Source of the DNA: Oligoflexia bacterium
GTDB lineage: Bacteria; Bdellovibrionota; UBA1018
NCBI GenBank assembly: GCA_014378465.1
Contig: JACMNQ010000010.1
Coordinates: 1-64,000, forward strand
DNA: 64,000 nt
Direction: 5' to 3'
Part shown: piece after piece, positions 1-64,000 of the stretch
Layout: each line of letters starts with the position of its first letter
Numbering within the stretch: the stretch's first letter is position 1
Notes under the pieces: model-generated
Seen by the model: the letters and a program-made list of their open reading frames with translations, nothing else
Told to the model about the DNA's origin: nothing
Database searches by the model: none
Program-made: the position numbers and the translations under genes

Positions 1-103
1 GCGAGCAGCGCGGTGGAGATCTAGTTCCGACCACATTAATAGGAAGGGGAAGGGCCGCCAGAGCACTCGGGTGCCAACCTTCCCTGTTTTGAGAACGAAA
101 CCT

Positions 104-616
104 TCATTCAGTCGGAGTCTCGACCTTTTCTGATACCGCGGCGGCAACTTCTGAAGTGGCGGAGGCTTTCCCTTCAATCGAATCCATCATCGCATTGAAA
201 GCCATGGCCACGGCCTGAAAGTCATCTTTCGGACGAAGACGAACGCGTGCCGAGCGATTGCCATTTTCAATTTCATTGAAGACCCGCTTGAAGTGGTAGA
301 GCGGACCGGCGGTGCGGTGTGAGAAAAAGAGCGCCAGCACCGCAGTCACACCGACGAACAGCACTGAAACGATCAGAAGCAGTCCCAGAATCAGTTTGAA
401 ATTGCGACGGAACTCTTCCGCGTCCGAGGGAGCAAGCTTGAGCACTTCGATCATGAGGTCATAAGTGGACTGCATGAAGTGGTAGAACACGGATCCAAAG
501 ATCGTGACGAGGACACAGCCCACGAGAAGGGACCACATCATGTACTGATATTGGTATTCGGGATCAATGATCAGATTGGAAAGCTTCCGCTGAGAGGCAG
601 GACCTTTGGTTTGCAT
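104..616 (-). CDS. HAMP-domain membrane protein
   Basis: This is a 170-aa inner-membrane protein. Two hydrophobic segments are visible (about residues 25-47 and 74-97), with a roughly 25-residue periplasmic stretch between them. A HAMP-like linker follows (about 98-150, beginning near RTAGPLYHFKRVF and holding the ENG/DDF features of HAMP helices). The protein ends about 20 residues after the HAMP, so there is no kinase, methyl-accepting or GGDEF output domain. It may be a stand-alone relay or a partner of another membrane sensor. It is transcribed divergently from the PilZ gene and lies just past the end of the flagellar cluster, so a role in motility or chemotaxis is plausible but only inferred. 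The ATG at 616 fits the start of the conserved part. Confidence 0.75.
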   Translation of the reverse strand: MQTKGPASQRKLSNLIIDPEYQYQYMMWSLLVGCVLVTIFGSVFYHFMQSTYDLMIEVLKLAPSDAEEFRRNFKLILGLLLIVSVLFVGVTAVLALFFSHRTAGPLYHFKRVFNEIENGNRSARVRLRPKDDFQAVAMAFNAMMDSIEGKASATSEVAAAVSEKVETPTE

Positions 617-750
617 GAAGCCATTGTCTCATAGTTTCGCGATCTGAATACCCCTGTCATGAAAGACACAGGAGAAGTTACCGAGAGTGCGTCGAATACT
701 TGACAATATCAGTTGATTATAGCAATCCCCTCCTTCATACTCGGAAGACT

Positions 751-1200
751 ATGTGGCAAGCACCCAACAATCGCACTCGTACCCCCGGTTCACGCAAACG
801 TCTCAACGAAAGGATGCTGCGAAACATCCACATTCGGCGAGCGGAACTGGAAATAAAAATTCCCACCGGCGCTGAAGAAAAAACTTCGGTTGCGCGCATG
901 CTGCTCAGCGATCTGTCACCCGATGGGATGGCGATCTACACTTCCGTGTCGCTGACGCCAGGCCAGGAGATCAGTCTCTGCCTGAAGGATCCTCAGGAGT
1001 TTGAGATCAAGGGGCAGGTGGCCTGGTGCCAGGCTCAGACCAGCACCTATCACATTGTCAGCGCCAACCCGTTTTCATACCGGGTGGGACTGGCCCTTTC
1101 CTTTTCAACGCCCGAACAGGCCAAGGCCTTCGCGGACTTCTGCCAGCAGATGAGCGATGAGTACAATGCAATCCCCACGCAGACCGCCCAGGCCGCTTGA
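751..1200 (+). CDS. PilZ domain protein (possible c-di-GMP receptor)
   Basis: The protein is about 149 aa. The PilZ fold is suggested by an Arg-rich N-terminus (RKRLNERMLRNIHIRR), the motif DLSPDGM, which fits the D/N-x-S-x-x-G signature, and a following beta-barrel pattern (GQEISLCL, FEIKGQVAWC, RVGLALSF). PilZ proteins bind cyclic di-GMP and commonly tune flagellar motors or surface processes. The ORF track begins at TTG 700, but that TTG is part of a TTGACA string. The ATG at 751, preceded by GGAAG, is the better start, though this is not certain. It converges on fliA and shares a terminator hairpin with it. No transmembrane segment or second domain is visible. Confidence 0.75.
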   Translation: MWQAPNNRTRTPGSRKRLNERMLRNIHIRRAELEIKIPTGAEEKTSVARMLLSDLSPDGMAIYTSVSLTPGQEISLCLKDPQEFEIKGQVAWCQAQTSTYHIVSANPFSYRVGLALSFSTPEQAKAFADFCQQMSDEYNAIPTQTAQAA

Positions 1201-1245
1201 AACTTCTGAATATCCGACCGGGAAAGTGACCCGGAAATGAAAATG

Positions 1246-1280
1246 AAAAGGAACGCACTGAAATTCAGTGCGGCCCTTTT
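1246..1280. terminator. Bidirectional rho-independent terminator
   Basis: The stem CGCACTG...CAGTGCG (1254-1272) is extended by AAAAGG at 1247 pairing with CCTTTT at 1275. T tracts follow on the plus strand and, by symmetry, on the minus strand. It lies between the convergent PilZ gene and fliA and can serve both. Confidence 0.8.
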
Positions 1281-1301
1281 CATTTCGGGAGTCTGAGAGC
1301 T

Positions 1302-2450
1302 TCAACCCATGAGAGTCAGGAAGTCATCCCAATGGTTCTTGAGCTTGCCTTTGAGCCTGAGAATGGCCTGAGTATGCAACTGACTCACGCGGGATTCAGT
1401 CACATCGAGCACGCGGCCGATTTCCTTCAGATTCAGATCTTCGTAGTAATAAAGGGAAAGAACCAGACGCTGCTTCTCGGGAAGGTCATGAATCGCTTCT
1501 GAAATCAGCTTCTTCACCGCCGCCACGTTGACTTCACTGTACGGAGTGGCCGCTTTCGCGCCGACTTCGCCATACCCATGAAGAGACCGTTTGTCGGCCT
1601 TTGAGAAATTGGAGACGTCATCGTAGGACAGAAGCGACACGCTTCTGACCTGATTGAGCATGTCGTGGTACTCGTTCTGAGTGATGCCGAGCTGCTCACA
1701 GACTTCCTCATCCGTGGCCTGGCGCCCCTTCTCCTGCTCGATCCGGGCATAACAGCGTTCGAGCTGCTTCGCCTTTTCACGGACGGAACGAGGAACCCAG
1801 TCCTGCGCGCGCAGTTCATCGAGAATCGCGCCGCGGATGCGGAATTCAGCGTAGGTCTTGAATTTGTTGTCGCGGGAAGCATCGTACTTCTCGATGGCGT
1901 CCATCAGACCGATCACGCCTGAAGAGATGAGATCATCGAGTTCGATGTTCGCAGGCAGACGGGCCGCGATCTTCTGCGCGATGTATTTGATGAGCGGCGC
2001 GTACTCGTTGACCAGACGATCCCGAGTGCTGTTGACCGGAGAAAAGTCTTCTTTGACGAGGCTTGAAGTCTGGGCCTGCTCTTTTTCGAGTTCTTCGGCG
2101 ATTTCAGCCTGAAGCAGCGCTTCTTCTCTCGCGGCTGCTTCAGCGGCGGCAAGTTCCTCGACGGAAGATTGAAGTCTTGCCTGCTGCTCCTTCGCCATCT
2201 TCTTCTGAGCCGGAGTCTGCGGGGGTGCTTTCACCGGAGCGGTTTTGGCTTCGACGGCCGGAGCTTTGGCCTTCACTCCCTGCTTTGAGTTCGCGGCGGC
2301 CTCGGTCTTCGCGGTCACTTTGGTGGCTTTGGCCGCCGGAGCGACTTGAACGTCTTTGACATCTGCCGGCGTACCTTTCGTGCTGCCCTTGGCAGGCGCG
2401 CTGGTCCGGGCAGTATCACGATATTTCTGAAGTCCCTGATTCAAACTCAT
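1302..2450 (-). CDS. fliA: Flagellar sigma factor FliA (sigma-28) with long N-terminal extension
   Basis: This is the RNA polymerase sigma factor for late flagellar promoters. Region 2 is visible around residues 140-190 (RLVNEYAPLIKYIAQKIAAR, then the LDDLISSGVIGLMDAIEKYD pattern), region 3 around 220-260, and region 4 at the C-terminus (LPEKQRLVLSLYYYEDLNL, then a helix-turn-helix, SRVSQLHTQAI). The family is usually about 230-270 aa. This protein is 382 aa because of a roughly 130-residue N-terminal extension rich in Ala, Lys, Pro and Glu, ending in a predicted coiled coil (AAAEAAAREEALLQAEIAEE). The ATGA overlap with flhG supports translational coupling and this start. It is the last gene of the flhB-flhA-flhF-flhG-fliA run. 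The anti-sigma factor FlgM is not in the window. Confidence 0.93.
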   Translation of the reverse strand: MSLNQGLQKYRDTARTSAPAKGSTKGTPADVKDVQVAPAAKATKVTAKTEAAANSKQGVKAKAPAVEAKTAPVKAPPQTPAQKKMAKEQQARLQSSVEELAAAEAAAREEALLQAEIAEELEKEQAQTSSLVKEDFSPVNSTRDRLVNEYAPLIKYIAQKIAARLPANIELDDLISSGVIGLMDAIEKYDASRDNKFKTYAEFRIRGAILDELRAQDWVPRSVREKAKQLERCYARIEQEKGRQATDEEVCEQLGITQNEYHDMLNQVRSVSLLSYDDVSNFSKADKRSLHGYGEVGAKAATPYSEVNVAAVKKLISEAIHDLPEKQRLVLSLYYYEDLNLKEIGRVLDVTESRVSQLHTQAILRLKGKLKNHWDDFLTLMG

Positions 2451-3436
2451 ACTTTAACCTCGCCAAGCAAAGTTCGCCAAAACCTTGCTCCGTTTCCTGG
2501 CGCCAATCGCGCCGGTTCATCCTGAAACCGACTGGTCATCTCGCTTGACACTTTCAAGTGTGAAAGCGATCTACCTTCTTCAAGTGTATCTTCACCCATC
2601 CAACCGAGTCGATGAGATTTTAATCTTTTTGATAATAGTTCGAGGCAGGCCGTGGACCGCGCATCCGGGGCCAAATCGACGAGTATTTTCCTTTTGATCA
2701 CGGATTGTGTCACTTTTTCATCACGTTCGCAGTGACCCAGATATTCAAGTTCAACATCCAGAAAACGGGCCGCGACATCCTTGAGTTTTTGGAAGGTCTG
2801 CACGCCTTCCTTGCCGTCAGCGACCTGATTGACGAGCACGCTCACCCTTGAAACGCCAATTTCCTGACGGAGCAGCTTGATCAGGCCGTAAGCATCCGTC
2901 ATCGAAGTCGGCTCCGGCGTCAAAACCACGACACTGTGATAGATCGCGCTGTGCAGGTTCAGCACATTGGCATGAATGCCGGCGCCGATGTCGACGAGAA
3001 TGACGTCCATCTCCCAGGGGCATTTCTCGAGCATTTCGATCATGCGATTGCGAGTGAGAGTATCCTTCTGACGAAATCCCATCAGACCGCTTGATGACGG
3101 CAGAAGCCAGAGATTGGGCTCGATCCCCAGAACCGCGCTTTTCATGGATACGGTTCCTTCGAGCACCTGCTCCAGCGAAGCCTGCGCATGCACTCCGAAA
3201 ATGATGTCGAGGTTGGCCAGGCCAAAATCTCCATCAATCAGAAGAACCCGCAGCCCCGAGCGAGCGAGCAAAGTCCCGAGGTTGGCCACGAGACAACTCT
3301 TCCCCACTCCACCCTTGCCACTGGCAACGGTGATCACGTGAGGCGCGTGCCGTGTTTTTGAATAGGAGTCGCGGGCGCCGTCCTGCGCACTTCGCTGCTG
3401 CATCAATCTTCTCAAAGTGTCTGCCTGATCGCTCAT
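2447..3436 (-). CDS. flhG: FlhG/FleN MinD-like ATPase (flagellar number control)
   Basis: This 329-aa ParA/MinD-family ATPase restricts flagellar number and works with FlhF at the pole. The deviant Walker A motif SGKGGVGKS is near residue 40, followed by LIDGDFGLANLD and VDIGAGI (Walker B region). A short basic N-terminal segment (RRLMQQRS) resembles the FlhF-activating helix of FlhG, which normally holds a DQAxxLR sequence; here it reads DQADTLRRL. The family is usually 270-300 aa. The extra length is a C-terminal tail of about 60 residues (after EDTLEEGRS) that I do not recognise. It follows flhF by 52 bp and overlaps fliA by 4 bp. Confidence 0.93.
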   Translation of the reverse strand: MSDQADTLRRLMQQRSAQDGARDSYSKTRHAPHVITVASGKGGVGKSCLVANLGTLLARSGLRVLLIDGDFGLANLDIIFGVHAQASLEQVLEGTVSMKSAVLGIEPNLWLLPSSSGLMGFRQKDTLTRNRMIEMLEKCPWEMDVILVDIGAGIHANVLNLHSAIYHSVVVLTPEPTSMTDAYGLIKLLRQEIGVSRVSVLVNQVADGKEGVQTFQKLKDVAARFLDVELEYLGHCERDEKVTQSVIKRKILVDLAPDARSTACLELLSKRLKSHRLGWMGEDTLEEGRSLSHLKVSSEMTSRFQDEPARLAPGNGARFWRTLLGEVKV

Positions 3437-3488
3437 TTTCGTTTCAATTCCATTTTATTTTCTTCAGAGGTCAGAGGTGTCCGAAATT

Positions 3489-4979
3489 TCAAAGATCCAT
3501 GATCAGGGCGGCGACGCGTTCGCGACTGGCTTCTTCAATGTCTTCAGGCACCCGCTGTCCAGTGGTGAAGTAAAGAAGTGGCAACTTCACCTTCTGCGAC
3601 ACGTTGTAGATCGCACCGAAGATGGTGGCTTCATCAAGCTTGGAGACGATGATGCCATGTGGCTTGAAGACGGAAAAGCGATTGGCCATGTCGTAGAGCT
3701 CCGCATCGCGAGTCGTCGCCGACAGAACGAGTTCCGTCTGAATGTTCGGAATGACGTTCAAAATGTCCTGCATTTCCTTCAGAGCGGCAGGATCGCGCTG
3801 AGAGCGTCCGGTCGTGTCGACGAACACGACGTCGAGAGTCTGAAAATCCTGAATCGCGGCCTGAAGATCCGCACCGGTCGCGGCGGAACGGAAGGGAACA
3901 TTGAGGATCTTCGCATAAGTCGCCAGCTGATCGAAGGCTGCCACTTTGTAGCTGTCCAGGTTGATGAGGCCAACCTTGAGGTTGCGTCTGAGAAGTGCTT
4001 CACTCGCGACTTTGGCGACAGTGGTGGTTTTGCCCACTCCCGTCGGTCCGACGAGTGCGATCACGATCGGTCCCTGAGTCCGCTTCACGCCGGGCTCAAT
4101 GTGCGCGATCGGCGAAGCGACTTCGGTCGAATTCATGATTTCACAGGCGAGCCCGTCCAATACGGCATCGATGCTGCTGTTGGAATGGGACCCCAGATCA
4201 AAGCCGACCTTCTTGATGAGTGACAGAGCGTAACGCTTGTCGATCCCATTCAATACCAGCTGCTCAAAGGCGTCCTGCAGGGCGGGAGCGCTGAAATTGC
4301 CCTGGCCCAGAAGAGCCTGGGCGCCGGAGACTGGACCCGCTTCGTCCTGTGTAGTCTTCATCTCCTCGATCATGCGCTTGAGGTGTTTGAGTTCCTCTTC
4401 CATCGCGGTGCCGCCCTGAGTGAGATTTCCGGGACGCTGAGAAGCGTTCTGCTGACTTGTGAAACCCTGCGCTCCGGACTGAACGGACTGCGCAAGCCCG
4501 GCAGCCTGGGATACACGGGACTGCTGTTGCTGCGGCGGTGGCAGAGGCATTTCAGGGGCATCGATGTCGGCGTAACGAGTGGCGGTCAGCTTCCTGGTCG
4601 GACCATTCTGAGTCGAAGTCGCGCCTGCCCCTCTGGACTTGGAGTTGGAGCTCATCTCAACACGGTCCTCATTCCCTTTTCGCATCTCGCGCTGGAGGTG
4701 CTTGTCCATGTACTTGTCATAGATGTCCGCCTGCTTCCTGGCCGGCATCTGATTGACCTGCTGCCGAGTCTCTTCAGGCAGTCGTTTTTCCGTGACCTGC
4801 TTCTTGGTCATGGACCGGTCAGAGATCGCCACCGTCACTTCGACTGAAGGACGAGACATCAGCCCGAAGCCCTTCTTGTGAGTCCTCGTCTGAAGGATGA
4901 TGGCCTCCGGACCGAGCTCACGCTTGATCGTATCCAGGGCTTCCTGCATCGTTGGAGCTTCAAATTTCTTAACCTGCAT
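3489..4979 (-). CDS. flhF: FlhF, SRP-type GTPase for polar flagellum placement
   Basis: The protein is 496 aa. The N-terminal B domain begins MQVKKFEAPTMQEALDTI, as in FlhF. A long Gln/Ser/Pro-rich linker follows (about residues 95-205), then the N and G domains. GTPase motifs are GPTGVGKTTTVAKVA (G1), DSYKVAAFDQL (G2), DTTGRSQRD (G3) and SKLDEA (G4 region). FlhF marks the cell pole for basal body assembly and helps recruit FliF. Its presence with FlhG indicates polar flagellation. Its start overlaps the end of flhA by 11 bp, consistent with one transcript. Confidence 0.95.
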   Translation of the reverse strand: MQVKKFEAPTMQEALDTIKRELGPEAIILQTRTHKKGFGLMSRPSVEVTVAISDRSMTKKQVTEKRLPEETRQQVNQMPARKQADIYDKYMDKHLQREMRKGNEDRVEMSSNSKSRGAGATSTQNGPTRKLTATRYADIDAPEMPLPPPQQQQSRVSQAAGLAQSVQSGAQGFTSQQNASQRPGNLTQGGTAMEEELKHLKRMIEEMKTTQDEAGPVSGAQALLGQGNFSAPALQDAFEQLVLNGIDKRYALSLIKKVGFDLGSHSNSSIDAVLDGLACEIMNSTEVASPIAHIEPGVKRTQGPIVIALVGPTGVGKTTTVAKVASEALLRRNLKVGLINLDSYKVAAFDQLATYAKILNVPFRSAATGADLQAAIQDFQTLDVVFVDTTGRSQRDPAALKEMQDILNVIPNIQTELVLSATTRDAELYDMANRFSVFKPHGIIVSKLDEATIFGAIYNVSQKVKLPLLYFTTGQRVPEDIEEASRERVAALIMDL

Positions 4980-7050
4980 AAGCTAACCTCACCGTTCCTA
5001 CCGCTTTGACACTGATGTTCGACGTGATTTCATTGTGGGACAGGACTGTGACGTTCGGGATGAAGCGGTCCACCAGGCTCTTGAGGTGGGACCGGATCAT
5101 CGGAGAACAGAGCACGATCGGCTGACTGGACTGGCTTGCGAGCTCAATGGCCTGCTGATTGAGCTGCGCCACGAAGTTTCGGACAAATTCAGGATCGAGC
5201 GAGAGCTGCTGTCCCTGATCCGTGTGAATGATTCCGGCGGCGATCGTCTCCTCGATCGTGCGATCTAGAGTCAGGAGCATCATCTCTCCGCCCGGACTCA
5301 CGAGTTTCTTCGTGATCGTGCGAGCGAGGGACGTTCTCACGTGTTCAGTGAGAAGGGCCGCGTCCTTCATCGTGGGGGCGGCGTCAGCGAGAGCTTCCAA
5401 GATGGTCCGAAGATCGCGGATCGAAACACTCTCCCGGAGAAGATTCTTGAGAACCTTGAGTACGGTGCCCAGGGGCAGAAGATTCGGGATGATGTCATCC
5501 ACCACTTTGGGCGCGATCTGTTTGAAGGAGTCCAGAAGCGACTGAAGCTCCTGACGGCCAAGAAGTTCGGGAGCGTTCTGACGAATGAGTTCCGTGAGGT
5601 GGGTGGCAATGACTGTCGAAAGATCGACCACTGTGTAACCGGAGTAAGTCGCATCTTCCTTCTGGCGAGCGGAGATCCAGATGGCGTCAAGACCGAAGGC
5701 GGGTTCTTTGGTCGGAACGCCTGGAATCGGATCACTGACGTTGCCTGGGTCCATGGCCAGAAGATGACCGACCATGAGACTTCCCTGGCCGATCTGCACT
5801 CCCTTGAGAAGAACCTGATAATCACCCGGTTTGAGCTCCAGGTTGTCTCGAATGCGCAGGGGCGGAACGATGATCCCAAGGTCGAGTGCGAACTGCTTGC
5901 GGATGTTCGAAATGCGCTCGAGGAGATCCCCGTTCTGTTCGGCATCGACGATGTTGATCAGGCCGTAACCGACTTCGAGCTCAAGCATGTCGACGGTGAG
6001 AAGGTTTTCGAGCCTTTCTGGAGTCGGCTTGAGTTTCTCGGCCGCCGCTTTGCTTGCTTCCCCCGTGACCTTGAGCTTTTCCTTCTGGACCATCTTGTAG
6101 GAGATCGTTCCGAAGCCCACCCCGATCAGCATGAATGGAATGGTCGGAAGGCCTGGAATGAGCGCCATGAAGCCCATCACGCCGCCGGCGGCCCCGATGG
6201 CTTTTGCATTCATGAAGATCTGCTTGCCGAACTCCTGAGAATAATTGGTACTGCTGGCGGTACGAGTGACGATGATACCCGCGGCGGTCGAGATGATCAG
6301 GGCCGGGATCTGGCTGACGAGACCGTCACCGATTGTGAGAAGGGTGAAGACTTCCGCCGCACGCGCGATGTCCATGCCCTTCTGAAGCGTACCGATGATG
6401 ATGCCACCGAAGATGTTGACGAACACGATCATGATGCCCGCGATGGCATCTCCGCGAACGAACTTGCTCGAACCGTCCATGGCTCCGTAGAAATCCGCTT
6501 CACGCGCGATCTCGGAACGACGGCGACGGGCTTCATCTTCATTGATGAGGCCGGCATTCAAGTCAGCATCGATGGCCATCTGTTTACCGGGCATGGCATC
6601 CAGGGTGAAACGCGCCGCGACTTCAGCGACTCGGCCGGCGCCCTTCGTGATGACGATGAAGTTGATGATGACGAGAATGATGAAAATGACGATACCGACG
6701 GCGTAATTTCCGCCGACGACGTAGTTGCCGAAAGACTGAATCACGTGACCGGCTGCTGCCGTTCCGTTCTCAGCGCCGTGAAGCAGAATCACGCGGGTGG
6801 TGGCGACGTTCAAAGCCAGACGAAAAAGAGTCGTGATCAACAGGAGTGACGGAAAAATGCTGAAGTCGAGGGCTTTCTTAGCGTAAACCGCGGTCAGAAG
6901 CAGCAGGATTGAAGTCGCGATCCCGATCGAGAGCAACAGATCGAGAATGAACGGCGGCATCGGGATGACCATGACGGCCAGGATGCCGACCAGGCCGACG
7001 GCCAGGCCGAGATCTGAATTTCTACTGATTTTTGCAAAGAGAGAATTCAT
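4969..7050 (-). CDS. flhA: FlhA, type III export gate protein
   Basis: This 693-aa protein is the normal family length. About eight N-terminal transmembrane helices (residues about 15-330) carry the FHIPEP signature (LDAMPGKQMAIDADLNAGLI). A cytoplasmic C-terminal domain (about 350-693) follows, which in the family forms the nonameric ring that docks export chaperones and substrates. It lies 14 bp after flhB and overlaps flhF. The 502-residue antisense ORF in the track is a shadow of this gene. Confidence 0.97.
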   Translation of the reverse strand: MNSLFAKISRNSDLGLAVGLVGILAVMVIPMPPFILDLLLSIGIATSILLLLTAVYAKKALDFSIFPSLLLITTLFRLALNVATTRVILLHGAENGTAAAGHVIQSFGNYVVGGNYAVGIVIFIILVIINFIVITKGAGRVAEVAARFTLDAMPGKQMAIDADLNAGLINEDEARRRRSEIAREADFYGAMDGSSKFVRGDAIAGIMIVFVNIFGGIIIGTLQKGMDIARAAEVFTLLTIGDGLVSQIPALIISTAAGIIVTRTASSTNYSQEFGKQIFMNAKAIGAAGGVMGFMALIPGLPTIPFMLIGVGFGTISYKMVQKEKLKVTGEASKAAAEKLKPTPERLENLLTVDMLELEVGYGLINIVDAEQNGDLLERISNIRKQFALDLGIIVPPLRIRDNLELKPGDYQVLLKGVQIGQGSLMVGHLLAMDPGNVSDPIPGVPTKEPAFGLDAIWISARQKEDATYSGYTVVDLSTVIATHLTELIRQNAPELLGRQELQSLLDSFKQIAPKVVDDIIPNLLPLGTVLKVLKNLLRESVSIRDLRTILEALADAAPTMKDAALLTEHVRTSLARTITKKLVSPGGEMMLLTLDRTIEETIAAGIIHTDQGQQLSLDPEFVRNFVAQLNQQAIELASQSSQPIVLCSPMIRSHLKSLVDRFIPNVTVLSHNEITSNISVKAVGTVRLAYAG

Positions 7051-7064
7051 TTTTCAGATCCCCA

Positions 7065-8156
7065 TTAAAGATTGTGGTTCTTCAACCGATAGACGTATGC
7101 GAGGACTTCTGCCACTGCCTGATAGAGAGCGCGCGGAACGGCCTGATTCAATTTGACGGTCTTGTAGAGAGTACGAGCCAACGGAACGTTCTCGACCATC
7201 GGCACTCCCGCCTCTTTGGCGATCTCGCGGATTCTCTGAGCCATGAGGTCCGCTCCCTTGGCGACGACGCGAGGCGCGGCCATGTTTTCCTTGTCGTAGC
7301 TGATGGCGATCGCGATGTGAGTCGGATTGGTGATGATGACGTCGGCCTTCTTCACGTTGGCCATCATGCGTTTGCGGGACATGTCACGCATGATGCCACG
7401 GATACGCGCTTTCATGTGTGGATCCCCGTCACGCTCCTTGTGTTCCTGCTTGGCTTCAGCCTTGGTCAGGCGGACCTGCTTGCCCCACTCCCGGCGCTGC
7501 ATGAAGAAGTCAATCGCGGCGAAAACGGCGAAAACTCCAAATAATGTGAAGAAGATCACTTTGACGGAGTGGCCGTAGGCGGCGAACTGGGAAGCGGGAT
7601 CATGAAGGATGTACTGCGGAGACTGCAGGATCTCGGTCTTGACCAGGCCATACGCGATGGCGGCCGCGATGAGCATCTTGATCATCACTCGCCCACTCTC
7701 GATGAAGTGCTTGATCGAAACAAGCCGACCGAAGCCCTTGAGAGGATCAATCTTGCTGAAATCGGGCTGGATCGGATCAAACGAAAAGACGCTGCCGATC
7801 TGCGCGAAACTCGAGACGACACCAATCACGAAACCCGCGATGCTGATCGGAAAGCCGATGGCGACGATGATCTTGAGAGCGCGCATCAGAGTGTCGCCGA
7901 GGATCTCGTTGCTTCCGAGATTCATCTTGGCGGAGACGTCGGCGCGAAAGACGTCTTTCATGTAGAGAGCAAGGTCAGAGCCGATCTTCGGCGCCATCAT
8001 GTAGGTCGTGATGGCAGCAGCCAGCAGTGCAAGCAAGCCCGTAAGCTCCTTGCTCTGTGAGACCTGACCCTTTTCGCGCATGTCATCCACGCGCTGCTGG
8101 GACGCCTCTTCCGATAGGTCTTCTGTCGACCGATCTTCCTGTCCGCCTTCTGCCAC
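7065..8156 (-). CDS. flhB: FlhB, export gate and substrate-specificity switch
   Basis: This 363-aa protein has four transmembrane segments in residues about 30-210 and a cytoplasmic domain containing the autocleavage motif NPTH (in ADVIITNPTHIAIAISYD). Cleavage between Asn and Pro lets FlhB switch export from rod/hook to filament proteins once FliK has measured the hook. The N-terminus is acidic and polar (EGGQEDRSTEDLSEEASQ), as is usual. It lies 123 bp downstream of fliR, separated from it by a strong stem-loop, and directly precedes flhA. Confidence 0.97.
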   Translation of the reverse strand: MAEGGQEDRSTEDLSEEASQQRVDDMREKGQVSQSKELTGLLALLAAAITTYMMAPKIGSDLALYMKDVFRADVSAKMNLGSNEILGDTLMRALKIIVAIGFPISIAGFVIGVVSSFAQIGSVFSFDPIQPDFSKIDPLKGFGRLVSIKHFIESGRVMIKMLIAAAIAYGLVKTEILQSPQYILHDPASQFAAYGHSVKVIFFTLFGVFAVFAAIDFFMQRREWGKQVRLTKAEAKQEHKERDGDPHMKARIRGIMRDMSRKRMMANVKKADVIITNPTHIAIAISYDKENMAAPRVVAKGADLMAQRIREIAKEAGVPMVENVPLARTLYKTVKLNQAVPRALYQAVAEVLAYVYRLKNHNL

Positions 8157-8238
8157 TCTTCTCTACTCCGTAAGAAACTCGGACTTGCGTCCGATGGCCC
8201 ATCCTGGACCAGTTACAAAACAGACCCACCTCACTGCA

Positions 8239-8261
8239 GAAGGTGCACTCGGTGCACCTTC
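8239..8261 (-). other. Perfect 10-bp stem-loop between fliR and flhB
   Basis: GAAGGTGCAC and its exact reverse complement GTGCACCTTC are separated by three bases. No T run follows on either strand, so it does not look like a simple terminator. It may be an mRNA processing or stability element, or a protein site, between the fliOPQR and flhBAF-G-fliA parts of the transcript. Confidence 0.6.
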
Positions 8262-8279
8262 AGACTTTGGGCGGTCGGG

Positions 8280-9086
8280 CTACCTGCTCGCCATCGCGAG
8301 CAAAGTCCCCTGCATCCAGTCTTCCATTCTCCCAAGGATATTGGAAGTAACAGTTTGAAATTCCGGAACGCTCATCAGCATGACCAGGAGCCCGATGAGG
8401 GCCGTGACCGACATCGACAAAACCATGACGTTCATCTGAGGCAACGCCTTGGAAAAGACACCAAAAGCCACGTTGACTGCGAAGAGGGAAATCGCGATCG
8501 GGGCAGCAAGCTGAATTCCGAAGCGAATCACCTGCCCCGTGAAAAACATCAGGCGCTGACTCATCAGCTGGGTCATCGCTCCCTGACCCAACCCCACGAT
8601 CTTGTAGCTTTCGAGCGCTGCCTTGAGCATCAGGTGGTGTCCGTCGAGCGCCAGAAAGGCGAGTGTGGCGATGGTCATCTGAATCTCGGCGACGACATGG
8701 GTCTGCGATTCCGCGTGAGGATCAAAGGTGCTGGCCATCCCGAACCCCATAAAGTTACCCGCCAGATTCGAGCCCAAATGAATGGCGTCAAATAAAAGAC
8801 GCGCTGTATAGCCCAGAGCGAGTCCCACGAGCACTTCGCTCCCGATGGTGGTGACGATGCTTCCGACTTGAGAACCCCACTTGGCGGCTTCCGCCGGATG
8901 AATCTGTCCTTGATGAACCAGAGCCGGAAAAAGCGCGAAAGTCACGCAAAGCGCCAGCAGCACTTTGAGCGGGCCCGGAACAGAACGATCTCCTACAATG
9001 GGAAGCACGGCAAAGAGCACGCTGAACCGTACCAGCACCGCGAAAAAAGTCAGGAGCTCTTCCTGATTGAAATCAAAAACTTCCAT
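8280..9086 (-). CDS. fliR: FliR, export gate protein
   Basis: This 268-aa polytopic membrane protein begins MEVFDFNQEELLTFFAVLVR. About six hydrophobic helices are visible, and the GSNLAGNFMGFGMASTFDP region is characteristic of the FliR/SctT family. It assembles with FliP and FliQ into the helical export channel under the MS ring. It directly follows fliQ with no spacer (the fliQ stop is at 9087) and is the last gene before the 8239 stem-loop. Confidence 0.95.
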   Translation of the reverse strand: MEVFDFNQEELLTFFAVLVRFSVLFAVLPIVGDRSVPGPLKVLLALCVTFALFPALVHQGQIHPAEAAKWGSQVGSIVTTIGSEVLVGLALGYTARLLFDAIHLGSNLAGNFMGFGMASTFDPHAESQTHVVAEIQMTIATLAFLALDGHHLMLKAALESYKIVGLGQGAMTQLMSQRLMFFTGQVIRFGIQLAAPIAISLFAVNVAFGVFSKALPQMNVMVLSMSVTALIGLLVMLMSVPEFQTVTSNILGRMEDWMQGTLLAMASR

Positions 9087-9356
9087 TCAACGAACCCAGT
9101 CCCCTGCACTGCCCAGAATCTGGGTCGCGTACTGCTTGAGGACTTCGAGCATCCAGGGACCGCCGATGACGAGGACCAGGAGGATCGCGACCATCTTCGG
9201 AATGAAAGTCAGCGTCGATTCGTTGATCTGGGTCACGGCCTGCAGAATGCTGACCAGAATCCCGATCACCATCGCCGCCACGAGCATGGGGCCGGCCAGA
9301 AGTAGACACGTCTTGATCGCTTCGGTACCGATGGACATCACCATTTCATCTGACAT
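9087..9356 (-). CDS. fliQ: FliQ, export gate protein
   Basis: This 89-aa protein has two transmembrane helices (TCLLLAGPMLVAAMVIGILV and the segment around MVAILLVLVIGGPWML) and the conserved QAVTQINESTLTFIPK loop. The ORF track starts 14 codons upstream. The ATG at 9356 ([16 protein letters not shown]) gives the normal family length of about 89 aa and its start overlaps the stop codon of fliP, so I chose it. Confidence 0.95.
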   Translation of the reverse strand: MSDEMVMSIGTEAIKTCLLLAGPMLVAAMVIGILVSILQAVTQINESTLTFIPKMVAILLVLVIGGPWMLEVLKQYATQILGSAGDWVR

Positions 9357-10159
9357 TATCCAAAGCTCCTTACGAGACTGCCACAGACCAGTTCCCATCC
9401 GTCCACCAGGACGAACAGCAGTAATTTGAAGGGAAGCGAGATCACGACCGGAGGAAGCATCATCATCCCCATCGCCATCAGGACGCTGGCCACGACCATG
9501 TCGAGCACGAGAAACGGGAGGTAAAGCATGAAACCGATCTGAAAGGCGGTCTTGAGCTCACTGATCACGAAAGAAGGGATCAGGACGTAAGTCGGAACTT
9601 CTTCCCGATTCTTGGGTTTGGCTTCCTTGGAAAGTGAGAGAAAAAGCTCCAGATCCTTTTCGCGGGTCTGACTGAACATGAATTCGCGGATCGGGCCTTC
9701 AGCCTTGGCGAGAGCGGTTTTCTGGTCGATCTTTTCATTCATGTAGGGCTCAAGCGCATTGGTGGAGATGTTCTTCCACGTGGGAGCCATCACGAAAAAC
9801 GATAGAAAGAGCGCCAGACCCACGATCAGCTGATTGGGAGGCATCTGCTGCGTACCCAGCGCCTGCTTGAGAAAACTCAACACCACGACAATTCGAGTGA
9901 ACGAAGTCATCATGATGAGAATCGCCGGTGCAAGGGACAGCACCGTGAGCATCATGATGATGCGCAAAACCGCCACCGTGTCCGCTGGTTTCTGCTGACC
10001 GTTGCCCGCGAACGAAAGACTGAGCGACGGAAGATTGAGACCGGAGGTTCCGGGAACCAGATTGCCACCCGTTCCGTTTTCGGCCCAGGCGACCGAGGAA
10101 ACGGAAACTGAAGCGAGAGTCATTCCGAAGAGTGCGGCAATCGTGAGGAAAAACCTCAT
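9356..10159 (-). CDS. fliP: FliP, export gate protein
   Basis: This 267-aa protein has a cleavable signal peptide ([20 protein letters not shown], ending near AWAENG), as is usual for flagellar FliP. Four transmembrane helices follow, with the conserved segments [20 protein letters not shown] and [19 protein letters not shown]. Five FliP subunits form the core of the export channel. The start overlaps the end of fliO by 4 bp and the stop overlaps the fliQ ATG. Confidence 0.96.
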
Positions 10160-11733
10160 AACTGTTTCATCCCTTCCATGCGGTTCTTGATCTGATCACG
10201 AACGCTCGGAAGGGCGGAGCGGTTGGGGTTCTGAGCCTCGCCACGAGACTGTCCAATGTCCTGACCCTGAGCTTGACCCGAAAAGCCTGGACGAGTCGCT
10301 TCCGCCTGCAGGAGGTCTGCAAAAGGAGCATTGCCCGTGTAGCTGTCCGTACTGGTATTGACTACCGGACGGCGATTCTGCCCGTAGGTTCCATTGGGAC
10401 CGTTGCCAGGATTGAAGTTTGCGGCGGCACTGGACTGTGCGCCCGCCTTCGAGCTTCCTTGCATGTTCAAGGGAGTTCTGCGAGGTGGGAGTTCCGCCTG
10501 CTGCTGTTGGCCGCCAAAACTCGGTCCCGTCTGATGCTGACCTTGGTTCTGAAGAGACTGATTCTGATGGACCGACTGCGACGACACAAGATTTGAAGCT
10601 GCGCTTCGATAGGCCGCCGAAGCTCCTGCGCCACCCAATGCCTGAGTCAGATTGCCGGTGAACTGCGAGACATCAAAGTCCTCGCCCACTCCACCGTTCT
10701 CATCCGCGCGGAATTCGCTGATCAGATTGATGGACTCCTGAGTGCATCCCAGGACCAGCATGCGTCCCTGGATTCGGACCATCGCGATGCTCTTCTTGGG
10801 CCCGAGGTAGTGAGTGGCGACGACTTCGATCATCTTGCCCTTGCCGCCCATGGAAGTACCGAGTTTTCCGAGCAGGCCGGAGAGCCCCTTGTGCTTCTGG
10901 AGATTGGGTGTGCCCTTCACGCGCTTGATGGCGAGCATGATCATCCCGAAAAGCCCGATCACCGCCATCAGAATTCCAAGAGATCTGAACGGACTTGGAA
11001 GGGGCTTCGCACCGCCGAGAGTCTTGCGGTTTTCACGCAGGCCTTCTCCGGTGAGGAGGTGCTGCTCCTCTTTTGCGTCTTTGGCATCTTTAGCCACTTC
11101 AGCGGCTTTTTCGGCCTTCTGCTGCCTCTCCTTGGCGGCTTCACGAGCCGCCTCTTTCACCGCTGCATCTTTGAGAGCCGCTTCTTTGGCCGCACCCTTC
11201 GTGGCTTCCTTCTGCGCTTCTTTCGTTTCAGACTTGAGCACTCGGTCCAGAAGAGCTTTCTCCTGCGGGTCCGCGACTGCAGCGACTTCCGCATGCGCGG
11301 CTGACTTGCTGATCTTGTCATTGTTCGTGATCACGGCACCGCCTGAGATTCTCAGACTCAGAACCTTGCCACCCGCCTTGATCTGAAAGCGGTTCTGAAA
11401 ATCTTCCGCCTTGCCCTTCACGCTCAGACGGCAACGCACCAGCTTCGGAGCGTACTGATACGCGAAGACTTTGGTCAGATCCATGCCCGACACGGAGGTG
11501 ATCTTCGCCGGATAGACCGAAACGTCAGTCAGGCTGAGCTGAATGATGTCGTTGAAGAACTCCGTCTTGATCTGTGCCGGATTGATCTTGTTGTCAAAGA
11601 ACAGATCGATCTGAGAACCATCGGTGATCTGCACCTTTTTGAGATTGGTGACGGCAAAGGCATCAAAGCCGATGACCAGGCTGAGCGCCATGCCGAAAAT
11701 GAAATGAATAGACTTGAATCCGAGAAGCTTCAT
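10156..11733 (-). CDS. fliO: Oversized FliO with AMIN-like periplasmic domain
   Basis: FliO helps assemble the FliP ring and is usually about 100-220 aa; this one is 525 aa. Visible parts in order: a signal peptide (residues 1-28); a beta-rich AMIN-like domain (about 30-135, [20 protein letters not shown]); an Ala/Lys/Glu coiled-coil stretch (about 160-235); one transmembrane helix (about 258-280, [17 protein letters not shown]); the FliO core (about 300-345, [19 protein letters not shown]); and a Gln/Ser/Asn-rich C-terminal tail of about 170 residues. The call rests on the core and on position directly before fliP. AMIN domains in other proteins target peptidoglycan or envelope machines, so the extra domain may tie the gate to the wall; this is inference. 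Confidence 0.88.
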
Positions 11734-11750
11734 GCTTCGACCTCTTTATA

Positions 11751-11769
11751 GCGGACCTTCCTGGTCCGC
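11751..11769 (-). other. Stem-loop in fliO leader
   Basis: GCGGACC and GGTCCGC form a perfect 7-bp stem with a 5-base loop, ending 18 bases before the fliO start codon. It sits just ahead of the ribosome binding site (AGAGG) and could affect translation of fliO. No T run follows. Confidence 0.45.
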
Positions 11770-11854
11770 CGAATGAACTTTGAACAACGGTACTGCACTT
11801 ATGAAGATACTGCCTGAACGGATCAACGCGAGAACTCTTGGCTGACTGAATGAC

Positions 11855-11874
11855 GTGAAGTGAAGTGAAGTGAA
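11855..11874. repeat. Pentanucleotide tandem repeat (GTGAA)4
   Basis: Four consecutive GTGAA units lie in the 158-bp spacer between fliN and fliO. A five-base unit would change spacing rather than a reading frame here. Its function is unknown. Confidence 0.7.
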
Positions 11875-11891
11875 TCGTTCTCCTCACCCGC

Positions 11892-12239
11892 TCATTTCAA
11901 CTGTTCAATGCGCTCCACGGGCGAAATGATGTCCGTCAGACGAATTCCGAATTTCTCATTCACAACCACCACTTCGCCTCTTGCGATGAGTTTGTCGTTG
12001 ACGAGAACCTCGAGCGGTTCACCCGCGAATTTTGAAAGCTCGATCACGGAACCCTGCGCAAGCTGAAGGATTTCGCGAATGGCCATCTTGGACCTGCCCA
12101 GCTCCACGGTCACTTTGAGCGGCACGTCCAGAATGAAGTCAAGTGACTGGACCTGGGGAGCGTTTGAGCTTCCGGTTTTAGCTGGATTTGCAGCTGCCTG
12201 TGCGTTTGCGGGCTCGAAAGCCCCTGCCATTTCATTCAT
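11892..12239 (-). CDS. fliN: FliN, flagellar motor switch protein
   Basis: This 115-aa C-ring component has a short Ala-rich N-terminus followed by the SpoA domain (about residues 35-113: LDFILDVPLKVTVELGRSK, then GSVIELSKFAGEPLEVLVND and GEVVVVNEKFGIRLTDI). FliN forms the base of the switch ring and docks FliH of the export ATPase. The track ORF begins 29 codons earlier, overlapping fliM. The ATG at 12239, preceded by AAGGGGAG, is the correct start. It lies 34 bp after fliM. A 158-bp spacer with a short repeat separates it from fliO. Confidence 0.95.
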   Translation of the reverse strand: MNEMAGAFEPANAQAAANPAKTGSSNAPQVQSLDFILDVPLKVTVELGRSKMAIREILQLAQGSVIELSKFAGEPLEVLVNDKLIARGEVVVVNEKFGIRLTDIISPVERIEQLK

Positions 12240-12273
12240 CGTCGTACTCCCCTTGTTAAAAAATAAATTGACT

Positions 12274-13299
12274 TCAATTATCAGTGGACCGCGTGAGCTG
12301 AATCGCCCGATTGCCGCGGGATACACCGAAGAAACATTTGAATTTCGACACGCCTTCGATCAGAACATCCAGTTCGCCATCCGCATCCTGCGTCAGCGGG
12401 ATGATGTCTCCGACATTGAGATTGACCAGATCGCCGACGGTGATGTTGGCTGCACCCAGATTGACGACCATGTTGGCCTGGGTATTTTGAATGTGCTCTT
12501 CCATCTTGTTGACCCACTCCTGATCCGCACGGTCCGATTCAGTCTGAAAGGACGAATTCAGTTTTCCTTTGATGGGCTCGATCGTCGAATAAGGAATCAC
12601 CAGTGCGATCGTGCCGCTGGCGTTTTCCAGTTCCACTTCAAAAGTGGTCGAAATGATGACGTCAGACGGAGGCACGACGCCGACAAACTGAGGATTCACT
12701 TCAGTACGGACAAAGCTGATGTTTGTCGGATGAATCGGCGCCCAGGCATCCTCGAGGTCCTTGATCGCGAGATCCATGACCTTCTTCATGATCGAAAGCT
12801 CGATACGGGTGAATTCCTTGCCTTCGATCTTGGCGTAGGGGCGATCGGTTCCGCCGAAATAGCTGTCTACGAGCGCATAAGCGAGTTTGGATTCAAATAC
12901 GAGCAGCGCCGGTCCGCGCAGACTTTCAAAGCGCATGATGCACATGCAACTCGGAATCGGGAGAGTGTTTACGAATTCACCGAACTTCAGGAGATCCGTC
13001 GAAATGATGCTGATGGAGGCGATCTTGCGGAGGGAGTTGGAAAGCGAAATGCGGTAAAGTCGGATGAATCTTTCGTAAATGATATCCAGGGTCGGCATAC
13101 GACCGCGAATGACCCGGTCCTGGTTGGTCAGGTCATAAGGCGTGATCTCGGCGTCTTGGATCGCGTTCGGACCCCAGGAACCTTCGGCTCCGCCCGCTGC
13201 ACTGCCTGCGCCGCCGCCCGATGCCGTGTTGTCCACGCTGCCATCGGCTACCGCATTCAGGAGTGCGTCGACTTCGGATTGTGTGAGAACCTGATTCAT
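12274..13299 (-). CDS. fliM: FliM, flagellar motor switch protein
   Basis: This 341-aa protein begins MNQVLTQSEVDALLNAV, the conserved N-terminal CheY-P-binding segment of FliM. An Ala/Gly-rich linker follows, then the middle domain (about 60-240, with DQDRVIRGRMPTLD-like sequence, FGGTDRPYAKIEGKEFT) and the SpoA-type C-terminal domain (about 260-330, INLNVGDIIPL-like pattern). It forms the wall of the C ring and switches rotation on CheY-P binding. It follows fliL and precedes fliN in one operon. Confidence 0.95.
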   Translation of the reverse strand: MNQVLTQSEVDALLNAVADGSVDNTASGGGAGSAAGGAEGSWGPNAIQDAEITPYDLTNQDRVIRGRMPTLDIIYERFIRLYRISLSNSLRKIASISIISTDLLKFGEFVNTLPIPSCMCIMRFESLRGPALLVFESKLAYALVDSYFGGTDRPYAKIEGKEFTRIELSIMKKVMDLAIKDLEDAWAPIHPTNISFVRTEVNPQFVGVVPPSDVIISTTFEVELENASGTIALVIPYSTIEPIKGKLNSSFQTESDRADQEWVNKMEEHIQNTQANMVVNLGAANITVGDLVNLNVGDIIPLTQDADGELDVLIEGVSKFKCFFGVSRGNRAIQLTRSTDN

Positions 13300-13414
13300 A
13301 ATTCAGCCATCCTTAGCTCTTCCGGTCAGCCTTGCGGCCACATCCCCATCTTGGAGATGCCCAAAACTCAGACAGATACAGAGACGAAAACCTCAATAAA
13401 CCACGAACAGAACT

Positions 13415-14053
13415 TCAGCCGCTCACAGCGAAATTGGTGAAGAAGACTCCCTTCACCTTTCCACTGATCATGAAACCATTCAAAGCGTTCTTGATCTCTT
13501 CCTTGATGAACTCACGGCCTTCGGTCGTTCCGAGATCGGCAGGCCGCTTGCTGTTGAAGAGATCGATGATCGCATTTCTGACCTGAGGCATCTTCTGAGT
13601 GACTTCGCCTTCAGCCTCGTCATTCGGAACTTCGAGTGCGATGTTCACGCGAACGAACTTCGGCGCCGCACTTCCAGGAGTGGACAGGTTCACCGTGAAC
13701 TGCTCAAGCGCCATCATCTTGCTCGAATCGCCGCCTTTTTTCTTCGCATCGCCATGTCCGCCGCCGCCATGGGCATCGCCACCGCCGTGAGCCTCAGCCG
13801 CGCCATGTCCGCCGCCACCGTGAGCATCGGGCGCGCCATGTCCGCCGCCATGTGCATCCGCGGAAGCATGAGTTTCAGCCGTGATGTCATCCACTGAAGG
13901 CTTCTTGCGATCTTTCTGAAATGAAATGAAAAGGATCGCCATCATCGCGACCACCGCGACAAGATTGACGAGCGTGAGAATCATGACAAGCTTGTTTCCG
14001 CCGCCGGAGCCGGAACCTGATGAGCTTGAGTCGTGTTTGGCATCTGCTGACAT
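13415..14053 (-). CDS. fliL: FliL with His/Gly-rich linker
   Basis: FliL is a single-pass membrane protein that rings and supports the stator. Here a Ser/Gly-rich cytoplasmic N-terminus (1-20) leads into a transmembrane helix (about 22-44, KLVMILTLVNLVAVVAMMAI). The periplasmic FliL domain occupies about residues 110-212 (MALEQFTVNLSTPGSAAPKF ... FINEFAVS-like end). Between them is an unusual linker of about 50 residues made of DAHGGGGHG-type repeats, with around ten His residues. The family is usually 150-180 aa; the linker explains the 212 aa. It is probably the first gene of the fliL-fliM-fliN-fliO... operon, downstream of a candidate sigma-54 promoter. Confidence 0.9.
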   Translation of the reverse strand: MSADAKHDSSSSGSGSGGGNKLVMILTLVNLVAVVAMMAILFISFQKDRKKPSVDDITAETHASADAHGGGHGAPDAHGGGGHGAAEAHGGGDAHGGGGHGDAKKKGGDSSKMMALEQFTVNLSTPGSAAPKFVRVNIALEVPNDEAEGEVTQKMPQVRNAIIDLFNSKRPADLGTTEGREFIKEEIKNALNGFMISGKVKGVFFTNFAVSG

Positions 14054-14086
14054 GTCGTGAAGGCTCTCCTGTCCTCCCCTAGATTG

Positions 14087-14102
14087 TGCAATGCAAATTC
14101 CG
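14087..14102 (-). promoter_or_regulatory. Candidate sigma-54 promoter of the fliL operon
   Basis: The minus strand reads CGGAATTTGCATTGCA. It has GG at -24 and TTGCA at -12 with the correct 10-base gap, but the -24 half lacks the usual GCAC. The predicted start site is about 24 bases before fliL. A GGCAGAAACGTTT element lies about 75 bp further upstream, at 14176. The match is partial, so this is only a candidate. Confidence 0.4.
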
Positions 14103-14224
14103 CCGGGGCAAGAGAGCTTTTTGCCGAGATCGGGCCGAAATGTCCTAATCCGCTGACATCAGGCAGTTTGTGCCGGGCAGAAACGTTTGGCATGGGAGAA
14201 GCTGTCAAAGGCCTGACGTCGTTC

Positions 14225-14264
14225 AAAACAAAAAAGCCCCGTACTCCATCCTGGTGTACGGGGC
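14225..14264 (-). terminator. Rho-independent terminator after flgE
   Basis: On the minus strand a 9-bp GC-rich stem (GCCCCGTAC at 14236 with GTACGGGGC at 14256) is followed by TTTTTTGTTTTG. It ends transcription of the flgB-to-flgE block before the fliL operon begins. Confidence 0.88.
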
Positions 14265-14336
14265 CTTCTGAATTTGCGGGGCCAAACTTCCTGTTCAGCC
14301 TGAATCACCTACCGGGATAACTGCCGAGAGCGACTA

Positions 14337-15620
14337 TCAGTTACGCTTGAGGGCGAGCACTTCCTGCATCATTTCGTCGGCAGTGCTGATGACCTTACTG
14401 TTCGCCTGGAAGTTTCTCTGGGAGGTCATCAGGTTGATGAACTCACTCGCGATATCGGTCGTCGAAGATTCAATGGTCTTCGACGAAACCGCACCCCGTC
14501 CACCAGACTGAGGAGCACCGATCGTGGCTTGGCCGGAGTTGCGGCTTTCGCGGAAACGATTCTGCCCGACCTTGAACATGCCTTCCGGATTTTCGAACTT
14601 CGCGAGAGCGACCTGAGCCAGGTTGACGCTTTCGCCGTTGCTGTAGATCGCGGCCAGAACACCATCGTCATTGAAGGTCAGGCTGGCGAGAGTTCCAGCG
14701 GTCGAACCATCCTGAGTGGTCTTGTAAGCTTCGGAGTTGGTTCCGTACTGGGTGACGCTGAGGCCAGTCCCGCCAGTCTTCTTGTCATCGCCGAAGTTGA
14801 ATTCAATCTTTTGATCTGGGAGCGCGCCTTTGCTGAAGTTGAATGCATTTTTGTCAGTGGTCTGTTCAGCCAAACGTCCATCGGTATCAAACTTGAGTTT
14901 TCCGGTGGCTTGCTCCAACAACTGACCGGGCTTGCCGCCTGTGATTTCTTCGCCCTTGGCCATCGCCTTCCAGGTCCACTCACCATCCGCGGTCTTGTTG
15001 AAGAACACGGAAACGACGTGCGGGCTGCCCGCGCTGTCGTAGACGGTTGCGCCAGTTGCGAAGTGGGCGGTCTGCTCAGGCTTCATCGGGTCAAACTTCA
15101 GCAGTTTGTCGGCGCGAAGATCAAGATTCATGAACAGGTTCACTTTGGAAGTCTTCTTGGCATCGACCACGCTGCGATCCACACCGATGTCAGACATCTT
15201 GGAAGTGACTTTGCCGTTTTCATCGGCTTGGAAACCCTGAACCCTGTTACCATCGGCGTTGATGAGCTTGCCATCTTTATCGAAATGGAACTGACCGTTG
15301 CGGGTGAAGCTTCTGCCGTCCTGTCCGTTCACGACGAAAAAACCATCGCCGGAGATCGCGAGATCGGTCGAAGATTCAGTCTGAACGATGGAGCCCTGTG
15401 CGAAAATGGGATTGACGGCAGCGAGGCGAGTTCCGCGACCGATCTGATTTCCGCCAAGCATCCCTTTGAGGGATTTGGCGACAACGTCTTGAAATTCCGG
15501 GCGTGAAGTTTTGAAACCGGTGGTGTTCGCATTGGCGATATTGTCGCCGTAGATGGCCAAAGCTTCGCCCTGACCCTGCAAACCCGTGATACCCGTATAC
15601 ATTGATGATAAGATGCCCAT
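14337..15620 (-). CDS. flgE: FlgE, flagellar hook protein
   Basis: This 427-aa protein has the N-terminal rod/hook signature (LSSMYTGITGLQGQGEALA, then NIANANTTGFKTSR) and the conserved C-terminal D0 helix (ASEFINLMTSQRNFQANSKV ... MMQEVLALKRN). The hook-specific DGFFVVNGQDGRSFTRNGQF and GNRVQGFQADENG motifs are also present. It polymerises into the flexible hook after export through the FlhA/FlhB gate. Length fits FlgE. It stands apart, 273 bp after the TIGR02530-type gene and before a strong terminator. Confidence 0.95.
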   Translation of the reverse strand: MGILSSMYTGITGLQGQGEALAIYGDNIANANTTGFKTSRPEFQDVVAKSLKGMLGGNQIGRGTRLAAVNPIFAQGSIVQTESSTDLAISGDGFFVVNGQDGRSFTRNGQFHFDKDGKLINADGNRVQGFQADENGKVTSKMSDIGVDRSVVDAKKTSKVNLFMNLDLRADKLLKFDPMKPEQTAHFATGATVYDSAGSPHVVSVFFNKTADGEWTWKAMAKGEEITGGKPGQLLEQATGKLKFDTDGRLAEQTTDKNAFNFSKGALPDQKIEFNFGDDKKTGGTGLSVTQYGTNSEAYKTTQDGSTAGTLASLTFNDDGVLAAIYSNGESVNLAQVALAKFENPEGMFKVGQNRFRESRNSGQATIGAPQSGGRGAVSSKTIESSTTDIASEFINLMTSQRNFQANSKVISTADEMMQEVLALKRN

Positions 15621-15768
15621 GAGAAGCCTCCATGCTTTCGCATATTAAGAGTTCCTGCCGCTCTGCTCGCTCCACTTGCGCGGAGACTGAGAGTCAACAT
15701 CTGGAACTTCAAGATCTTCGCTTTCACTCCCACTTCGGAGAGCAACCGCTCGGATCATTCAATTAATT

Positions 15769-15792
15769 CAGCCCGTCAATCGATCGGGGCTG
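15769..15792 (-). other. Weak stem-loop upstream of flgE
   Basis: CAGCCC and GGGCTG pair across a 12-base loop, followed on the minus strand by AATTAATTGAAT rather than a T run. It could be a weak terminator for the upstream TIGR02530-like gene or part of the flgE leader. Confidence 0.35.
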
Positions 15793-15893
15793 AGCTAAGG
15801 CTTCCCTATTGGGTCCAGCCTTTTAAAACACCACAACAACTTGCCAAACACACCAGAATCCATTCCCTGCGAGCCAGCGGCTTTCAGGTCACT

Positions 15894-16409
15894 TCAAATG
15901 ATCACAGCACCATCGATATTCGTGAAAACGTTTCCTGACAGAGAGGCTCTGTCCATCGCCGTGATCACCGTTCGGTTCTTGACACTCACGATCAGAGCCG
16001 CATCCTGGGTCAGGATGAGAGTATCATCAATCCCCTTCGCCGCCGCCTTGTCAATCGCATCATTCACCTTCAACATCGTGTTCTGATCCAACGTGATCTT
16101 GCGATCCATCAACCGCTGCGATGCATGTGCCGAAAACTTGAGCGGCGACTTGATCGAGCTGAGGTCCGTATTACCCGGCCCTTCACTCAGATTGTCACTC
16201 AGAACTTCAGGCAGATTACGCTGCTGAACTCTGGGTAGACCAGCTGACTGATTTGGCTGAGAACCCGGCGTGCCTACCGTTTCGTCAAAAACCTGGTCAA
16301 ACTCTGTCTTTACCCCCTCTTGTCTCTTCGGTTCCGCTCGGTCGCCTGGTTTTACACCCTGCTGGCCCGGCAGTGAAGTGACATTGGGGTAGAGAAACGG
16401 ATTTGCCAT
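15894..16409 (-). CDS. Flagellar operon protein, TIGR02530-like
   Basis: This 171-aa protein has a disordered Pro/Gln-rich N-terminal half and a compact C-terminal domain (about 95-171: LKFSAHASQRLMDRKITLD ... TVITAMDRASLSGNVFTNIDG). That domain matches the 'flagellar operon protein' family usually found between flgD and flgE. Its biochemical role is not settled; position suggests hook assembly. The track start lies 25 codons upstream. The ATG at 16409, with AGGAGG eight bases before it, is clearly better. It is separated by about 209 bp from flgD and by 273 bp from flgE. Confidence 0.82.
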   Translation of the reverse strand: MANPFLYPNVTSLPGQQGVKPGDRAEPKRQEGVKTEFDQVFDETVGTPGSQPNQSAGLPRVQQRNLPEVLSDNLSEGPGNTDLSSIKSPLKFSAHASQRLMDRKITLDQNTMLKVNDAIDKAAAKGIDDTLILTQDAALIVSVKNRTVITAMDRASLSGNVFTNIDGAVII

Positions 16410-16507
16410 TTCACTTCCTCCTTTCGCCTCATTTCTGAAGCTGAGAAAACTTCGGGAATCATTTCCCTCCGTCTCTCTATTCAATTTTCCAAGATCAGTC
16501 TCCTGAT

Positions 16508-16532
16508 GACAAGCTATTTTTAAATACTTGTC
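16508..16532. repeat. Imperfect AT-rich inverted repeat
   Basis: GACAAG(C)TATTT...AAATACTTGTC forms a palindrome with a one-base bulge in the flgD/TIGR02530-like spacer. On the plus strand it is followed by TTTTC. It could be an operator or a weak terminator. Confidence 0.4.
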
Positions 16533-16618
16533 TTTTCACATTCAGAAGCGTCGCTTTCTTCACGCCCTTTTAGGTCTCGTCGTCAGCACTTTCTGTTTTT
16601 TACACAATCACTGCTTAC

Positions 16619-17845
16619 TTAATTATCATTGCCGGAATTCAATCCGTTTGCAAATCCTTTTTCAGGATTTGTTGAATTTATTTTTGAATTTTGGCCTTGT
16701 TTAAGGCTGTTTTCATGTGAATTATCTGCATGGCGATTTTCTGCCTGGGCAGCATTTGCTGCGTTTGCCAGCTGACTTGCTTGCGAATAGGCCTGGGAGT
16801 TTGAAGCGCCGTTCACCTGGGAATTCGAGGCAACGGCTTCCGCCTGCGCCCCTCCGGCCTGCGCGCGCGCGATCGCCTGCAGAGTTTCGGGAGAAACGCT
16901 CGACGGATCGAGATTGGCCGAGCCTTTGCCCTTTTCGAAAGTGAAGAGATTCTGTTTTTTCCCCGCCGGAGGTACGACCCCGCCCGAAATCGGCTTCGCT
17001 CCCGGAACCACCGCGCCCCCGCCGTCTCCGTCAATGCGGATCACATTTCTCATCGTGACCTTCTGCGGATTGTTCAAGTCACCGATCAGGAACACGGCTT
17101 CGCTTCCTTCATAACTCACGCCCATCACCCGGGACTGAGACTGTGTGCTCATCGGAATTTCGTTGCCCTGCTCGTCTTTGGCTTCGACCTTGAAAATGTA
17201 GGTGCCAGTCTTGGAGGGCAAAGTGTTGGATTTGAGTCCGTCCCACGCGAAAGTGGTTTCACCCTGCTTGGTCGGACCGAGATTCTTTTCGAAAACCGTT
17301 TCTCCGGAATCGGAAATGATTTTCACGTTGACCTGCTTCGCATCCTTGGTCAGCGGAACATTCAAGGCTTCATTCTGACCTTCAGTGTGCGGAAACCTTT
17401 CGCGATCGATGGTGATCGTCTTGCCGATCATGTTGGTCATCGCCAGCCGCTCGAGCGGCGCATTCGCGGTCGTCATCTTGGTCAGACTCTGATTCATGTT
17501 CTGCATCTGCTCGACGCTCGTGAACTGCGCGAGCTGAGTGGCGAATTGTTCGGCCTTGAAGGGTTGAGTTGGATCCTGGTTTTTCATCTGAGTGATCATG
17601 ATCTTGAGAAAATCATCCTTGCCCAGGGTCTTCTTGATTTCGCGCGGCTTGTCGGCCTTTGCGCCGTACTTGGCCTGCATCTGAGTCCAGGTGTCGCCGA
17701 GCTTGGATTCCTTGGCGGACTTTTTCGCGTCCTTCTGATCGGAAAGCAGACCATTTTCACCGATGGCGGCACCACTGAGTTCAGTGTTGGCCATCTTCGG
17801 TGGAGGAGGTGCATTTTTTCCGCTGCTGATTCCCTGCATTTTCAA
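16619..17845 (-). CDS. flgD: FlgD, hook cap / hook scaffolding protein
   Basis: This 408-aa protein has the FlgD N-terminal signature at about residues 70-115 (LGKDDFLKIMITQMKNQDPT, then PFKAEQFATQLAQFTSVEQMQ). The FlgD Tudor/Ig-like domains follow (about 165-290: VNVKIISDSGETVFEKNLG, TFAWDGLKSNTLPSKTGTY). FlgD caps the growing hook and is removed on completion. Typical FlgD is 220-260 aa. This one has an extra 60-residue N-terminal segment and a C-terminal tail of about 100 residues rich in Ala, Asn, Gln and Ser. It lies 89 bp after fliK, across a stem-loop. Confidence 0.92.
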   Translation of the reverse strand: MKMQGISSGKNAPPPPKMANTELSGAAIGENGLLSDQKDAKKSAKESKLGDTWTQMQAKYGAKADKPREIKKTLGKDDFLKIMITQMKNQDPTQPFKAEQFATQLAQFTSVEQMQNMNQSLTKMTTANAPLERLAMTNMIGKTITIDRERFPHTEGQNEALNVPLTKDAKQVNVKIISDSGETVFEKNLGPTKQGETTFAWDGLKSNTLPSKTGTYIFKVEAKDEQGNEIPMSTQSQSRVMGVSYEGSEAVFLIGDLNNPQKVTMRNVIRIDGDGGGAVVPGAKPISGGVVPPAGKKQNLFTFEKGKGSANLDPSSVSPETLQAIARAQAGGAQAEAVASNSQVNGASNSQAYSQASQLANAANAAQAENRHADNSHENSLKQGQNSKINSTNPEKGFANGLNSGNDN

Positions 17846-17889
17846 TCCTTGCTCAAGTTATCGGAAATGGATCCGATGAGTTTCGAAAG

Positions 17890-17914
17890 GGGGAGAGCTC
17901 AACGAACTCTCCCC
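17890..17914 (-). terminator. Possible terminator-like stem-loop between fliK and flgD
   Basis: GGGGAGAG and CTCTCCCC form an 8-bp stem with a 9-base loop. Only a short CCCTTTCG follows on the minus strand, so termination would be partial at best. It may dampen flgD relative to fliK. Confidence 0.4.
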
Positions 17915-17934
17915 TCTCTCTGAAATAATGGAGG

Positions 17935-19749
17935 TCAAGCCATCAGATCGACACGTCCCGTGGCACTTGCTCTCGCCTGTCTGGCGTTGGCAGCCGCGGC
18001 CATGCGACTGGCCACTCCACCGTTGAAGCTGTTTGAACGCATTCCACTGTTCTGGTCAAAGGCCCTGCCGCCACCTTCCTGATTGGCACCCTTGTTCGAA
18101 TTACCGAACTGACTCCCGAATGACTGGGTGTTCTGGTTGAAATCAGGATTGTGCTGACCGCTCATCTGACTGCTTTCCGAGGGCGCCTGTGCGATGGTGA
18201 CATCGACTTTGCCCAGAGTCAGATTCTGACCCGCAAGACTCTCTCTGAGGTGGCCGATGCTCTCTTCAATGATCTTCTTGGCGTTGGCATCAGAAGCATG
18301 GATCTGAAGTCCCACTTCCCTGCCGTCGCTCATGACCTTCACATGCAGTTCTCCGAGATTCTCAGGCTTGAGACGAATTTTCATTTCGCCTCCGCCCTGA
18401 GGCCCCATCGAACGGATGTTCGAAGACATGCCGATCAGAGATTCAGTCGACAACCGGTCCTGGTCCGCGGTCCCGCGAGTCACATGGCCATTCATTTCAG
18501 GGGTCGCTGAAGCGATTCCTGAAGCGATGCCCGTTGTGGCGGCTGAACCATTTGATCCGGACTGTTGAACCGACGAACCACTCAGTTGAGAAAGATCGAA
18601 GTCCTGCTCATGAGCGCCCATGATCTTGGACTTCCCAGGGAGTGCCGGCTTCGCGGTGAGTTCAGAAATCTTGCCGTTCCCGGCAGAATTCATGCTCAAT
18701 GCACCGTTTTGACCGCCATCAAGAACCTTGAAGCCGCTTCGTCCGGCAGGACCTGCAGCCATGGCTGCCACAGTATCCTGTCCAGGACCGAAACTTTCAT
18801 CTGATCCTGATGGTGATCCCGATCTGCCCTGCTCGCCTTTCGCTCCCATGCCTTTGATGCCGTTGAGGGTGCTGAGAAACTCCGCACCGCTCAGCCCGGT
18901 GTAAGGAGCGCCTTGCGGCTTCCCTGCATCCAGACCTTTGGGGGGAGTCAGTTCAATGCTCTGAATTTCAGCGGCATCGTCCCCTTCTTCATCCCCTTGC
19001 AAAAGGGCCAAAGCCGAAAGAAAAGCTCCGACCGGATCATTGCCTGTCTCAATTGCCTCTGCGCCTCTCGAGGAATCTTCGATTCCTGCCTGTTCGGTGA
19101 CAGCGTCACCGTTCCAGGGTTTGAGTCCAGCATTCAGGGCACCAGTATTCAGACTGGAGACGGGGGTTTGACCGGGGGTCATTGCTTGAGCTTGAGCTTG
19201 AGCGTGGGTCTGGGTCTGGGTCTGGGCTTGGGCTTGGGCTTGGGCTTGGGCTTGGGCTTGGGCTTGGGTTTTGAGTTCACCTGCCTGTCCTCCATTGAGA
19301 GTCTTTGCACCAGCCTGAGCTGCCGCTCCATTCATCAATTTCGGATCAAGCCAGGGTGCCTCACCAGAACCAGTCGCTTTCAAATCCTCCGATTTGAGCT
19401 CGCTCAGTTTTGGATCCGCCTTTCCTGCCATTTGGCCTGCGAGTCCGCCAGCCAGCTGACCTTTCATTTCGACTTTTTGCCCTGCTTCAGCTCCTGCCTC
19501 TCCAACGGCTTTTGTCTGCAGCGCCAGTGATCCCGGTTTCACGGGTACTGGGGTCGCAGACAGGCTCATTGCAGCGGCGTTGGCTTCGGCCAGCTTCGTG
19601 TCCAGTTCCTGATCAAACTCCCGGTCATCGTCAGCTGCGGCCGAACTGCTCGCCGAATTACTTCCCTTTTTCTGAACTGATTTTGGAAGCAGGTTCGCGT
19701 TGTCCGCCGGACTGGACTGGGGTGTGAGTGCTTTGTTGATTTCCATCAT
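17935..19749 (-). CDS. fliK: FliK, hook-length control protein with (Ala-Gln)n repeat
   Basis: This protein is about 604 aa. The C-terminal Flg_hook domain (about 470-545: GGGEMKIRLKPENLGELHVK, then NLTLGKVDVTI) is the part that contacts FlhB to switch export specificity. The long N-terminal region is low complexity, as expected for the molecular ruler, and contains an AQ/TQ dipeptide repeat encoded by hexanucleotide repeats near 19184-19267. The track ORF begins upstream; the ATGATG at 19749, preceded by AGGAGG, is the proper start. The first 92 bases overlap the end of the preceding motE-like gene in another frame. The identity also rests on its place between the motE-like gene and flgD. 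Confidence 0.92.
   Translation of the reverse strand: MMEINKALTPQSSPADNANLLPKSVQKKGSNSASSSAAADDDREFDQELDTKLAEANAAAMSLSATPVPVKPGSLALQTKAVGEAGAEAGQKVEMKGQLAGGLAGQMAGKADPKLSELKSEDLKATGSGEAPWLDPKLMNGAAAQAGAKTLNGGQAGELKTQAQAQAQAQAQAQAQTQTQTHAQAQAQAMTPGQTPVSSLNTGALNAGLKPWNGDAVTEQAGIEDSSRGAEAIETGNDPVGAFLSALALLQGDEEGDDAAEIQSIELTPPKGLDAGKPQGAPYTGLSGAEFLSTLNGIKGMGAKGEQGRSGSPSGSDESFGPGQDTVAAMAAGPAGRSGFKVLDGGQNGALSMNSAGNGKISELTAKPALPGKSKIMGAHEQDFDLSQLSGSSVQQSGSNGSAATTGIASGIASATPEMNGHVTRGTADQDRLSTESLIGMSSNIRSMGPQGGGEMKIRLKPENLGELHVKVMSDGREVGLQIHASDANAKKIIEESIGHLRESLAGQNLTLGKVDVTIAQAPSESSQMSGQHNPDFNQNTQSFGSQFGNSNKGANQEGGGRAFDQNSGMRSNSFNGGVASRMAAAANARQARASATGRVDLMA
19184..19267. repeat. In-frame hexanucleotide microsatellite in fliK
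   Basis: On the plus strand there are about three GCTTGA units, then GGGTCT-type units, then seven exact GCTTGG units. They encode AQ and TQ dipeptides in FliK. Because the unit is six bases, slippage would change ruler length without breaking the frame. Confidence 0.9.
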
Positions 19750-20494
19750 TTTTGTCTCCTCCTTTCGTGTTTGTCTTTGCAGCCAGAGTGTCATTGTCCC
19801 GCTGCGGAGTTGCAGCGGGTTTCTTGGCGTGGGCTACACCCGCCAATAGTTCGGTGAGATGAGAAGCCTTGGAGGCCTCCATCAGATTCATGATCTTCGC
19901 GAGCTTCGCGGTGGAAATGCGGCCGATGGCGACGACAGCGAGATCTTCATCGATATTGCTGATCAGCTGCATCGCGGACTTCGGACTCATCGTTTCAAAA
20001 GTTTCGACGAGCTTGCTGACGCGTTCTTCTTCCTGCTTCTTCGCGATCCCCTGCGACTGCTTGATCTGATCGCGGACGGTATCGAGCTTCTTGAGTTCTT
20101 CTTCAACCGCGACTTCGCGCGCTTTCAGTTCCGCTTCGCGTGACGCTATTTCCCTTGATTTCTGATCCAGCTCTTCACGACGTTTCTGAATGTCGTCAAT
20201 CGCGAGATTGTCAGCAAGGCAACCCTTTGAAGCAGGAGTCGTCACGGCCGCCACTCCGGGAACGGAAGGCACGAGTCCAGCAGGCGCGCGGGCCGCATCC
20301 CCTGTTTTCGTGCCGGTTGATTTTGCTTCGCCCGCTTTTGCATCCGTGGAAACGGCGCCTGCTTTTTCAGTCGCATGTTCAGGAGTCGCTTCAGCGGCCG
20401 TTCCTTCTGAAACTGAGATCAAGGTACCGGTGACGCAGGCTGCGGCGCAGATGAGTACTCCAAAAGACCAGAGTTGAGTGACTTTCCTTTTCAT
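19658..20494 (-). CDS. MotE-like flagellar chaperone/coiled-coil protein
   Basis: This 278-aa protein has an N-terminal signal anchor (about residues 8-30, SFGVLICAAACVTGTLI), a long coiled coil (about 100-160, REELDQKSREIASREAELKA), and a C-terminal MgtE-N-like domain (about 165-215: VETFETMSPKSAMQLISNID, then VVAIGRISTAKLAKIMNLM). This layout matches the MotE/FliG-like 'magnesium transporter MgtE-N' family found after fliJ in many flagellar operons. In other bacteria MotE stabilises the stator protein MotC. The tail is Lys/Ser/Gln rich. It overlaps fliJ by 4 bp and overlaps the start of fliK by 92 bp. Confidence 0.78.
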   Translation of the reverse strand: MKRKVTQLWSFGVLICAAACVTGTLISVSEGTAAEATPEHATEKAGAVSTDAKAGEAKSTGTKTGDAARAPAGLVPSVPGVAAVTTPASKGCLADNLAIDDIQKRREELDQKSREIASREAELKAREVAVEEELKKLDTVRDQIKQSQGIAKKQEEERVSKLVETFETMSPKSAMQLISNIDEDLAVVAIGRISTAKLAKIMNLMEASKASHLTELLAGVAHAKKPAATPQRDNDTLAAKTNTKGGDKNDGNQQSTHTPVQSGGQREPASKISSEKGK

Positions 20495-20997
20495 GCGCTT
20501 TCCTCTTCGAGCTCGTCATCGAATTCATTTGCCAGTTCGTCGGCATTGACGCCTGCCTGATTCAGATTCGCGCGACTGATGTAGATGTCGTCAGTCACTT
20601 TCTGTTCCTGTTTGTTCTTCTCTTTGCGGAATTCTGCAAAAGCCTTTTCGCGAAGCACTTCGATCATCTTCAGTTCCCGGCGGGTCACGAGGTAGGCGCG
20701 CAGGCATTTTTCAACGTTTTTCGATGCTTTTTTGATGAAATTTTCAGCTTGAAGAATGCGTACCCGTTGTCCGGCGAGAAAACTGTTTTCGAGCTGAAAC
20801 GCCATCACACTCGTGAATTCACGTCCCAGATTTTCGCGCCGAAGAAGGGAATCGTTGAGCGCCTGCACCAGTCGGTTTTTGAACGTGGTCGCTTCCTGAA
20901 ACATCGACTGCGCCTGCGCCAGTACGCGCAGGGCTTCGTCCTGGCGACTCTGCCGGACTTTTTCAACTGCCGTGAATTTGAATCGAAAACGTTTCAT
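20491..20997 (-). CDS. fliJ: FliJ, export ATPase central stalk
   Basis: This 168-aa protein is almost entirely alpha-helical coiled coil. The start MKRFRFKFTAVEKVRQSRQD is typical for FliJ (the F-x-F-x-L/V-x-x-V-L/R pattern), and the length is normal for the family. FliJ inserts into the FliI hexamer and links it to FlhA. It lies between fliI (130-bp spacer) and the motE-like gene (4-bp overlap). Identity is based on the N-terminal pattern, composition and position, because FliJ diverges quickly. Confidence 0.88.
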   Translation of the reverse strand: MKRFRFKFTAVEKVRQSRQDEALRVLAQAQSMFQEATTFKNRLVQALNDSLLRRENLGREFTSVMAFQLENSFLAGQRVRILQAENFIKKASKNVEKCLRAYLVTRRELKMIEVLREKAFAEFRKEKNKQEQKVTDDIYISRANLNQAGVNADELANEFDDELEEESA

Positions 20998-21127
20998 GAA
21001 TGCCCAAGCCTTCTCTCTCTCTAGTGTTCGATATTCGGGGAATGGAGACTAGACTGAAAGATTTGCCGGCCAGCTGAGTTCAGGCGCTGGGCAAAAGAGG
21101 CCCGGGGCGCGGCGGGAAGAGAAGAGT

Positions 21128-22549
21128 TCAGCGGCGCTGGCCCGGATTTTGACCCTGGTTCGCAAGAAACGCTTCTCCAGCTCTGACTATCCCATGCATC
21201 ATCGCCTGAGTGCTGGAGTAGTCGGCTTTGTCGTCAATCCCCTGTCGCAAAAAGGAATTGATCCGGTCAATCATCGCCACTGCCTGGTCAATCTTCGCAT
21301 TGGCGCCGCGAGTATAGGCTCCGATGTTGATCAGATCTTCGGCTTGGGCGTAGAGTGCCATCCACTCGCGCATCTGTCCCGCCCAGTGCTGCTGGTCCTT
21401 GTCAGTGACCGATCTCATCACACGGCTCGCGCTCGCCAGGATGTCGATCGCCGGAAAGTGATTCTTCTGGGCGATCTTTCGGGACAGGACGATATGACCA
21501 TCCAGAATGGACCGGGCTGAATCCGCGATCGGGTCATCCATGTCATCGCCTTCGACCAGAACGGTATAGAGGCCTGTGATGCTGCCTTTGCCCACTCCGG
21601 TTCCCGCCCGCTCGAGAAGTTTCGGGAGGGTCGCGAAGACGCTCGGCGGATAACCTTTGGATGCCGGAGGCTCACCCTGAGACAGCCCGATTTCACGTTG
21701 AGCCATGCAGAAGCGAGTCGTTGAATCCATGAGGAGCAGGACATCACTGCCGCCATCCCTGAAGTATTCGGCGACGGTGGACGCAAGAAAGGCCCCGCGC
21801 ATGCGCAGCAGCGGAGACTTGTCCGAAGTCGCGACGATCACGACGGAGCGTGCGAGGCCTTCGGGGCCCAGGTCCCTCTCAATGAATTCTCTGACTTCGC
21901 GGCCTCGCTCTCCAATGAGCGCGATGACGTTGATGTCAGCAGCCGTGTGACGGGCCATCATGCCGAGCAGAACGGACTTCCCCACCCCGGATCCGGCCAT
22001 GATCCCCACGCGCTGACCTTTGCCACACGTCAGAAGTCCATTGAGAGCGCGAACTCCAAGATCCAGGGGCTCAGTGATGACCGTTCTTTCCAGCGGATGA
22101 GTGGGATTTTGATAGAGACTGCGGTCTTCGAATGGGATGCCGTCCCAGACGATCGGACCCTTGCCATCAATCGGTTCGCCCCGGGCATCCAGAACGCGTC
22201 CGAGAAGAGCTCGACCCACGCGAATCGTGGAAGCATTCTGCTTGAGGACGACCAGACTGTCGTTATTGACTCCGCGGGCGTCGTCAAAAGGCATCAGAAT
22301 GACTTTTTTGTCCCGGAAGCCGATCACTTCGGCGTCAATACCCGGGAGACTTGCGGCTGCGCCACCGAGCTTGCGACTTTTGTTCGAATCCAGAATCCTG
22401 CAGATGCTGCCGACCGAGGCGCCGGGCATGTGTGCTTCAAAAATGAGTCCGAGGGACTTGGTCACTTTCCCAGCTTCGGAATAGAGGTTGGCATTCTCGA
22501 GGCGCTCAAGACTGCCTGAAAGGCGGTTGCCGACTTCCTGGTCCATCAC
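21128..22549 (-). CDS. fliI: FliI, flagellar export ATPase
   Basis: This 473-aa F1-beta-like ATPase has Walker A GIMAGSGVGKSVLLGMM, the motif IGERGREVREFIERDLG, Walker B DVLLLMDSTTRF, and GEPPASKGYPPSVFATLPKL, which is characteristic of type III export ATPases. It drives and loads substrates into the export gate with FliH and FliJ. The start overlaps the end of fliH by 4 bp. The 130-bp spacer after it, before fliJ, contains a GC-rich imperfect hairpin near 21082-21110. Confidence 0.97.
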   Translation of the reverse strand: MMDQEVGNRLSGSLERLENANLYSEAGKVTKSLGLIFEAHMPGASVGSICRILDSNKSRKLGGAAASLPGIDAEVIGFRDKKVILMPFDDARGVNNDSLVVLKQNASTIRVGRALLGRVLDARGEPIDGKGPIVWDGIPFEDRSLYQNPTHPLERTVITEPLDLGVRALNGLLTCGKGQRVGIMAGSGVGKSVLLGMMARHTAADINVIALIGERGREVREFIERDLGPEGLARSVVIVATSDKSPLLRMRGAFLASTVAEYFRDGGSDVLLLMDSTTRFCMAQREIGLSQGEPPASKGYPPSVFATLPKLLERAGTGVGKGSITGLYTVLVEGDDMDDPIADSARSILDGHIVLSRKIAQKNHFPAIDILASASRVMRSVTDKDQQHWAGQMREWMALYAQAEDLINIGAYTRGANAKIDQAVAMIDRINSFLRQGIDDKADYSSTQAMMHGIVRAGEAFLANQGQNPGQRR

Positions 22550-23403
22550 TTGACACTCGCGATGTCAGCTGCGGGCAGTTCAGTCGTATTGCCACTCAGA
22601 GCCTGATAGACATTCTCGAGCTGAGTCTCCAGGGTCGCGTCAGTCACTCCCCAGTTGGTCTCGATCACGCATCCCCCATGCTTGAGGTGCTGTGAAGGTT
22701 CGATCGAGAAATTCTTCAGATTGGCGAACTTCTCCTTGAGTTCCGCTTTCATGCCGATGACCGCATCGAAGTCTTCATTGCCCACAAGCACACGAATGTG
22801 ATCGCGTGCGGGCGTCTTTTCGATCAGATCCTGAACCAGGCGCTTGATCTGATCCCTGTCCTGGGACAACTCCCGCAGCAGAATCATCTTTCCCATGCGG
22901 TAGATGACTTCGATCAGGTACTTTTCATTCGCGGCATAGATCTCGGTCTTGGACTCTTCGCAGGCCGTGATCCAGGCGTCAATCCGTGAAGTGAGGGCAT
23001 GAGCTTCAAGCTGAAACGCGTCGGTGGCCTCCTGATGGCCGGTGGCCAAGCCTTCCTGATAGCCCGCTTCACGTGCGTCTTCGCGAGCCTGCGCTTCCAC
23101 TTCGGCGAGCCGCGCGTTCACACGGTCATCAATGACCCGCTGAGTTTCCTCTTCGACGGACATCGTCCCTTCGAGAAGAGGGTCGATGGCAAAGCGTCTC
23201 CCCTTCCTGTTCTGAGCCACGTCAGCGGCGTCCTGGTTGACGGCCGCACGATTCTGAGCCTGGATCTTCGCCTGATTTCTTTGGCTCGCTTGAAAGGAAC
23301 CGTCCGTAAGCGGACCCGACTTCTTGAGGTCGTCGAACTCGAACGCACGCACTTCGGTCTGCTGATTGGCGTCCAACTTGAAAATTCTGAAATCACCTGC
23401 CAT
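22546..23403 (-). CDS. fliH: FliH, regulator of the export ATPase
   Basis: This 285-aa protein has a disordered N-terminus (1-75), then a helical region with a GxxxG-like run (EAGYQEGLATGHQEA, about 115-130), typical of FliH. The C-terminal domain resembles V/F-type ATPase E/delta subunits (about 180-270, IRVLVGNEDFDAVIGM ... HGGCVIETNWGVTDATLETQ). FliH dimers hold FliI and tether it to FliN. It lies between fliG and fliI, coupled to fliI by a 4-bp overlap. Confidence 0.92.
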   Translation of the reverse strand: MAGDFRIFKLDANQQTEVRAFEFDDLKKSGPLTDGSFQASQRNQAKIQAQNRAAVNQDAADVAQNRKGRRFAIDPLLEGTMSVEEETQRVIDDRVNARLAEVEAQAREDAREAGYQEGLATGHQEATDAFQLEAHALTSRIDAWITACEESKTEIYAANEKYLIEVIYRMGKMILLRELSQDRDQIKRLVQDLIEKTPARDHIRVLVGNEDFDAVIGMKAELKEKFANLKNFSIEPSQHLKHGGCVIETNWGVTDATLETQLENVYQALSGNTTELPAADIASVK

Positions 23404-23460
23404 TGAAGACTCCTCGCATGAAACTCTCAGGCTTTTTCATTGAATGGCTCATTGAACGGT

Positions 23461-24471
23461 TCAGACCAGCGCATCGGCATCGCCGCCGCGGCTGATCATG
23501 ATCTTGCCTTCGGCTTCGAGACGTTTCGCGACGTTGATGATTTCCTGTTGCGCATTTTCGACGTCGGAGATGCGGACTGGCCCCATGGATTCGAGGTCTT
23601 CCTTCAGCAGATCCGCCGCACGCTTGGAAATGTTCTTGAAGATCTTTTCCTTGATCTCCTCCGGAGCGGTCTTGAGTGCCATGACCAGCTTGTCGTTGGG
23701 CACTTCCTTGAGGAGCATCTGCATGCCGCGGTCGTCGACGAACACGATGTCGTCGAAGACGAACATGAGTTTGCGGATTTCTTCGGCCAGCTGAGGATCC
23801 TTCTCCTCGACGCGGGCCAGAATGTTCTGTTCGCTCGTCTTGTCCATGACATTGAGCATTTCGGCGATCGGCTGGATGCCTCCGAGCTGCTGAGTGTCGA
23901 TGGATCCCAGAGTCGCGAGTTCCTGCTTGAGCACTTCGTCGACCTGCGCGATGAGGCTTGGGGAAATGAAATCGAGGTTCGAGATACGAAGCACGACCTC
24001 AGTCTGAATCGCTTCCGGAAGACGCTTGAGAACTTCACACTTCTTGTTGGGTTCAAGATGCGCGAGAATGAGTGCGGTGGTCTGCGGATGTTCGTTGACC
24101 AGGAAATTGGAAAGGGTTCTGGAATCGACGAGCTCGAGAGCTTCGAGAGTCCGGCTGCCTTCGACGACGGAAAGCTGTCCGAGAACGGTCTTTGCGCGCT
24201 CTTCTCCCAGAGTCTGAAGCACGAAATCACGGCCCTGCGCATGCCCGAAGATCAGCGTGTCTTCTTCCGAAATCTCGGTATAGAAAGCTTCGAGCACTTC
24301 CTTGACGAGCGGGATCGGCACCTTGGTGACCATCCCCATGGCGCTGACCAGACGTTTGACGTCGTTGTCCTTCATCTTCTTGAAGACCTGGGCGGTGACC
24401 TGGTTGCCCAGGACGTTCAATAGAAGTGCGGATCTTTCGAGTCCGCTCATTTGATCAATGCTGTCGAACAT
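23461..24471 (-). CDS. fliG: FliG, flagellar motor switch protein
   Basis: This 336-aa protein is of normal length. The N-terminal domain begins MFDSIDQMSGLERSALLLNV. The middle domain has the FliM-binding EHPQTTALILAHL motif (EHPQ is conserved). The C-terminal torque domain contains FVFDDIVFVDDRGMQMLLKE and the charged helix DKLVMALKTAPEEIKEKIFK. It sits on FliF at the top of the C ring and contacts the stator. It directly follows fliF (14-bp gap). Confidence 0.96.
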   Translation of the reverse strand: MFDSIDQMSGLERSALLLNVLGNQVTAQVFKKMKDNDVKRLVSAMGMVTKVPIPLVKEVLEAFYTEISEEDTLIFGHAQGRDFVLQTLGEERAKTVLGQLSVVEGSRTLEALELVDSRTLSNFLVNEHPQTTALILAHLEPNKKCEVLKRLPEAIQTEVVLRISNLDFISPSLIAQVDEVLKQELATLGSIDTQQLGGIQPIAEMLNVMDKTSEQNILARVEEKDPQLAEEIRKLMFVFDDIVFVDDRGMQMLLKEVPNDKLVMALKTAPEEIKEKIFKNISKRAADLLKEDLESMGPVRISDVENAQQEIINVAKRLEAEGKIMISRGGDADALV

Positions 24472-24485
24472 GGTTCATTTCCTCA

Positions 24486-26231
24486 TCAGCCCGTTTTGGA
24501 TTTTCCAGGGCCGCCGCCCTTGTCGCCTTCGGCGCCATCTTCCTTCTTCACCGGCTCGTGCAGCCAGTCCTTCAGAATCAGGGCAGCCTTGTGTGGATTG
24601 CTGTCAACGAGAGTGATGATCTTTTCCTTGATCATCTCGCCTTCGACCTTTTCCGGATCCACGCGGTCCGGCAGGACCGGAATCGCCTCCTCGAGGCCTG
24701 GCAGAATGGCGTTCTTCTGCATGCGCTCGAGCTCTTCAAGCGTCTGCGGCAGGAACGTATCCACGCTGTCGATGGTATTCTCCGTGATCCACTTGATGAA
24801 AGGTCTGACCACGAGAAGAAAAAAGAGCACGATCGTGACGCCGATCACACTGTAGAGCACGATGTTCTGGATGTAGCTCTTGCGTTCCTTCTCCTTGAGA
24901 ACCAGCTCAGCTTCCAGAAAGTCTTCCTGCTTGAATTCCATCGTCTTGATTTCGAGGATGTCTCCCCGCTTGCGGTCCAGGCCCACGGTGCTCGCCACGA
25001 TATCTTCAAATTCCTTGAGCTTCTCGGCACTCCAGGCTTCGCTCTTGGTTTCAAACTTGCCATCGGCCGCTGGAGTGCGGGTCTGTTTGCCGTCCATCAT
25101 GACTGCAACGGAAAGCTTCTGGATCGAACCGACAGACTTCTGGGTCCGGCGTACGGTCTGGGGAACCTCATAATTGGTGGTCTCATTGGAAGTCTTCGTG
25201 TCACTCAGCTTGACGACTCCGGCGCCCGGAGTCTGACCGGGAGTGTTGGACAAGGCACCTGCCGGACCGCTGGCAGTGGGGCGGGAGCCTTCCATGGACT
25301 TCGTATCCCGCTGGACGGAGCGAACTGCTGATCCATCGGCGTCATAAATCGTCTGAGTTTCGTTGACCTGCGCGAAATCGAGATCCGCACTGATCTTGGC
25401 GATGACGTGCCCTTCTCCAACGACTCGACCCAGAATGGCTTCGACGCGCTTTTCGAGGTCGCCCTCGACCTTGCTGCGGTACTCGAGCTGCGTCGCGGTC
25501 GCCTGCGCGAGTGAATCGCTGGCGTTCTTCGAGAGAGTCTTGCCGTGATTATCGACGATCACGACGTCCGTGGTATCCATCCCCTCGACCGCACGAGCGA
25601 CCAGGGTGCCGATTCCATAAACCTGCTTTTCAGAAAGTACGACCCCCGGCTCCAGGTCGAGAACGACGGAGGCGGTGGATTTCTTCTGATCTTCGACGAA
25701 AGTGCTCTTGGTCGGAATGGCCAGATGCACGCGGGCGCGCTTCACTCCACTGATGGACTTGATGGTTCTCATCAACTCGCCTTCGAGGGCGCGCTTCTGG
25801 TTGACCTTCTGAACGAAACTTGTGGTGGCCAGGCTCTGCTTGTCGAAGATTTCATAACCGACGACGCTGTTTTCAGGAAAACCCATCGTCGCGATTTCGA
25901 GACGGAGCTGATCCAGATTCTCCGGAGTCACGGAAATGTTCTTTCCACCCTGGTCGACTCTGAACGGGATGTTCTTTTCACGCAGCAGGCGGATGATGTT
26001 CGCCGAGTCTTCAGGATTGAGGTTGGTCATGAGCGGAGAAAAGGTCTTGTCCCCTGCCCAGAAGAACATTCCGATGATGACCATGAGGATTCCGCCGCCG
26101 ACGCCGACCATCGCGAGCTTCTTGCCCGGGGAGAGTCCCGAGACGAAGTCCATGATCTGACTCGAAACTTTTGTAAAATAATCGCCCACGTTGATCCCCA
26201 TCCCTGTCGTCAAATCAAGCCAACCACCCAC
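24486..26231 (-). CDS. fliF: FliF, MS-ring protein
   Basis: This protein is about 571-581 aa. It has a first transmembrane helix near residues 38-58 (KLAMVGVGGGILMVIIGMFF), ring-building motifs (FSPLMTNLNPEDSANIIRLL, VKRARVHLAIPTKSTFV, SASVVLDLEPG), a Ser/Thr/Pro-rich periplasmic loop, a second transmembrane helix near 445-470 (IVLYSVIGVTIVLFFLLVV) and a C-terminal FliG-binding tail. The track start is a GTG at 26231. An ATG at 26201 (MGINVGDYF) is an alternative; neither has a strong ribosome site. It begins the fliF-G-H-I-J core, 46 bp after fliE. Confidence 0.95.
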   Translation of the reverse strand: MGGWLDLTTGMGINVGDYFTKVSSQIMDFVSGLSPGKKLAMVGVGGGILMVIIGMFFWAGDKTFSPLMTNLNPEDSANIIRLLREKNIPFRVDQGGKNISVTPENLDQLRLEIATMGFPENSVVGYEIFDKQSLATTSFVQKVNQKRALEGELMRTIKSISGVKRARVHLAIPTKSTFVEDQKKSTASVVLDLEPGVVLSEKQVYGIGTLVARAVEGMDTTDVVIVDNHGKTLSKNASDSLAQATATQLEYRSKVEGDLEKRVEAILGRVVGEGHVIAKISADLDFAQVNETQTIYDADGSAVRSVQRDTKSMEGSRPTASGPAGALSNTPGQTPGAGVVKLSDTKTSNETTNYEVPQTVRRTQKSVGSIQKLSVAVMMDGKQTRTPAADGKFETKSEAWSAEKLKEFEDIVASTVGLDRKRGDILEIKTMEFKQEDFLEAELVLKEKERKSYIQNIVLYSVIGVTIVLFFLLVVRPFIKWITENTIDSVDTFLPQTLEELERMQKNAILPGLEEAIPVLPDRVDPEKVEGEMIKEKIITLVDSNPHKAALILKDWLHEPVKKEDGAEGDKGGGPGKSKTG

Positions 26232-26277
26232 GGGCTTCGTTCATCCTGAACGGGCCCACTCGCAACGAAACTGAAAA

Positions 26278-26673
26278 CTACACCTGCATTCTCATGATTT
26301 CCTTGTAAGCATCGAGGACCTTGTTGCGGACCTGCATCATGAGTTTCAAGGAAGCATCGGCTCTTTCAATGGTGAGCATCGTTTCGTGAATATTCTTTGA
26401 GCGGCCGGCGACCAGCTCCTTGATCGAGCGATCGGCCTGGACCTGGTCGTTGTTCACTTTTTCCATCGTGCTTGAAAGCATCTCGGAGAAATGCCCGGAC
26501 TTGTCGGGGCCCTGAAGATCAGGAACGGTCATGCCGTTGGCCCGCATCTCCGTCGTCACCCTGGCTTCAGAGGCGATCCCGCCCCCGATGCCACCGGCAC
26601 CGGTCGTGCTCGAAGCGGTTTGAGAGATCCCCTGAAGCGCCCCACTCAGATTTTCAATGCCCAGATTGCTCAT
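26278..26673 (-). CDS. fliE: FliE, MS ring-rod junction protein
   Basis: This 131-aa protein has the conserved C-terminal half of FliE (about 60-131: FSEMLSSTMEKVNNDQVQAD, then NIHETMLTIERADASLKLMMQ and VRNKVLDAYKEIMRMQV). The N-terminus is Gly/Ala/Ser rich and slightly longer than in Salmonella. FliE links the MS ring to the proximal rod and is the first protein exported. It lies 6 bp after flgC. Confidence 0.95.
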   Translation of the reverse strand: MSNLGIENLSGALQGISQTASSTTGAGGIGGGIASEARVTTEMRANGMTVPDLQGPDKSGHFSEMLSSTMEKVNNDQVQADRSIKELVAGRSKNIHETMLTIERADASLKLMMQVRNKVLDAYKEIMRMQV

Positions 26674-26679
26674 CTTGAA

Positions 26680-27117
26680 TTATCTCCCGATTTCCAAAGC
26701 TTTTTGAGCCATGGCTTTTGCCGCATTCATCGCTGTGATATTGGCTTCATAGGATCTTTGCGCGCTGATCATGTTGGCCATCTCTTCGACCGTATTGATG
26801 TTTGGCATCGCCACGTACCCTTCTTCATTCGCATCCGGATGGGAGGGGTTGTAGACCATGCGTGGCGGGCGCTGATCTTCGACGATCTCCTGAACCTGCA
26901 CGCCCTGGACGTTCTCGTCGAGCTTGTTCTCGAGGATCTCGCCGAAGCTTTCGCGGTCGGTTTCGGCCGCGAACATCGGATCCTTGCGCTTGTAGGGTCC
27001 GCCCTCTTCCGTGCGCGTGGTTTCGGCATTCGCGATATTGCTTGAAATGGTGTTCATGCGCTTGGTCTGCGCATCGAGTCCGGAAGCACTCACTCTCATG
27101 GATGAAAAGAAATCCAT
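26680..27117 (-). CDS. flgC: FlgC, proximal rod protein
   Basis: This 145-aa protein has the N-terminal rod signature (MRVSASGLDAQTKRMNTISS, NIANAETTRTEEGGPYKRK), the FlgC-typical HPDANEEGYVAMPNINTVEE motif, and a C-terminal D0 helix (MISAQRSYEANITAMNAAKA). Its start codon overlaps the flgB stop codon by one base, and it is followed at once by fliE, giving the standard flgB-flgC-fliE order. Confidence 0.96.
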   Translation of the reverse strand: MDFFSSMRVSASGLDAQTKRMNTISSNIANAETTRTEEGGPYKRKDPMFAAETDRESFGEILENKLDENVQGVQVQEIVEDQRPPRMVYNPSHPDANEEGYVAMPNINTVEEMANMISAQRSYEANITAMNAAKAMAQKALEIGR

Positions 27118-27527
27118 TAACGATTACCCCCGCCTTCAGAAATCGCGTACTTGAGCATGCCGAGCTTCTTCTTGATCATTTCAGTCGAAGCATCATAAAG
27201 GAGCTGATTTTCGGCGAGTTTCGCCATTTCACTGGAGCGATCCACGGTGTTGCCATCCAGGGACTCGACGCCGTTCGGATCGTCATAGATGTCAGGATTC
27301 ACGGGATCGGTCATCTTGTGCACGATGTGATGGGCATTGTCCCCTTCCATCGGGAGCTTGCCATCGACCGCGAGAGCCTCGCGAAGTGCACCTTCGAATT
27401 CGACGGCCTTGGCCTTGTAGCCCGGGGTGTCCGCATTGGCGATGTTGGAACTGATCACGCCCTGATTGGTCAGGCGAAGATTCAGTGAAGTGTTCAGTGC
27501 GCCGATGATGGGATCAAAACCACTCAT
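27117..27527 (-). CDS. flgB: FlgB, proximal rod protein
   Basis: This 136-aa protein begins MSGFDPIIGALNTSLNLRL and carries the rod motif GVISSNIANADTPGYKAKAV, then a C-terminal helix (LAENQLLYDASTEMIKKKL). The track ORF starts 15 codons earlier (GTG/TTG-type start). The ATG at 27527, preceded by GGGGGAAT, gives the normal FlgB N-terminus. It heads the flgB-flgC-fliE-fliF block and follows a 300-bp spacer with a large inverted repeat and a weak sigma-54-like element. Confidence 0.94.
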   Translation of the reverse strand: MSGFDPIIGALNTSLNLRLTNQGVISSNIANADTPGYKAKAVEFEGALREALAVDGKLPMEGDNAHHIVHKMTDPVNPDIYDDPNGVESLDGNTVDRSSEMAKLAENQLLYDASTEMIKKKLGMLKYAISEGGGNR

Positions 27528-27716
27528 ATCATTCCCCCGCTTTCGCTCACGACCCGAGCCGCGCGCCCACACCAGAGTTCAAGGAATATGCCGCTCTGCC
27601 GATGAGTCCCGCGCGACTGTTTTCTCAAACTGCACTTCTCCACTTTTCCGCCCTTTTCCTTCGTCTTATGAGCGGTTTTCCGCTCGTCTGTCAATTCTAC
27701 TCTCAAATTTTCAGCT

Positions 27717-27753
27717 CAGCAAATTCGGCTCGGTCAAAACCGGCACTCGGTCA
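27717..27753 (-). promoter_or_regulatory. Weak sigma-54-like element and CTCGGTCA direct repeats before flgB
   Basis: On the minus strand CCGAGCCGAATTTGCT has a good -12 half (TTTGCT) but a poor -24 half (CG instead of GG). Two exact CTCGGTCA copies lie at 27729 and 27746, 17 bases apart. The element would start transcription about 180 bases before flgB. The evidence is weak; it is listed because no better promoter was found for this large operon. Confidence 0.25.
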
Positions 27754-27756
27754 CAA

Positions 27757-27817
27757 TGATCAGGCAGAAACTTCCGCTCCAGAGGATTACGGGAAGTTTC
27801 TGCCGACCTTCTGATCA
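27757..27817. repeat. Large two-tier inverted repeat upstream of flgB
   Basis: GGCAGAAACTTCC (27763-27775) and its exact reverse complement (27792-27804) form a 13-bp stem around a 16-base loop. Outside them, TGATCAG (27757) and CTGATCA (27811) also pair. It lies between the stop of the sigma-54 activator gene and flgB. It could fold as a terminator-like hairpin, although no T run follows, or act as a double enhancer site, since a near-identical 13-mer lies before the TPR operon. Confidence 0.8.
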
Positions 27818-27828
27818 AGAACCGGAAC

Positions 27829-28824
27829 TCAGACGTTGATGCCGTCGCGACGGTAGTCCGCGAGCTTGTTTCTGAGAGTGCGGATGGAAATCCCAAGCGC
27901 TTTGGCGGTATGGGTACGATTGCCGGAGTGATAGGTCAAGGCGGTCAGGATCACGCTCTTCTCGATGTCATTGAGAGTGTTGCCTGGCGCCCAGCCGGTG
28001 GAATCGAGCTTGGCCGCGGAATCGCCCGCAAGAATGTCGAAACTTGCGGCCGCGCCGCCCAGCTTTGCACTATGGCGACGCTCAATGTAGATGTCCTTTC
28101 CACAGACGAGGCCGTCGTGGGCGGTGATGATCGCACGTTCGATCACGTTTTCGAGTTCACGGATGTTGCCGGGCCAGGTGTGCATTTCAAGAATCTGAAG
28201 AGCTTCCGGAGTCATGCCGGAAAGAGTCTTGCCGTTATTTTCCGCGTACGAGTTCATGAAGTGCTCGGCGACGAGCTTCACGTCGCCCAGGCGTTCACGA
28301 AGTGGAGGCATGTTCAGATTGACCACGTTGAGGCGATAGAACAGGTCTTCTCTGAAAGTTCCGTCCTTCACGCAGTCAGACAGATTGCGGTTCGTGGTGG
28401 CAATGATGCGGACATCGACCGGGATCGGCTTGCGGCCACCGATGCGATCAACTTCGCCTTCCTGAATCACGCGCAGGAGTTTGGCCTGGAGGCGGATGTC
28501 CATTTCGGAAACTTCATCCAGAAGCAGGGTTCCGCCGTTCGCGAATTCGAACTTGCCGGCTTTGCTGCTGACCGCGCCGGTGAAAGCGCCTCGTTCGTAA
28601 CCGAAGAGTTCGGATTCCAGGAGATTCTCCGGAATGGCCGCGCAGTTGATGGCCACAAAAGGCTTGCCGGAACGATTGCTGCTGTTGTGAACGAGGCTCG
28701 CCATGAGCTCTTTTCCAGTGCCGCTTTCTCCCTGAATCAGAACAGTGGCCTTGCTCGCAGCCACGGTTTTCGCCAATTGAACCAATTCCTGCATTCTACG
28801 ATCCGACGTAATCATCTCACTCAT
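27829..28824 (-). CDS. Receiver-less sigma-54 activator (FlrC/FlgR-like)
   Basis: This 331-aa protein consists only of an AAA+ domain (about residues 1-235) and a C-terminal Fis-type helix-turn-helix (about 285-327, [20 protein letters not shown]). Walker A is GESGTGKE, the sigma-54 contact loop is GAFTGA, Walker B is [11 protein letters not shown], and the arginine-finger region is [11 protein letters not shown]. No receiver or GAF domain precedes it, unlike FlrC, NtrC or FlgR, which carry N-terminal regulatory domains. Position at the head of the flagellar cluster suggests that it activates flagellar promoters. It overlaps the TPR gene by 4 bp and shares its sigma-54 promoter, so it may be autoregulated. 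Confidence 0.88.
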
Positions 28825-31790
28825 TTGCTACCGCCCTCCTTGGCAGTTTTAGAACCCGACTGACCCGCTCCCGCCAACGTTCTATTGGCGAGTTTCTTCC
28901 AAAAATCATCAACCTTGCTTTCGGCCAGCCTTTTCAGAATGACCTGAATCTCTTTCTTCTCTGCCCGATCCGGACCCGATTTTCCCAGAGTTCTTGCGTA
29001 TTCGTACAGAGCCTGGTTGCCGCCCAGGCCCGAATCAATCGCTTTTCCATAAGCATCCGCGGCTTCGCCCCAGTGCCCCTGCTTCGAGAGCAGTTCGCCT
29101 TCGGACATCAGCAGCTCTTCTGGAGCGGCCACTGATGAAACTCCCAGATGCGCTGCCGTGTCCGCTGCCGAATTCCGAAGCTCCGCGGTGAGCCTGATTT
29201 TCTGCAGTCTGCGCAGACCTTCGACCGCGAGTCCGATTTCGCCAGCCTGAGCCTGCAGGGTCGTGACCCAACTTTCAATTCTGGCCTTCTCCCCCTTCAA
29301 CGCCGAAGCGGGAAGAAGAAATTGTGCCTTTGCCGCATGACTGAGCGCTGAAGCGGCCGAACCGGTTCCCGCTGCCTTCATGTCCAGCAGTCCCAAAATG
29401 ATTTCACGCTCGTAGGAAAAAGGCGACTCCGCAATCACGTCCGCCATGCATTCTCTGATTTTCTGTTCGACCTTCACACCAGATCGCATCCAGAGTGCTT
29501 TGCCTTCGGTGAATCGTTCTTCAGATTTCTTCAAGCGAAGATCGAGATCCTGATTGTGCTCCGAAGCCAGGCCGCGTTCACTGCCCATCTGTTTCTGGTG
29601 ATCCTTGAATTCGTCGGAAATTTTCTGAGCCACGCTTCCAAGGCCGAGATCACTGGCGGCCTGAGAGAGCTTGAGGAGGTAATCCGGGGACAGGGATGCT
29701 TCCGTGCCGGCTTCCGGAACGCCGATGAGTTTCGGAATGGATCTTGCCTTCTGGTCGTAGAAACTGAGCGCTTCGTACTTCTTGCCCTGATCCAGCAGAG
29801 ACATCAGCGTGTTTCTGAAAAGATGCCGCAGGATCTGACCGATGGTTTCGCGGGCCGAAGCGTTGGAAGCTTTTTCGAATTCCTGAATTGCGACATCGAC
29901 TGCATTGAGCGAATCCCCGAACGCGATCAGTGTTCTGATACGGCTGAGCGCACGGAAGTCGTTATAGTGCTTCGTATCGACTTCCTCCTTGGGATCAAAT
30001 TTTTCCGCTTCCTCGGTGAAAAAGCTCTTTGCAGTTCCGAGATCAAAACCACCGTGATCCGCACACTGTGCCAGACGTGCCCGTGCGAGCGTCGCTCCCG
30101 GACTGAACGGAAAGCCGTTGATCGTCTGATAGAACCACTTGCGAGATTCAAGGGCGGCCTGAGCGCCCTCTCTTCTGCCCGTGATTTCGGCCAACCTCAG
30201 AGTCGCTCTCCAGCCAGCGGGATTCCCCGCGTAGTCCTTCAGAAACTCCGTGAAAGCCGTCTCGGCCCGATCGTTCTGTCCGAGCCAGTAGAGGGCTTCA
30301 GCACGATTCAGGTGAATCGACGGAAACTTCCTGGCTTCTCCCCTGAATCCCGCCATCGCCTGGTAATAGGAGGCAAGTGCGCGGTCGTACTGGGAGCGAC
30401 TCATGAAGATGTCACCCAGCCGCAGGGCGCCTTCGGCTTTGTAGCGGGCTTCCGGAGCGTTGGCGGCGATCCACTGGTATTCCTTCGCCGCGCGGTCACC
30501 CTGCTTGAGCGCGTACAGTTCTTCAGCTGCCGCCATGTGAAAGACCCAGTTCAGGCGATGAGTCGGATACCGATTCATCAGCCAGAGGTAACTTTCGAGG
30601 GTCGCGAGGTGGGAACCTTCAAGACGCTTCTGGTTCGCGAGGTAGAGAGCGGAATGCAGAGAAATCGCGGAACCCGAATACTGGGTTTTGATTTCTTCCA
30701 GCATCTGGAGTCCGGCGTCCCTGAACGACTTCTCGGTGGTTCCAAGCTTCAGGAGACTGTTCGCTCTCAGAAATTTCATTTCTTTCTGGTAGGCCGACTT
30801 TGGCTGCTCAGCCGTGAAGAAGTCGAGCGTCTTCAGCACGAGTGCGAATTTGCCCTTGCGATAGAGATCCAGCGCCAGACGAACGAAACGCGCTTCTTCG
30901 GCCCGGCTGGTGGCTCGAGCGAAGTTTTCCGTGTCCGCGGACTCTTCGGAATCAGCCCCCTCGACTTCGGCCGCTTTCTCCGTCGGCGGTTCATAATAGG
31001 AGTAGTTGGCATCGGGAGTCGTGGCTGCAAACCATTTGTCAAAATCAAACGCTTCATGAAGCGGGTTGAAAGCAAGAAAGATATCCTTGTCTTCGCTCAG
31101 GGGCTGTTCACAGAACTTCTGGATGTTCAGCGCATCAGCCTTGGCTTTTTCGCTGGCGATCTTGCGGTCCGTGCGACGCTTGATCTGATCTCCCTGATCT
31201 TTCTGATGGGCGGCTGTCAATTCATGCTTGCGGAGTTCGCGCAGCTCAGAGACGGTCGGACCCGCTTTGGGCCAGAAGTCGACGATGAAGCGCGCTGGAG
31301 ATTTCTCCCGGTACTCAAAGCGCTCCATCCTGGGATGGGCCGGGGCCTGATCCCCTTTGGGGAACTTCCACTTTCCGACCACCTTCAGGCCCGCACCGGA
31401 TTCCTGGAATCGCACTTCAGCCAGACGAGCATCCTTCAGGGTGGGCAGAATCTGGGAAAGCCAGGCTGACTCCTGGCCAATCGGAGCACCCAGGTCCGCG
31501 AGGCTGGAGCCTTTGAGAAACAGTTCGAAACCGTCGCCAGTCTCCTTCCACTGAGAATCGACTCCCAGATCGACCGCGAGGACAAGACGGCTATGAGTCT
31601 TGAAAGTGAGGAGCTGGATGGACTGTGTGGAATTTTCAGCCGCGTGAGCCCGAGGAGTGTCAGAAAGGGTCCCCAAAAGGACACCGGCGGCAGTTCCGAA
31701 AGCCACAGGGCCGGCAACGGACAATGACTGTCCAGCGAGTGCCGTCACCGAGACCGCTACGAGAATGATGGAATCTGACTTAAGTTTCAA
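28821..31790 (-). CDS. Secreted TPR-repeat protein with AMIN-like N-terminal domain
   Basis: This 989-aa protein has an N-terminal signal sequence (about 1-50, ending near PRAHAAEN). A beta-rich AMIN-like region follows (about 55-180, [39 protein letters not shown]). The rest is mostly TPR-type helical repeats (for example [77 protein letters not shown]). I do not recognise a named family. A periplasmic scaffold that senses or assembles an envelope machine is a reasonable inference. It is first in the operon, under a consensus sigma-54 promoter, and is translationally coupled to a sigma-54 activator. That suggests a link between flagellar assembly state and gene control, but this is not shown. 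Confidence 0.8.
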
Positions 31791-31874
31791 ATGAGCATCC
31801 TGCTCTACACGGTTCGATCAGTTCACTTTGCCTTGCTCCCGTCCTCATGACGAGGGCTCGACGCTACAAGACAA

Positions 31875-31890
31875 AGCAAGTGCAGTGCCA
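31875..31890 (-). promoter_or_regulatory. Consensus sigma-54 promoter of the TPR/activator operon
   Basis: The minus strand reads TGGCACTGCACTTGCT, which contains all core sigma-54 bases (TGGCAC-N5-TTGCT) with correct spacing. The predicted start site is about 31864, giving a leader of about 75 bases before the TPR gene at 31790. GGCAGAA-type motifs lie 60-130 bp upstream, where enhancer sites are expected. Confidence 0.85.
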
Positions 31891-31947
31891 AACGCACGAT
31901 TTAATTTTCGAGGGCTGGGAATTCCCGCCAGGAGCGTCGTTTCAACC

Positions 31948-32018
31948 GGCAGAAGTTTCCGATGATGTTCATCTTTTACCTACTACTCGGTGAATGCCGC
32001 CCTCCACATTTCTGCCGA
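31948..32018. promoter_or_regulatory. Candidate enhancer (UAS) sites upstream of the sigma-54 promoter
   Basis: GGCAGAAGTTTCC (31948-31960) and an inverted TTTCTGCCGA (32009-32018) flank a 48-base spacer. The first nearly equals the 13-mer of the flgB-upstream palindrome (GGCAGAAACTTCC). Their distance from the promoter suits an activator binding site. Confidence 0.45.
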
Positions 32019-32188
32019 TCCCGAAATCACCGTGGGCAAAAGAAACCTACAACTTTTTGACCCACCGTCAGGAAGACTACGGTTTCCGCCCGTTGTTTGA
32101 CGATCTCGAGCTCGATTCGACTTCTCAACGGGAGCTTTTTATTTTGTCCCCAATTCAATGAGGCTGAGCTACATTCAGAGGCATCACC

Positions 32189-32806
32189 ATGATCAGAACC
32201 GGATTCTCTCACTCTTCACTGCGTTTTCTGCCTCGCCTTGCTCTGGCGCTTCTGAGCGTGAGCTCTCTGACCCAATTGACCGCCTGTGGTCTGTTGGTCG
32301 GAAACATCAAGCCTGTCGACGAGAAGAACAAAGACTACCGGGTCATGGATCTTGCCAAGGCCAATCCGGACTGGAAGCGCCTTGAGCCGGTCGTGTCTGC
32401 CAATCCCGATGAGCAGAGCGATGTGAAAAAGAACAAGGAAGCCTTCGCGGCCGAGACTTCCGACGTTTCATTCCAATCCGAAAAGACCGCCTCAATCATC
32501 TCGATGAATACGGCATGCCGTGAACGCCGGGCGGACGATAGCAATCTGAAGGCGATTTCCAACCAGCTTCTGCTTGGCATTGCTGACGTCACTCAGCGGG
32601 ATGAGAAGCAGATCCAGATTCAGGGAGTTCCCGCACTGGAGACGACCATTCGCGGCAAGCTCAATGGTGAGCCGATGGCTCTGAAGACGCTGGTCGTCCA
32701 TCAGGACATCTGTGTCTACGACCTGATGTATATTGCCCGGCCAGAGCATTTCGACGCACAAGTGGCCGACTTCGACCGCTTTGCCTCTTCACTGCGACTC
32801 AAGTGA
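32189..32806 (+). CDS. Hypothetical lipoprotein
   Basis: This 205-aa protein has a lipoprotein signal peptide (RFLPRLALALLSVSSLTQ, lipobox LTAC near residue 33). The mature part is soluble, with KNKDYRVMDLAKANPDW and later AYRSD-like alpha/beta segments; it ends VADFDRFASSLRLK. I do not recognise the family. The closing pattern (a short domain ending F-x-x-F-x-x-S-L) resembles small periplasmic proteins that accompany Mla-type transporters, but that is weak. It is 110 bp upstream of mlaE on the same strand and may be co-transcribed. Confidence 0.7.
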   Translation: MIRTGFSHSSLRFLPRLALALLSVSSLTQLTACGLLVGNIKPVDEKNKDYRVMDLAKANPDWKRLEPVVSANPDEQSDVKKNKEAFAAETSDVSFQSEKTASIISMNTACRERRADDSNLKAISNQLLLGIADVTQRDEKQIQIQGVPALETTIRGKLNGEPMALKTLVVHQDICVYDLMYIARPEHFDAQVADFDRFASSLRLK

Positions 32807-32916
32807 ACTCAATCTTCTCGAATTGTCCTGCTTGCGTGCAGTTTTTGCACTGTGGCCGGCATGCGTTCGGATAATCCTCGCCCATTCGAGCCCACTTGAG
32901 TTAAATTGAAGGAAAT

Positions 32917-33696
32917 ATGAGCCAGGCACCCGCTACCAATTTTTCACTCATCCGGTTCCTCGGGGGTTTCGGCCTGCTTTGTGGGCAGATCTTTCGCGAA
33001 GCGATCCGCCCTCCCTACTACTTTGGCCTGATTCTCGAACAGATCTACGCAATCGGCGTTGAGTCCTTCATTCTCGTTGCAGTCACTGGACTGGCCACTG
33101 GATCAGTCATGGCCCTTCAGTTTGGCTTCGGTCTCGCCAAATTCGGCGGCACCCTTTATGTCCCCCGCATCGCCGCACTGGCCATCCTGCGTGAAATGGG
33201 GCCCGTTTTCACCAGTCTGCTGGTTGCAGGACGAATCGGCTCAGGGATCGCTTCTGAAGTTGCCTCAATGAAAGTCACTCAGCAGATCGACGCAATCCGC
33301 GCGCTGGGCACCAGTCCCGTGAAGAGAATCGTCATCCCCCGCCTGATCGCCGCCATGATCGCGCTCCCCATTCTGACTCTCTTCGCCGATTACATCGGCC
33401 TTTTCGGAGCGATGCTGACTTCGAAGGCTGAACTCGGGATCAGCCATGACTACTTCATCGCGAAGGTCATCGAAACCTTGCGCATGTATGACCTCTGGAC
33501 CGGCATGGCCAAGACTTCGGTCTTCGCTTTCTTCATTTCGATCACAGCCTGCTGGAAAGGCCTCAATACCGAAGGCGGAACTCGCGGCGTGGGCAATACC
33601 ACCACCTGGGTTGTGGTCACTTCGAGCATCTTCATCATGATCAGTGATTTTTTTCTCACCAAACTCTTCATTCTCACGGTGTATCCCAAAGTATGA
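32917..33696 (+). CDS. mlaE: MlaE-family lipid ABC transporter permease
   Basis: This 259-aa permease has five to six hydrophobic helices and the conserved MlaE core (YAIGVESFILVAVTGLATGS, then AALAILREMGPVFTSLLVAG, GRIGSGIASEVASMKVTQQI and DAIRALGTSPVKRIVIPRLI). It moves phospholipids between inner and outer membranes with MlaF (ATPase) and MlaD (MCE). The start follows AAGGAA. It overlaps mlaF by 4 bp, giving the order E-F-D. A GATAAT hexamer at 32870 could be its -10 box, but no good -35 accompanies it. Confidence 0.93.
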   Translation: MSQAPATNFSLIRFLGGFGLLCGQIFREAIRPPYYFGLILEQIYAIGVESFILVAVTGLATGSVMALQFGFGLAKFGGTLYVPRIAALAILREMGPVFTSLLVAGRIGSGIASEVASMKVTQQIDAIRALGTSPVKRIVIPRLIAAMIALPILTLFADYIGLFGAMLTSKAELGISHDYFIAKVIETLRMYDLWTGMAKTSVFAFFISITACWKGLNTEGGTRGVGNTTTWVVVTSSIFIMISDFFLTKLFILTVYPKV

Positions 33697-34487
33697 AAGC
33701 CACCTCCGCTTCATCAGCCGCATCAGCCCCGTCTTCGAAGTCGGACTCGCAGGTCGCTCTCGAACTGAAGGACATTCACAAGGCTTTCGGTGAAAAGATC
33801 GTTCACGAAGGTGTGAGCTTTCAACTGAAAAAAGGCGAGATTCTTTCGCTTTTTGGCGGCTCCGGCACCGGCAAGAGCGTGGTGCTCAGATCCATCATTG
33901 GACTCGAGAAGCCTGACAGCGGCGAGATTCTGTTCGAAGGCAAGGACCTGACGAAGCTGACCGAGCGGGAAATGGTTTCGTTCCGCACCAAGATCGCCTA
34001 TGTCTTTCAGGGCGGGGCGCTTTTCGATTCCCTGACGGTGGAGGAAAACCTCTCTTACCCGCTCAAGGAGCACACGAGACTCAAGCCGGCCGAGATCAGA
34101 AAGAAAGTCGACGAGATGCTGGAACTGATCGACATGAAGGACAGCAATGACCTTCTGCCGGATGCACTTTCAGGCGGCATGCAGAAGCGCGCGGGCCTCG
34201 CACGCGCCATCATTCTTGAACCCGCGGTCATCCTCTTCGACGAGCCTACGGCGGGTCTGGACCCGGTCAACACTCACCGGCTTCTCGACAACATCAAACG
34301 TCTGAAGGAAAAAGGCATCACGGGCATTTTCGTCACCCACGACATCCCCGCAGCTTTCGAAATTTCGGACCGCATCGCGATCCTCGTCAAAGGCAAGATT
34401 CACGTCATTGACACGGTAGAAAACATCAAAGCATCTCAGGACCCACTCGTGCAGTCCTTTGTCAGTGGAGCAATGAACAACTCATGA
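33693..34487 (+). CDS. mlaF: MlaF-family lipid ABC transporter ATPase
   Basis: This 264-aa ATPase has Walker A GGSGTGKSVVLRSI, Q-loop FQGGALFDSLTVEEN, signature LSGGMQKRAGLARAI, Walker B VILFDEPTAGLDPV and the switch His in VTHDIP. The FQGGALFDSLTV sequence is typical of the MlaF/TtgA2 subfamily. The first 20 residues are Ser/Ala rich and may be dispensable; a later start is possible. It overlaps both mlaE and mlaD by 4 bp. Confidence 0.94.
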   Translation: MKATSASSAASAPSSKSDSQVALELKDIHKAFGEKIVHEGVSFQLKKGEILSLFGGSGTGKSVVLRSIIGLEKPDSGEILFEGKDLTKLTEREMVSFRTKIAYVFQGGALFDSLTVEENLSYPLKEHTRLKPAEIRKKVDEMLELIDMKDSNDLLPDALSGGMQKRAGLARAIILEPAVILFDEPTAGLDPVNTHRLLDNIKRLKEKGITGIFVTHDIPAAFEISDRIAILVKGKIHVIDTVENIKASQDPLVQSFVSGAMNNS

Positions 34488-35293
34488 AGAAGAAAATGGA
34501 CAAGGATCTCAAAGTAGGAATCTTCGTCACCCTGGGCCTTGTCCTGGTGCTGGGTGCGCTTCTCACGCTGGGTGGAGCGAACAATGTCTTCACACGCCAG
34601 AACAACTACACGACTCACTTCAAATCCACGCAGGGCCTGATTGCCGGCGCTAAAGTGGTGCTTTCCGGTGTCCCGGTCGGAACCATCAAGGACGTGGATT
34701 ACGATGCCAAGGACAAGAACGTCAAAGTGACCTTCTCCGTGGCCCGCAAATACGCGCAGTATATGAAACAGGGAACGATCGTCGAGATCCTCACGCAGGG
34801 CGTGCTGGGTGACAAATTCATTTCCATCGACGCGACTCAGGCCGAGGGCGAAGAGATCGCGGATGGTTCCGAAGTTCCGACACGTGCTTCTGATGATCTG
34901 GCTCAGATCATCCCAAAAGCGGATCAGCTGATGACTTCCCTCAACAGCATCGCCGTCAACCTCGACAAAATTCTCAAGAATTTTGACAAGGGTGGACGCA
35001 GTGACACTTTCTTTCAAGGCATGACTACCACCGCAAAGAACATGGCTCAGGTCTCCGACAAGCTCAACCGACAGCTCGACGGCATGCAGTTGCCCAGGAT
35101 CTCCAAGGAGCTCAGCTCCATCATGGAAAAGGTCAACAATGGGACCGGCACTGTGGGAGCCCTGATCAATGATCCGAGCCTTTACAACGACTTCAGAGCC
35201 TTGGTCGGCGGCGCCAACCGAAACCGGATCATGCGCAATTTGGTTCGCAAAACCGTCAAAGATGGCGAAACTGCTGAAGAACCCAAAAAGTAG
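34484..35293 (+). CDS. mlaD: MlaD-family MCE substrate-binding protein
   Basis: This 269-aa protein is a single-pass, periplasmic MCE protein. It has a transmembrane helix at about residues 10-30 (KVGIFVTLGLVLVLGALLTL) and the MCE domain at about 38-118 (YTTHFKSTQGLIAGAKVVLS, GVPVGTIKDVDYD). A helical C-terminal region follows (120-269), ending in VNNGTGTVGALINDPSLYND, seen in long MCE proteins. No MlaC or MlaB gene follows; the next gene is unrelated. Confidence 0.92.
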   Translation: MKKKMDKDLKVGIFVTLGLVLVLGALLTLGGANNVFTRQNNYTTHFKSTQGLIAGAKVVLSGVPVGTIKDVDYDAKDKNVKVTFSVARKYAQYMKQGTIVEILTQGVLGDKFISIDATQAEGEEIADGSEVPTRASDDLAQIIPKADQLMTSLNSIAVNLDKILKNFDKGGRSDTFFQGMTTTAKNMAQVSDKLNRQLDGMQLPRISKELSSIMEKVNNGTGTVGALINDPSLYNDFRALVGGANRNRIMRNLVRKTVKDGETAEEPKK

Positions 35294-35310
35294 ACTAATT
35301 CAATCAACCA

Positions 35311-35339
35311 TTGACATGGGCTGTCAGATAGCATAAAAA
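35311..35339 (+). promoter_or_regulatory. Candidate sigma-70 promoter
   Basis: TTGACA (35311-35316) and TAAAAA (35334-35339) are separated by 17 bases, 51 bases before the phosphoesterase gene. The -35 is perfect and the -10 matches four of six positions. Confidence 0.55.
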
Positions 35340-35389
35340 GCCGCTTGAATGGAGGATCTACTCTCATCCATTCGGAAACCGAGTTTTTT

Positions 35390-37441
35390 ATGAAATTCAA
35401 AACGGCCTCGCTGCTCTCGCTCATCCCCGTGATTCTCACCGCCTGCGCCGTGAGAACGGAAATTCAGAAAGGCGCTTTCGGCGCCCAGGCTGGAGTCATG
35501 ACTGGAAAGCGTTCCGGAGAACCGGCTGCTGGCATCAGTCCAAGCACCAGCGTCTCCTCTGATTCAGCTGCAGACCAGCCCCCCCCTCCTCCTGTTTCCG
35601 ATGGAGCCGGTGCTGAACCCCAGTGGAATGTGATTTTTCTCACGCTGGACGGCGTGCGCTACCAGGAGTTCTTCGAACGCCCGGGCCACCTCAGGAAATT
35701 CTTTCTCGCCAAAAAACCTCAGGTGGGTTTTCCAAAGCTCTGGGAAACCGTAGCGCAGGATATTCACAACCAGCTCTGGATCTACGGCGATCCGGCCAAC
35801 AACGAGGGCATGAAAATTTCCAATCCCTGGGCGATCAGTCTGCCCGGATATCAGAGTATTTTTGCCGGCGAAAGCCAGGGCACTCTGTGCAAGAACAACG
35901 GCTGTCCTCAGATCACCGCCGACACGTTTCCTGAACGCCTGATTCGCGAAGGTTTCGAGCGCAAGGACGTCGCCAGCATCGCTTCCTGGGAAGGCATCGC
36001 CAAAGCGGTCGAATCTCATCCCGGCACGATCTTTTCCAACTTCTCCCGTCAGCCTCTGAATGAGCCCGAGTATTCGGATCTCAATGATGCAGTTGCCGCC
36101 GACCCGACTCCCTGGCCCGGCTCCCGGTACGACAAGTACACCGGTGTTTACGCTTTGAGATACATCCAGAAGAACCATCCCCGCTTCATACACATCGGTT
36201 TTGATGATTCAGACGAATACGGTCATCGAAAGGATTACGAAAGCTACGTCAAGTCACTCAATCAGTACGACGACTACATTCAGGAACTGATGAAAATGCT
36301 CCATGAGAGCGGCGCTTATGGTTCACACACTGCACTCGTGATCACGACCGATCACGGCCGCGGAACCGGTCCCTTCTGGATCACGCATTCGAAGGAACTG
36401 ATTTCGGCTCATCAGAGCTGGGCTGTCGTGAAGATGCCCGCCGCCTACCTTGGAGCTCAGAAATCCCGTGAAAAGAAATTCGAGCATGCAGATCTTCGAC
36501 CGACCTTTGAAACTCTGCTGGGCGTGGGCCCTCTCGAACGGAGAACCGGCAAGTTGCTCTATGAAAATCGCATCCCTGTCGAGATGGTCGAACGGCTCAG
36601 GGAATTGAGAAGCCAAACTCGCACCTGGACCTCATTCTGCGAAAATCCGGCAGGTGGTCAACCCTTCATGTCTCATGGCTCCTGCCCATTTGGAGACATG
36701 ACCCTTTTCGCAGGGATTTCGTGTCTTTCAGGTGAGAAGGCACGTTGCCAGGACGTCAAGAACGCGCAGGACTCGAGCGGTCGCTGGTGGAGATCTCCAG
36801 GCACATTGGGCCATGACGGCAAGGTCACGTTCAGTCGCGACCAGGGACTGGGAGTACTGGCTTATCTGATCGCCACCCATGACACGGAAGCCGCCCTTCG
36901 CTGGCAGCATTACATTCAGACGGAAGGCCACAAGCTCGTGCTCTGCAAACAGGGGCACGGAATCTGTGATATCGATCCGGGCTTCTACAACCTCATGTAC
37001 GCTGTCTGGGGAGAACTCGGACTCGACCGCACTTTCCTGATGGGACTCAGCCAGATCATTCCTCCCGGGCTGAAGTCGATCGAGACCCTGATTTCACCCA
37101 AAGGGTATCACCATCATCTGATCGGTGTGCACCTGATGATCCGTCAGCATCTGGCGCACGCTCACGATGAGTCCACTTTCGCGGGAGAACACCTCACTGC
37201 AAAGACCCTCGCCAAAGCAAACCCACTCAATCCCTTCTTCAAATACCTGAGGGACGGCCCCACTCAGGAAGCCGCCCAGCTCGTGCTGGATCACTGCCCA
37301 CGACAGAGGCTGAAACCGGCCGAAGAAATGGACTGGTCCTGGCAGCGAAAAGATTTCGACAAGGCTTGGGAAAATGCTTCAGGACACGACTGCATCTTCA
37401 TGGTCAATCTGTTGATCGGTCCGGAAAGCTCCTCGCTCTGA
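35390..37441 (+). CDS. Alkaline-phosphatase-superfamily lipoprotein
   Basis: This 683-aa protein has a lipoprotein signal (MKFKTASLLSLIPVILTACA, lipobox LTAC). The catalytic core shows superfamily metal-site motifs: FLTLDGVRYQEFF (first Asp), SLPGYQSIFAGE (likely nucleophile Ser/Thr region), HIGFDDSDEYGHRKD and VITTDHGRGTG (Asp-His pair). These fit metal-dependent phosphomonoesterase, phosphodiesterase or sulfatase enzymes; substrate is unknown. The roughly 280-residue C-terminal half (after YENRIPVEM) is Cys-containing (CPFGDMTLF, CEDVKN-like) and not recognised. The track ORF starts 15 codons upstream; the ATG at 35390 gives a correct signal peptide. A sigma-70-like promoter precedes it. 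Confidence 0.8.
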   Translation: MKFKTASLLSLIPVILTACAVRTEIQKGAFGAQAGVMTGKRSGEPAAGISPSTSVSSDSAADQPPPPPVSDGAGAEPQWNVIFLTLDGVRYQEFFERPGHLRKFFLAKKPQVGFPKLWETVAQDIHNQLWIYGDPANNEGMKISNPWAISLPGYQSIFAGESQGTLCKNNGCPQITADTFPERLIREGFERKDVASIASWEGIAKAVESHPGTIFSNFSRQPLNEPEYSDLNDAVAADPTPWPGSRYDKYTGVYALRYIQKNHPRFIHIGFDDSDEYGHRKDYESYVKSLNQYDDYIQELMKMLHESGAYGSHTALVITTDHGRGTGPFWITHSKELISAHQSWAVVKMPAAYLGAQKSREKKFEHADLRPTFETLLGVGPLERRTGKLLYENRIPVEMVERLRELRSQTRTWTSFCENPAGGQPFMSHGSCPFGDMTLFAGISCLSGEKARCQDVKNAQDSSGRWWRSPGTLGHDGKVTFSRDQGLGVLAYLIATHDTEAALRWQHYIQTEGHKLVLCKQGHGICDIDPGFYNLMYAVWGELGLDRTFLMGLSQIIPPGLKSIETLISPKGYHHHLIGVHLMIRQHLAHAHDESTFAGEHLTAKTLAKANPLNPFFKYLRDGPTQEAAQLVLDHCPRQRLKPAEEMDWSWQRKDFDKAWENASGHDCIFMVNLLIGPESSSL

Positions 37442-37491
37442 GTTTCGCCAGGCATATAGATTGCGTTCTTTCACTTGAAAGGAGATTTTTT

Positions 37492-38433
37492 ATGCCTGAG
37501 CAGAATTCATCACTCCCAAAGCCGCTTCCTTCCGTGGCGCCCATCACACCGATAGGCGCATCAGCGCAAGGAAATAGAAAGGCGGTGATTCAGCCGCCTT
37601 CCACATCCCCCATTGCTTCGAATTCATATTCATCTTCGAGGCTTCAGAACGTTGAAAACTCCTCCGTCAACTGGAGGGCGATCATTGCCGGTGTCTTCAT
37701 TTCTCTGCTCAGCTACGGCATCCTGATGAGTCTGGGGCTCGCCATCGGAGGCGCCAAGGCTCAGGGTTTCATCGCCGGCACCGATGATGCCAGCGGCTTC
37801 GGAATGGGAACTGGCATCTGGTTGGTGACCTCCGTTCTCATCTCACTTTTCATCGGCTCCTTTGCTGCGGGCAGAGCGTCCGGGCTGATCCCGATGCGCC
37901 TCGGAAGAACTCAGGGAGCGGTCATCGCTGCTCTCTTTTTCGGTATCCTGCTTTCCCAGATCGGAGGAGCGGTCGGGCTCCTCGGAAAAGGCCTGGGGTC
38001 CACCCTTGGGGCAGTAGGGGGCGCGGCTGGAAGTCTTGTGCAAAATGACCAGGTCCAGGGCATCGCCAATCGAGTCATTGGAAATTCGACGCTGCAGTCG
38101 CCTCCCGGTGTCGTGATCGAAGGTCTTGCGACTCGTCTGGTGCGGGGCGATTCCGAAGGTGCCGCCACTTATCTCTCTCAACAGACGGGCATCTCGCGAG
38201 CGGAAGCGGATCAGCGACTTCAATCCGTCAGATCAGATACGGACAGGATCGCCCGGGACGTGGGAACCAAAGCTGCCAAAGCGGTCTCCACTGCCGGCTG
38301 GACGCTCTTTGGAGCGTTGGTTCTGGGGCTGGGAGCCTCGGTACTCGGCGGGGGCTCAGGAGCGGGCTTCACGCTGAGAAAATCCATGAGTGATTCGGAC
38401 CGGCAAGCGGTGCGGATCAATCGGGCCGCGTGA
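37492..38433 (+). CDS. PhnA-like/YrzE-like integral membrane protein
   Basis: This 313-aa protein has a disordered Pro/Ser-rich N-terminus (1-55). Then comes the motif SVNWRAIIAGVFISLLSYGIL, a transmembrane helix beginning with the W-x-A-I-x-A-G pattern seen in a family often annotated as PhnA-like. Two more helices follow (IWLVTSVLISLFIGSFAAGR and GAVIAALFFGILLSQIGGAVG), then a soluble helical region and a last helix (TLFGALVLGLGASVLGGG). Function is unknown. The AAAGGAG ribosome site fixes the ATG at 37492; the longer track ORF runs back into the upstream gene. It converges on a sigma-54 activator gene across a terminator. Confidence 0.7.
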   Translation: MPEQNSSLPKPLPSVAPITPIGASAQGNRKAVIQPPSTSPIASNSYSSSRLQNVENSSVNWRAIIAGVFISLLSYGILMSLGLAIGGAKAQGFIAGTDDASGFGMGTGIWLVTSVLISLFIGSFAAGRASGLIPMRLGRTQGAVIAALFFGILLSQIGGAVGLLGKGLGSTLGAVGGAAGSLVQNDQVQGIANRVIGNSTLQSPPGVVIEGLATRLVRGDSEGAATYLSQQTGISRAEADQRLQSVRSDTDRIARDVGTKAAKAVSTAGWTLFGALVLGLGASVLGGGSGAGFTLRKSMSDSDRQAVRINRAA

Positions 38434-38436
38434 ACG

Positions 38437-38480
38437 AAAAAAAAGCCGGCTCTTCAGTCCATCTTGGACAAGGAGCCGGC
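38437..38480 (-). terminator. Strong rho-independent terminator
   Basis: GCCGGCTC (38445) and GAGCCGGC (38473) form an 8-bp stem, with an inner GTCC/GGAC extension in the loop. On the minus strand it is followed by eight T residues. It terminates the sigma-54 activator gene at 38545 and separates it from the convergent membrane protein gene. Confidence 0.92.
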
Positions 38481-38544
38481 CCTCAGTTCAAACGGCCATG
38501 AGACTGAAAGCTCTCAGGCCACAACGACTCTCAGGAACGAGAGA

Positions 38545-39624
38545 TCAGATATCGATCATGTTTCCGCCGTGATTCGGAGTCAGACCTGGAATGTTCAGGA
38601 GCTCTTCTTCACGTTTGTTGGCAGGGATGATCATTCCACGCTTGCGGAGCTTTTCCACCAGGGTCGTGCGATTCATCTGCAACAGTTCACTTGCACGATT
38701 CTTGTTGTTGCTCGTGCGAGTCAGGGCCTGGTCAATCAGGTGATTTTCAAAAGCGGCGACGATCGTCTTGAGATCGAGTCCGGCAGTCGGAAGCACCATG
38801 CGGGGAAATTCAGAACCGGAAAGTGAATCCGCGCCAGCTGGGCGGCTTTCAGCGAACTGCTGAAAGATGCGGTGAGGAAGATCACCGAGATCCACACTGC
38901 CCTGACCCTTGAGGATCACGAGGCGTTCCATGAGGTTTTCGAGCTCACGGATGTTTCCGGGCCAGCTGTAGGCCAGAAGCGCGTCCATGATTTCGCCGGT
39001 GGGAGCTTCGACGGTGTAGCTGTTCTTTTCGTTGAACTGCTTCACGAAGTGATTCACGAAAAGAGGAATGTCAGACTGGCGCTCACGAAGTGAAGGCACT
39101 TTCATCGGAATGACATTGAGTCTGTAGTAAAGGTCTTCGCGGAATTCGCGATTGGCGACGGCAGCTTCGAGATCGCGGTTCGTTGCAGCGATGATGCGAA
39201 CGTCGACTTCAATGGTTTTCGAAGATCCGACATTTTCGAAACTGCGGGTCTGAAGAACACGCAGGAGTTTGACCTGAAGCTGAAGCGGCAATTCGCCGAC
39301 TTCGTCCAGAAACAGGGTTCCGCCGTGAGCCAGTTCAAAACGTCCCTGGCGATTGGCGGTGGCGCCGGTGAAAGCACCTTTCACATGGCCGAAAAGCTCA
39401 GCTTCGAGAAGCTCAGCCGGGATGGCACCACAGTTGACAGTCACCAATGGGCGGCTGGCACGTGGGGAGTTTTCGTGGATGGCCCGAGCGATCAGTTCTT
39501 TTCCGGTACCGCTTTCACCGGTGATCAAGACGGTGCTGTCGGTCTGTGAGACCTTTTCAATCGTCTTGAAAATACTTTGAAACGCTGGACTCTCACCTAC
39601 CAAAGGCGTACGAAATGCGAGCAT
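38545..39624 (-). CDS. Second receiver-less sigma-54 activator
   Basis: This protein is about 359 aa. It has an AAA+ domain (about 1-240) with Walker A GESGTGKE, contact loop GAFTGA, Walker [12 protein letters not shown] and EDLYYRLNV. The C-terminal Fis-type helix-turn-helix is at about 300-335 ([20 protein letters not shown]). No receiver, GAF or PAS domain precedes the AAA+ part, so it is built like the activator at 27829 but is a separate gene. FlrA/FleQ-like master regulators have this AAA+/Fis layout plus an N-terminal domain. Target genes are not known. The ATG at 39624 (MLAFRTP) follows AGGAGG; the track starts one codon earlier at TTG. It has its own sigma-70-like promoter and a long leader. 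Confidence 0.88.
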
Positions 39625-39627
39625 CAA

Positions 39628-40068
39628 TGCTCCTCCTTAACCCATCCCTGAGTTATTAATACGAGTTGTTATAGTTTGAACTGAACTGCTTCCCTGCTTC
39701 GACAAAAGGCCGTCGTGCCTTTCCGTCATTATCTTTCAAAGACTGAAAAACCATCTTTCGATCATTTTTCGGCGACAACCTTCCAGTTGTCCTGCGCCAC
39801 CGCTGCTGCCATTTTGGTGACATCAACCGTCTTGCTATGAAAATGCTAAGCAAACTTTGCCGCCCTGTCAAAATTTTTTCTTCTATTTTGCAATGCCCGC
39901 TCAAGGCCTTGAAACACTTTGAAATTTTGACCTGATTTGAAGTGATGCTTTTTCGACGTTCACCCGCGAAGACCGAAAAACAGTCCAAACCGAGCCGACG
40001 GCCATTCGAAAGTCGTCAATAACCTGTATTTAAAAATGAAACGGAGCGCCGATCCTTGACGCTGAAAA
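39628..40068 (-). other. Long leader and spacer upstream of the second activator
   Basis: No convincing gene is present; the 110-residue ORF at 39656-39988 overlaps the promoter and has no family features. The transcript leader would be about 210 nt. It contains two small hairpins (AAAGGC/GCCTTT at 39705-39722 and GACAAC/GTTGTC at 39774-39791), suggesting post-transcriptional control. The region is AT-richer than its neighbours. Confidence 0.5.
39843..39871 (-). promoter_or_regulatory. Candidate sigma-70 promoter for the second activator
   Basis: On the minus strand TTGACA (39866-39871) and TAGCAT (39843-39848) are 17 bases apart. It is about 220 bases upstream of the ATG. Confidence 0.55.
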
Positions 40069-40099
40069 GCCTTGAGAATCCGCACCGGATACTCAAGGC
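40065..40099 (-). terminator. Rho-independent terminator after the outer-membrane protein
   Basis: GCCTTGAG...CTCAAGGC, extended by ATCCG/CGGAT inside, makes a long near-perfect stem (40069-40099). On the minus strand it is followed by TTTTCAG. It lies 60 bases after the end of the gene at 40159. Confidence 0.85.
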
Positions 40100-40158
40100 T
40101 GACAGTATTTTGACGAAAAAACGAATTCAGAGCGTCACGGGACTGATTTTGAACCGAA

Positions 40159-40713
40159 TCAGAAAGACAGTCCGAAAGAGAACCCCAACCAGGGAGTGAC
40201 TTTGTCGCCGACCAGTCCGTACGCGGTCACGCGAAAGAGCGCGCCGCTGTCCGTGCGACTCTCGAAACCCAGACCGAAGGTGGGCGCCACTGAATCGGAG
40301 CCGAATTCATAGCCTCCGGTCTTGGATCGATAGCCCTTCACTCGGCTCGCGTTGGTGATGAGATTCACACCGCCGGTTGCGAAGAGCGAATTTCCATCGC
40401 GGACGAAATAATAATTTCCATAGACCGGAATGATCGTCGCGGTGACGCCAGTGTCCGTCGGATTGTTGCCGCGGGTTTCGGTCGAAGTGGAGCCGATGCC
40501 GAATCCCGCGACGAAGTCATCACTGAAGACCCGGTCAAACTGAACGCTGTAGCGAAGGCCGCGACCGAGCACTTCGAGTCCGAGGTAATTTGGATTGGTC
40601 ACACGAGTGTGCTCAGCGACCGCCGCTGAAGGAGCCAGGAAAAGAGCGAATGTGAAGGTCGCGGAAACTGCTGCGAGGGTGAATGAACGGATCCAAAGAT
40701 TCTTGAACGTCAT
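40159..40713 (-). CDS. Small outer-membrane beta-barrel protein
   Basis: This 184-aa protein has a signal peptide (MTFKNLWIRSFTLAAVSATF ... AVAEH). The mature part is built of alternating amphipathic strands (YLGLEVLGRGLRYSVQFDRV, ATIIPVYGNYYFVRDGN, FGLGFESRTDSGALFRVTAY) and ends in Phe (WLGFSFGLSF), the usual outer-membrane insertion signal. It is OmpW/OmpA-barrel-like in style, but no family is certain. The ATG at 40713 follows AGGAG; the track begins 12 codons upstream. It has its own strong terminator. Confidence 0.72.
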   Translation of the reverse strand: MTFKNLWIRSFTLAAVSATFTFALFLAPSAAVAEHTRVTNPNYLGLEVLGRGLRYSVQFDRVFSDDFVAGFGIGSTSTETRGNNPTDTGVTATIIPVYGNYYFVRDGNSLFATGGVNLITNASRVKGYRSKTGGYEFGSDSVAPTFGLGFESRTDSGALFRVTAYGLVGDKVTPWLGFSFGLSF

Positions 40714-40775
40714 GATCTGAACTCCTGGGTTAACGGAACCTGCCGACACGGACCATCTGGAAATCTGAAAGCGAG

Positions 40776-40994
40776 CTACTCAAAAAGTTGACGCACCCAC
40801 TGGTCTGAATGAAGATCACCCCGGTACACGAACCACAGGGTGGTGAGCGCAATGATGGAGACGACCACTGCCCAGCACACGTACTGAACCTTGCTCTTGT
40901 TGCGATAAAAGTGCCGTCCGAGCTCACCCATGATCAACATCAAGGGGAAAGACCAAAACGGAAATGTTCTGAAAGCGAGATAAAGAAGGCGCAT
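40776..40994 (-). CDS. Small two-helix membrane protein
   Basis: This 72-aa protein has hydrophobic segments at about 5-25 (YLAFRTFPFWSFPLMLIMG) and 38-56 (VQYVCWAVVVSIIALTTLWF), separated by a basic stretch (RHFYRNKSK). Positive-inside topology puts the loop in the cytoplasm. It follows metK by 26 bp on the same strand, so it is probably co-transcribed with it. The function is unknown. Confidence 0.6.
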   Translation of the reverse strand: MRLLYLAFRTFPFWSFPLMLIMGELGRHFYRNKSKVQYVCWAVVVSIIALTTLWFVYRGDLHSDQWVRQLFE

Positions 40995-41020
40995 TCAGAA
41001 AAGTTTAGATTGAAACCGAG

Positions 41021-42187
41021 TTATTTCAAAGCTCTGAGAACTGAAACCTGATCAGTCTTTTCCCAAGTGAACTCAGGCTCAGCGCGTCCAAAGTGTCCGT
41101 AAGCGGCGGTCTTGCCGTAAATCGGCCTGAGAAGATTCAAGGACTCGATGATTCCAGCCGGACGAAGGTGAAACACTTCGCGAGCAGCCGTTTCAAGCTT
41201 TGCGAGCTCCACTTTTTCAGTTCCGAATGCGTTGACCATGACGCTCACGGGCTCGGCCACACCGATGGCGTAAGCCAGCTGGACGAGGCAGCGATCAGCA
41301 AGTCCCGCAGCGACCAGGTTCTTGGCCACATAGCGACCCATGTAACAGGCGGAGCGATCGACTTTGGAAGGATCTTTTCCCGAGAAAGCACCGCCGCCAT
41401 GGGCCCCATGTCCGCCGTAAGTGTCGACGATGATCTTGCGACCTGTCAAACCACAATCACCCATCGGCCCGCCGACGACGAATCGACCTGTTGGATTGAC
41501 GTAAAATTTGGTTTTGCCGTCGATGTACTGAGCAGGAATGGTCTTCTTGATGACTTCTTCGATCAAGGCTTCCTGGATCTGCTTGTGAGTGACTTCTTCA
41601 TCGTGCTGGGAGCTGACGACCACTGCATCCACACGTTTGGGAACACCGTTTTCGTATTCAACCGTCACTTGGGTTTTGCCATCGGGACGAAGCCAGGCCA
41701 GGGTTCCATCTTTTCTCACTTGAGAAAGGCGATAGGCCAGCTTGTGAGAAAGATCGATCGTGAGAGGCATGAACTGCTCAGACTCGCGAACTGCGTAACC
41801 GAACATGATCCCCTGATCCCCTGCACCCTGTTCCTTCTGGTTGTTGGCCCCTTGGCCGACAGTGACACCTTGGGAGATGTCTGGAGACTGGCGATCCAAA
41901 GTCACCATGACGCCGCAGGTATTGTAATCAAACCCTTTATCGGAGGAGTCGTAACCAATCCGCTTCACCGTCTCGCGAGCGATGTGAGCATAGTCCACAC
42001 GGGCATTAGTTGTGACTTCTCCGGCGATGACAATGAGACCTGTCGTAATCAATGTTTCACAAGCCACACGAGATTTTGGATCCTGAGTCAGAAGAGCATC
42101 CAGAATCGAATCAGAAATTTGATCCGCCATTTTGTCTGGGTGACCTTCGGTGACGGACTCTGACGTGAACAAGTAATTACCGATCAT
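41021..42187 (-). CDS. metK: S-adenosylmethionine synthase
   Basis: This 388-aa enzyme makes S-adenosylmethionine from methionine and ATP. Signature motifs are present: [20 protein letters not shown] (N-terminal), [13 protein letters not shown] (MetK signature 1), [16 protein letters not shown] (signature 2, P-loop-like), and a substrate-binding [20 protein letters not shown]. The track ORF starts at 42220; the ATG at 42187 ([11 protein letters not shown]) follows a GGAG site and gives the normal start. It lies 107 bp after a 42-aa basic protein gene, possibly in the same transcript. The spacer holds a small GCGCTT/AAGCGC hairpin (42229-42244) but no recognisable SAM riboswitch. Confidence 0.97.
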
Positions 42188-42293
42188 TAAATGGAGCTCC
42201 AAATGAATGCACGCGTGCAAGCCCTCGAGCGCTTGTGAAAGCGCGAAGGATCGTTACGATTAAACTACCGAAAAACGAAGAGCGAAGACGAGC

Positions 42294-42422
42294 TTATCCG
42301 TCGATATGAATCGGGAACTTAGGGGTCGTTCCTTTATTCTGCTCTTTGCGTTTGCGAGCCTTGCCCTTGCGAGCGTTGCGAACTTTGCGTGCGTTACGGG
42401 TTTTCCCAGTACGTGATGACAT
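42294..42422 (-). CDS. Very basic 42-aa protein (below ORF-track size)
   Basis: The ORF reads MSSRTGKTRNARKVRNARKG at the start, continues with further Lys/Arg, and ends FPIHIDG. About 17 of 42 residues are Lys or Arg. An AAAGAGG site lies 8 bases before the ATG. It resembles small basic ribosome-associated or nucleic-acid-binding proteins in general character, but I cannot assign a family. It lies upstream of metK on the same strand, behind a sigma-70-like promoter. Confidence 0.7.
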   Translation of the reverse strand: MSSRTGKTRNARKVRNARKGKARKRKEQNKGTTPKFPIHIDG

Positions 42423-42459
42423 AAATAAACCTCTTTAAAAATTAAACCTAGGGCCGGAA

Positions 42460-42487
42460 ATTAGCCCTCTTTACGGCGGATTGTCAA
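42460..42487 (-). promoter_or_regulatory. Candidate sigma-70 promoter for the basic protein/metK
   Basis: On the minus strand TTGACA (42482-42487) and GCTAAT (42460-42465) are 16 bases apart, giving a leader of about 30 bases. The -35 overlaps a TGTCAACTTGACA palindrome that could be an operator. Confidence 0.45.
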
Positions 42488-42568
42488 CTTGACATTGCAG
42501 CTTTCACTCACCTTTTGAGAACTGAACCTGCGACGGGCACCGAGAAAGATTAACGCACTCAGACGTCG

Positions 42569-42584
42569 TGGCTCGCCGTTTGCG
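42569..42584 (+). promoter_or_regulatory. Sigma-54-like motif abutting the secretin start
   Basis: TGGCTCGCCGTTTGCG matches the sigma-54 consensus TGGCACG-N4-TTGC in all but one core base. The predicted start site is only about two bases before the secretin ATG at 42597, which would give a nearly leaderless mRNA. It may instead be a chance match or serve a start codon further in. Confidence 0.35.
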
Positions 42585-42596
42585 TTAGGGGACTGC

Positions 42597-44150
42597 ATGA
42601 AAAACTCATTTGGACTCGTCGCCAGCCTCCTGATCACGTGGCTCAATCCCCTTCTTGCGTTTGCTGAAGCGCCTGTCCAGTCACCCAATTCCGGTGAACT
42701 GCCGCACACGGGACTCCCATCCAATCCGATATCAGAGCTGACTCCGCTGGTGATTGGCCAAGGAGAACAGAGACTTCTGACGGTCACCGGGCTCGTCCGC
42801 TACTCACTCGGAAATGAGCGCGTGCGAGCGGCGAAACTTCCGGCTTCGGATCTCGGCCAGACGTCCGAGTCACTGCTTCTCAAAGGCATCGAACCCGGCC
42901 TCACGGATCTCTGGGTCTGGAAACAGGACAAGAAGGTTGAACATCGAACCATCCAGGTCGAGCAGTGGTCTCCTGAAAAGAAAGATCCCTACCTTCAAAG
43001 GGCATTGAGTCGCCTCGAGGAAGTCGAAATCATTCTGAGTGGCGGCGTCGGAACGGGACCGCAATCCGTGAACGGGCTGGGGGTGGTCCTGCGCGGAAAA
43101 ATCCGCTCGCTTGATGAAAGCGCCCGCGTGGCCGCTCTGACCCGGGGCTTTCCGGATCAGGTCCGGGACGAAACAGAGCTTTCCGTGGAGCTCGTCACAT
43201 CAGGTGAAAAGCAGATTGAAGAATGGATCCGCAAGGCTCGGTACTCGGATCAGATCCGGGTCGAGAGATTTGAAGACGTGCTCTGGGTCCGGGGCCATAT
43301 CGCGAACGCCAATCAGAGAGTGAGTGTCGAAAAGAAACTCAAGGCCCTCTTTCCACAGATTCAACTGGAACTTGAATCCCTGCCTGATGCCGCTCCGACG
43401 ATCCATTTCAGGGTGTTTCTCCTTGAACTCAAGAAATCGCGCTTCTCCTCTTTTGGGATCGGGTGGCCCGGAAGTCAGGCAGGTGCCTTTCATGTCAGCG
43501 CGTGGGGAATCAAAGAAGCGCTTCAACTGGACCTCGCCATTCAGGCTCTCGAAGGCGAAGGCAGCGCACGAGTTCTTTCCAATCCTGAGCTGGTCGTGAG
43601 AGCTCCCGGCGAAGCTGAACTTTTCGCGGGAGGCGAAGTGCCGATCAAGACGCAGACCCATGTGTCTTCGAATGTGACCTGGCGAACCTTCGGACTCAGC
43701 TTGAAACTGAAAGTGACTCATGTGGCGGGCAACCAGGTCAGGCTCGACATCGCCACTGAAGTCAGTCACCTCGACCCCACCTTGAGTGCTGAGATGATTC
43801 CGGGCCTGCAGGCGAATCGCATGAAGACTCAGGTGGATGCCCGCTTCGGCGTGCCATTGCTCCTGTCCGGACTGCTTCAGGAAGGAATGAAAAAGCAGGC
43901 GAGGGGTTTGCCCTTTCTGCGTGATCTGCCCGTGCTGGGTGCACTCTTCGGCTCAGAAGATTACCAATCCGATCGCTCTGAACTCGTGGCCATCCTGTTG
44001 CCTCAGGCGGAACCACCTCCTGCACCGATGGGACGCTTCGCGAAGTTTCTTCCCAGGGGGGCAGTGCCCGCACCACGCAACTGGATATCACCGGATAAAG
44101 AACAGGGACTGCGGGCTGCCAGCGACTATCCCTGGAACGTGCTTCAATGA
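42597..44150 (+). CDS. CpaC/RcpA-like secretin (Tad/type IVc pilus)
   Basis: This 517-aa protein has a signal peptide (1-24, KNSFGLVASLLITWLNPLLA). A pilus-assembly N-domain (about 45-115, LTVTGLVRYSLGNERVRAAK ... LTDLWVWKQ) and a BON-like region follow. The secretin core (about 270-480) has VLSNPELVVRAPGEAELFAG, GEVPIKTQT and the VPLLLSGLLQEG...LPFLRDLPVLGALFGS pattern, which closes the outer-membrane ring. The arrangement matches CpaC/RcpA of Tad systems. The last part (about 40 residues after the ALLLPQ region) is Pro/Ala rich. It overlaps the CpaF-like gene by 4 bp. Confidence 0.87.
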   Translation: MKNSFGLVASLLITWLNPLLAFAEAPVQSPNSGELPHTGLPSNPISELTPLVIGQGEQRLLTVTGLVRYSLGNERVRAAKLPASDLGQTSESLLLKGIEPGLTDLWVWKQDKKVEHRTIQVEQWSPEKKDPYLQRALSRLEEVEIILSGGVGTGPQSVNGLGVVLRGKIRSLDESARVAALTRGFPDQVRDETELSVELVTSGEKQIEEWIRKARYSDQIRVERFEDVLWVRGHIANANQRVSVEKKLKALFPQIQLELESLPDAAPTIHFRVFLLELKKSRFSSFGIGWPGSQAGAFHVSAWGIKEALQLDLAIQALEGEGSARVLSNPELVVRAPGEAELFAGGEVPIKTQTHVSSNVTWRTFGLSLKLKVTHVAGNQVRLDIATEVSHLDPTLSAEMIPGLQANRMKTQVDARFGVPLLLSGLLQEGMKKQARGLPFLRDLPVLGALFGSEDYQSDRSELVAILLPQAEPPPAPMGRFAKFLPRGAVPAPRNWISPDKEQGLRAASDYPWNVLQ

Positions 44151-45166
44151 GCGCTTCATCAAAAGTTTTGGTGAACGCTTCAGTTTCACTCGCGCCCGTG
44201 CCAGGCCCCACCTCCCACTACGCCCAGAACTGGCTCAAGACACTTTTGAATGACCCGCAGGTCACCGACATCTGTCTGAATGGATCCACACACGTGTTCG
44301 CGGACCGGGGACTCGGGCTTGAGCCGATTCAAGACTGCCCGTGGTCTGACGATGAACTCAAGAGCTGGGTTCTGGAACAGCTTTCGTGGGTCGGGAAAAC
44401 CTGGGACGCAAAACATCCGTTCGTGGATGCTTCGCTGAGAAGTGGACATCGACTCCACGCCGCGTTTCCTCCCATCGCTCCTCACGGCATTCTCATTTCA
44501 CTGCGCCGACTCCCGTGTGCAGGAGTGCATGCGGAGGGCAGCAACCCGGCTGCAGAGGCGGCTCGGCGCTGGGGAAACTCACCTCTCTACTTCAAACTTC
44601 TTGAAGTCGTCGGGTCAGGAGATTCCGTGATTCTCTCCGGAGCCACCGGGAGTGGAAAGACCACGCTCGCCAACGACCTCCTCTCGCAGGTGCCCGCGCA
44701 TGAACGGATCATTGCACTGGAGGACACCGCCGAGCTAGCCCCAGCACATCCTCACTTTCTCAGTCTTCTGAGCCGACCGGCAAATGCGGATGGCTTTGGT
44801 GAAGTGAATCTCAGGACGCTCCTGAAACAGACGCTCCGCATGAGGCCAGATCGCGTGGTTCTGGGAGAATGTCGTGGAGCCGAAGTTCTTGAACTGCTGC
44901 AGGCGCTCAATACCGGACACAAAGGCGCTCTCGCAACGCTCCACGCCAATTCTCCTCGGGATGCACTCCGTCGCCTTGAACTCCTCTGCATGCTGGCTTG
45001 TCCAGGGAGCATCCCCCACTCCGTCATCCGTGAACTTCTTGCTCTGGGCATTCAGTGGATCGCGCAAGTGAAACGCGAGGGAGCGACACGCTCCATTCAC
45101 GAACTCTGGAAAATTGAAGGACGCGAAGGTGATACGATTCTCATGCGGCCATTCGTGAGCCCTTGA
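44147..45166 (+). CDS. cpaF: CpaF/TadA-like secretion ATPase
   Basis: This 339-aa VirB11-family ATPase has Walker [20 protein letters not shown], an Asp-box-like [35 protein letters not shown] (Walker B region) and the His box [19 protein letters not shown]. It drives pilin assembly or secretion in Tad systems. The protein is shorter than typical CpaF (about 430-480 aa), lacking most of the N-terminal helical domain; the usable core is intact. It overlaps the secretin gene by 4 bp, so the two are one unit. Confidence 0.9.
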
Positions 45167-45197
45167 GCCCGGTCTCAGAGTATGCGAAGCATAAAGG

Positions 45198-46259
45198 ATG
45201 TCATCCCGTCGGCCGCGCTCCCCTGGAGTCGCCAAAACTCTCACCAACGACCCCGTCTGGACCGGGCTCTCCCTTCAGATGCGTCAAGGTTTCCAGGAAA
45301 CCTGGTATCTCAAGCTCAATGACTTGAAAGGACAGCGCGCGCTGTGGATCCGATTTCACATTCTGCTTTCCAGGAACGGTTTCCGAAAAGTGGCCGAGAC
45401 CTGGTGCGTGCTCTTTCAGCGCATGGAAAACCGCGAAATTCAGAAGACTGCGCTCAAGCAGAGTTTCGATATCAGCAGATTCTCCAGCCAGAAAATCGAC
45501 GGCAGGACGGTCATCCAGATCGGTGACTGCGTGCTGGGGGCGAATTTCACGAAAGGCATGATTCAGAGCAAGGGCAAGACCATCGAATGGGATTTCAAGT
45601 TCGAGCCGATTCAGGCTTCAAAGTTCGAACTGCTGCCCGAATACCTGGCAAAGATGAAGATGGTGCGCACCGCCGCCGCGACTGTGGGGGGCGACCTCAG
45701 GTTCGATGGAACCATCCAGGTGGACTCGGCGAAAATTTCGGTGGAAAACGCCGTCGGCATGCAGGCGCATCTCGCCGGCCCGAAGAGCGCTCACTCCTGG
45801 GCATGGGGTCACTGCAGCTCCTTCGTCAACGAACAGAAGCAACCGGTGCCCTTCGTCTTCGAAGGACTCAGCATTCGTGGCCGCATCGCGACTTACCTCA
45901 AGTCCCCCCGCCTCTCGACTTTTTATTTTCTCTATCAGGGCAAATCCTACGAATTCAATCGCCTCTGGGATACTCTGCGCACTCGCTCGGAAAATACGCT
46001 GACGGACTGGGAATTTCAGGCTGATCGCGGGGACATCTCCTTTCGCGGGCACGTGACCGCGCAGCTCCGCGATTTCGTCGGGATGACTTACGAAGATACC
46101 GATGGTTCTCTTCTTTATTGTGCGGCTTCAAAACTTTCCGACATGACCATCTGGGTGTATCGCCGCGGCAAGCTCGAAACGACTCTGAAGTCCCAGGGCT
46201 CCACCGCTTTTGAAGTCACTTCGCGCACGAAGAATCCTTACGTGCCTCTCGCCCTCTGA
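45198..46259 (+). CDS. Hypothetical lipocalin-like protein
   Basis: This 353-aa protein has no signal peptide or transmembrane segment. It is rich in beta-type sequence, with SWAWGHCSSFVNEQKQP and FVFEGLSIRGRIATYL in the middle and a repeating aromatic pattern. The GxxWAWGxxxxF region recalls AttH/CrtC and tocopherol-cyclase-like lipocalin folds, but I cannot assign a family firmly. It follows the CpaF gene by 31 bp on the same strand, though content gives no link to pili. The start is uncertain; the ATG at 45198 has little ribosome-site support. Confidence 0.55.
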   Translation: MSSRRPRSPGVAKTLTNDPVWTGLSLQMRQGFQETWYLKLNDLKGQRALWIRFHILLSRNGFRKVAETWCVLFQRMENREIQKTALKQSFDISRFSSQKIDGRTVIQIGDCVLGANFTKGMIQSKGKTIEWDFKFEPIQASKFELLPEYLAKMKMVRTAAATVGGDLRFDGTIQVDSAKISVENAVGMQAHLAGPKSAHSWAWGHCSSFVNEQKQPVPFVFEGLSIRGRIATYLKSPRLSTFYFLYQGKSYEFNRLWDTLRTRSENTLTDWEFQADRGDISFRGHVTAQLRDFVGMTYEDTDGSLLYCAASKLSDMTIWVYRRGKLETTLKSQGSTAFEVTSRTKNPYVPLAL

Positions 46260-46404
46260 GATGACCCTTGAAAATCATCGCGGGCTCAGGCTGCAGAAGT
46301 TTCTGTGGTTTTGGGAAGATCCACGGACCTCCACCTGAAACCCACTCCAGACCGAGGGAAATGAAAAGCGTCAGAAAAGCCCACTGAAACAGGATTTTCA
46401 CCAT
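46216..46404 (-). CDS. Possible small membrane peptide (doubtful)
   Basis: This 62-aa ORF begins with a hydrophobic stretch (VKILFQWAFLTLFISLGLEW) and has a polar tail. It follows the TadB-like gene by 57 bp on the same strand, with no good ribosome site, and overlaps the end of the plus-strand gene at 46259. It could be a small Tad component, or a chance ORF. I lean towards chance. Confidence 0.25.
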   Translation of the reverse strand: MVKILFQWAFLTLFISLGLEWVSGGGPWIFPKPQKLLQPEPAMIFKGHLRGREARKDSSCAK

Positions 46405-46460
46405 ACAAACGATCTTTCTTAGTCGAACTTTTCCGACTTCGGTTCATTCCGTTGAGAAGT

Positions 46461-47456
46461 TCAATTCCTGAGCGCTTCAAGCCAGCCCAGGTAAAGTCCG
46501 AAGCCCAGTAGCCCGAGGAGTGCCGGAGCCACGCAGCAGAAAAGAGGCTGAAGTGCGCGGGTTGCGAGTAACGCCAGCTCCCGCAGGATCTGAGCTGCGA
46601 TATCTTCACGAAGCGCGAGAAGTGCGGACTCCACCCGTTCCGTGCAGGGTCGCCCTTCCATCAGACTGACCTGGATCGCTTTTCGAATGGAATTGCCTGC
46701 GTGGAGAATCACGCTCTCCGTGGAACTGGAGGACGAGTTTGAGTGACTCGAATCTTTCGAATGCTCCCACACGGAGTGACCCCACTCCGCGGACAGTCGC
46801 GCATCCAGACACTCAAGAGACTGAGTCCACGCCAGATCTCCGGGAACTCCCGTCCTCACCAGGGCAAGAAACTTCTCACCGGCGCATTGAGAGGCCAGCA
46901 CCCAGGATCTTTTCTCAGGTTTCAGCCCGCCCCACCTTGCGTCTTCGGCCATCTTCATCAACCAGAGCGCCGCAAAGACTCCGAGAATCATCGCCCCTCC
47001 GCAGGCCAGAATCCAGACCCAGGGTCTTGAACCCACACCCGGCAGCAGCAGGTAGAGAAAGCTTCCGAAAATTGGCACGAGCCCTCCGCAGACCATCGCC
47101 TGAGCCAAGGCCTGGGAAGACTTCGCCCGAGCATCCTTGAGGCCCCTGGCGTGCGTTTCCGCAAGTGCCCGCAGGCGCCTGAGGGTCGGGAGCAATGAGC
47201 CCCCTTTCGAACGCAGGTCCTGGAGGCTCTGATGCGCGAGAGATCCCCAGGGATTCACGAGGTTTTTAAGTTCAGTCCAGGTTTCGGACGTCGGTACGAG
47301 CCCCGCCTCAAGCGTCTCCTCGAACTCATGAAAGACGTGAATCACCTTCTGCAACCGAAAGGCTTCGGCCTGAATTCCAGGAAGTTTCAGGAGGTCCGAA
47401 AAAAGGAAGGAAAGACCCAGCCCCACCAAAATAAAACTCAGCGCCCAAAGCATCAT
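46461..47456 (-). CDS. TadB/GspF-like membrane protein
   Basis: This 331-aa protein has an N-terminal helix (MLWALSFILVGLGLSFLFSDL), a long cytoplasmic region (about 30-125, EFEETLEAGLVPTSETWTEL, SLLPTLRRLRALAETHARGL), two central helices (QAMVCGGLVPIFGSFLYLLL and ILACGGAMILGVFAALWLM) and a final hydrophobic pair (ALQPLFCCVAPALLGLLGFG). This helix-cytoplasm-helix pattern fits the T2SF/TadB-TadC platform family of pilus assembly. It lies on the opposite strand, about 1.3 kb beyond the CpaF gene. Identity is by architecture and context rather than sharp motifs. Confidence 0.65.
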   Translation of the reverse strand: MMLWALSFILVGLGLSFLFSDLLKLPGIQAEAFRLQKVIHVFHEFEETLEAGLVPTSETWTELKNLVNPWGSLAHQSLQDLRSKGGSLLPTLRRLRALAETHARGLKDARAKSSQALAQAMVCGGLVPIFGSFLYLLLPGVGSRPWVWILACGGAMILGVFAALWLMKMAEDARWGGLKPEKRSWVLASQCAGEKFLALVRTGVPGDLAWTQSLECLDARLSAEWGHSVWEHSKDSSHSNSSSSSTESVILHAGNSIRKAIQVSLMEGRPCTERVESALLALREDIAAQILRELALLATRALQPLFCCVAPALLGLLGFGLYLGWLEALRN

Positions 47457-47541
47457 GCTTCAGGAACTGAGCAAAATCGGGACTCAGGCGAATGCGAAAA
47501 AGTAGAAAGTGAAAGCGAGAGTGTTCAACGGGGTCCGAAAA

Positions 47542-48450
47542 TCAGGCGGCGGCGGCGCCACCAGGAAGGCCCGTGCCGACGCAGGGATTTTCAGCACCAT
47601 TCGGCAGAATGAAATTGCCAGGTCTCATCACTTTCCAACCGCGATTGATCATGTCGAGGTAAGTCTGGGTAGGGCGTGGAGGTTTCTGGGCGGAATCGAA
47701 GAACATTCCATTTCCCGACTGTCCGCACGCGGAGTCCTGAAGCGAAGCTGCCAGGTCCTGAGCATTTCCGGTATCGGGAACCTGTCTCCACAGAAGCATG
47801 ATCGCGATGTGGTAGCGAGGGCCCTGATAGTAAGCGAGTTTCATCGGCATGCGAGTGGTGTAATCCATGCGAACCGCGCTCCGTGCGCAACCCATGCGGG
47901 TCGAATGCGTGCCATCGTTGTCGACGATCGTCTCAAACTGTCCGTTCGACGGATCCTGCTTCACTTCGAGCACGGCTCCATCATCGGCAAGGACCGCGAA
48001 CTGGTAGAGACCCGGGGCATCCGTATCACTCAGCTGAATCTGTGAACTCATCTGAATTCCGAACCATTCATAAAAGCCTTCGCCCTGGTCGTTCACGATG
48101 GTTCTGCCGGTCGTTGAGACGAACGGAGAATCATAGGGACGGGTCGGGACATTGACCTGGTTGAAGTAGAGATCAGCGTCCACAGGGGTTGCCTGAAGCG
48201 GATAAGATGCCGCAGTCTGAAGATGTGGGGATCCAGTTGGAGAATAGAAAAGTTTGGCGGCAAGTCCATTGGTTCTTCCGCCGTAAGCGGCTGCGAGTCC
48301 GAAAGGATCACAGACTGCGTTGGTTGATTCTACAGTCGTTCCTGAGTTTCCAACTTCGACTACCGTCGGCACGCAGCCCATGAGAAACAGAGCCGGTGCA
48401 GCGGTAAGAGCCAGGGAGAGAAGAGTCAGACCTTTAATTTGCAGCTTCAT
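47542..48450 (-). CDS. PA14-like lipoprotein
   Basis: This 302-aa protein has a lipoprotein signal (LTLLSLALTAAPALFLMG, lipobox LMGC). The mature part carries a PA14-like beta domain (about 45-250): GLAAKLFYSPTG, YEWFGIQMSSQIQLSDTDAP, GLYQFAVLADDGAVLEVK and MKLAYYQGPRYHIAIMLLWR. PA14 domains usually bind carbohydrates or act in surface adhesion. The ATG at 48450 follows GGAG; the track starts four codons earlier. The region upstream (48451-48560) is AT-rich, with an AAGTT/AACTT inverted repeat that may be an operator or UP element. Confidence 0.72.
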   Translation of the reverse strand: MKLQIKGLTLLSLALTAAPALFLMGCVPTVVEVGNSGTTVESTNAVCDPFGLAAAYGGRTNGLAAKLFYSPTGSPHLQTAASYPLQATPVDADLYFNQVNVPTRPYDSPFVSTTGRTIVNDQGEGFYEWFGIQMSSQIQLSDTDAPGLYQFAVLADDGAVLEVKQDPSNGQFETIVDNDGTHSTRMGCARSAVRMDYTTRMPMKLAYYQGPRYHIAIMLLWRQVPDTGNAQDLAASLQDSACGQSGNGMFFDSAQKPPRPTQTYLDMINRGWKVMRPGNFILPNGAENPCVGTGLPGGAAAA

Positions 48451-48620
48451 GGGGCACTCCATAAAATTAAGTTTAATTAACTTTATTAAGTTTTATCAAC
48501 ACTCCGCGTCATTGTCAAGGGCTCTGAAATTGTTGAGCTATTTCAATTAGAACGACCCCGAATCCCTCTCGAAGAGGAGCTGGGGCTGACTTGCCTCGCG
48601 TTCCAGCAATTCGCGATTTC

Positions 48621-50111
48621 TCATTCATTCTTCCAATACGTTTCCATGGGCACTTCGCCCCCCACGGTCAATTCAGGAATTCGCAGAGTCGGCTGGGCGT
48701 CGGTGACCGGAGCGCCCTGGCCGTCCTTTCCGCAGGTCCCCGTGGCAAAGCCGAGATCATTCCCCACTCGGTCCACGATGGAGAGAACTTTCGGACCATT
48801 GCCGACCAGAGTGGCGCCGCGAATCGGGTCTCCCAGTTTTCCATCATGAATCAGGTAGGCTTCCGTCACCGCAAAAACGAAATCACCGGTGACCGTGTTG
48901 ACCTGACCCCCACCCATCGCTTTGACATAAATTCCTTTGGCCGTGTCCTTGAGAATCTGAGCGGGATCATCTTTTCCAGGAGCGATGTAAGTGTTGGTCA
49001 TGCGCACGATCGGCTTGGACCGGAAAGTTTCACGTCTGCCGTTCCCCGTCGCCATGAGATCAAATTTCATCGCGGACAGACGATCCACGAGGTAACCCTT
49101 GAGAACGCCGTTTTCGATCAGGGTGTTTTTCTGCGAAGGTGTGCCTTCGTCATCAAAGCAGAAACTGCCTCGCTTTTCCGGCATCGTTCCATCATCAAGC
49201 ACGGTGATGAGAGGCGAAGCGACCAGCTGGCCGATTTTTCCCTGATAGACGGAAAGACCGTTGCACGCGAGATCGGCTTCAAGTCCATGTCCCACGGCTT
49301 CATGAATCATGGTGCCGCCAGCTTCGGCTGCAAGCACGACCGCCATGGTTCCTGAAGGAGCGGGCTTCGCGGTCAGGAGAACTCCAACACGTCTGGAAGC
49401 TTCCTTGCCCAGGGATTCAGGAGTGACCTGGTCGAAAAATTCAAGACCGATGTAGCCGCCGTCACTTTCATAAGCACTTTCCGTGCGTCCGGACTTTTCA
49501 CCAACGACCTGAACCATCATCTGGAGATAGGTTTTCGAATCCGTGGCGATCAGGCCGTCGCTGTTCAGAACGAGGATCTTGCGCAGGGAATCCAGAACCA
49601 CTGCGGTCACCTGCTTCGCATCCGGAAGTCCGGCACGAGCCGCTTTTTCAGCACGTTCAGCCAGTTCGATCTTTTCCGTGAGTGAAGCCTGCCGAGGGGA
49701 CCGGGCAATCGCGTAATTGGAAATTTCACCCACGGTCTGACGAGCGAGCCTCCATTCCGGTCGAGCTGGTGGCCTGGCGGACTTTGCGGCGTCCTTCACT
49801 TGAACCGCCGCTGACAATGCTTCAGCCAGCCGAACCAGTGAAGCTTCGGTCAGATCAGTCGTGTAACCGTACACGGAGCGGTTTTCAAAGATGATCCGAA
49901 GGCCGACGCCGCGGTCCGTGCCATCAATCACTTTCTCGACTCTGCCGCCTTCATAGAAGACTCTCGAAGAAGCCGTGTCCTCGAAAAAGAGTTCCGCGAG
50001 GGAGCCGCCCCGGTGAAGGGCCGCATCCAGAATCAATTGAATGCTCTCGGGAGACAGACCGGCCGAAGAGTTGCCCAGCCCAAAGGACTCAAGACTCGTT
50101 TTCAAGCTCAT
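48621..50111 (-). CDS. tldD: TldD, metalloprotease/modulator
   Basis: This 496-aa protein has the zinc motif in GGTMIHEAVGHGLEAD (HExxxH), ETFRSKPIVRMTNTYIAPG, and GVLKGYLVDRLSAMKFD. The PMBA/TldD layout and length are normal. TldD acts with TldE in peptide processing; no TldE is in this window. It overlaps the end of the DUF4911 gene by 23 bp. Confidence 0.94.
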   Translation of the reverse strand: MSLKTSLESFGLGNSSAGLSPESIQLILDAALHRGGSLAELFFEDTASSRVFYEGGRVEKVIDGTDRGVGLRIIFENRSVYGYTTDLTEASLVRLAEALSAAVQVKDAAKSARPPARPEWRLARQTVGEISNYAIARSPRQASLTEKIELAERAEKAARAGLPDAKQVTAVVLDSLRKILVLNSDGLIATDSKTYLQMMVQVVGEKSGRTESAYESDGGYIGLEFFDQVTPESLGKEASRRVGVLLTAKPAPSGTMAVVLAAEAGGTMIHEAVGHGLEADLACNGLSVYQGKIGQLVASPLITVLDDGTMPEKRGSFCFDDEGTPSQKNTLIENGVLKGYLVDRLSAMKFDLMATGNGRRETFRSKPIVRMTNTYIAPGKDDPAQILKDTAKGIYVKAMGGGQVNTVTGDFVFAVTEAYLIHDGKLGDPIRGATLVGNGPKVLSIVDRVGNDLGFATGTCGKDGQGAPVTDAQPTLRIPELTVGGEVPMETYWKNE

Positions 50112-50412
50112 AGATCGCGTCTCCTGTTTCTAGATTGAGTTCTGACTTCAGCTGATTCATCAGCGCTTCAACTTCCGCGACAAAACCGATCGGAATGAGC
50201 AGCTTCAGGTCCCGGTGCGGATCACCGGCCTGCGGGGGAATGGTGGAAAAAGTGGTGATGCCTTCCTGGGACTCAAGAATATTGCAGACGTAAGCGGCGA
50301 CTTCCTTGCGAAGGCGAAAAGTGCGCAGCACGGTGGCCTGAGGATGATTCACGGTCAGAGCGGAGGCGGGAGGCGAAAGTTTGGAAGAAGGCTTTCCTGA
50401 GGTCACATTCAA
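50089..50412 (-). CDS. DUF4911-like protein
   Basis: This 107-aa protein has a disordered N-terminus (1-25) and one compact alpha/beta domain (about 28-105: TVLRTFRLRKEVAAYVCNIL ... LKLLIPIGFVAEVEALMNQL). It resembles DUF4911 proteins of delta-type proteobacteria; the function is unknown. It precedes tldD and overlaps it by 23 bp, which suggests translational coupling. Confidence 0.6.
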   Translation of the reverse strand: MNVTSGKPSSKLSPPASALTVNHPQATVLRTFRLRKEVAAYVCNILESQEGITTFSTIPPQAGDPHRDLKLLIPIGFVAEVEALMNQLKSELNLETGDAIYELENES

Positions 50413-50541
50413 GAAGATACCGTATTTTTTCAGATCCCGCGCCAGCTAAAGGAGGAAACTTTCTGCCTAGTCGGGAGCGTGCGTTTCAGGGACTCTTTGC
50501 AAGCTTGCTCTATTTCGGGCCTCTGCTTATCCTTAATGGAT

Positions 50542-51483
50542 ATGAAAGCTCATCGTGTTTCCATTTCTCGCCGCAGCATGACTTTCAACCTCCGTGATCG
50601 TTTCATGACCAACACGAACTCCTCAGCAGCCCGCATGGCGCTGACAGCTGCACTGGCAGCGGCTCTCACTGCATTTCTGACGACGACTGGATGCAGCTCG
50701 CTCCGCAGGAATTCGGAAGAGCAGACGGCCATGCAGACCCAGCTTTCCGAGATGCGCACCCTCCTGACTCAGCAGAATGCCCAGCTCGAAAGCCTGGAAG
50801 TCAAATTATCGACGCTCAATCAGAAACTGAATGAAAAGACCAGTGAAGCAGCACTTCATTCCGGCTCTTCGGCCGTCGATCACGGCGCCTCCAGGCTGAA
50901 AACCACCGCCATCGCGCCTCATCCCGTGTCCCGCTCGGGAACGGATGTGGAAGCGACTCCCGCCTCAAACGATCCTGAGGCCGGCTTCGTGAGTGATCTT
51001 GCCGTCGGAAGTTTTCGGCAGGGGAAGATTCTTTTTCAGGCTGGAAAGTATCCGGAAGCCATTCTCGCCTTCTCCGCATTTCTGGAGCGTTATCCGGAAC
51101 ATCCGCTTGCCGGCTCCGCGCAGTTTCACATCGGTGACTCCTACTTCAAACAGGGTGAATTTCAGCTGGCGGTTCAGGAGTTTCAACATGTGCTCACTGA
51201 CCATCGCCTGAGCCCGCAGGTCCCGGATACCCTGAGACAGATGGCCCTGGCTGAAGACGCTTTGAAAAAGTCCGAGGATGCCGCCCAGCATCGCCAGACC
51301 CTGGCTCGCCTCTTTCCTCAATCTCCGGCCGCCCGCGAGATGCAGAACATTCCGATTCCGAAACCGGTACCTGCCGCTCATCAGAGTGCTGCAACCCACG
51401 GCGCCGCGAACACTTCAGCTTCGGCGAATCCCAATGCCGCGCTGGATGAACCGCCAGCCACTGTCCCGGGAGATGCGCAATGA
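50542..51483 (+). CDS. YbgF/CpoB-like TPR lipoprotein
   Basis: This protein is about 313 aa. It has a lipobox (LTTTGC, after an Ala-rich signal near residue 35), a coiled coil (MQTQLSEMRTLLTQQNAQLE) and C-terminal TPR-like repeats (RQGKILFQAGKYPEAILAFS, QFHIGDSYFKQGEFQLAVQE). The plan matches YbgF/CpoB, which coordinates peptidoglycan synthesis and outer membrane constriction with Tol-Pal. No tol or pal gene is adjacent. The start is unsure: a GTG at 50479 is in the track, and the ATG at 50542 (MKAHRVSI) or a later ATG gives a better signal. It overlaps the LysM gene by 4 bp. Confidence 0.7.
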   Translation: MKAHRVSISRRSMTFNLRDRFMTNTNSSAARMALTAALAAALTAFLTTTGCSSLRRNSEEQTAMQTQLSEMRTLLTQQNAQLESLEVKLSTLNQKLNEKTSEAALHSGSSAVDHGASRLKTTAIAPHPVSRSGTDVEATPASNDPEAGFVSDLAVGSFRQGKILFQAGKYPEAILAFSAFLERYPEHPLAGSAQFHIGDSYFKQGEFQLAVQEFQHVLTDHRLSPQVPDTLRQMALAEDALKKSEDAAQHRQTLARLFPQSPAAREMQNIPIPKPVPAAHQSAATHGAANTSASANPNAALDEPPATVPGDAQ

Positions 51484-53279
51484 AGTTCAGCGCCCGCCCC
51501 CACTCACTCCGGTTTTTCACGGCCGTCCTCATCGGACTTTTCGGATTGGCCGGAGCGGCAGCCTTCCCCGCTCAAGCTTCCATCTCTCCGGAAGAGGAAG
51601 TGCTCAAACTTTCCAAACTTCTCAAGCCGATTCCGGATGAACAGTGGAATGAGATCGCGGGCACCAAGGTTTCGGAAATGTACCAGGTCAATCAGGGTGA
51701 TACCCTCTACGACATTTCCAAGCGACTTTTCGGAGACGCACGTTTCTGGCCCAAGATCTGGGCAATGAACAACGGCAAGATTCTGAATCCGCACCAGATC
51801 ACGCCCGGACGAACGATTGCGTTCATGTCGGGCACGGGAAACTCCCTCCCCTCGGTGGCCATCCAGGGCCTGGGGCCGAATATTCCCGGTGAAACGTCCG
51901 GACCCACGCAAGGTCAGGCACCCGATCCGAGAACGAGTTATCAGTCGGACCCGGTGCTTTCAAAAGGACGTTCCGGCGAATGGAAGAATCTCAAGAGACA
52001 GACCTGGGAGAACATCAACCTCACGCTCCCCCCGGAAGTCGATCCTCAGGGCTTCGATTCGCGCAACAAGATCCGCTTCAAGGTGAATACGGGATTTGAA
52101 CTCGACGCGATCGCGACCAGTGGGAAAATCCCTTACATTGGAGAACTTTCCGGCTCGCGGGCTGATCATCCAAACGTTTCGGCGGGAGATACGGTCTTCA
52201 TCGATTCCGAACAGGGACTGCAGATCGGCGAGACCTATGCCGTCACTCAGGAGCCCCAGTATCTCGAGAGTGAAGGTCCGGAAAGCGAGAAGGACGGGGT
52301 TGAAGAGTCCAAGAAGCGAGAAGGGTACTCCTACCTCGTGCTCGGCAAAGTCAAAATCCTCAGCGTGAAGGATCACCAGTACGTCGGCACCGTGATCGCA
52401 AGCAAATATCCCATCCCTCGCGGCAGCGGACTCATGAGAGTTCCTCCGCGCATTCAGAATCTTTCACCAGTTCCCGGCCCCAATGCCGTCGAAGGCCGCG
52501 TGCTGATGAATCGCTCATTTTCCGGCTACGAAACCGCACAGAACAAGCAGGTCATCATTGACCGCGGCACGCGCGATGGAGTTCGTCCCGGAATGATCTT
52601 CCGCAACTACCAAGCCAAAGACTCCATCACCAAGTCCGAACTCAAACGTTCAAACTCTCTGGTCAACGCCGACATCATGATCATTCAGAGCAGTGATGAG
52701 TTCTCTTCAGGGATTGTCCTGAGAAGCCTGTCGCCCATTCATGAACGCGAGAAGGTCACGCTCATGATGGACGTTTCCCACCTCCGCACTCGTGCCGGTG
52801 GTCCTGTCGGGATCATCGACGTCGACAAGGGTCGGAACGGTCAGAACTCCAACGAACTCGACTCCCTCGACAGCGATCTGGATGAGGGCTTGCGCTCGGA
52901 TGAAGAACGCGAACTCAAACAGCTTGAAAAATGGGAAAAGAACCCGGACAAGAGCGCTCCTTCGGCCACTCCTTCTCCCGATGCATCCGCTCCTCCTCTT
53001 ACAGAACCCTTGCCAGACGAGAAGGCCCCGAGTGAAACGCCTCCGAATGAAGCGTCACTGGATCTTGCCTTGCCTGAGCTCGCTCCCGAGCTGCCTCCGG
53101 CTCCGGAAGACACCCCGAAGAGAGCCGAACCCTTGGAAATTCCGAAAAATGGATCCGGCACCAAAGATGAGCTGGATTCGATTCTGGACTCCAACACTCA
53201 GCCCTCGGAAACCCTTCCGGTTCCGGCTCCCGCTCCGGAATCAGTGCCTGCAGATCCGTCTTTCGATCCGCCACTCTGA
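51480..53279 (+). CDS. LysM-domain envelope protein
   Basis: This 599-aa protein has a signal peptide (MKFSARPHSLRFFTAVLIGL ... AQA). A LysM domain follows (about 65-115, YQVNQGDTLYDISKRLFGDA, WAMNNGKILNPHQITPGRTI), which binds peptidoglycan. The middle (about 170-455) is beta-rich (GELSGSRADHPNVSAGDTV, DHQYVGTVIASKYPIPRG). The C-terminal 120 residues are a Pro/Glu/Ser-rich disordered tail. It is translationally coupled (ATGA) to the YbgF-like gene, so the two may act together at the cell wall. Confidence 0.82.
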   Translation: MKFSARPHSLRFFTAVLIGLFGLAGAAAFPAQASISPEEEVLKLSKLLKPIPDEQWNEIAGTKVSEMYQVNQGDTLYDISKRLFGDARFWPKIWAMNNGKILNPHQITPGRTIAFMSGTGNSLPSVAIQGLGPNIPGETSGPTQGQAPDPRTSYQSDPVLSKGRSGEWKNLKRQTWENINLTLPPEVDPQGFDSRNKIRFKVNTGFELDAIATSGKIPYIGELSGSRADHPNVSAGDTVFIDSEQGLQIGETYAVTQEPQYLESEGPESEKDGVEESKKREGYSYLVLGKVKILSVKDHQYVGTVIASKYPIPRGSGLMRVPPRIQNLSPVPGPNAVEGRVLMNRSFSGYETAQNKQVIIDRGTRDGVRPGMIFRNYQAKDSITKSELKRSNSLVNADIMIIQSSDEFSSGIVLRSLSPIHEREKVTLMMDVSHLRTRAGGPVGIIDVDKGRNGQNSNELDSLDSDLDEGLRSDEERELKQLEKWEKNPDKSAPSATPSPDASAPPLTEPLPDEKAPSETPPNEASLDLALPELAPELPPAPEDTPKRAEPLEIPKNGSGTKDELDSILDSNTQPSETLPVPAPAPESVPADPSFDPPL

Positions 53280-53353
53280 GATCCGAACACCGCAGGGGCC
53301 AGACCTGATGCGAAACGCACGAGGCGCGCGCGACTTCTGCATCCACTGACTTC

Positions 53354-54343
53354 GTGATCACCACTTTCAGATTGAATCGACTTGAACACGGCGAACGTTT
53401 TCCCGGACTCTGGCATCCTGCAGGAACGGAACATGCGGACGTCCCTCTGCCGGATGAAGTGCACGCTCAGGGCAAACCGGAGGCTCTTGAACTTCTGAAG
53501 AAACTTCCCGAGCGCGGGCTTGCCATCGTCGGGACTCGTCACCCTCAGGGCAGATCCCTGCAACACCTTCAGCAGACGATCCAGAGGCTTGCGGGAAGTG
53601 GACTGGTGATCGTCTCCGGCTTCGCTCGAGGGATCGATGCGGCGGCTCACGAGAGCGCACTTCAGGCACGTCTGCCGACGATCGGGATTCTCGGGAGTGG
53701 TTTTGATCATCCCTACCCAGAGGAAAACTCCGAACTGCGAAAGGCGATCCTGGAGTCCGGGGGATTGCTCCTCAGCGAGTACCTTCCGGACGTGCCCCCT
53801 CAGGCTGCCCACTTTCTGAACCGCAATCGACTCATCGCCGCCTGGGCGAGCGCCGTGTGGATCGTCGAGGCAAGTTACCGATCAGGTGCCCTCAATACGG
53901 CGAGATGGGCTCGTGACTTTCATCGCACTTGCTTCACCACGCCCTGCTTTCCGGGAGACGGAGTACTGGCCGGCAATCAGATTCTTCTGGACCGCGATCA
54001 CGCCAGCGCCCTCTGGGGAGTCCACAGTCTGGGTCAGGTCTGGCTGGAACTGGCAGCGCGCCCGCGGCGCGGTTCCAGACGCCACGCCGGTTCTGAAGAT
54101 CCCGGCGCTGAAAATCAAGATAACGCAAGTCGTAACCCCGAACGCACTGATGAGGAAATTCTCGCAAGACAGGTCGGAGCATTCACCTGGGCTCGAGGAG
54201 GAGCAGACGTGCATGAACTTTTGGAATGGACACTGGGGCTTGGCTGGTCGCCCCAGCGTTATTATCTCGCACTGCAAAACTCTTTAATAACGCGACTCTT
54301 GGTTGACGTAAATGGTCTACTCTTGAAAAACTCCGCGATATAA
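53354..54343 (+). CDS. dprA: DNA processing protein DprA
   Basis: This 329-aa protein has the DprA Rossmann core: GLAIVGTRHPQGRSLQHLQQ, SGFARGIDAAAHESALQARL, TIGILGSGFDHPYPEENS, LLSEYLPDVPPQAAHFLNRN and AASYRSGALNTARWARD. It loads RecA on incoming single-stranded DNA. A C-terminal winged-helix-like segment is present (about 270-329). The N-terminal SAM-like domain is missing or very short. The start is GTG at 53354. It lies just upstream of topA. Confidence 0.92.
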   Translation: MITTFRLNRLEHGERFPGLWHPAGTEHADVPLPDEVHAQGKPEALELLKKLPERGLAIVGTRHPQGRSLQHLQQTIQRLAGSGLVIVSGFARGIDAAAHESALQARLPTIGILGSGFDHPYPEENSELRKAILESGGLLLSEYLPDVPPQAAHFLNRNRLIAAWASAVWIVEASYRSGALNTARWARDFHRTCFTTPCFPGDGVLAGNQILLDRDHASALWGVHSLGQVWLELAARPRRGSRRHAGSEDPGAENQDNASRNPERTDEEILARQVGAFTWARGGADVHELLEWTLGLGWSPQRYYLALQNSLITRLLVDVNGLLLKNSAI

Positions 54344-54359
54344 CATTAAAGTGAGGTCC

Positions 54360-56756
54360 ATGGCCAAAGCCAAAAAAGCACTTGTCATCGTAGAATCTCC
54401 CTCCAAAGCCAAAACCATCCAGAAATACCTGGGCCGCGACTACATCGTGAAAGCGAGCGTCGGTCACATCAAGGATCTTCCCAAGAGCAAGCTCGGGGTC
54501 GATACCGAAAATGGTTTCAAGCCCGATTATCAAGTCATTCCCGCCAAAGCGAAGATCATCGAGGAGCTCAAGAAGTTCGCCAAAAGCGTTCCTGAACTCT
54601 ACCTCGCGACCGATCCGGATCGCGAAGGCGAAGCCATCGCCTACCACATTCACGAGGAGCTCAAGGCCAAGGGCAAGATCGTGCACCGCGTGCTTTTCAA
54701 TTCCATCACGAAAGCCGCCATTCTCGAAGCCATGAGCAAACCTGAAAAGCTCAATATGGACAAGTTCCACGCCCAGCAGGCCCGTCGAATCCTTGACCGC
54801 CTTGTGGGTTACAAGATCAGCCCCATCCTCTGGGATAAGGTGCGCCGCGGTCTTTCCGCAGGACGCGTGCAGTCCGTAGCACTTCGCCTGGTCGTGGACC
54901 GCGAGACTGAGATCAAGGCTTTCAAGTCCGAAGAATACTGGAGCCTCGAAGGCATCTTCTCCAAAGACGGAATCGACTTCAGCGCGAAACACTTCAAGAC
55001 CAATGGCAAGGATCCCGAAGTTACGAACAAGGCGGCGATGGACCAGCTCCTCATCTCCCTGAAAGGTGCCGAGTGGAAGATCAGCTCCATTGAACAGAAG
55101 GAACGCACGCGCAAGGCGCAGCCCCCTTTCATCACCAGCCGCCTTCAGCAGGAAGGCTCTAGAAAACTCGGCTTCAGTGCGAAGAAGACCATGGCGCTCG
55201 CCCAGCGCCTTTACGAAGGTATGGATCTTGGAGAGATGGGAACAAACGGTCTCATCACTTACATGCGTACCGACTCGGTCCGCATCGAGCCTGTCGCGAT
55301 GGACGCGTGCCGCGATTACATCAAAGAACGCTACGGCAAAGAGTACCTCTCGGCCGAACCCAACATCTACAAGACCAAGAAAAGCGCACAGGACGCCCAT
55401 GAAGCGATCCGTCCGACTTCGATGGAGTACACCCCCGAGCGAGTGCAGCCGTTTCTGGAGAAAGATGAATTCAGACTTTACCAGCTGATCTGGAACCGCT
55501 TCATCTCATGCCAGATGACCCAGGCAATCTATGATCAGACCGCAGTCGACATCATCACGAAGGACAAGGCCGGCAACGCCCAGAACTTCAGAGCCACTGG
55601 CTCAGTCATGAAGTTCCCGGGTTTCACCAAAGTTTACACCGAAGGCCAGGACGCGGCCGATCGTCAGAAAGCTGAAAAAGCCGGGCAAACCCTGTCCGAT
55701 GACGAAGCCGTCGGAGCAGACACCGACCGCGTGCTGACTCTGCCAAAAATCAAGATCGGTGACGTCGTCGCGGCGAAGGAATTCACGCCAGCCCAGCACT
55801 TCACCCAGCCCCCTCCCCGCTACACCGACGCATCGCTCATTCGCGATCTCGAAGAAAAAGGGATCGGACGCCCATCCACTTATGCCACCATTCTTTCGAA
55901 CATCCAGGACCGTGATTACGTCGAGAAGCGCGAAAGCCGTTACTACCCTTCCGAGCTCGGCATCGTCGTCACGGAACTCCTCGTGCTTTCATTCCCGGTC
56001 TACCTGAACAGTGAGTTCACGGCCGACATGGAAACTCAGCTGGATGACATCGAAGATGGCAAAGCGGACTGGAAAAAGACGCTTGGGAAATTCTGGAAAC
56101 CTTTCGAGAAGAATCTCGAAGCCGCCAAGATCCAGATGAAGGACGTCAAGCGCACCGAAATCCCGACGGACGTGAAGTGCGAACGCTGCACGCATACCAT
56201 GCTGATCAAGTTCGGCAAAATGGGATCTTTCCTCGCGTGCTCCAATTATCCCGAGTGCAAGAATACCCAGGACTTCAGAAAAGATGACAACGGCAAGATC
56301 GAGATCGTACCGAAGGAACTCACCGACAAGATCTGCGAGAAGTGCCAGAGCGGCATGGTCGTGAAACGCGGCAAATTCGGAAGCTTTCTCGCCTGCAGCG
56401 ATTATCCGAACTGCAAGTACACGCAGCCGATCACCATCGGCGTGCACTGCCCGACCTGCGCCACGGGCGAGATCGCGCAGAAGCAGTCCAAGTACCGCCG
56501 ACTTTTCTACAGCTGCAACAAGTGGCCAGAGTGCAACTTCGCGTGCTGGGACAAACCGGTCGCGAAGCCTTGCCCGGACTGCAAGAGCCCGATTCTCACT
56601 GAGAAGGTCACCAAGAAAATGGGGTTCTTTCACAAGTGTCCGAACAAGGAATGCGGTTACATCGAGATCATCGATCCAAGCGGCGGCCAGCCGGTGGCTG
56701 AGCCATCAGAGGGTTCGAGTGGCTCAGGATCAGAAGAGAAGTCCGAAGTCGCTTGA
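54360..56756 (+). CDS. topA: DNA topoisomerase I
   Basis: This 798-aa type IA topoisomerase has a TOPRIM domain (KALVIVESPSKAKTIQKYLG ... LATDPDREGEAIAYH), the active-site region LITYMRTDSVRI (catalytic Tyr), RRGLSAGRVQSVALRLV and EEKGIGRPSTYATILSNI. At the C-terminus there are four zinc-ribbon-like elements (CERCTHTMLIKFGKMGSFLA, CEKCQSGMVVKRGKFGSFLA, CPTCATGEIAQKQ, CPDCKSPILTEK), then a Ser/Gly tail. The track begins at GTG 54351; the ATG at 54360 (MAKAKKALVIVE) is likely correct. The antisense ORF 54183-55400 is a shadow. Confidence 0.97.
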   Translation: MAKAKKALVIVESPSKAKTIQKYLGRDYIVKASVGHIKDLPKSKLGVDTENGFKPDYQVIPAKAKIIEELKKFAKSVPELYLATDPDREGEAIAYHIHEELKAKGKIVHRVLFNSITKAAILEAMSKPEKLNMDKFHAQQARRILDRLVGYKISPILWDKVRRGLSAGRVQSVALRLVVDRETEIKAFKSEEYWSLEGIFSKDGIDFSAKHFKTNGKDPEVTNKAAMDQLLISLKGAEWKISSIEQKERTRKAQPPFITSRLQQEGSRKLGFSAKKTMALAQRLYEGMDLGEMGTNGLITYMRTDSVRIEPVAMDACRDYIKERYGKEYLSAEPNIYKTKKSAQDAHEAIRPTSMEYTPERVQPFLEKDEFRLYQLIWNRFISCQMTQAIYDQTAVDIITKDKAGNAQNFRATGSVMKFPGFTKVYTEGQDAADRQKAEKAGQTLSDDEAVGADTDRVLTLPKIKIGDVVAAKEFTPAQHFTQPPPRYTDASLIRDLEEKGIGRPSTYATILSNIQDRDYVEKRESRYYPSELGIVVTELLVLSFPVYLNSEFTADMETQLDDIEDGKADWKKTLGKFWKPFEKNLEAAKIQMKDVKRTEIPTDVKCERCTHTMLIKFGKMGSFLACSNYPECKNTQDFRKDDNGKIEIVPKELTDKICEKCQSGMVVKRGKFGSFLACSDYPNCKYTQPITIGVHCPTCATGEIAQKQSKYRRLFYSCNKWPECNFACWDKPVAKPCPDCKSPILTEKVTKKMGFFHKCPNKECGYIEIIDPSGGQPVAEPSEGSSGSGSEEKSEVA

Positions 56757-56764
56757 GGCTTGCG

Positions 56765-56790
56765 GTGCGCTCGCTTTCCGAGGAGCGCAC
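56765..56790. terminator. Stem-loop between convergent genes
   Basis: GTGCGCTC and GAGCGCAC form an 8-bp stem with a 10-base loop, in the 37-bp gap between topA and the metallopeptidase gene. There is no T run, so it is a weak or bidirectional transcription barrier. Confidence 0.45.
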
Positions 56791-56793
56791 TGG

Positions 56794-58400
56794 TCAAGGA
56801 TAGGGAGAGGTCGTCCACTGGGAGGTGTTGCTCTGGCACTGCAGCGGGATGCTGACTCCATATCGCAAAAGTGTTCCCGGCTGTTTCGTCTGGAGTTCAG
56901 ATAGAACTATTTCCAGACTTTTGTCACGGGTCGAGAACCAGGTGGTCATCGCTTTTTCAGGATCGGACTTCATGATGATCTTGCTGCTCGACGACAGATG
57001 GCTGGGCGTACCGTCCGGCAGAATCCCGTCCAGGACTGATAGAGAATATTTGCCTCCCGTTTCGCTGATGAGAAGCCACTGATCTCCGGAGCGACACATC
57101 TTGATCACGGGCTCGCTCACTCCAAAAGTCAGAACCGCTTTGAGGTAAACGTCACGCGTGCGATTTTTGAAATTGAGCTTCCAAGCTGCATCAATCGATT
57201 CGGCATTGAACTTCTTCGCCTTGAGAATCTGGTAGACGCCTCGTATCGATTTTGGATGGGTGTCCTTCAGTGCTCTCCAAAGTTCATCAAACGGAATTTT
57301 CGAGCTTTCGCCATCGTCATGAAGATCGACCAGGTCCCAGAGAAATCTTGAGACTCGAAGTTCATTGCCCGGACCATATTCAATATCGCATTTATTTTTG
57401 GTTCCTTGATCGTCGATGTATTCATACACATCCGAGTTGCTCTCGATGGCGTTCGACATATTACCGATCCCGTCAGGATCAGGCCGGCTCCCGTCGGGAT
57501 AGCGCTTCTTGTTGGGATGCCCGATCTTGAGCTGAACGGGGTCCGTTTCATCGACTTCATGAAACAGCATTGCCGAAATGAAGTTGGCAGATCCCTCGGA
57601 GAGCGCGAGTTCATCCCCCAGGTGACGCATCCTGAGTGCATCCCGGGGACGACCGGACTGTACCCATTTCGGATACTGAAAATGTGACCCAGCTCATGTC
57701 CAATCAGCTCATCCTGCTCATTCATGATCACGACCTGGTCCACATCCAATCGCAGACTGGAAGGATCAACCGACGTGCCAGTGGTGGCTCCAGGGGAATG
57801 GTCCTGCAGGTCGAGGAGATTCACTTCTATCGGAGAGCTGAATTTCTTCTCGCCCGTAAGCTCCAGGTAGCGGTCACCGATTGCAGTGAGAGTGGACCAG
57901 AGCCAGAGCGTCCTCCCGTGGGCTGATCGCTTTGGAAAATCAATGGTCGACTGCACTCCGCATTTGACCGCTACGGAAATCTCAACCGGGGCCCTCTTGG
58001 ATGTGATTTTGAAGCGTTCATTTTTCGGAGTGAAGACGATTTCGACCGGATCACCCGGCTTGCCGCAGGAATTCAGTTCTAATTTTCCAGCGCTGTCAAG
58101 AGTTGCGGTAACACTGCCTGCCTGAGTTCTCACCAGCACCGGCAGATTCGCAATCGCCCTGTTCTTGAGCAGAGGTGAAACCGTCACTGCGATTCGGAGG
58201 CCTTTGCAGTGACCTACTTCCTTCACTTCGGGAAGAGGATCCACCGCGATCGGCGTGGGAACTGCCTGACAGGATGAGGTGGTCCCCGACAAGTAGTGAT
58301 TCGCGACCGAGTTCAGACTCGATAGTGCTTCTTGAAAGTCTGCGGCCAAAGCCTGGACGGGACTCAGCAGCAGCATGCAGAAAATGACCTGCTCGCTCAT
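56794..58400 (-). pseudogene. Frameshifted secreted HELGH metallopeptidase
   Basis: Two overlapping track ORFs (57267-58400 and 56794-57630) are halves of one gene in different frames. The first has a signal peptide (MSEQVIFCMLLLSPVQALAA), a beta-rich region, and the zinc motif ELIGHELGHIFSIRNGYSP. It then runs into nonsense-like sequence (RSPRDLPTSFRQ). The second begins sensibly at RMRHLGDELALSEGSANFIS, giving the downstream Glu (EGSANF) expected of HExxH...E gluzincins. Adding one C to the CCCC run at 57645-57648 (minus strand) joins them as VVPRDALRMRHLGDELALSE, a 535-aa product. It is either a recent mutation or a sequencing error. It starts at TGAATG, directly after the gene at 58401, so they form one operon. 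Confidence 0.8.
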
Positions 58401-60110
58401 TCATTTTGCGCCTGCAGGCACACGCTTGGCGCGCTTCCCAAGCAGCGCCTGAATCTCCTTGAGCTGATTCTCGTTCTCGACGAAGTCCTTCTGCGCGCGC
58501 ACGTAAAGCTCGGGCTTCTTGAACTCCGTCAACTTCAGCCGGCTGATTCTGCTCATCGACTCACGATTTCGGAGAAAAATGCCTTCCTGCTGGATCAGAT
58601 AAGGAAGACCCCACCTCTGCGCCCAATCATTCGAAGCCTGAGAACAGGGTCTTTTCTCACCATCATAAGCGAGGGCCTGCATCAGGTGATAGGCAGTCGT
58701 TGAGCTCTGCGAGTCGATCGGAATCCTGAATTTCTTCAGCTGATCGTCGAAGTAGTCGGCATCCGCTTTCTTCCATTCAAACTTGATATGGCTTCGTTGA
58801 TACTTCTCGATGATGGCTTCATCCAGGTGAGGAGTCGAGCTGTCTTCGAGCACTGCGGGATTCCTGAGAGCGGCGGGATCTTTCTTCTTGAGTGTTTCGG
58901 CATTCTTGACCGCCATCATGCGTTCCTGAATCTTGCCGATCAGTTCCTTGGCGATCAGGTCAGCGTAGTGACGATCCGGGGGTTTGCGTTTCCCGGGCAC
59001 AAGCGCGGCCAGGTAATCATTCATGCCCTCGCCAGTATGCTTGCCGATATCGAACTGTTCACGCGAATAGCCAGGCATCTTCTCATCCGCCACCAGAGTG
59101 AGCGTCCCCCCGCAGTTGACTGGCCAATTGAACTCGAGCACGCCTTCCCCAAATTCTTCGCGGGGCCAGGCGATGGTGGTCGATCCCCGAACGAGAGGTC
59201 GGATCGCCTGAGGAATGGTGGAGTTGACCTGCTCAATCGGAATGTACCCCACGGAATCAACCTTGGAGACGACCCGAGTGTGTCCGTCTCCCAGGAGCAC
59301 CGTTCCCGGCTTGATCTGACGAGAAAGCTTGCCGGGACGTCTACAGTCGTGAAGAGAGATCGGGTAAGTCGAGTCCTTGAGGTTGTTGGTTCCGATTCCG
59401 CCGGTCATGTCCTTGATGTAGTGTCTGAAACGGACGTCGAGGAGCAGGTTCTGCTTCCAATTGAAGTCGTACCAGTCCTTGACGGTTGGAAAGGCGGCCC
59501 AGCCTTTCGCAGTGGATGCGTATTCGATCTTCTTGTCCTGAAAGAGCACCGGCAAATGATGAATCCGGGCGAAGATTGCGCGAGCGGCCACGGCGGCGTC
59601 CGCGCAATCCGTCGGGATGCTGTAGCGCTCGAAGAAGTCGTCGTCGATTTCTTTCTCAAACCATTTTGCGTAGGCGTCTTCCCACTGCGAATTCCAGCGA
59701 TTGCTGCCCACACGCCAGACAGAACCATCATCAGGAAGCGCATGAGGATCAATCACAGGAGAGACTGCGAAATTGGCTCGAGTTCCGCCGCCTGGACAAT
59801 ACCTCACATCCGAGGGAGTGAGGATGTCGAGGTCTGAGAAGGCTGACTTCCGAGACGGCGTTGGATCAAGATCAAGGGCCTTCGCGGCAATGACACCCAG
59901 CGGAGATCCAGATTCAGTGACGCTGCAATCCGAACAGACTGGCCGGGCGTGCACCGTTGGACACCCGCTCAGCATCACGATCACAAACAGCATCACCCTG
60001 CTCCCACTGAGCCATGCGCAAGTTGCCTGTGAGAGTCTGAAGGTCATGCCACGGTATCGGAATTCAGCGTCAAATTCTTGAGCTGACTCCTTCGTGGAAA
60101 ATCTCCTCAC
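58401..60110 (-). CDS. Secreted Cys/His-peptidase-like protein
   Basis: This 569-aa protein has a signal or lipoprotein signal peptide (GSRVMLFVIVMLSGCPTVHA, lipobox LSGC). A plausible papain/NlpC- or transglutaminase-like site is visible: IPTDCADAAVAARAIFARIH (Cys at a helix start) and GTVLLGDGHTRVVSKVD (His in a G-x-G-H-T-x-x-V strand). This is a motif-level inference, not a firm family. The C-terminal 180 residues are charged and helical. The GTG at 60110, with GAGG six bases before it, is one start; the ATG at 60047 (MTFRLSQ) gives a better signal peptide. It precedes the frameshifted metallopeptidase with no gap. Confidence 0.55.
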   Translation of the reverse strand: MRRFSTKESAQEFDAEFRYRGMTFRLSQATCAWLSGSRVMLFVIVMLSGCPTVHARPVCSDCSVTESGSPLGVIAAKALDLDPTPSRKSAFSDLDILTPSDVRYCPGGGTRANFAVSPVIDPHALPDDGSVWRVGSNRWNSQWEDAYAKWFEKEIDDDFFERYSIPTDCADAAVAARAIFARIHHLPVLFQDKKIEYASTAKGWAAFPTVKDWYDFNWKQNLLLDVRFRHYIKDMTGGIGTNNLKDSTYPISLHDCRRPGKLSRQIKPGTVLLGDGHTRVVSKVDSVGYIPIEQVNSTIPQAIRPLVRGSTTIAWPREEFGEGVLEFNWPVNCGGTLTLVADEKMPGYSREQFDIGKHTGEGMNDYLAALVPGKRKPPDRHYADLIAKELIGKIQERMMAVKNAETLKKKDPAALRNPAVLEDSSTPHLDEAIIEKYQRSHIKFEWKKADADYFDDQLKKFRIPIDSQSSTTAYHLMQALAYDGEKRPCSQASNDWAQRWGLPYLIQQEGIFLRNRESMSRISRLKLTEFKKPELYVRAQKDFVENENQLKEIQALLGKRAKRVPAGAK

Positions 60111-60210
60111 GAAGTGCCTCGGCAGGCATGTCCAGGTTGACCCAGTGAAACATGACTCATTTTCACGGTGTCAACTGAAGGTTAATTTAAATAACAGGGG
60201 TTTATTCAGA

Positions 60211-63200
60211 ATGCGTCACTCTTTCGCCCGTGTTCCTTTCATGCTCGTTTCGTTGCTGATTGCCAGCGCTCCTGCGCAGGCCAAAACCTGGAGCGAAACT
60301 TTCGACGCGATCAGAAAAGAAGTGGCGCTTCCCCTCTTGCCTGTGAGTTCCGTTTCAGAGAATTCAGTCAGAAATGCAAAGGCGCAGACCACCCCTGCCA
60401 GCGGTCCCAGCGATTACTTCGCCAATCTCCTCCGGTTTCCATCTGCCGCGACGGTTTGTTCCAGTAACAACTTTTCACGTGTGGATGCATGTTATAATGC
60501 TGTCAATCCTCCTGTCCCCAGCCTGCAGCGTTCAGTGACTTATCCGTCAGACACCGACACGACGGTGACTGCATTTCCTGGTGGAGTCGCGGCTGATGGC
60601 AGGTTTCAAGCCCTCCCTTCGAGTCGTGCCAGCAATGACGGAAGATTGATCGTCCACTCGAGCCCCATGGGAAATCTCAGCTTTCGGGTCTTCAGGCCTG
60701 AAGCGTTGAAGAGTGGCTTGCGAAATGGTTCGACCCCATCCCTGTCGCCTGAATCGGGAATGCACCCGCTCATCTTTCACAACCCCTGGGACACCTCCCT
60801 GCCCCACCTGAGCGCCGATGGGCTGACCGCCCCCGGTTGGATGAGCGGGACTTACCACTTCAACCTCTGTGATGATTCGGGAAGTGCGGCAACTGCCGCT
60901 GGACAGATCTCTCCAACGGGACGCAATCCAGTCGCCTGTCGAGCGAAGAATCGCGATTCGGACTCCTGGATGGAAGGCGATTGTTACCAGGTCACTCTCG
61001 AAGCGAACATGAATGACGGTTTTTTGAATCCTGCGGCCGAGGGCTGGGAGCTTCGAACGGTGGATCTCACCGTCTTCGTGGATCAGCCGAAGACTGTACG
61101 GGCGGGAGAACATATTCTGGTCTATCCGAGATTTTCAAGGCCGCAGGGACCTCAGAGCTGGGATCTGCCTGCCAACGAACTCTACAATTTCTACACGCTG
61201 ACCCGAATTCCCGAATCCGCGGGGGGTCCGGCTTTCTCCTGGCCCGAAGTTTTCACGGGACGCCCGAATGGCTCGGGTCCGGTGCTCTCGGCCCGCACCC
61301 TCTGTTACAATCCGAACGGCTCACGCAAGGCTGAACTGGATGCTCCCCACTGGTGTGCTTTTTTCGATGCGCAGGACCGTGTGAGAGGCAACTACGAGTT
61401 TTACAACAGTGGCCCCCTCTTTCCCCCCACTCTCTGGAGCGGCCTGAAGTGCGGCAGCTCTCCTTCTCCGAATTGTGACAACCGGACCAACCTTTTTGAA
61501 CCCAGCACCACCGCTGACGGCAAAGTGATCGTCATGAACACGATGTACGGAATCATGTACTCAGTGAATACGGTGGGAGCCTGCAAAGCCTCCGGCTGGA
61601 ACAAATATTACCCCATCAGTGCCATACCGTCAGACAGTCGTCTGGCCAACTACCCCATCTACAAGGCGCAGCGGGCGAGCAATGGCTCCAGAAAACTGTT
61701 TCGAGATGCATCCGGAAACACGATTCCCTTCGGGAGCCAGGTGGAAGGAGCCTATGGCTGGATCGACCGTGAGGCTCGCAATCTGATCTTTACCGTCGGC
61801 AATGCGCCTCGAAATGGCTTTCGCGCAAGCGGTACCGTCAATCCAGTCCCGGCAGCGGGCGACAATCCCGACTTCACCAATGGCAAAGGCTATGGTGTTC
61901 TCGGCGCCTGGACCCAGGGCAAGCTGGTGATCGTCGACAACGGCCTGAACCTGTTCGACTCCATGAGCGGAACGACAACCACCGATTATGATCTTGCGCT
62001 CTACTCCGGCAACAATGGCACGTACCGAGTCAGACCGTCGCGAGTCTCCTCCATTTTTTCATTTGAAAATCATTTCAATTTCGTCGATGCCCTCAGTCCG
62101 ACGATGCCTTTCGATGTCGTGTGGCAGGTCTCAGGCAACAATCATCGCAATGCGGAAATCGTCTTCGATGAGTACCTGATGAACAGCGCCTTCGTGATCG
62201 CGCACATGAACTCCACGGTGAATCTTCAGACCCACGCCCCCAATGACGGCTTCGTTCAAAATGGCAACGAGTGGCGGTACACCGCGACTCCGGTTCTTCA
62301 GAACGCCGCCACTTCCGACCCTTTCTTTTCGAGCAACGCCGTGACTGGCCCCCAGGTGCTGCAACTCAAGGGTGGAGCGCGCGTAGAACCGCTTTCCCAA
62401 GGGGGAGTCCTCGGCAAAGGGGTCTATCTCGATGGGGACAACGATCACATCCTGATGAGCTATCCCTCTCAGCCGTCTCGCCAGGAATGGTACCTCGGGA
62501 TCTGGCTTGATCCTCGAACTCAGAATCCTTCAGAAGTTCGTGTGCTGTATTCTTTCCCGGACGGATCCTGGATCGGTATTTCACGTGACCGGATTTTCAG
62601 CGTGGATCCGAATGCGGCTGCGGTTAACCGCGAAAAGACCGTGCTGCTGCCGGGAATCATTCCCCAGCAGGGCTACTATCATTTCGGAATGACGATTCGG
62701 ACGGCGGGAGCAGGCCTGAAGGAGCTCAAATACTTCATCAACGGCACACCCGTGATCTTTTCGGGCGCGACCCATCTCGTGAGGGCTGCAGCCTTCAATC
62801 TCATGCCGAGTCGCTTTGGTTCGCAGAACTTCATCGTGGGCAGCAACTCGTTCAAGGTCCATTCGACCACCTCAGCGGGGATGCGCCCCATCGAAGCCTG
62901 GGTGGATGAACTCCGAATTCACTCTCTTGGATCCATCGAAAATTCGGGCCGATGGTTCAATGAATTCATGTGCAATCAGGCACTGGGCTCGCTCGTCAAC
63001 GTCGCCCTCAAATCGAATGAAACTCTGACACCTCATCTGAGCGATCTGCGACAGACCGCCACTCGTCATGGAGTGGCTTCCCAGTTCAGCCAGCCTGAAG
63101 TTGCGGTTTGCGAACAGCTGGCTCTGTCTCCTCAGAATGACAGCCCCAATGATCTGCCACCTCAGGATGATTCCGCATTATACTGTGCGAATCGCACGCA

Positions 63201-64000
63201 CCGGAGTGGACACCCCGATGCCATTGCCGCTTCTCGTTGCCTGAGAGGTCAAACCCTCGATCCCGCCGGCTTCTCACACGCCCTTCGCGCGGGAAGTCCG
63301 CGTCCCGATTTTTCAGGAACGATGTTCTGCCTTTCCTGTCATGCGGCGGACGCAAAACTGCCGTCCCTCAGACTGACGGCGATCACGCAGAACACGAGCA
63401 TGGACCGCGACGTGGATACGCGCAGGCAGCCCCTCGACTGGCCCAACACCGTGAGTGGACGCTGGCCGGATTCTTACCCGGTCCGCGGCTCAAACGCAAT
63501 GCGCGCCCAATGTTCCTTGAACTCACAGCCCAACGAGTGCACGGCGATGGACTGGCTTTTTGACTTCCGGAAGAAGATGTCGTCAGCGTCGGAAGCGCCA
63601 TTGCTCTGCTCCTGCCCGGCCGGAGTCCTGGACAATGGTCGATGTGCTTTCGCCCCGGTCCCGGCGGGTGCTCAACCGTTCGTCTACAACAATCAGTTCT
63701 ATGTGATTCCCGAGCTCAGACGGTGTCCTTCCGGAAACTTCGATGGAGCCAATTGCTATCAGTCTCAGGTCCCAGCCAACGCCAATCCTTTCGTCCATCA
63801 GAACAGCTATTACTACGAGCCATTTGCCGACCGTTGCCCGGGCGGCCATTTTGATGGAGCGAACTGTCATGTCTCGACTCCTCCAGCAAACTCGCGGCCT
63901 TTCATTTACCGCAATCAGTTCTACACGACACGTGTGAACGGCGCCTGCACGACCGGATCTTTCGATGGCGCCAATTGTTACGTCGGCGGCGTGCCCTCCG
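60211..64000 (+). CDS. Large secreted protein with LamG-like domain, CxxCH haem motif and 37-aa repeats (partial)
   Basis: This ORF runs from ATG 60211 to the window end without a stop, so the track lacks it. At least 1263 residues are encoded. It has a signal peptide (VPFMLVSLLIASAPAQAKTW), a long soluble region, and a LamG/concanavalin-like segment (about residues 735-920: GKGVYLDGDNDHILM, EWYLGIWLDPRTQN, AWVDELRIHSLGS). A single c-type haem site (MFCLSCHAAD) lies near residue 1040. Cys-rich repeats begin near residue 1135 (CPAGVLDNGRC, CPSGNFDGANCY, CPGGHFDGANCH, CTTGSFDGANCY). It is divergent from the peptidase-like operon. The function is unknown; a surface-exposed, carbohydrate- or protein-binding role with a redox element is inferred. 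Confidence 0.85.
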   Translation, partial: MRHSFARVPFMLVSLLIASAPAQAKTWSETFDAIRKEVALPLLPVSSVSENSVRNAKAQTTPASGPSDYFANLLRFPSAATVCSSNNFSRVDACYNAVNPPVPSLQRSVTYPSDTDTTVTAFPGGVAADGRFQALPSSRASNDGRLIVHSSPMGNLSFRVFRPEALKSGLRNGSTPSLSPESGMHPLIFHNPWDTSLPHLSADGLTAPGWMSGTYHFNLCDDSGSAATAAGQISPTGRNPVACRAKNRDSDSWMEGDCYQVTLEANMNDGFLNPAAEGWELRTVDLTVFVDQPKTVRAGEHILVYPRFSRPQGPQSWDLPANELYNFYTLTRIPESAGGPAFSWPEVFTGRPNGSGPVLSARTLCYNPNGSRKAELDAPHWCAFFDAQDRVRGNYEFYNSGPLFPPTLWSGLKCGSSPSPNCDNRTNLFEPSTTADGKVIVMNTMYGIMYSVNTVGACKASGWNKYYPISAIPSDSRLANYPIYKAQRASNGSRKLFRDASGNTIPFGSQVEGAYGWIDREARNLIFTVGNAPRNGFRASGTVNPVPAAGDNPDFTNGKGYGVLGAWTQGKLVIVDNGLNLFDSMSGTTTTDYDLALYSGNNGTYRVRPSRVSSIFSFENHFNFVDALSPTMPFDVVWQVSGNNHRNAEIVFDEYLMNSAFVIAHMNSTVNLQTHAPNDGFVQNGNEWRYTATPVLQNAATSDPFFSSNAVTGPQVLQLKGGARVEPLSQGGVLGKGVYLDGDNDHILMSYPSQPSRQEWYLGIWLDPRTQNPSEVRVLYSFPDGSWIGISRDRIFSVDPNAAAVNREKTVLLPGIIPQQGYYHFGMTIRTAGAGLKELKYFINGTPVIFSGATHLVRAAAFNLMPSRFGSQNFIVGSNSFKVHSTTSAGMRPIEAWVDELRIHSLGSIENSGRWFNEFMCNQALGSLVNVALKSNETLTPHLSDLRQTATRHGVASQFSQPEVAVCEQLALSPQNDSPNDLPPQDDSALYCANRTHRSGHPDAIAASRCLRGQTLDPAGFSHALRAGSPRPDFSGTMFCLSCHAADAKLPSLRLTAITQNTSMDRDVDTRRQPLDWPNTVSGRWPDSYPVRGSNAMRAQCSLNSQPNECTAMDWLFDFRKKMSSASEAPLLCSCPAGVLDNGRCAFAPVPAGAQPFVYNNQFYVIPELRRCPSGNFDGANCYQSQVPANANPFVHQNSYYYEPFADRCPGGHFDGANCHVSTPPANSRPFIYRNQFYTTRVNGACTTGSFDGANCYVGGVPS
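63613..64000 (+). repeat. Tandem repeat, exact 111-bp (37-aa) period
   Basis: Repeat units begin at 63613, 63724, 63835 and 63946, each exactly 111 bases apart. Each follows C-P-x-G-x-F-D-G-A-N-C then P-A-N-x-x-P-F-x-x-x-N-x-x-Y. The first unit has VLDNGRC instead of FDGANC. The fourth is cut by the window end, so more may follow. Confidence 0.92.

Follow-up and report, generated by a model that had tools for sequence, protein, structure and literature searches.

The window, i.e. the whole stretch of 64,000 nucleotides analysed here, holds an operon of two genes on the minus strand, of which the first (28821..31790, TTG start codon at 31790) encodes a predicted PflA/MotK-like periplasmic TPR protein of 989 aa, as suggested by TPR families, a structural model and Foldseek, and the second (27829..28824) a receiver-less FlbD-like sigma-54 enhancer-binding protein of 331 aa, identified by Pfam, NCBIfam FlbD and intact motifs. 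The start of the regulator gene overlaps the stop of the TPR gene by 4 nt. The operon heads the flagellar cluster of this Oligoflexia-like order of bacteria, on the same strand, in which flgB (27117..27527, ATG at 27527, Flg_bb_rod match) and flgC (26680..27117, profile match, syntenic in relatives) are followed by fliE, fliF and fliG (23461..26673; Pfam matches for FliE and FliG, fliF by translation). The order after flgC is fliE-F-G-H-I-J, an MgtE_N-like gene, fliK, flgD and flgE, and after flgE it continues with fliL-M-N-O-P, fliR, flhB, flhA, flhF, flhG and fliA, several of these genes being named from their translation alone. The MgtE_N-like gene (19658..20494, minus, E = 5e-4), whose product has a signal-peptide-like N terminus and a charged helical region, is a FlgY/MotE-like E-ring candidate.

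The earlier note had proposed a full-consensus sigma-54 promoter before the TPR gene, and this held up both as an exact match and in its conservation. The -24/-12 element TGGCACTGCACTTGCT (31890-31875, minus) has GG at -24 and GC at -12 with the correct spacing, and lies 84 nt upstream of the TPR gene. The transcription start predicted from sigma-54 geometry, 12 nt past the C of the -12 box, is near 31864 (minus), which would give a 5' leader of ~74 nt. TGGCACTGCACTTGCT is the sole exact TGGCACN5TTGCW match in the 64-kb window; with at most one mismatch allowed, the chance expectation of this pattern is 1.95 per window, and 18% of random 64-kb windows attained the score of TGGCACTGCACTTGCT with a position weight matrix, an approximate one built for this analysis from the published consensus. 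Seen from the window alone, such a site is only modestly unlikely. Genome-wide, exact matches of the TGGCAC form numbered 19, compared to 6 for the reversed control pattern, and those of the TGGCAT form 10, compared to 2. The gene for sigma-54, rpoN, is encoded in the same genome and was found in 54/58 genomes searched.

The TPR protein has orthologues or partial matches in 56/58 related genomes. When oriented loci with sufficient upstream sequence were counted, a -24/-12 element stood immediately before the orthologous TPR gene in 36/37 loci outside family f5 (35/36 without the window) and in none of the 11 f5 loci. Because of this conservation we accept TGGCACTGCACTTGCT as a genuine promoter, and it is almost certainly the sigma-54 promoter of the TPR-activator operon. 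Since two genomes from other families of the class (f7 and f8) also carry the element, it is probably ancestral at the TPR gene. The gene order TPR, regulator, flgC is retained in nearly all order-level loci, and the gap between the regulator gene and flgB is just a few bases in some relatives, so that flgB is probably co-transcribed with the regulator there. One genome of the class, L123, has no regulator gene between the TPR gene and flgB, which directly follows it; neither L123 nor L124 gave a regulator match at the TPR locus, and the class genomes of f7 and f8 have the sigma-54 site with no regulator match at the locus. A divergent lipoprotein gene (a weak DUF4946 match) and mlaE-F-D-like genes (32189-35293, plus strand) keep adjoining the TPR operon, and the lipoprotein gene and mlaE stand beside the TPR gene even in L123, which belongs to another family of the class.

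In the model of the TPR protein (pLDDT 58, low confidence), an N terminus resembling a signal peptide is followed by a beta-sandwich (58-173), then by a long helix and, at 286-980, by a TPR array. An exported protein with an N-terminal beta-sandwich/AMIN-like domain and a long TPR array, encoded next to flgBC, corresponds to the PflA/MotK type: PflA as published combines an N-terminal beta-sandwich with 16 TPR motifs (PMC12222027), and MotK has an AMIN domain plus TPR (PMC13023049). When this pLDDT 58 model was compared by Foldseek with 350,542 PDB chains, the first rank was taken by 9hmf_K, a chain of 773 residues in the C. jejuni periplasmic motor scaffold (E = 1.4e-11, TM 0.16-0.20), which we infer from its length to be PflA. 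Searched against the PDB by sequence, the TPR protein returned generic TPR matches only, with no similarity to solved PflA. In its predicted structure the protein resembles a flagellar-motor spoke of the PflA/MotK kind. According to a preprint, about half of flagellated species have flagellar TPR proteins near flagellar genes, and E-ring genes are found near fliJ or fliK (PMC11870540), a placement that the gene at 19658-20494 between fliJ and fliK fits. PflA of Campylobacter, MotK of Cereibacter and FlcB-type spokes share with our protein the signal peptide, the N-terminal beta-sandwich/AMIN-like domain and the long TPR array, as well as the flagellar neighbourhood and an E-ring partner (FlgY, MotE or FlbB there, the FlgY/MotE-like gene here). 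Unlike PflA and MotK, the protein here is larger (989 aa), is without sequence similarity to solved PflA and is encoded by the first gene of a regulator operon.

The product of the second gene has a Sigma54_activat domain (E = 5e-73) and a Fis-type HTH, and it is indeed a sigma-54 activator by domain content, as the earlier note had read it; Walker A and B motifs, the GAFTGA loop and the arginine finger are all intact in the window regulator, as in an enhancer-binding protein. Its best NCBIfam model was FlbD (NF050807) with 445 bits over model positions 118-445, i.e. after the receiver; the curated cut-off of 750 is missed and the N-terminal domain is absent, hence we call the protein FlbD-like only. 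Neither a receiver domain, nor a kinase gene among the listed neighbours, as would go with a regulator of the FlrC/FlgR/FleR type, was found. FlgSR, FlrBC and FleSR are two-component response regulators with a kinase, and no cognate kinase is known for FlbD. The suggestion that the layout differs from FlrBC, FlgSR and FleSR was therefore borne out by the missing receiver and the lack of a kinase gene beside the regulator. The likeness of the TPR protein to a PflA/MotK motor spoke, that of the regulator to FlbD and the CsrA-type hairpins of the leader are additions to the earlier note. Among relatives, regulators of f5 have lost both GAFTGA loop and Walker B acid and kept the HTH, those of f2 and of genome G024 have degenerate ATPase motifs, and the HTH is nearly invariant across all compared genomes. 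In a tree of the TPR protein, in which the program flagged long branches, f5 forms a single clade, f2 lies outside it and G024 falls inside f1, placements that put regulator degeneration at about three separate events.

An operator-like palindrome was derived as a consensus, GGCARANTYTGCC, from f5 and then scored in promoters outside f5. With at most two mismatches it occurs in 17/36 non-f5 TPR promoters (shuffled mean 0.8, max 5) and in 18/24 gaps between the regulator gene and flgB (shuffled mean 1.2, max 3), compared to 1/28 other sigma-54-like sites of the genome. In the window, the copy upstream of the TPR gene is GGAAACTTCTGCC (31948..31960, minus), and the regulator-flgB gap holds one copy at 27763..27775 (minus) and a second, inverted with respect to the first, at 27792..27804 (plus). 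A genome search for GGAANNTTCTGCC gave 11 sites, 3 of them within the operon; none of the other 8 lies near a sigma-54-like site, and most are inside ORFs. The distance from operator to promoter is variable, and often the operator is near the -24 box. Since these genomes also conserve the HTH, the best candidate for an operator of the regulator itself is this palindrome; in L123 and L124, where the regulator match is missing, the operator is also absent. As this shared palindrome occurs at the promoter, the regulator very probably binds there. The inverted pair at 27763-27804 could double as a terminator hairpin between the regulator gene and flgB.

In 10/11 f5 genomes, CTGCCACAAT stands in place of the sigma-54 site, preceded in most by a TTGCRN-like hexamer at 18 nt, and the spacer of this sigma-70-like promoter holds a palindrome resembling GGCAGATTCTGCC. 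The joint loss of the sigma-54 site and the GAFTGA loop in f5 supports a link between the regulator and the sigma-54 promoter, but it amounts to one evolutionary event. A single f3 genome, L044, has an intact regulator and no sigma-54 site; there the operator, GGAAACTTTCTGC, directly precedes the -10 sequence TACAAT in a sigma-70-like arrangement. Further upstream in the window, the dyad TGACGGTGGGTCA (32058..32070, minus), followed by AAAA, is a possible enhancer. Its form, TGAC-N5-GTCA, was found in 12/37 relatives (random max 7), 112-203 nt upstream, which is the usual enhancer distance; it is retained in G024 and absent near the TPR gene in f5, where it was lost together with the sigma-54 site.

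The predicted 5' leader contains hairpin 1 (31838..31854, minus, loop ATGAG) and hairpin 2, GAGC-AGGAT-GCTC (31793..31805, minus), in whose loop lies the Shine-Dalgarno AGGA of the TPR gene (31801-31798). In 36 leaders, GGA-loop hairpins amounted to 45, compared to 4.7 after shuffling (max 15), and the 3' hairpin often covers the Shine-Dalgarno sequence. Hairpin 1 has equivalents in 20/36 leaders (shuffled mean 1.0, max 5); among these there are 12 different inner stems, the closing pair is C-G in 17/20 and the loop is of A-N-GA-N type. Taken as a set, the leaders fit the CsrA pattern of at least two GGA motifs in hairpin loops with one of them over the Shine-Dalgarno sequence; the window leader has one clean GGA loop over the Shine-Dalgarno sequence and one AUGAG loop followed by GA. 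Folding of the window leader is not more stable than that of its shuffles (z = 0.64), and an Rfam search of the leader returned no riboswitch or known RNA. In this genome csrA and fliW are adjacent, behind flgK-flgL, and each was found in 56/58 genomes. CsrA represses translation via GGA motifs (PMC4894983), and among CsrA-FliW targets flagellin mRNA is the best described one (PMC6529632, PMC4894983). Covarying GGA-loop hairpins, one of them over the Shine-Dalgarno sequence, would be as expected of a CsrA target leader.

Three other explanations were weighed. It is highly improbable that the 16-mer matches by chance and that a different promoter serves the operon: an equally high score in 18% of random 64-kb windows and the sigma-70-like promoters that seem to serve f5 and one f3 genome point that way, and the element at the equivalent place in 36/37 loci outside f5 speaks against it. 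Much more has to be conceded to a second explanation, which accepts sigma-54 dependence and assigns activation to another protein, acting for example via the TGAC-N5-GTCA dyad at 32070-32058, so that the FlbD-like protein, bound to operators close to the promoters, would mainly repress flgB and its own operon. The sigma-54 site is retained in f2 and G024 despite their degenerate regulator ATPase, and therefore another activator must serve there and the regulator is not always the activator; f7 and f8 genomes hold the site with no regulator match at the locus. The dyad, at enhancer distance, is kept in G024 and was lost in f5 alongside the site, an operator near the -24 box or inside the f5 promoter spacer would also fit repression, and the genome has 17 strong activator-domain matches, including a receiver-less one at 38545-39627. 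Caulobacter FlbD acts in both directions on flagellar promoters, with repression of fliF and activation of middle genes (PMC3930126). Against this, the regulators of most genomes keep every sigma-54 activation motif, which repression alone would not preserve, and the dyad could belong to the divergent lipoprotein gene and recurs at only 1/28 other sigma-54-like sites here. We regard this explanation as a real possibility, if on balance less likely than not. The idea that the activator controls its own promoter is accordingly supported for binding, through the shared palindrome, and weakened for activation by f2 and G024; with the sign (activation or repression) left aside, the operon is likely autoregulated.

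The hairpins of the leader might also be DNA palindromes or plain stems sequestering the Shine-Dalgarno sequence rather than CsrA sites. GAGC/GCTC is common to many proximal stems, the folding energy of the window leader is ordinary, and 19/81 control ORFs, a set that includes some TPR genes, had a GGA Shine-Dalgarno in a loop with at least 4 bp. We nevertheless think this unlikely, because the stem sequences diverge strongly and yet preserve their pairing, the C-G closing pair and the A-N-GA-N loop, because csrA and fliW occur in almost every genome, and because such hairpins are rare downstream of other sigma-54-like sites.

The scheme that we favour starts from what can be read in the DNA itself, namely the promoter, the operon layout, the recurring palindrome, the covarying hairpins and the presence of rpoN, csrA and fliW. 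The sigma-54 promoter TGGCACTGCACTTGCT would drive the operon heading the flagellar cluster, its first gene giving an exported PflA/MotK-like spoke of the periplasmic motor scaffold and its second the receiver-less FlbD-like enhancer-binding protein. The regulator would bind GGCARANTYTGCC at two places, the promoter of its own operon and the gap ahead of flgB, making the operon autoregulated, and where its ATPase is intact, as in this genome, it could activate sigma-54 polymerase. CsrA would hold down translation of the leader via the two GGA-type loop hairpins, the second over the Shine-Dalgarno sequence, and FliW would release this repression; the regulator and CsrA both seem to act back on the operon. 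Protein binding, the sign of autoregulation and the coupling to flagellar assembly are the parts that we infer, and we put the probability of the whole scheme at roughly two in three. More tentatively, at somewhat under even odds, one operon would link construction of the motor scaffold with the control of flagellar genes at three levels (sigma-54 promoter, dedicated receiver-less FlbD-like regulator binding the promoter of its operon, CsrA/FliW-controlled leader), and the regulator would have turned from a sigma-54 activator into a regulator of a sigma-70 promoter in f5, with the loop deleted and the operator moved into the sigma-70 core promoter, two other lineages having degenerated the ATPase independently.

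Compared to known systems, FlgSR, FlrBC and FleSR are likewise flagellar sigma-54 enhancer-binding regulators, whereas here both receiver and adjacent kinase gene are missing. FlbD/FliX of Caulobacter crescentus has in common the FlbD-like activator domain and HTH, a regulator gene beside flagellar structural genes and the lack of a known cognate kinase; in contrast, the regulator here has no receiver, and its gene stands behind a PflA/MotK-like gene under sigma-54 with a CsrA-type leader. CsrA-FliW control elsewhere shares the GGA-in-loop leader hairpins, one over the Shine-Dalgarno sequence, and the csrA-fliW pair behind flgK-flgL here is in keeping with it; unlike the flagellin target, the mRNA here codes for a motor spoke together with a regulator of transcription. 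Enhancer-binding proteins without GAFTGA, such as Caulobacter/Rhodobacter NtrC and VspR, act at sigma-70 promoters (PMC10274813). The f5 orthologues have likewise lost GAFTGA, kept the HTH and have the operator in a sigma-70-like promoter, but here the loss coincides with a switch of promoter type at the protein's own operon, and comparable degeneration occurred in three lineages. A self-acting regulator wired together with CsrA is not known from other flagellar systems. The arrangement is a variant of flagellar sigma-54 control and not a new category; it would form a third style beside the two-component one (FlgSR/FlrBC/FleSR) and FlbD-FliX, in a group whose flagellar regulation is little studied. 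It ties a motor-spoke gene to a regulator gene and predicts a CsrA-FliW target besides flagellin, and f5 versus f1 may be seen as a natural experiment in how an enhancer-binding protein parts with sigma-54 and comes to control a sigma-70 promoter in front of its own operon.

Several smaller observations were made around these features. CGGCAT-N5-TTGAA before flgB was considered as a sigma-54 promoter and rejected, as it is without the C of the -12 box and the opposite strand fits sigma-28 better. On that strand, a sigma-28-like TCAAG-N15-CCGATG (27579-27604, plus) reads from the flgB side toward the regulator gene, antisense to the operon, and could possibly give an antisense RNA; sites with at most two mismatches from the B. 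bacteriovorus FliA consensus were found in 9/22 gaps (shuffled mean 1.0, max 4). The second receiver-less sigma-54 activator (38545-39627, minus), 79% identical to its L021 counterpart at the same relative position, is a candidate for an alternative activator. Many other sigma-54-like sites of the same genome (L001-L019, L052-L061) precede genes for secreted proteins or lipoproteins, not flagellar genes.
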